NCBI GenBank assembly: GCA_000310025.1
Contig: FN649742.1
Location: forward strand, 1,158,922 to 1,181,962
Source of the DNA: Ectocarpus siliculosus
Taxonomy: Eukaryota > Sar > Phaeophyceae > Ectocarpales > Ectocarpaceae
Length of the DNA stretch: 23,041 bases
Direction of reading: 5' to 3'
The notes below the pieces were generated by a model that worked only from the letters and a program-made list of their open reading frames with translations, did not search any database and had not been told where the DNA came from. Each line of letters begins with the position of its first letter. Within the stretch, counting starts at the first letter, position 1. This document shows positions 1 through 23,041 of the stretch, piece by piece. Made by a program: the position numbers and the translations under genes.

Positions 1-270
1 GCCGGCGACGGCGGCAGGCCAAGGAGATTGAACGCTGACCCCGTCCCCACTTCCGGTGTTACCGGTTGGCTGCCGTCTCCCCCCAACGCGAGCAGACCTT
101 CCGAGAAGCCGTGGCGGGCGTTGACGGACGGGGGGCGCGGGCCGGAGGTCCCGCTGCCACGACGCTCTCCGCCGACGCTTGCTGTCGCAGCCGTGCTTGC
201 CAAGACGGTGCTGCTACCGCCGCTGCTGCCGTCGACACCAGCTCGATTTTGGTTCTGCATGGTCTGGTAA
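1..270 (-). CDS. Low-complexity coding exon at the left edge, probably the continuation of the helical-protein gene
   Basis: This stretch is open from 270 to the window edge on the minus strand. Its codons nearly always end in G or C, and the peptide is rich in Ser, Gly, Ala and Pro (for example AGVDGSSGGSSTVLASTAAT). That composition is unlike the neighbouring non-coding DNA. An acceptor (CAACAG/TTACC) at 271-273 follows a C-rich tract. Entering there with one base completes a codon left by the donor ATTAG/GTGCGT at 574-575, so the exon fits as the next exon of the upstream gene. Alternatively, the ATG at 258-260 starts a separate gene. I favour continuation because the residues before that Met (YQT) are also open. 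No domain is recognised. Confidence 0.5.
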
Positions 271-3200
271 CTGTTGTTGTTATGGTGACACGGGGCAGGG
301 GGGGGGGTTGTCGGGGGGCATGCTGTGAGGCGGAGGAGTGGCTTTGGTGACGTGGCAACGCGTAAAAATCGAGAGAGAAAAGAGCAGTTGTACCCAAAAC
401 CTCGAACGGACGACTGCCGAAGCAGCGGCAACATATATAGCAGCCTACTGTAGGCATGATAACTCTCTACTTGTAGCAGATCGACGGACCCGTCTCTTCC
501 CAAAGTGTGCCTTGCGATACAAAAAAAAATCAGCACAATCTCAACCACCCCTCAACCCGCATACAGGCACGCACCTAATCGCCACCTGGAAGGTGCGGCC
601 CACCACCCTACACACCCGGCAAGCAGCGTGGGCCAACGCCCAGTTGCAATGCGCCTCGCTCGCCCCCACCCCCGCCGGTCCATTGCCAGCCCCGCCGCCA
701 CTACCCTTCTCCTTCTTCCTCATCATCTTCTTCTTCTTCTTGTGGCCCAGGTCGGCGGGCGCTGCGGGGGGAAGCTCAGTAGGGGATCCCGGCCGGCTAG
801 CAGCGGTCGATCCATCGTGTGCGGCAGTGGCAGCCGCAGCGGCTGTAGCGGGGGCAGTGGCCTCCTCCACGCACACCTTGATGCGGTCTACTACTCTGCG
901 GAAGATGTCGGCATCTCGAGACTCTCGCTGGGCGTTCACGAGCAGCTCCCACGCCCTGTTATTTTCCGCGTTTGCCGGGAAGCAAACGCGCGCATGCGAG
1001 AGGGGGGCGATAAACTTAAACTGTCTAGAAGGCAGGTGTCGATTGCAGTGGACTGAAGAAGCCAAGCCCGAGGATTTTGACGCGGGTCAAGTACAGGTGA
1101 AGTAGTATGGTCCATCAACACGCCGTGCCTATTGACGTAGGAACACCCCGCACTCCTGGTCCGTGCGCACGTTGCCGGTTCCCGGTCTCGCAAACAAAAC
1201 AAAACGAAAACGAAAAAGTACACCCAACCCTTGCCGGCCGTACCCACACCTCGGGTGGTCAAGCAGGCACTGCATCGCCTCCAACGCCACGCGATGCCGC
1301 GCGTCCGACACCGAGCTAACCATGGTGCGGTACATGTCCAGCCTCATCGTGTCGTCGAGGGCCCCCGCGAATGCCAGGGCTTTGATAGCCCGGAGGTAGT
1401 ACACGCACGCCAGCGAGTCCGCCAGGTTGGGCTCCCCCCCCGCGGACGCGAGGCCGCCGGGGGCCTGAAGCATGCCTACCGTTGTCGGGACGAGCATAGC
1501 CTTGCTAAGGAGCGTCTGCAAAGACCCCCAACCAACATGCACGACGCCCACAAAACAAATGGGAGAAAGCGGTCGAGGGTGAGAGAGAGGCATGGTCACC
1601 AATAGCTAAGGGATTTTTTCGCGCGAGCCGTGCACGGGGGGTGCCGGCAAGGGGTAGAGGGGCTAGTTGTCACGTTGCTGTGCGGCATCTACCAAAAGCG
1701 CGTCCAATTGCGCTTCTCACCGAACGGCCGCTGGTTGCAGTAAGCACACGGTTGCTCCTTTTCTTTGTTCTTCAAAGATAAACGGTGCCCACCTGCCCCG
1801 CAAAACGTTTCCTCCGCCCTCACCTGAGACACCACATCCGGCGACTTCATGGCAAGGTCCGCGAGGATCGCAAACGCGTGTCGGGCGGCGAGGTGGTTCT
1901 CGCTGCAGCAGCCTAGCAACACCGGGGGAAGGATGCTCTGGTCGCGCGCCAGCGCCGGACATCGGCGAATTGCTGAAAATATGGCAGCCGAAACTTGCAG
2001 CGATTCCTCGAACGCCTCTTGCCTCTGTGGAACATACATCGGGGGGGAATGGGGTGGCAATTGTGGTACAGGGAGCGCACATAGGTTTTCCCAACGTTGA
2101 CGATGATATTGCGTGCGTAAAGGACCTCCATTATTCGCGACACTGGAGATTGTCACGTCTCCTCTGGGTTCATCAACAGATACTTCACACAGTAGTGTGG
2201 GTTCACTAGTTCTTACATGTTCAAGTATATTTTAAATTCTAACTTTGGGTTTGTAAATGGTGGCCTGGACTGCTGTATGCTGGTTGACATGGGAAATGTG
2301 TCGTACCGTACTAGCCAGAAATTCACGCGGGGGGCTGGGGGGGGGTGGGGGCGGGGCGGTAGACAACCGAAACCTACCCAATGGCACATACTCTGTATTT
2401 TGGAACAAATCATCAGAAGGTAGCGTACACTCTTCACACACACAATGAGCCCACAAATCCGTGCAATGAGCATTTACCACTAAGGCGGGTGTTCTCACGA
2501 ATGTTACACATACACGAGGTGATGCGATGCACAACGCGTAACCCAATACCACGCGAGATCTTTACCTGCCGGAGAGCGCGCCCCTTGGTCTTGCCTCCTC
2601 TCTCCGGCCTCTCCTGGGCCTGCAAGGATCTCAGCGGGGTGAGCGTCGTTTCCCTGAGCACCTCAACAGGGGACGGTTGACCGCCAACCCCGGACACAGA
2701 AGCCAGCTGGCAGAGCGTCGCCACGGTGTGGAAAGCCGGGATTTGTCGAACTGAGCTACGATGCTCGGACTCTTGTCTGCGATTGTTGTGTTTTGGTGAA
2801 CACATACCGCGGCGCGACACACAGGAGTTCCCAGGAAAGATGCCGAAGAAGGCAGCGGGAAGCGACGGTGGGCAGCGTGGGAGCGGGAACGTCAGCTCGT
2901 GGAAAACTTCGTGCGCGTCTCCAACGCTATTAAGAGTGGGATGCCGTTGGTATTTCCCCAACAGCGGCATATCATAAGAAAGAGTGTGTTTCGAACAACA
3001 CCCGCTGAAGTCGTGCTTGTTCACCAAGATGCCTCACAACTTCTTACCTGAAGCACTCGATAGCGTCTATGATCTGCCGTGGAGATATCCCGCGGCCCTC
3101 CCAGTGCGACCCCAACACCCGCCCCTCCGTGTCCCCCTGGACAGTAACCATCCCTCGCACGAAGAAGTGCACCAGGCGCACCGCCTTGCCATCCCAGTCC

Positions 3201-4327
3201 CCCTCCTACACCAAAGGGAGAGTTTGGGAACGCCGGTTTACTTTGGGGCGGTATGGGATGAGGGAAACATGTCTCGCCATGCTGTCGGAAACACATCAAC
3301 CGACGGTCAAGGTATATGAGCTGGTATTCTATGCATAAACACCCGGAACCGAGGCCCAATCAATCTAGGAAGAATGTATCAATGTGTAACTTGTGTGGAA
3401 CCGCTCATGCGTCGAGCGTGTTGCTTGTAAGGAGGGAGAGAGTGCAAGAGACGCCGCAACCTTAGAAGGTACCATATAGGCAGAGACAGCAGTGACACTA
3501 CCAGTATCACCATACTCTTTGGGAATGAAAGGGGTTGTAATGATGTGGGGCATGACGCACCTTGGCCGAGCGCAGGATGACCAGGAGAGCGCCGAAGAAC
3601 GCGCCGTCGCAGACGGTGTAATCTCCTATCCGAATGCATAGCTTTTGCAGATGTGGAGGTTGCGGTAAATACAGAGAGACAAGCAGCGGGACGCGGTCCA
3701 TGCGGGTAGAATGCTGTGCATGTTGTCGGCTTGCGCAGGCATGTCTCTTGGAAAGGGTCGGTCGGAATCGTCCCATTTCATTACTTGCTGTTCCGGTATC
3801 GGGTGTCCCACGAGCCGAGATGAGGTCGTCCAATCGTAGTACACCACATCATGGGCATTTCGGTCGGATATACCTGCTTCTTGCGGATTCGAGTGCGACC
3901 TATGCACAACCATCGACTGCATCCGAGGACAAGGTTCGCATCCAATCACACGCCGGATTCCAGGGCGTAAGGAGGCTACATGCCATCAACACATGTAAGT
4001 CTACGTGAACCTTCTACATGTAGTCGAGAATCTGTGCCTGGCTTCAGCTGCGTGTGTTGCCTCCTCACCTCTCGCAGTAAGGGAACAAGCCGCTTTTTTG
4101 GCATGGTGGCCCCTTTCGCCACAACCTCTGCCGCAACCGTCCAATACGCCCGCGGCTTGTTGACAAGCTCGTAACTATTAATATTGCATACACCAGGAAG
4201 GAGGCCGGGAGAGAGGAGGATCAGAAGCGCGGTGGCATCAAAAAGGCGGCGGTGTATCATGGACAATTAATTGCTGTCGTGTTTCCGACTAAGCGAGGAA
4301 CGCCGCATTCCTCTGCAACTCAGCCAT
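1..4327 (-). CDS. Multi-exon gene for an unrecognised alpha-helical (ARM/HEAT-like) protein, 3' end off the window
   Basis: Exons by hand on the minus strand: 4290-4327, 4069-4174, 3561-3641, 3048-3205, 2566-2776, 1824-2024, 1250-1515, 575-1024 and 1-270. Reading phase agrees at every junction, and the product is about 593 residues up to the window edge. The start is ATG at 4325-4327 (MAELQRNAAFLA). The donor after it (A/GTCGG) is weak, so exon 1 is the least certain. Amphipathic helices dominate, for example LAARHAFAILADLAMKSPD (exon 1824-2024), LACVYYLRAIKALAFAGALD (exon 1250-1515) and NRAWELLVNAQRESRDADIF (exon 575-1024). That pattern suggests an armadillo/HEAT-type solenoid, but I do not recognise the family. 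A lysine run, HKKKKKMMRKKEKG, near 690-735 could be a nuclear localisation signal. The sequence after it is Gly/Ser/Ala-rich and probably disordered. Strong donors are at 1823 (CAG/GTGAGG), 2565 and 3047. Stopping at 541 instead of splicing at 575 would give about 514 residues. Confidence 0.68.
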
Positions 4328-5880
4328 TGATGCACGCTACATTCCGGCAGAGCAGCAGTGTGAGCTTCAACCACCAAGTCGCTCACTTGAACAGAGTCAG
4401 TTGTCGAGGGAGAGGTATACTGCTATGTAGCTGCTGATATACAAGTCCATGAGAGCGGAATGTCCTAAGCACCCGCCCAACTCACCAGCTGCACCTCACT
4501 CCTCACAAACCAAACCACCATCCTTCACGGGCGATAAACACGAACTACACACATGTATCAGTCGTCGTGTGAGAACGGATGGCGACGATATGACCCCTTG
4601 CCGGTGTCGGTTCCTACCGAGTGAGCTCCTCTTACTCTACTCCTGTACTGGTGTGGGATGGCTACAGCAGCCTGAACAGAAGTCCTGCAGTTACTGCCGT
4701 TGTTGCGGGCCCCCAGGTTTGTTCTTGCCTGCCTATGGCGTAGCCTTGACTGTTGTCCTTCTCCCCGCCGCCAACGCCACCACCCAACCCTCCAAGCTTG
4801 CCCATCTTGACCGACCCCGCCGCGGTGCTCTCAGCATCATCGCCGGCATCGCTGCCCGTCCTGCTTCGCGTACCGACGCCTCGAAGGCTATGTTTCCAGC
4901 TGGATTTTCTGGAGAGCGACTGAGGGGAGTGCGGAGGCAAGTTCCTAGCTAGGACGGGAACGGGAGGCATCGTGACCAAGCGCAGCAGCGTGAAAGGCAC
5001 CCGTGCACAACGAATGCAGCCCACCAGGAGTACACAACCACACCACGGCGCACACTAACAGCAACGACGCCGTGGACACGGTGGTGCCATCGTGGTGCGC
5101 AGATTTCCTCCACGGGAGGTAGGGTTCTCAACGAAACAATGCGGCGTGTTTCCGTCTGCGGCTGCGGACTGGCGGCTGGCGGCTGCCTGCTGCCTGCTTC
5201 GCACACTTCAGCCTTTGCCTGAACCTTGTGTTTGCACACACACCTTCCTTCAAGGTGAGCCACTTGTCGTAGTCACCACTGCTCTGGCAGGCGGTAGAGC
5301 CATTACGCCGTATGGTTTGACTTCCTAGGCCGAGATCTTGAAGAGGGTGGTGCCAAAGAGCTGACCCGGCGTCCCTAGAGAGCGTCCTCGCTCCGCTGCG
5401 AAAGCAAGCGTCCATCAGCAACGCATGGTGTCGTTGATTGCGACGCAGTTGACACACTTGGCAGACGGTTGCCGGGTTGTCTTGTCGTGCTTTGACCTCT
5501 CTCCTGCGTGTTGCATAGCATTGTATCTGGCATGTGAAAGTTCTGCTGTGTATGGATCAGAGGGGGATGATGCTGCTGTCGGTCTGTCGGTGGCCACACG
5601 CAGAGCTCACCGCTGTTGCGTTCGACGGAAACCACGCCAGCGGGAGAGAACCGACCAATCTCGTCGAAATGAGACTGCATAGATCCAGTAGCTGTTGTCG
5701 ACCAGGGGTATCTGCAAGAGCGGAGCTTGCACTTCTGTTTCAAGCCTACGCCATCGTGTGTGGTTCGTGCACAGCAGTAATGTAGTACTGCACCCGTTAC
5801 GGGGGGGTGTTATCCTGTGTCATACACAGCGAAGCAACACCACCATCCCGATGGAACGAGCCACCTTGCCTTGCCGCGCA
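4328..5880. other. Intergenic region between divergent genes, no gene seen
   Basis: This is about 1.5 kb upstream of the minus-strand helical-protein gene and forms part of the 5' flank of RPS13. Short open frames occur on both strands. None has the sustained G/C third-position bias or paired splice sites seen in the real exons. A minus-strand Gly/Ser-rich stretch around 4750-4920 looks mildly coding, but I could not join it in phase to exon 4290-4327. Untranslated 5' exons or promoters of both genes probably lie here. No TATA element was identified with confidence. Confidence 0.4.
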
Positions 5881-5917
5881 CAGGGACCCACTCGGTCTAG
5901 GCTGAGTGGGTGCCCTG
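5881..5917. repeat. Imperfect inverted repeat (hairpin) upstream of RPS13
   Basis: The left arm CAGGGACCCACTC (5881-5893) is complementary to the right arm GAGTGGGTGCCCTG (5904-5917), with one bulged base. A 10-base loop, GGTCTAGGCT, separates them. The right arm ends 182 bases before the RPS13 start codon. It therefore lies in the promoter or 5' untranslated region. The role is unknown. Confidence 0.6.
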
Positions 5918-6099
5918 ATTAACCCCCCCTGAAGATGCCCCGTTTTTTTGTGTTGTTCGGCGTTGCTCGTGCTGCTCTTTTTTATGTCGTGTTCGCGAAC
6001 GGTCGGTGTTGTTGTGGACCAATCTGCTGGGTGTTTGCGCCATGCGTTTTTGCTGTGCTACCGCGGGGCAAACGACGAACTGCTACACGACCACTGTAG

Positions 6100-7769
6100 A
6101 TGGGGCGCATGCACAGCGGCGGGAAGGGTATCTCCAAGTCTTCTCTCCCCTACAAGAGGAGCCCGCCCTCGTGGCTCAAGATCTCCGCCCAGGAGGTCAC
6201 CGAGCACGTGTGCAAGCTGGCCAAGAAGGGTCTCACTCCTTCGCAGGTGAGGCGTGAAGCTGTACTGCGTGCATAAGGAAGAGACTCAGCGGCGGGGTAG
6301 TTTTTGTCGGAACACGAGCTGTAGTGCAGGGTTTGGGAAATATGTAATCGCCGACATATTACCTGTTCGAGACATGACCGCAGCAGATGAAGGGGATGTG
6401 TTGAAACTCTTTTTTTTTTTCACGTTTATTTTTTTCCGATAGTGGAGCGTACAACAATCATGGCAAATACACCAAGCCTGGTTGGAAGCAGAACGTGGCA
6501 CCGCATCGACGCCGTGCTTGTTGGTCGACAAACCCAACGTATACCATAGGGCAATTTTCCACGAAGTATTTGGCACAACAGTATTGAGCGGGAAGTAGTT
6601 CGACCCAAGCTCACATGGTTGGGTTGCCGCTCGCCCTGCAACATCTGCCTTCACCGTTGGCGAGGTAGACTTGTATGATCGTGTCCACACGAAAATTATG
6701 AGAGGCGCAATTTTCTTTTTTCTCTCGTCAGTCTGTCGTACCTAGTGATGGAAACTGACGCTGCGCAGCATTGTGTATTCTCACATTCCTCTTGCCTTGG
6801 ATGAAAGCTACTTTAACGTAGAGGTGCGAAGTACGTCATGACCTCAGGAGGGCATGTGGCGAGCCCTACACGCATCGTTTGGAACATAATTTCTCCAAGT
6901 TGACGGGTGATTTATGTCTTTCCCACCTCCCACCGAGGTGTCTGTTGTTTGTTTCTGTTTATACTGAACCTGGACTGGTGACATTCGCCTTCTGAACTCT
7001 ATTTTCCTTCCAGATCGGTGTGATCCTGCGTGACTCCAACGGTATCGCTCAGGTCCGCGCCATCACCGGCTCCAAGATCCTCCGCGTGCTCAAGGCCAAC
7101 GGTAAGCAAGAGGGCACCCACTCGAGTCGCAACACCTGCTTCTGGTCGAAAAATTGTGTTCACAGCCAGCAAGACTGTTTGTGGCGTGCAGACATGGCCT
7201 GATATAAATAGCACCATGTCAAAACCCTGGGGAAAACAGGCGCACATCCCCTGCATGCCCATCCACACGAGCGATTGTTTGGAGGATAACTTCGAACGCC
7301 ACGGTGGCCGCCCCGTCCATCCAATCCCTCTCCTATGTCGGGTATTTTTTTAGAAACAAGCAATGCCCCTTTTGAATGCCCCCCTCCCCCCCCCCTCGAT
7401 TGGGCATCGGTGATCGGTCCTGTGGGAACAGTGCTCTGTCCTCTCGAGGACGCGTGGTCAATGGTCTAGCCGCTAAGGCATGCAAAACATGAGAGTACGC
7501 CCACCCCCACCTAAACCAATTGTGTCCACTTTTGGTCGTCCTTGGCAGGCCTTGCCGCCGAGATCCCTGAGGACCTTTACATGCTCATCAAGAAGGCGGT
7601 GGCGGTGCGCAAGCACCTGGAGCGCAACCGCCGCGACAAGGACTCGAAGTTCCGCCTTATCCTCATCGAGTCTCGCATCCACCGCTTGGCTAGGTACTAC
7701 AGGACGAACCGCAAGCTGGCAGCCAACTGGAAGTACGAGTCCTCCAGCGCCAGCGCTCTGGTCGCCTAA
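6100..7769 (+). CDS. RPS13: 40S ribosomal protein S13 (uS15), three coding exons
   Basis: Exons 6100-6246, 7014-7101 and 7549-7769 join in phase to 151 residues plus TAA, the usual length of eukaryotic S13. The protein starts [20 protein letters not shown], with the conserved N-terminal extension of the eukaryotic protein. It continues through [18 protein letters not shown] and [20 protein letters not shown] to the strongly conserved [20 protein letters not shown] and [13 protein letters not shown], and ends [10 protein letters not shown] as in animals and plants. It belongs to the small ribosomal subunit, where uS15 binds the central domain of 18S rRNA near the bridge to the large subunit. 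Splice sites are canonical: CAG/GTGAGG to TTCCAG/ATC, and CG/GTAAGC to TTGGCAG/GC. Intron 1 is 767 bases and contains a T run near 6408-6420. Intron 2 is 447 bases with a C-rich stretch near 7380-7398. TGTAG directly precedes the ATG and could be an acceptor, so a 5'-UTR intron is possible. Confidence 0.98.
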
Positions 7770-9616
7770 GACAAGGGCCGTGCTCGATGATGATTGACCG
7801 CAACTCCGTCGTAGAAGCAGGCAGAAGCTCTCGTCGGAGATGATGCATGAGAAAAGCCGATGTTCCCTTTTGTGTTCCGATTCCCTCGCTTCAGATGTTG
7901 TTGACTTGGATTAAGATTTGGCGCTAACGCGTGAAGGGGGCAAACGGATTTTGGTTGCTCCATCTCTGGGAGAAACCTATGGTTTTCTTGTACGCGGCGA
8001 GACAGTGCGGCCTCGTGGTAACGGTAGTGGCGGTGCGAACGGCTCCCCGAGAAGGGAGGGAAAGGCGAAGCAAAAAATGAAGAATAAAGGAAAAAAATAT
8101 AGCAATCCTCGTGAGCGCAGTGGCGGCGGCGCCGGCGGCGCCTACGCGAATGTCAGCGACAGTGTTATTTGGTGCTCCCTGCCAATTGTGGCGTTGGCAT
8201 GGGTGGTGATACCCTGGTGCCCGAGTGGCCTTTGTACTCGGTCGACCGGGCGCAGTGGATTGAAACGACAGCTATCCATACCATCGGCTATGACGCTCCT
8301 ATTCCGTGAGCGTCACTGGTGGCCGTTACGTGCGCTGGTTCTAGCCATCAACACTATCCATCCACGTTCACGCGCACCCCGCTGTGGTTTTGGGACGTGT
8401 CTCGTACTTGTTGCTGTTTAGAGGCTTTTCTCTGTCGTTCGGAATCCGCTTGTAGCGACAGACGATTCGCTCTTGTCGGTCGTTCTTTAGCTTTTCAGGC
8501 AGGGTTGAGGGTGCGCTACACCCAGGGCACAGCGAACACCGACTCGTAGAGCATGGCCGTAGAGCTGGGCTGGACATGGCTGCCTTGAATAAGGACCGCG
8601 CACGACACATGCATCCCTCCCTCGTCATGGTACCCTTGTTTGCTGTGGAAAGCTCTGAAACACGCCGGTTGACTAGCCGAACGATCTCTGCGAGAAAAAA
8701 AACTATTTTTCACTCAAGTTTTTGCACGATGGGAGAAGTGTTCCGCCAATTGGCGGTATTTTCCCGACGATATTCTGCTTCTTTCTCCTTGTCTTTATAT
8801 TCTTTTTTTTTTTCAGTCTATGGCTACCTACTTCGCTAGAGCGTGTTGAGGCGAGCGGAGAGTTCTGAGGCTTGGTTGTGTTCGCATAAAAAAAACAAAA
8901 CATCTTTAACACTCCCGTCTCTCTCAGTACCTTGGTACGGTAACAAACAACTGAGCGCCTTCTACAGGTGGTGGTCTTCTCAAGTTGATCGCCTAGAGAG
9001 AGGCTATGCCACTGCAACCTTTCACCACGAGAACGCGGTTCGCTCTGTTCCATGTTCAAAAAGGGGGAAGACGCAGATTATTTCGCCCTCTCTTCCCTCC
9101 CGTCCGTCCGGCTCAATATTGTTCGAGGAGAGGAAAGCTAGACTGGGGTCCGTTCGCATACAAATGAGCAGAGCTCGTTCTGGGTGATCCCATCTAGGAG
9201 CATTTGGCTGCTGTGTTCGTGCGTAACCAGATGTATATTCGTACGTAGATCAGCAAGCAATACTCGGCAGTAGTAGGATTTCCTCGCCAGAAGTAGTTCA
9301 TACGCAGGGGCATGGGGGGGGGGAATAAAGTATTATTTTTTGTCCACTCGGTGCCGGTCGTGGACTGTTTCTTTTTCTGGCGGAACTTGAGTCACTCCTT
9401 GGCGCTAAAACGCTCTCGACAGGAGCCCGCGAGCGTGATAACGAAGTACACGCGCCTACACCCAACCACGATAATATCGGTTCGACGAGACCCCGACCGC
9501 GTGACCGCAGGCGTCACCTTGCTGACGGATCACCGTCTGCCGGGTTGGCTCATGGCGTGCGGTAGCCCAATCCACCCTCCACCGCCGCCGTCACGGTAAC
9601 CGCTCCTGTCGTCGCC
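7770..9616. other. RPS13 3' untranslated region and intergenic DNA, no gene seen
   Basis: This is sequence downstream of the RPS13 stop codon. It has scattered A/T homopolymers (8085-8100, 8695-8712, 8803-8815, 8887-8901) and a GC-rich patch at 8120-8143. The open frame near 7918-8421 on the plus strand begins without ATG and has no recognisable protein or splice support. The first part is probably the RPS13 3' UTR. I could not place a polyadenylation site. Confidence 0.4.
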
Positions 9617-10172
9617 GCTCCCATCAACTGTACCGCCGCTCCGTCCGCGAGTGCGTGTGTCCCGCCCGGCCGGCGCCGCGGGGAAATCATGATGGCTAGT
9701 GGTCCCCGCTCTCGCCGCCGATGCTGCTGCCGATGCTGCCGCTCCCGCCACGAGTGCCTGGGCACCGACCGTCTCCCCCGCCGCCGTCGCCGTCGCGGGG
9801 GCAACTCTGCTGCCGGTGGTCACCCCTCTCGCCGCCGAGATGCTACCGATGGTACCGCTCTAGCCGCGAGTGCCTGCACCCCGGCCGTCCCCCCCGCGGC
9901 GTCGCGGGGAAAACATGCCTGCCGATGGTCTCCGCTCTCGCCGCCGGTGCTGCTACCGTTGGTACCGCTCTAGCCGCGAGTGCCTGCACTCCGGCCGTCC
10001 CCCCGGCCAGCGTCGCGGGGAAAACATGCCTGCCGGTGGTCACTACTCTCGCCGGTGATGCTGCTACCGATGCTGCCGGTCCCTCCGCGAGTGCCTGCGC
10101 CCCCGCCGTCTCCCCCCCCGCTGCCGCGGGGCAAACTCTGCCACCGGGGGTCATCGCTCTCGCCCCCGGTGC
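9617..10172. repeat. G/C-rich tandem array of five units, about 108-116 bases each
   Basis: Successive units begin near 9617, 9725, 9841, 9951 and 10062, giving periods of about 108, 116, 110 and 111 bases. Shared landmarks are TGCTACCG or TGCTGCCG at the unit start, then CGCGAGTGCCTGCA, then GTCGCGGGGAAAACATGCCT, then GGTC..CTCTCGCC. The 9841 and 9951 units are nearly identical (GGTACCGCTCTAGCCGCGAG recurs at 9851 and 9961). The outer units are more diverged. A 111-base period equals 37 codons, so long Ala/Pro/Arg-rich open frames appear on both strands, but the 110- and 116-base units shift frame. I therefore call a minisatellite rather than a gene. Confidence 0.8.
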
Positions 10173-11802
10173 CGCAGAGCCCTTCCGGTGGAAGCCTGTC
10201 TCCAGGACCAACATGCTTCAGGCCCTGTCAGTCCATCGGGGAGAACTAACTCTGCTTGAGGCGCTTTTTCATGCGATTTCTTTCACGTTTACTTCTCTCT
10301 TTTTTCTATGTATCCTGTCATCATAGGTTTTCTTCGGATTTTGTTCTTTGGGCGTTGTCATCGTCGGCACCATAGTTTCAAGGGCTTCATTGCAGTCTGG
10401 ACGTCTTCATTATTTGTAGTTATTACATGTTCTTCTTGCTGTGTCTGGTGCTCGTAATAAGCAGTTGCGGCTTCCGGTAAAAAAAGCAAGGAGGGCTTCA
10501 GACAGGCAACAACGCCGACGAAACTCGTCGAGGAGTTGCACATCATCAATGCATACGAATTTTGGGCACAAAAAATGCCAGTCTGTTGTCGGAGCACGCC
10601 CAAACCGGTGTGGCGAAGAGTGCCCTATTTTTCTTCCTCTTCAGAAGGCGGCAGATCGTCAATCGGTGCTCTATAGAACTCGTTGTGGTCGAACAAGAGG
10701 CCATATTCGGTCGCCCGGAAGTTAGGCGGAAATCCAACTTGGACCCCTGCATCGCGTTGGCACAGCCCGATGTGTACTGTGGAGCCTATTTAATCTCTCC
10801 TGGGATGAAGGGAAGAAAGGTCGCGCTTCGCGCTTAACGGCTCATTAACCCAACAACTTGTTGAAAATACATATGAGATGGGGGGGCAGCAATTGGACCC
10901 AAAGGCAACCGAAACCGACATCAAACCGCCACCGAAATGGGAAGCACGGGAGGAATCTGCAAGCAGCTAGAACTCAAACGGCCACATAACAAGCACGACC
11001 AATCCACACGAACAAAGAGGAAAAACCTATCTTCAAGAATGCGGCATAGACTATACAAAGGCTATGTTTACTACAAGATCAAGGACGAGCAATCGAAGCT
11101 TTCCGCAAACGGAGCGAGCGGTGGTATAGGGAACATGAAGGCCGGCATTCACTGTAAAACAATGCGCCACAACAGAGTCTCACACACCTTCCAAGAGGCA
11201 AAAAAAACGGAATGGCAACGTGATGACTAACTGACGACGTTGTCACGTAGTACGTACGATGCGTTTTAAACTAAGACTCCCAAAACTCTTATCTTATGCT
11301 TTACATACATACAATCACTATGACACCACCAGTGTACAAGAAGAGCAACAAAACACCCCGAGAAGAAGTGGACTAACTACAGAAGTCAAGTTTTGTACGA
11401 CGCTGTAGATCGTGTAGGTGGGAGGTGTTGCGAACTGATGTCGGAATAAATAAACGAACGAGAGGGACCACGAGACTCCAAGAACAGAATAGCTAAATCT
11501 AGCAGAACTAAATCAACCCGCAACACCATACATTATCCCGGCGCGCATGTCCGCACTGCCTCCTAAACCCCACTCCCTCAGCCAACAGCCAGCCCCCCTA
11601 GCCACCCCCACCCAAACCCGAGACTACGTAGTTTCTTTTGCGGATGGGTACATGTATGATTTGCTTTCGCTTTCCTTAATGAATCTTCGGGTAGAATGCG
11701 AACAACGAACGAAGCAATTTCCTCTTGCCCGTTTGCCGGAAGTTGATTGGATACGTGCAGTGATTAGTCTAGGCAGTTTCTCCGCCTACCTACAGGGTTT
11801 GC
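10173..11802. other. Intergenic region, probably including the 3' UTR of the receptor gene
   Basis: No recognisable protein, RNA gene or repeat family was found. The segment 10850-11500 is relatively A-rich on the plus strand. It contains a 97-residue open frame (10937-11230) with no recognised motif. Another plus-strand frame (11547-11915) runs antisense into the predicted receptor tail. The right-hand part is likely the untranslated end of the minus-strand receptor gene. Confidence 0.35.
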
Positions 11803-14800
11803 CTACGGCACTTGACTTGACTGGTGTTCAACTGAACCACCGGTGGCGTCAGAGGAGGCAATCCGCGTCAGAGGAGGCCATCGTGCTCTCTGTCCCCACG
11901 AGCTCTTCGTCTTGACTGTTCGCGGTGTCTCTAGCGTCCCCGCTGCTGCTGAAGGAGTTATTGACCTTCCTGGTGTTGTTGTAGATACAGCGTTCACTCG
12001 AGAATCAGAGTAATAGTTCTTTTCTGGAAGAACCTGGCTGCCTCTGTGTGCCCTCCACAACTCAGACGACCGGCGCGACAGGAAGCCGTTCTGGGGCATG
12101 GCCGAACTAGGATTGAGAAATGACAACGAAAGGCGGGCGACGTTGTTCGTGCTGGTGGTAGTGGTGGTGTAGCTGTCGCGCCTTGTTCGTTCAAAGGTGT
12201 TGCCGACACCACTCCTGCGGCGTTCTCCTTGGCAACCCCGAATGTCGCCATGCAGAAACAGCTGTCGTTCATGTTGGTGTCGTTTGTGACGTAAAATGAG
12301 CCACCGACCCGGACGAAAACAGAAGAGGTGGGGCAGGGACGAGAGGAAGAGAGGGGGGGGCGGGGGGGGGGGGGTAGTGTCAGGACCGTCAGGGGCATGA
12401 GGAGAAAGTACCATTGGAAAAGTGTTGTCGCCAGGTTGTGGTCAGCTATAACGACCACGCTTGAATCGCAATAGACGTACCATTTCGAGCATCAACCACC
12501 ATTTTATTGATCACTTCCGTTGCGGGTTTCATGAGCGGCATCATTTCTGGCCATCTCCTACACCAATCTGACGGGTGGGTGTTGTGTAGTAACCTTAGCC
12601 AAAACTGCAGGGCGGGGACAAGCAAGAAGAGCTCAGAAATGCCTGTGAATGGGAATAGCACGTGAGAAGTACAAGAAGCATCTTACTCTCCATACCCAAT
12701 CGGGAGTGTACGCTTCTAGGTGCTTCGACAAGTGACGCGAATCTCCTTGATCACATTGTCACAGGTTTGGTTGATTCAACGAAGAGACGAATAACATTAT
12801 ACCCGACAAAGAATATCGTTGTAAAACCAAATATCGTATTGATTTGCGACCTCCTCGTACAACATCCCTACGGCACGTGCCACCGAACGATCCATACAAA
12901 GCCTCGATTGACTTTAAAGGCACGCACCAAACTGTGCTTGCTTGTCTGCCACACATAGAGCGATTTGGGAGGGTCTGCACGGACAGATGCTCTTGGTTCG
13001 AACCTTTAAAGCCTTGGGTCCGAACACCGCAGATATGGTGAACACCGTCCCCCAGACAGCCGAGAAGCTCCGCATGCACGACCTCGCGACAGGGTTGTCG
13101 TTGACCAGAAGGTACATTACTACGTTCAACAGACCCAGCAGCGTGGTATTGTACACCGACACGCAGATCGATTGCGACTGTTTGTTGTTAGTTATTACCA
13201 GCGAGCCGGCGAATGCACAACAATCGTCAAGCGCAAGGAGTGCGTTCGTTTTGTAAGAGAGACAGAACGTTGCCCCCCCCCCCCGCGGTGTTGGGCGATG
13301 ACAACCGTGGTCAGCGTTGGTGGGCAAGACGTAAAACACCAGGGCAAGAAACAGGGAAGGAGGAGTGGGAGGTAGTTAGTTTTGAGGACGGCGTGCGCCC
13401 CGTTTAGCCTATTTGGGCGCACACGAATTCCACGAATCTTGCAATACCGTTTCAAACCGTGTCCGCATGATTTCTACTACTGTAGTTTGAGTCTCACACC
13501 AGTTGTCCAACCAGTCCTAATCCTGGTTTTAAGATAGTGTGGATGGAGAGATAACTCGACGTATGGGAATCGGGCAAACGGTGGGTTTGCGTGGGTGCTG
13601 CATGTATGTATACGGTCATTTGGGGGGTGACGGAAACACGCTACCGTAGTGTAGTCACACAAGAATATACAGGCTCGTTAGAAGGGACTACAAGACATCC
13701 ATCCCTCTCTTACTCTCCGACAGATGCTCTTGATCTCATGCCATTGATTGCTACTTCGGTGGGGCTTACTAAGCCTCTCGTCAGCGCGCGATGCGAACCC
13801 GACTCGCTAGGCTTTCTCAAGGCATTCAAGTTTTCTTTGATGCCACATGTTCACCCCAGACATTATTTTCTGTCTTTTTCTCCACACCATAGCAAGTCGT
13901 GGTAGACGGCGTGTAAGGTTGCCCACCAAAACTACTACAATACTGATGCGACACCGATGAGAGAATATGGTATATTGCTCTTCGCAGCACGCGAACCACT
14001 TTCTTTCATTCCCAAGCGAGTTACGACCAACCGACCAGCAGCCAGGCCCCGAGGTCCGATCTATATCAACCACGGCGACAGCAATCAACACAAAAAACGA
14101 TCAGCCAAATCATAGAAAGGCAAACCCGGCGAACCACATGAACAAGGCGTCGCGGTGGGTTCTTCTTTTGTTTATCGAATCCTCATGCTGTGCCGCACCT
14201 CGCCCACACCATCGGCGCAGTGCCAGGTTTTCGCAGCCATTACCACCCCGAAGAGGTTTAGCCCCCCCTTGTAGATCCACAAGATTGTGCCGAAATATGC
14301 CGCCCCGGGATCACAAACAGGTTTCTCCAACTCTGCAACGCCACGTATGTGCGGCAGAGGAGCGAGAAGAGAGACACATTAATGACTACTTTCCAAAACA
14401 AAAGCGAATGATAGACGAGCAATTCTTCATCTGGCAACGGAAGTGTGTACTGCCGCGTACGCATACAGTCAACTGGTCAAAGCTACAGTTCCAGTGCTGG
14501 GCGATCTACTCACAAGGTCGGGTGCTTCTCGTCTTTTAGGCCGACGGTGTCTATGTTCGCAATGACAGAAACTTCCTGTGGTGGTGTGATCCAACCGTGG
14601 TGATGTGATCCAAGGGGGTTACTGAAATTTACCTCTCCGCGGGTGCGGGCTACCAAAGTACGGGGGTGCCTCCGGCGGCACGTTGGGGGTTTAGGAACGG
14701 TGACAGCGAGCATCATATCAGATGATACTACTACTGCCCCCCCCCTTGTACCCTCTCACATTTAAGTTATGGTGAAGAGAGGGGAATCAAACCACTTGTC

Positions 14801-17800
14801 GTCACCGTTCAAACTGCCGATGAGGAAAGGGTGTTCTAATCGATAAGGCGCCGTTTACTGGTGTGTCTTCATTGCCGAATACGGAATACATAGTTCGTCA
14901 CCCCTCCCGCCACGAAAGAGGGCGGGATGTATCCGTTGTTATCCCCACACGCGACGGCGTACTCGCGGGACTAGCATGACATGGACTTTTCGCTGTTCCT
15001 CCAGGAAGATGTATACGGCGGAGAGAAGCTAGGGGGTGAAGTCCGACAACGGACACTACGGCAACTTGGCTGCCAAACCAGCGTAACCCGACAGAAGCAG
15101 ACGCCAGACACCACGGGCGGCGTACGGGCGGCGACGTCCCGCTCGCGCACACCACGAAGACCACCGGCAAGATGTGGCCTCTGCAAGAACCGAGACTCTC
15201 GGCATATCAGAGCGGCTACAAGTATAACTGCGTGTGTTGTGTAGAGCGGGTGGTCGTACCTGCATAGCCCTGTGTAAAGTGAACCATGCACGCTCGCGGG
15301 CCGTCCAGGATCAGCCATAGCGTCAGAAACATGACATCGACAGCCACAAGTCTCAGCACCCATACCACCAGGTTCCTACGGGACGAATATCACGATGCAA
15401 CGCATGATATGGGATACGTTGGTGGGCGTGTGATAGGAAACCAACGGACGCGCGGCTGCCGAAAGGACCTGGTGGCTACTCTCGCAGTGTGGACTTGCTG
15501 GTTGTCGAGATGTGTTGGGCGCACGTATTTACTTGAACTTGTTTTTTGCAAGGTATTCCACGAACTACTTCGTTGCTCACGTGCAGCGATCAGCGAAAGC
15601 CGCGAAAGACGTAAGGCAGCCTCGATCGGATTACAACATACAGTAGACAATATCAAACTACCGGTGTCGACGATCGTGCGGGAAACGAGAGGCCATGTAC
15701 AGTAGTGTCTCCACCCCGCAACGTGGGTCGACATATGATGAAGACGCGAACTTCCTGGAGAAAAACGATGAAGTACGCCTCTTCACGTAGGTTTTGTGGT
15801 GTGGTAGAAATAAAGCGGATGATGTAAAAACGTCTTTCAACAGATCTTAATTGACGAGAGGATGGCCAGCATGACAGTCTTGACAGACTGAGGGACTCGG
15901 AACGTCGTGAGAAAGTCAAGGCTACTGGGTTGCCAAAGCGTTCGCTTCCCCCGAGAGAGGGTGGAATGTGCGGTAAGCTGTGGCTTGTTTACCCCATGGC
16001 GCCCGGTATTCCGAATGTATCTCCAGCCTTGTCTCCATTGTTGGAGACCACGTCATAATCATGGAGACTATACGTCTACTCGTGACCAAGTCTATTTCTG
16101 ACGGGTCGATGTAATGTAATGGGGTCTTATGTCTGGTACCTGTCAGATATAGACATGCGGGCCAGCGTCTCGTTGTTGAAGAGCCGATGGACTCGGTACG
16201 TCTTCATGTACAGGCAGCTGGTGGTATTGTTGTAGAATAGACGAGTGAGCACACACGCACGCAAGCAGGCAGACGACCAGACAGACAAATCGATAGACAT
16301 AAACGGCATGGGGGGTAAAGGGGGGGGGCAAGATCTGTCAACGAGGACGCAATCATATCAAGTCTCAACTCACGTCGACATCAGGCCATGAAACAGTGTT
16401 TCCCCGGGTAGAGATGAAAAGAGCACTATGATAAAATCAACATACGTGGCGTACTGCACGGGCACCATCCATTGGAACCGCACGAAGAGACGTACAGAAG
16501 GAACACCTGGTGTTACGTGCCTCGGCACAACTAGATACGCTTCGATTGGACAGATAGACCAGCATACAACAGCCAGTGGGCTTATCCTACCGGTGGAGGG
16601 GATTAATGCCCCCCCCCGCCAGGCCAGCACGAGCTACTTCTCGTCCCCCTGCCCCCCAACTTTACAGAGGGATCGCACCTGCTGGCAAATGTTAAGGCCG
16701 TGTGGAGCACGCAAGGCCGCAAGCGGCAGACGAGAGTTGAGGGTTCTCCCAGGTAAAGCGGCGCGGTGAGGTTGAGAGCGATACACCCCAGCAGGAACAG
16801 TTGGCATACGAACGGCTGCCCCATTTTCACCACCGATGTCTGGGGCCGATGATACGCAAAAGAAACCATGTATAAAGACGAAAATGAGAGAGTGTTCGGA
16901 CGTAGCAAGAGTGATTGAAGCGCGGATAGAGCGTTCCAGATTACAGGTTTCAACACCGCACGGAATTTTCCTCACACAGCAACGCATCCACTCGTACTTG
17001 GTGGACTTGTTCCGGCATCCTCGGTTGAAATCGCATGGGCAAAGTGTTACTCATTTGGTCCGTCAACGCCCGTCTGCTCCTTTGCCTTGGTTGAGACGAG
17101 CGCGTTGTTTGGTTTTTACTCCATGCCTCGCGTACCTCTCGATGCTTCATTATCCACACGAGGAAGAAAATGGCGTATATCGCTCCGAAGGCCGAAAACC
17201 CCATCATGGTACGCCCTAAGGAAGTCCTCGTGGGGATGAAGCCTGCAGTGGATCAGCACACATGGCGGGGGCAACAGCAATGAGGGTGTACTGCAGGACA
17301 CAGCTAGCTATCACTACTTACTCCCCCAATGTCCTCGTTGAAGAGACAACTAGATGTGTCAATCGTACCTCCCAGGGGGGCACGACAAGTCCGCAGAATT
17401 CACCCCTGAAGACACACATGTCCTACCACCGATCGGAGGTATCCAACCTACGAGCTCAATTCTGAGAGTATTTAAGGTTGCCCAAATTAATTTTTCAGCA
17501 AGAAGCCATTCGCCACACACCTTGAGAAGAAATCGTCGATGAAAAAAGTGATCACGAAACAAAGAAAAGCAGCATGGGTTGCGCTTCGCCTCCTTTGTGC
17601 ATTGTCCTGAAGCAAAACCCGTTTAACGGCAAGCTCACTCACCGCAAGAAACCCTGGCATCAATTGGCAAAGCCAGGCCTCCCTCACAGGTGATCCCATC
17701 CTTCCACTCGTGCACGACCGTACGGTGTAGATTTGTTGTGCACTCGCCCACGTCGATTTCGAGGGACTCGATCACGCATTGGTCAGTCGCAAGGATGTAT

Positions 17801-20800
17801 ACCTTGCCAAGGACGAATACGGTGTCCACATGTAGAGGGACGGGGGGCAATCGGACATATTCACTTGGACAACCGTACCAGCATGCATTCATACTGTGTA
17901 ATTCCAAATCAGGACGTGGCATTTACCTCGTGGAGCTTGAAGCTACATGTAGCTCGAGATACCGTTGTCCTATGATGGTCCAACATACCCGTACAATACC
18001 ATGCACTACCGTGCAACAATATTCGAACTCTTCCACACGTCGACCCAAGAGATGCAGCTGCTGCAAGTCACCTCAAAGTCTTCCTTGCATCCCATGATCA
18101 CGGCGTCTTTCATCCTTGTCGTCCACTTAGCCCGCTATCACCACCCCCGGCAAACTTCGCACCTCAAACGGACTCCCGGGAATGTTGAGTTTGTCCCTCT
18201 GGACGAAAAATAACGTCGTCTCTGACTCATTATGAGTGCTCAGCTCCACCACGTAAGAACCGTTCCCGACGTCGCTGACCCGCTCCGGAATCTGCTGAGA
18301 TGAAGTGCTCATCCAGGCCTGGAAGGCGTCGTCTCCGTACCCAAACGTGATGTCGTTGCTGTAGAAATCTCGGCATGAGAAAGACACGTTCGCCGAGGAA
18401 TGTTGCACCATCGAGGTAGGCGGCTTCGAAGAAACTGTTCACAAGGGAGAACAGGTATGCGTAGGGGAGGTCGTACCGTGTATGTATGCGTGTGTGTCCG
18501 GGCTGCAGTTTGTAGTAGGTCAATCTTCAGCTAGTCAACAAGACGTTTTCGTGCTAGATTGCTCGAAGCAGCGGAATTTGCTTCGTCTCCATATCATGTC
18601 CTGCACACAATACATTGTACGGAGACAAAAGAGCAACAAGTACAAGCAGGTGCTTACCGACGGAGTTGGGTGCGTAGGGTTCCCCTGGAATGGATACAAT
18701 GTCCAAAGTCCCCAGGGTTCCACCCGATTCTAGCAACACCTTCAGCGCGCGGCAGTATTAGCAATAGACGAAACAGTAGCAGTAGCAGGTGAAGCAGCAG
18801 TGAAGACTAGACTGGAAACAAATTTTCCACAGTGGTGCACACAGGAATAACATCTGGTGCTTGACGGGGTTCCGCAACTTGTGCCTTCAACACCATTGCT
18901 TGGAGGCAGTTGGCGTCACTTGGGAGCTTATTGTCCCCTTTGTGGAAGTTTTGCGAGTGCGCAATGTTCGAGGTTATCCGTGTTCAAGACGATCGGTGAT
19001 CTCATGAAGCAATAACGCCTCCACGCATGGAGACGCTTCGTACTACGTGTTGGACACTCACCACGACTAAGTGTGCCCCGGTGACCGGCAAGTTTATCGA
19101 AAGGGACGTGTACTTGTTGGTAACATTCTTCATGGACCCCTGAAAGAAAATTGACGCTGGGATATTGACATAGGAAGTCGTCACAGGCATAGAGGAAATC
19201 CTGGGCACCGGCGAACCACAGAAGGGGTAGGGAAGGACGTGGGGGAGTCAGAGAATTCGCATTTTGTCGCACGCTTTGGTAAATGCTGCTCTGAGTGCGA
19301 CTTCTCCTGAACTAGCGATAATGGCAATGCATAACTTGCATTGGAGGCAGCTCCTACGGCCGACCCCATCTCCGACAATCCACGTGTTCCGAATTGAAGC
19401 TAATCTTGAAAATAATCTCACGCCGACGACGTATGGTAATGTCCGGATCATGATTGAACTTTATGAGGTGATGTACAACGAAAGGCACAAGAACTCAACG
19501 TTCCAAACAAATGGGAAATCTGCACGGTGTGTCTCAAGAGGTTGCGTGTACGAAATTCGCTCACTCCAGAGGGATGCCATCCCCGACATCACAGTCTTCT
19601 CCCTGCTCCGGCTCCGCCACCACGATCAAGTCAGATGTGGCATTGACCTGTCACGGCAGCATCGAACCAACAGATTCATATGGTGCCAAAAACGTGACGA
19701 ATCTCTCTTTTAGGGTTGACAACAACTCGACTCCAGACTCCGACATTACAGCGTTTCGACTTATTATTAGTTTTCCCGAGTGCCACAATTTCTGCGTGCA
19801 TGCAACCGTCCGTACTCGAACAAGAATATTGACCATTCGGGTGGCTAAAAGGCGCTCACGTAGCAGCGTAGCAGTGACATTCAAATGTCGCGTAGGGTTA
19901 GATTGCACGGGAACAAACCGTACGCCAAGTTTACCACGACAAAGGCCTCACCACGAACGACTCGGGCGGAAGTATCTCAATGCCGCAGGTGTGGTAGTGG
20001 TGCACCATGACGAAGTCATAGTCCTCGTCGACAGCATACCAGATCGACAAGTTTCCGCTGGCAACGCTGTAGAACTCGATCGATCCGTACTGGTACTCCC
20101 GGTTCAACGTGGAAGCTTGGAGCGCTGCTAATTCCGTGTCCGGATCCCGCGAACATAGAAAAGGACGGTCAAGAACCGCCGCCGCCCCGAGGTAGAACCA
20201 GCACCCTTCTGAGAACCGGGCGTACACTTCACTCGAACCGAATTCTTGGATCAAGTCGTGGGCGTCCTGTACCGTGAAGGTTGGGTCGGTACCGCCGAGA
20301 ACCCAGCCCCAGTCGCCCGAGTTTGCGTTGGACGAGGCCATATTGAAGTGAATCGTGACGATGGCTCCAATGTTTGTGCTTGAAACCTGGTCGGTAGGAG
20401 CAACAACGTTGGCAGGTTGTCAAACACGCCCATATTCCTCTCTGTAGCACTGCGGTTGTGGTACACCATACCATGTATACATGCACACCACACAAGGGTG
20501 CCGATTTACCGTCATCCATGAGAGAGTGTGTCAGCTCCACCGAGTAGTGTGTACTCTACCACGGCAGATAGGGTTCTGACAGCCTTGATGATTGGATTCC
20601 AAAGACACACCTGGAAGAAGTCGTAGTTCGGCTGGTATACTACAAACTCAACGCAGTCAGCGGCGATGCATCTGTCCTCGTCCGAGACCAAGCAGGCAAA
20701 ATAAACACCAGGGTCTCCCAGCAGCACCGACGCGTTCCCCGAGTCCGACGCCGACCTGTTGGAGGCTTCATTGGGGTCCTGCCCGAGAGTCGACGTATAC

Positions 20801-22972
20801 CACCAAGTACTGAAATTTTGAAGTCTCACAGTCGCCCCTTTGAACACCTCCTCATTGTCGAAAGGATCCACAGGATCAATGGCGTACGCGGTGAGGTTGC
20901 AGATGTCAGAGCCTGCGCCTAGATCATCCGGCAAAACTGGATACGTTTGGTCGCCTCCTTGACTCGATGATGACGAACTTGTCGAGGAACTGCAACAGAA
21001 CGAAGCGCCGCACGCATACATGCGTCGTTCGCAACACAGCGTGCCAAAAAGGGTGGTGAACACTTGTTTGCTGTGATATAATGTAGACTACTGCTTGCTG
21101 TAGTCTAGGCACTGAGGATGACAAACGGGCCTTGCTACGTGGAATCACTGGAAGCCAAGAACCCGAGCTATGCTACAAAAAAATACAGGAGACACTGCAC
21201 AGAGACGGGGTGTTTCGAAACTGCGTTAAATGCTCTTCTCGCGATTTCCGGCATGGATGGGTGTTCCGACAGCGATTTCCGGGCAAGACAGCGCTGATCA
21301 CAGGGATGACAACCCTGAGGGGACGTGTTCGTGGCTGCAAAGCCAGACCGGACACGGGCATTTAACTTTTGTTGAGAAGCACGATGACCACTAGACCACC
21401 AGTCAGCTCTTGATCTGACTGGTGGTCTAGTGGTCATCGTGCTTCTCAACAACAGACTTAGCTCACATAAAGATTTTTTGTACACGGGAGATTCGAAGCT
21501 GTTGAGCATTTTGTCCTTTGGGGATTTTATTTGCGCCCGATATACATACATAGACTATGGGAACAAAACGTCTATGAGACCTCGCAAAATATGCCGATGA
21601 ACCTCTTGTGTACCTTGGGTCAAGACAGCGGATTATAATCAATCACAGGTAGGTAGGGAGGCAACCCTAGGGGAACGCGTTCGTGGCTCGAAAGAAAGCT
21701 TGACGGACTCGGGCATTAGCACGATGACCACTATACATAGACCAGTCAGCGCTGACTAGTGGTCTATGTTGTGGTCATTGTTGAGAAGCACGATGGCCAC
21801 TAGACCACCAGTCAGCTGACTGGTGGTCTAGTGGTCATCGTTCTTCTCAACAAAAAAAGCGAGAATTCAGATGGATCCTACCAAAGGGGGGAGGAGTCTG
21901 AAATGGGATTTTATTGGAGTTGAGTAAAGAAGTGGGCATTTATGTTATATGGCGAAGAGGATGTCCACGTGCTTGTAGGAGAGGAGGCCTGCGTGCTGAG
22001 ATAAGACAGCTGCTCGCAGGACATTCCTATTGCGCCCGATCACGTTGAAGCATCAGCAGTGCTAGGAGGAGCACAGGGATTGCTAGACGTACGAGTGGAC
22101 AACACGGCCAGCTGCTACCTGTTAGGACATTCTGTTTCCGGCAGCTAGTGTTGTCGTCTTTCCCACCCACGCCACCCTCGAATTTTTTCCGAAAGAGGGA
22201 GGGGGGGGAGGGCGATAACCGGGGGGTACGAGTACCTGGAGGGTATTTGTGGAACTTGTCGATTTATGATCGTTCTTATTCCACGAAGAACTGTGAGGGT
22301 CTGACTAGTGGATGTCGATGGTAGAGTACCATTGAGGGTCTCGGTTACTGAGACGGCATTTTGTTAGGCCCGGCCAGTTGACATGGAAGGGAATCTTGGG
22401 TGCTGGATGAGAGAGGGAGGCGATCGGTGTCGCCCCCTCGTTATTTGCCAGTGAGTTACCTTCCAGACTTCGTGTAAAATGATAATAAAAATGACACTTC
22501 GGAAAAATACAATAAACTAATGTCCGGTGTTCGCATCTTCTTTGTTTGTCGAGAAGCACGATGACCACTAGACCACCAGTCAGCGCTGGCTAGTGGTGTA
22601 GTCTAGTGGTCATCGTGCTTCTCAACAGTCATCATGCAACAACAACAACAACAACAACAACATACTACCCTTGACGTGATGTCCACATGACCAGTATACT
22701 ACTGCTGTAAGTTGTATACCACTCGAGAGCAATCAACACCACCTGAGGGATTCGTTCCCATCCCCGAATCGTAGCACGTCCGTAGCAATCCCATCGAAGA
22801 ACACAAAGACGCGACCCTGGAGGGTCCAGGATATGACGGTCAGCGTCACCGCGTCCCATGCGTCTACGGAGATATACGTGCTGTTGCTCCGCTGCGCGTT
22901 CTCTATCGAGAACGGTATCCCGTCCGTATATCCAACCAACACGACGAACAGGGCCAACACAGCGACGAGCAT
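11803..22972 (-). CDS. Class C (GABA-B-like) seven-transmembrane receptor with filamin-type Ig repeats in the ectodomain
   Basis: Exons by hand (minus): 22743-22972, 20611-20989, 19952-20386, 19565-19647, 19062-19200, 18658-18739, 18163-18434, 18010-18083, 17643-17893, 17136-17215, 16679-16839, 16140-16217, 15260-15375, about 15060-15180, 14633-14669, 13004-13177, 12481-12604, and a tail ending near 11803. Phase agrees at nearly every junction; exceptions are listed as findings. The start is ATG 22970-22972 with signal peptide MLVAVLALFVVLVGYTDG. The ectodomain (to about residue 645) ends its repeats in filamin style (LDIVSIPGEPYAPNSVV, VGNGSYVVEL, IPGSPFEV). A Cys-containing stalk (TCEGGLALP) precedes TM1, AFGAIYAIFFLVWIMKHRE. 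TM2-TM3 carries FLLGCIALNLTAPLYLG and LHTALTFASSCLYMKTYRVH. TM4 is VAVDVMFLTLWLILDGPRAC. TM6-TM7 carries SVYNTTLLGLLNVVMYLLVN and ends VFGPKALK. These match the class C core. No Venus-flytrap domain was seen. The expected product is about 1,050-1,100 residues in the plasma membrane, presumably G-protein coupled; its ligand is unknown. Confidence 0.85.
12353..12374. repeat. Poly-G tract
   Basis: Eight G, one C and thirteen G in succession. On the minus strand this is a C run inside the pyrimidine tract of the predicted last receptor intron, just upstream of the acceptor ACGACAG. It is prone to slippage and sequencing error. Confidence 0.85.
18163..18739 (-). other. Best-defined filamin-type repeat in the receptor ectodomain (exons 18658-18739 and 18163-18434)
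   Basis: The two exons join at a strong donor (CG/GTAAGC at 18657) and a pyrimidine-rich acceptor (GAACAG/TTTC at 18435). The repeat before ends LDIVSIPGEPYAPNSVV. The new one then follows the order expected for filamin/ABP280 repeats: ANVSFSCRDFYSN, GDDAFQAWM, DVGNGSYVVELST and NIPGSPFEVRSLPG. These repeats form Ig-like beta sandwiches. In cytoplasmic filamins they bind actin-associated and membrane partners. Here the signal peptide upstream and the TM helices downstream place them outside the cell. Confidence 0.8.
21282..21450. mobile_element. Fold-back repeat element, copy 1 (intron 1 of the receptor gene)
   Basis: A body of about 85 bases contains AAGACAGCG, CAACCCTGAGGGGAC, GTTCGTGGCT and a C-GGGCATT box. 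It is followed by a perfect 36-base inverted repeat: left arm 21371-21406, loop CTCTTGAT, right arm 21415-21450. The body recurs in the same order in copy 2, and the hairpin recurs twice more. This suggests a small non-autonomous transposon (MITE or SINE-like). No transposase is encoded nearby, and I did not identify target-site duplications. Confidence 0.6.
21618..21851. mobile_element. Fold-back repeat element, copy 2, with two hairpins
   Basis: The body (21618-21719) matches copy 1 at AAGACAGCG, CAACCCTAGGGGAAC, GTTCGTGGCT and ACTCGGGCATT. Two inverted repeats follow. An imperfect one lies at 21718-21780. A nearly perfect, loopless one has arms 21780-21815 and 21816-21851, with two mismatches. 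The second has the same arm sequence as the copy 1 hairpin, so the element looks duplicated or nested. Confidence 0.6.
22548..22626. mobile_element. Fold-back repeat element, copy 3, hairpin only
   Basis: The left arm from 22548 (GAGAAGCACGATGACCACTA and onward) and the right arm ending at 22626 form the same hairpin as copies 1 and 2. The right arm carries an internal duplication (TAGTGGTGTAGTCTAGTGG). No conserved body precedes it. It lies within intron 1 of the receptor gene, about 120 bases downstream of exon 1 in the direction of transcription. Confidence 0.6.
22637..22662. repeat. (CAA)n microsatellite
   Basis: There are 26 bases of uninterrupted CAA repeat immediately after hairpin copy 3, in intron 1 of the receptor gene. 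On the transcribed strand it reads (TTG)n. Confidence 0.9.
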
Positions 22973-23041
22973 CACCCAACGTTAGAGTGACTTAAACCAT
23001 GGGTCTTCTTCTGCTTGGTTTCATCTCCACCCTTGGCCCTG

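Follow-up and report, generated by a model that had tools for sequence, protein, structure and literature searches.

The receptor described here comes from Ectocarpus siliculosus, a brown alga and thus a stramenopile, and its seven-transmembrane (7TM) domain is similar to that of GABA-B receptor subunit 2, the coupling subunit, which does not bind GABA. A Venus flytrap is common to most, though not all, class C receptors and present in each GABA-B subunit; none was found in the algal receptor. Animal adhesion GPCRs, in which a large adhesive ectodomain sits on a 7TM domain of another class, resemble it in idea only, and a GAIN or GPS domain was not among the two Pfam matches of the whole 857-residue algal protein. 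To our knowledge, neither GEX2 of flowering plants nor FUS1 of Chlamydomonas contains a class C 7TM domain. Both carry a filamin-like domain on the gamete surface and act in gamete adhesion (PMC9187738, in the parts available), making them exceptions to the statement, part of an earlier reading of this DNA from its sequence alone (the sequence-only reading), that filamin repeats are normally cytoplasmic.

Varied ectodomains on non-animal class C receptors are already known, as are diatom receptors of this class without a binding domain. Like the algal receptor, glutamate-family receptors of choanoflagellates and their relatives join a class C 7TM domain to non-animal ectodomains (5_nucleotid_C, Ephrin_rec-like; PMC12716839, in part). 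The diatom class C GPCRs, which also belong to stramenopiles, are closest to GABA-B, and some of them likewise lack the PBP1 ligand domain (PMC3727952, in part). The word "filamin" is absent from the main text of both papers (according to word searches), and the accessible passages of PMC3727952 describe no comparable ectodomain. No class C or other 7TM receptor with a filamin ectodomain was found among the papers listed by literature searches, which covered titles and abstract openings, with subscription papers largely uncovered. A filamin-type repeat at the ectodomain position of a class C receptor, which did not appear in these searches, is therefore apparently new.

Gene structure

The window, meaning the whole stretch of DNA analysed, comprises 23,041 nucleotides (contig FN649742.1, positions 1,158,922 to 1,181,962), and coordinates without a contig name refer to it. 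On its minus strand, 15 exons within 22972-13004 join into one in-phase open frame of 857 residues without a stop. In the corrected model, all 14 introns of the receptor gene have GT-AG ends and the phases are continuous. The predicted protein begins with a signal peptide, which is followed by an ectodomain of about 580 residues and a complete class C seven-helix domain. The features are as follows, with the evidence in brackets.

22743..22972, minus strand: E1, start codon and signal peptide (MLVAVLALFVVLVGYTDG), then the first strands of the ectodomain (splice phases, hydropathy)
21366..22634, no strand: foldback-repeat copies, part of intron 1, not protein-coding (genome-wide core search)
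20611..20989, minus strand: E2, ectodomain, four cysteines (phases; paralogue, E=7e-16 and 4e-19)
19952..20386, minus strand: E3, ectodomain (phases; local alignments with the paralogue, 57% in 49 aa and 40% in 88 aa)
19565..19647, minus strand: E3b, ectodomain exon of 83 nt, VNATSDLIVVAEPEQGEDCDVGDGIPL (located via the paralogue, 62% over 29 aa)
19062..19200, minus strand: E4, ectodomain, 139 nt (phases; paralogue exon of 139 nt)
18658..18739, minus strand: E5, ectodomain, IPGEPYAPNSV, 82 nt (phases; paralogue exon of 82 nt)
18163..18434, minus strand: E6, probable filamin-type repeat, RDFYSN ... DVGNGSYVV ... NIPGSPFE (sub-threshold Pfam Filamin match, motif, paralogue)
17643..17802, minus strand: E7, putative final filamin strand (VYILATDQC), followed by the juxtamembrane region rich in cysteine (acceptor set by the paralogue)
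17369..17405, minus strand: E8, 37 nt, VNSADLSCPPG, closing the cysteine-rich linker (entered in phase 1, left in phase 2)
17136..17226, minus strand: E9, TM1 (phases, 7tm_3 profile)
16679..16839, minus strand: E10, TM2 and start of TM3 with the conserved Cys (genome-wide 7tm_3 match, 4.7e-6)
16140..16217, minus strand: E11, end of TM3 and KTYRVHRLF (7tm_3, E=0.0031 for the frame alone)
15260..15375, minus strand: E12, TM4 (phases, 7tm_3 profile)
14199..14332, minus strand: E13, Cys of the second extracellular loop and TM5 (phases, 7tm_3, GABA-B2 alignment)
13004..13177, minus strand: E14, TM6 and TM7, FGPKALK, donor uncertain (7tm_3, E=1.1e-4 for the frame alone)
11861..12329, minus strand: candidate cytoplasmic tail, coding-like at 12329-12177 and 11986-11861 (codon scoring only)

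The pieces named in the sequence-only reading were all recovered in the right order on the minus strand, namely the signal-peptide exon, IPGEPYAPNSV (E5), IPGSPFE (E6), TM1, TM2-3, KTYRVHRLF, VAVDVMFLTLW and VYNTTLLGLLNVV, and the phases it had called compatible do join the exons into an open frame. Its exon list was real as far as it went but omitted the TM5 exon and the ectodomain exon E3b. Regarding the extent of the gene, 22972-13004 could be modelled, whereas the proposed 3' end at 11803 was not established, the only signals there being the coding-like stretches listed above as a candidate tail. The ATG at 22972 is preceded by an in-frame stop codon four codons upstream. Further exons 5' of E1 could lie in the N that adjoins the end of the window, but the stop just before the ATG counts against them.

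In the chosen frame, codon use gave a positive score for 15 of 15 exons, and the two remaining frames scored lower each time. This support is not independent, because the scoring was trained partly on these same exons. The weakest exon of the model is E8, which is only 37 nt long and placed by its phases; here, one alternative frame scored positive as well. A first hand model, built from splice sites and phases, had E4 starting at 19139 and E7 at 17893. Comparison with the paralogue moved both acceptors, revealed exon E3b (19647-19565) and made a speculative exon of the first model at 18060-17927 unnecessary.

Intron 1 contains several copies of a palindromic foldback repeat with the core GAGAAGCACGATGACCACTAGACCACCAGTC and its complement, and this core has 87 + 98 copies in the genome (up to 3 mismatches; 0 for the reversed control). 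The repeat looks like a MITE-type foldback element.

The class C seven-transmembrane domain

The class C identity of the 7TM domain is far beyond chance. The translated gene model as a whole matched Pfam 7tm_3, one of the two families expected by the sequence-only reading, at E=1.5e-43 (149.8 bits, cut-off 33.5) over profile positions 6-251 of 251, and the joined 7TM part alone covered the same positions at E=2e-44. Two unjoined single-exon frames in the window reached E=0.0031 and 1.1e-4; the frame with TM1 gave 0.14. In a 7tm_3 search of the entire genome (189 Mb), positions 16684-16881 gave the better of two matches (4.7e-6).

When solved structures were searched with the 7TM part, 81 distinct sequences were obtained to E=1, and the best 60 of these were listed. 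GABA-B2 came first with E=1.7e-17 over the whole bundle; the list also includes mGlu2 (1.9e-12), mGlu3 (9.1e-9), mGlu8 (1.8e-8), GABA-B1 (1.6e-7), GPR156 (3e-6) and CaSR (7.3e-4). In bit scores, GABA-B2 reached 66.9, mGlu2 50.3 and GABA-B1 34.0, the last being below mGlu3 and mGlu8. The profile match and the nearest solved structure fit the earlier description of the domain as GABA-B-like.

Activation of class C receptors uses the cysteine pair of TM3 and extracellular loop 2 (ECL2), an ionic lock that pairs an acidic residue ahead of TM6 with the lysine ending TM3, and the PK ending TM7. In the alignment with GABA-B2, the TM3 and ECL2 cysteines are kept, KTYRVH stands against KTWRVH and FGPK against FVPK, and the acidic residue before TM6 is also retained (GVGESQ vs ALNDSK). 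A crude hydropathy scan (19-residue windows >1.5) flagged four of the seven helices (TM1, TM2, TM4 and TM6) together with two weak stretches in the ectodomain. The helix count of seven is therefore taken from the profile and the GABA-B2 alignment, not from hydropathy.

A second class C-like 7TM gene was noticed at C27:2818202-2818941 on the minus strand (L007 about 5202-5941), a locus that also matched 7tm_3 in the genome search, with frames that resemble TM1 and TM2-3 by eye. A different cysteine-containing sequence lies nearby, and assembly N adjoins on one side. In the 10 kb examined at this locus, 4935 bases of them N, nothing convincingly resembled the ectodomain (best E=7.5 in one search, no match to E=1 in another).

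An ectodomain paralogue and the continuity of the gene

A genome search with the ectodomain of the first model returned C17:2545733-2551709 at E=7.6e-19, 2.3e-17, 5.9e-16 and 6.3e-13. This ectodomain paralogue, at C17:2545619-2552591, shares its contig with the window at a distance of 1.4 Mb, and its reading frame contains no stops. From E3b to E7, its exons measure 83, 139, 82, 281 and 151 nt vs 83, 139, 82, 272 and 160 nt in the window, and the phases are identical in both loci at E2/E3, E3b/E4, E4/E5, E5/E6, E6/E7 and the E7 donor. The E3/E3b junction of the paralogue was read by eye, including the E3 donor, which the script placed three bases downstream without a change of phase. Because its splice sites were picked with knowledge of those in the window, the exon match is support and not an independent prediction. 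Paralogue exons E1 and E2 are fused into one, with a similar N-terminus, and E3 has one additional intron. The intron after the fused exon is seemingly GC-AG, with a GAG/GCAAGT donor (L005 3291-3296).

The two ectodomains share 38% amino-acid identity, E3 reaching 34% in the global alignment and thus less than the local values given above. Over 553 aligned codons, they differ at 275 first, 213 second and 372 third positions, an excess at third positions as would be expected of a constrained coding region. A run of N (2552635-2568515; L005 9635 to L011 5515) starts 43 bases after the paralogue's E7. Because this run occupies the place of any 7TM domain that the paralogue may have, we infer the fusion of ectodomain and 7TM domain from the sequence of one gene. 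The 4.5 kb behind the run contained no 7TM match and one ectodomain match at chance level (E=0.64).

Alternatively, two neighbouring genes could be present, one for a secreted or otherwise anchored ectodomain (E1-E6 or E1-E7) and a separate one for a class C 7TM protein starting at E7 or later. Such an arrangement would fit an ATG that lies just past a possible acceptor at 17893, in a frame opening into E7, as well as a paralogue that shows an ectodomain without a readable 7TM domain. However, both loci carry the E6 and E7 donors at the same places and in the same phases, so that neither exon is likely to be a last one, and splicing E6 to E7 re-creates the filamin ending at each locus (NIPGSPFE/VYILATDQC and VPGSPFE/VYVFGPANC). 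Moreover, within introns of 237 nt (E7-E8) and 142 nt (E8-E9) one gene could hardly end and another begin, and a protein from the alternative 7TM start would, by eye, lack a hydrophobic N-terminus. We consider two genes improbable. The in-phase joins, together with a paralogue whose phases agree as far as the juxtamembrane exon, argue for one gene, as previously proposed.

The ectodomain

The N-terminus of the protein is a hydrophobic stretch of signal-peptide type, and residues 19-602 hold 12 N-glycosylation sequons vs 5.1 expected after shuffling (p=0.0015). Both observations point to an extracellular ectodomain, in line with the sequence-only reading. The 7TM part has 3 sequons vs 1.1 expected (p=0.08), and there are 14 cysteines in the ectodomain. 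A Venus flytrap, reported earlier as not visible, was not detected in the Pfam scan of the whole protein either, which gave no ANF_receptor or periplasmic-binding match to E=10 within the limits of the HMMER filters. A genome-wide ANF_receptor search, which can miss exons, yielded a single match from two candidates scored (C3:3813519-3813689, minus strand, 30.3 bits).

Up to about residue 345, Pfam and PDB searches gave no convincing match. The Pfam scan was without a match for the E2 frame and returned InhA-like_MAM only at chance level for the E3 frame (E=0.15); for the E4 frame, there was a weak EVC2_like match under the cut-off (E=0.016). Searching PDB with the ectodomain of the first gene model, before its correction, resulted in seven rows to E=5, with a flavohemoprotein as the best (0.019), followed by antibody chains; the 7TM part is identical in both models. 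The single-sequence structure model of E3 was poor (pLDDT 41). On viral contigs, no pattern match was obtained for the 7TM domain, and E3 gave four pattern matches with 0 relatives by tblastn, a comparison that covers close relatives only.

Filamin repeats show the motifs RDxYxN, DxGNGSYxV and [IV]PGSPFEV in this order, and E6 together with the start of E7 contains RDFYSN, DVGNGSYVV and NIPGSPFEV in the same order. The ending motif was found at E5, E6 and the paralogue's E6 when all frames of the window and 12 loci (one of which, L001, is the window again) were scanned, and 0 times in 300 shuffles of the window, with a pattern that was composed after the motifs had been seen. The E6 repeat aligned by hhalign with a filamin repeat encoded elsewhere in this genome at P=8.9e-4 (probability 23%), the single control exon, E2, giving P=0.012. 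Between window and paralogue, the repeat is about 49-50% identical. A profile of these two sequences had BtuB first against PDB at 0.047, and filamins made up 8 of the 18 rows (E 0.17-0.93).

The match to Filamin, the second family expected from the sequence-only reading, stayed below the Pfam cut-off of 26.9, with 17.6 bits (E=0.0071) for the E6 repeat alone and 13.4 bits (E=0.14) within the whole protein. The paralogue's E6 repeat had no match in the Pfam scan, and the receptor gene was not among the four matches of a genome-wide Filamin search (on C9, C2, C25 and C12). Judged by eye from their translations, those at C9:2293543 and C2:2094491 read like kelch/IPT/filamin dynein heavy chains, and the one on C25 reads like a large adhesin. 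A single-sequence structure model of the E6 frame, which extends beyond the E6 donor by roughly a dozen residues, reached a pLDDT of 54, and 0 of 647 entries of the fold search had E<=0.001. These scores, the missing matches and the uninformative model would all suit a different Ig-like or beta-sandwich domain with a few filamin-like motifs, a reading compatible with the receptor proposed below. We regard it as possible but doubtful, given that the three motifs stand in filamin order and that the shuffles and the hhalign comparison speak against it.

A second candidate repeat (E3b-E5, IPGEPYAP) failed, with no Pfam match, no filamin among three PDB rows and hhalign values of P=0.16 against the filamin repeat and 0.12 against the first repeat. 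The ectodomain, described by the sequence-only reading as built from filamin repeats, thus probably holds one filamin-type repeat with the hallmarks of this family, but is not shown to be built of such repeats.

Genome context

The EsV-1-7 cysteine motif has at least 150 matches in the genome (all scored ones; 880 candidates) and 0 in 14 control genomes. Its expansion presumably marks brown algae, and the many motifs fit the brown-algal origin that had been suggested. Elsewhere in the window, positions 7515-7769 on the plus strand contain an exon of the ribosomal S15 family (Ribosomal_S15, E=2.3e-14, Pfam), RPS13 by reading. Positions 9659-10172 consist of 4.6 copies of a 111-nt tandem unit (37 codons) with long open frames on both strands, and two minus-strand frames of this array were without a Pfam match to E=0.01.

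Possible function

Judging from its predicted architecture, the gene fairly probably encodes a class C receptor that couples to G proteins and uses an Ig/filamin-like ectodomain for recognition. Standing in for the Venus flytrap, the ectodomain would bind a surface-bound or secreted partner such as matrix, wall or a second cell (a gamete, for instance). By way of the filamin repeat and the cysteine-rich linker, this binding, or a force, would reach the 7TM bundle, and the activated bundle would switch on one of the alga's G-alpha proteins. The genome contains 22 G-alpha matches, located on C1, C3, C7, C19 and C479 (over the cut-off), with single weak ones on C2 and C11; a G-protein partner is therefore likely to be present. 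According to the accessible parts of PMC3879662, Ectocarpus has six G-alpha genes and three male-gamete-specific putative GPCRs, three partial GPCRs are upregulated in females, and a GPCR-like gene, Esi0104_0023, is included in the RT-PCR validation table. A sex-chromosome paper mentions a putative transmembrane receptor, and the words "filamin" and "GPCR" are absent from its text as far as available (PMC12592211). The cysteine-rich juxtamembrane stretch sets the algal receptor apart from GABA-B receptors, which are without the cysteine-rich NCD3G domain (PMC12716839, in part).

Since a filamin-like module was found and no Venus flytrap, surfaces or partner cells may be sensed rather than a small molecule. 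The filamin-like domains of GEX2 and FUS1 act extracellularly, according to the same parts of PMC9187738, and for this reason we favour, with modest confidence, an adhesion or recognition receptor over a small-molecule receptor. By analogy, adhesion or gamete recognition is a plausible role, and the wall or matrix sensing suggested by the sequence-only reading is possible as one among several roles.

It is also conceivable, though in our view unlikely, that a small soluble ligand is sensed in the 7TM bundle or the cysteine-rich linker, or that the protein is an orphan or constitutive partner subunit, the ectodomain being a spacer or a dimerisation part. The coupling subunit GABA-B2 is the closest among the solved structures listed, and GPR156, which has no Venus flytrap, is among them too; both would fit such a function. 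However, an ectodomain that is long, rich in sequons and open in a diverged paralogue goes beyond the needs of a spacer.

Complex multicellularity arose separately in brown algae. Tentatively, we propose that a small family of contact-reading class C receptors that signal through G proteins may have arisen there too, without common descent with the adhesion GPCRs of animals, the contact being with wall, matrix or gamete via the Ig/filamin-like ectodomain. For the sensing of matrix, neighbours and gametes in brown algae, a GABA-B-type 7TM domain joined to an adhesion-like ectodomain is a concrete and testable candidate. The receptor would add brown algae to the lineages that use the class C 7TM domain as an interchangeable signalling module.
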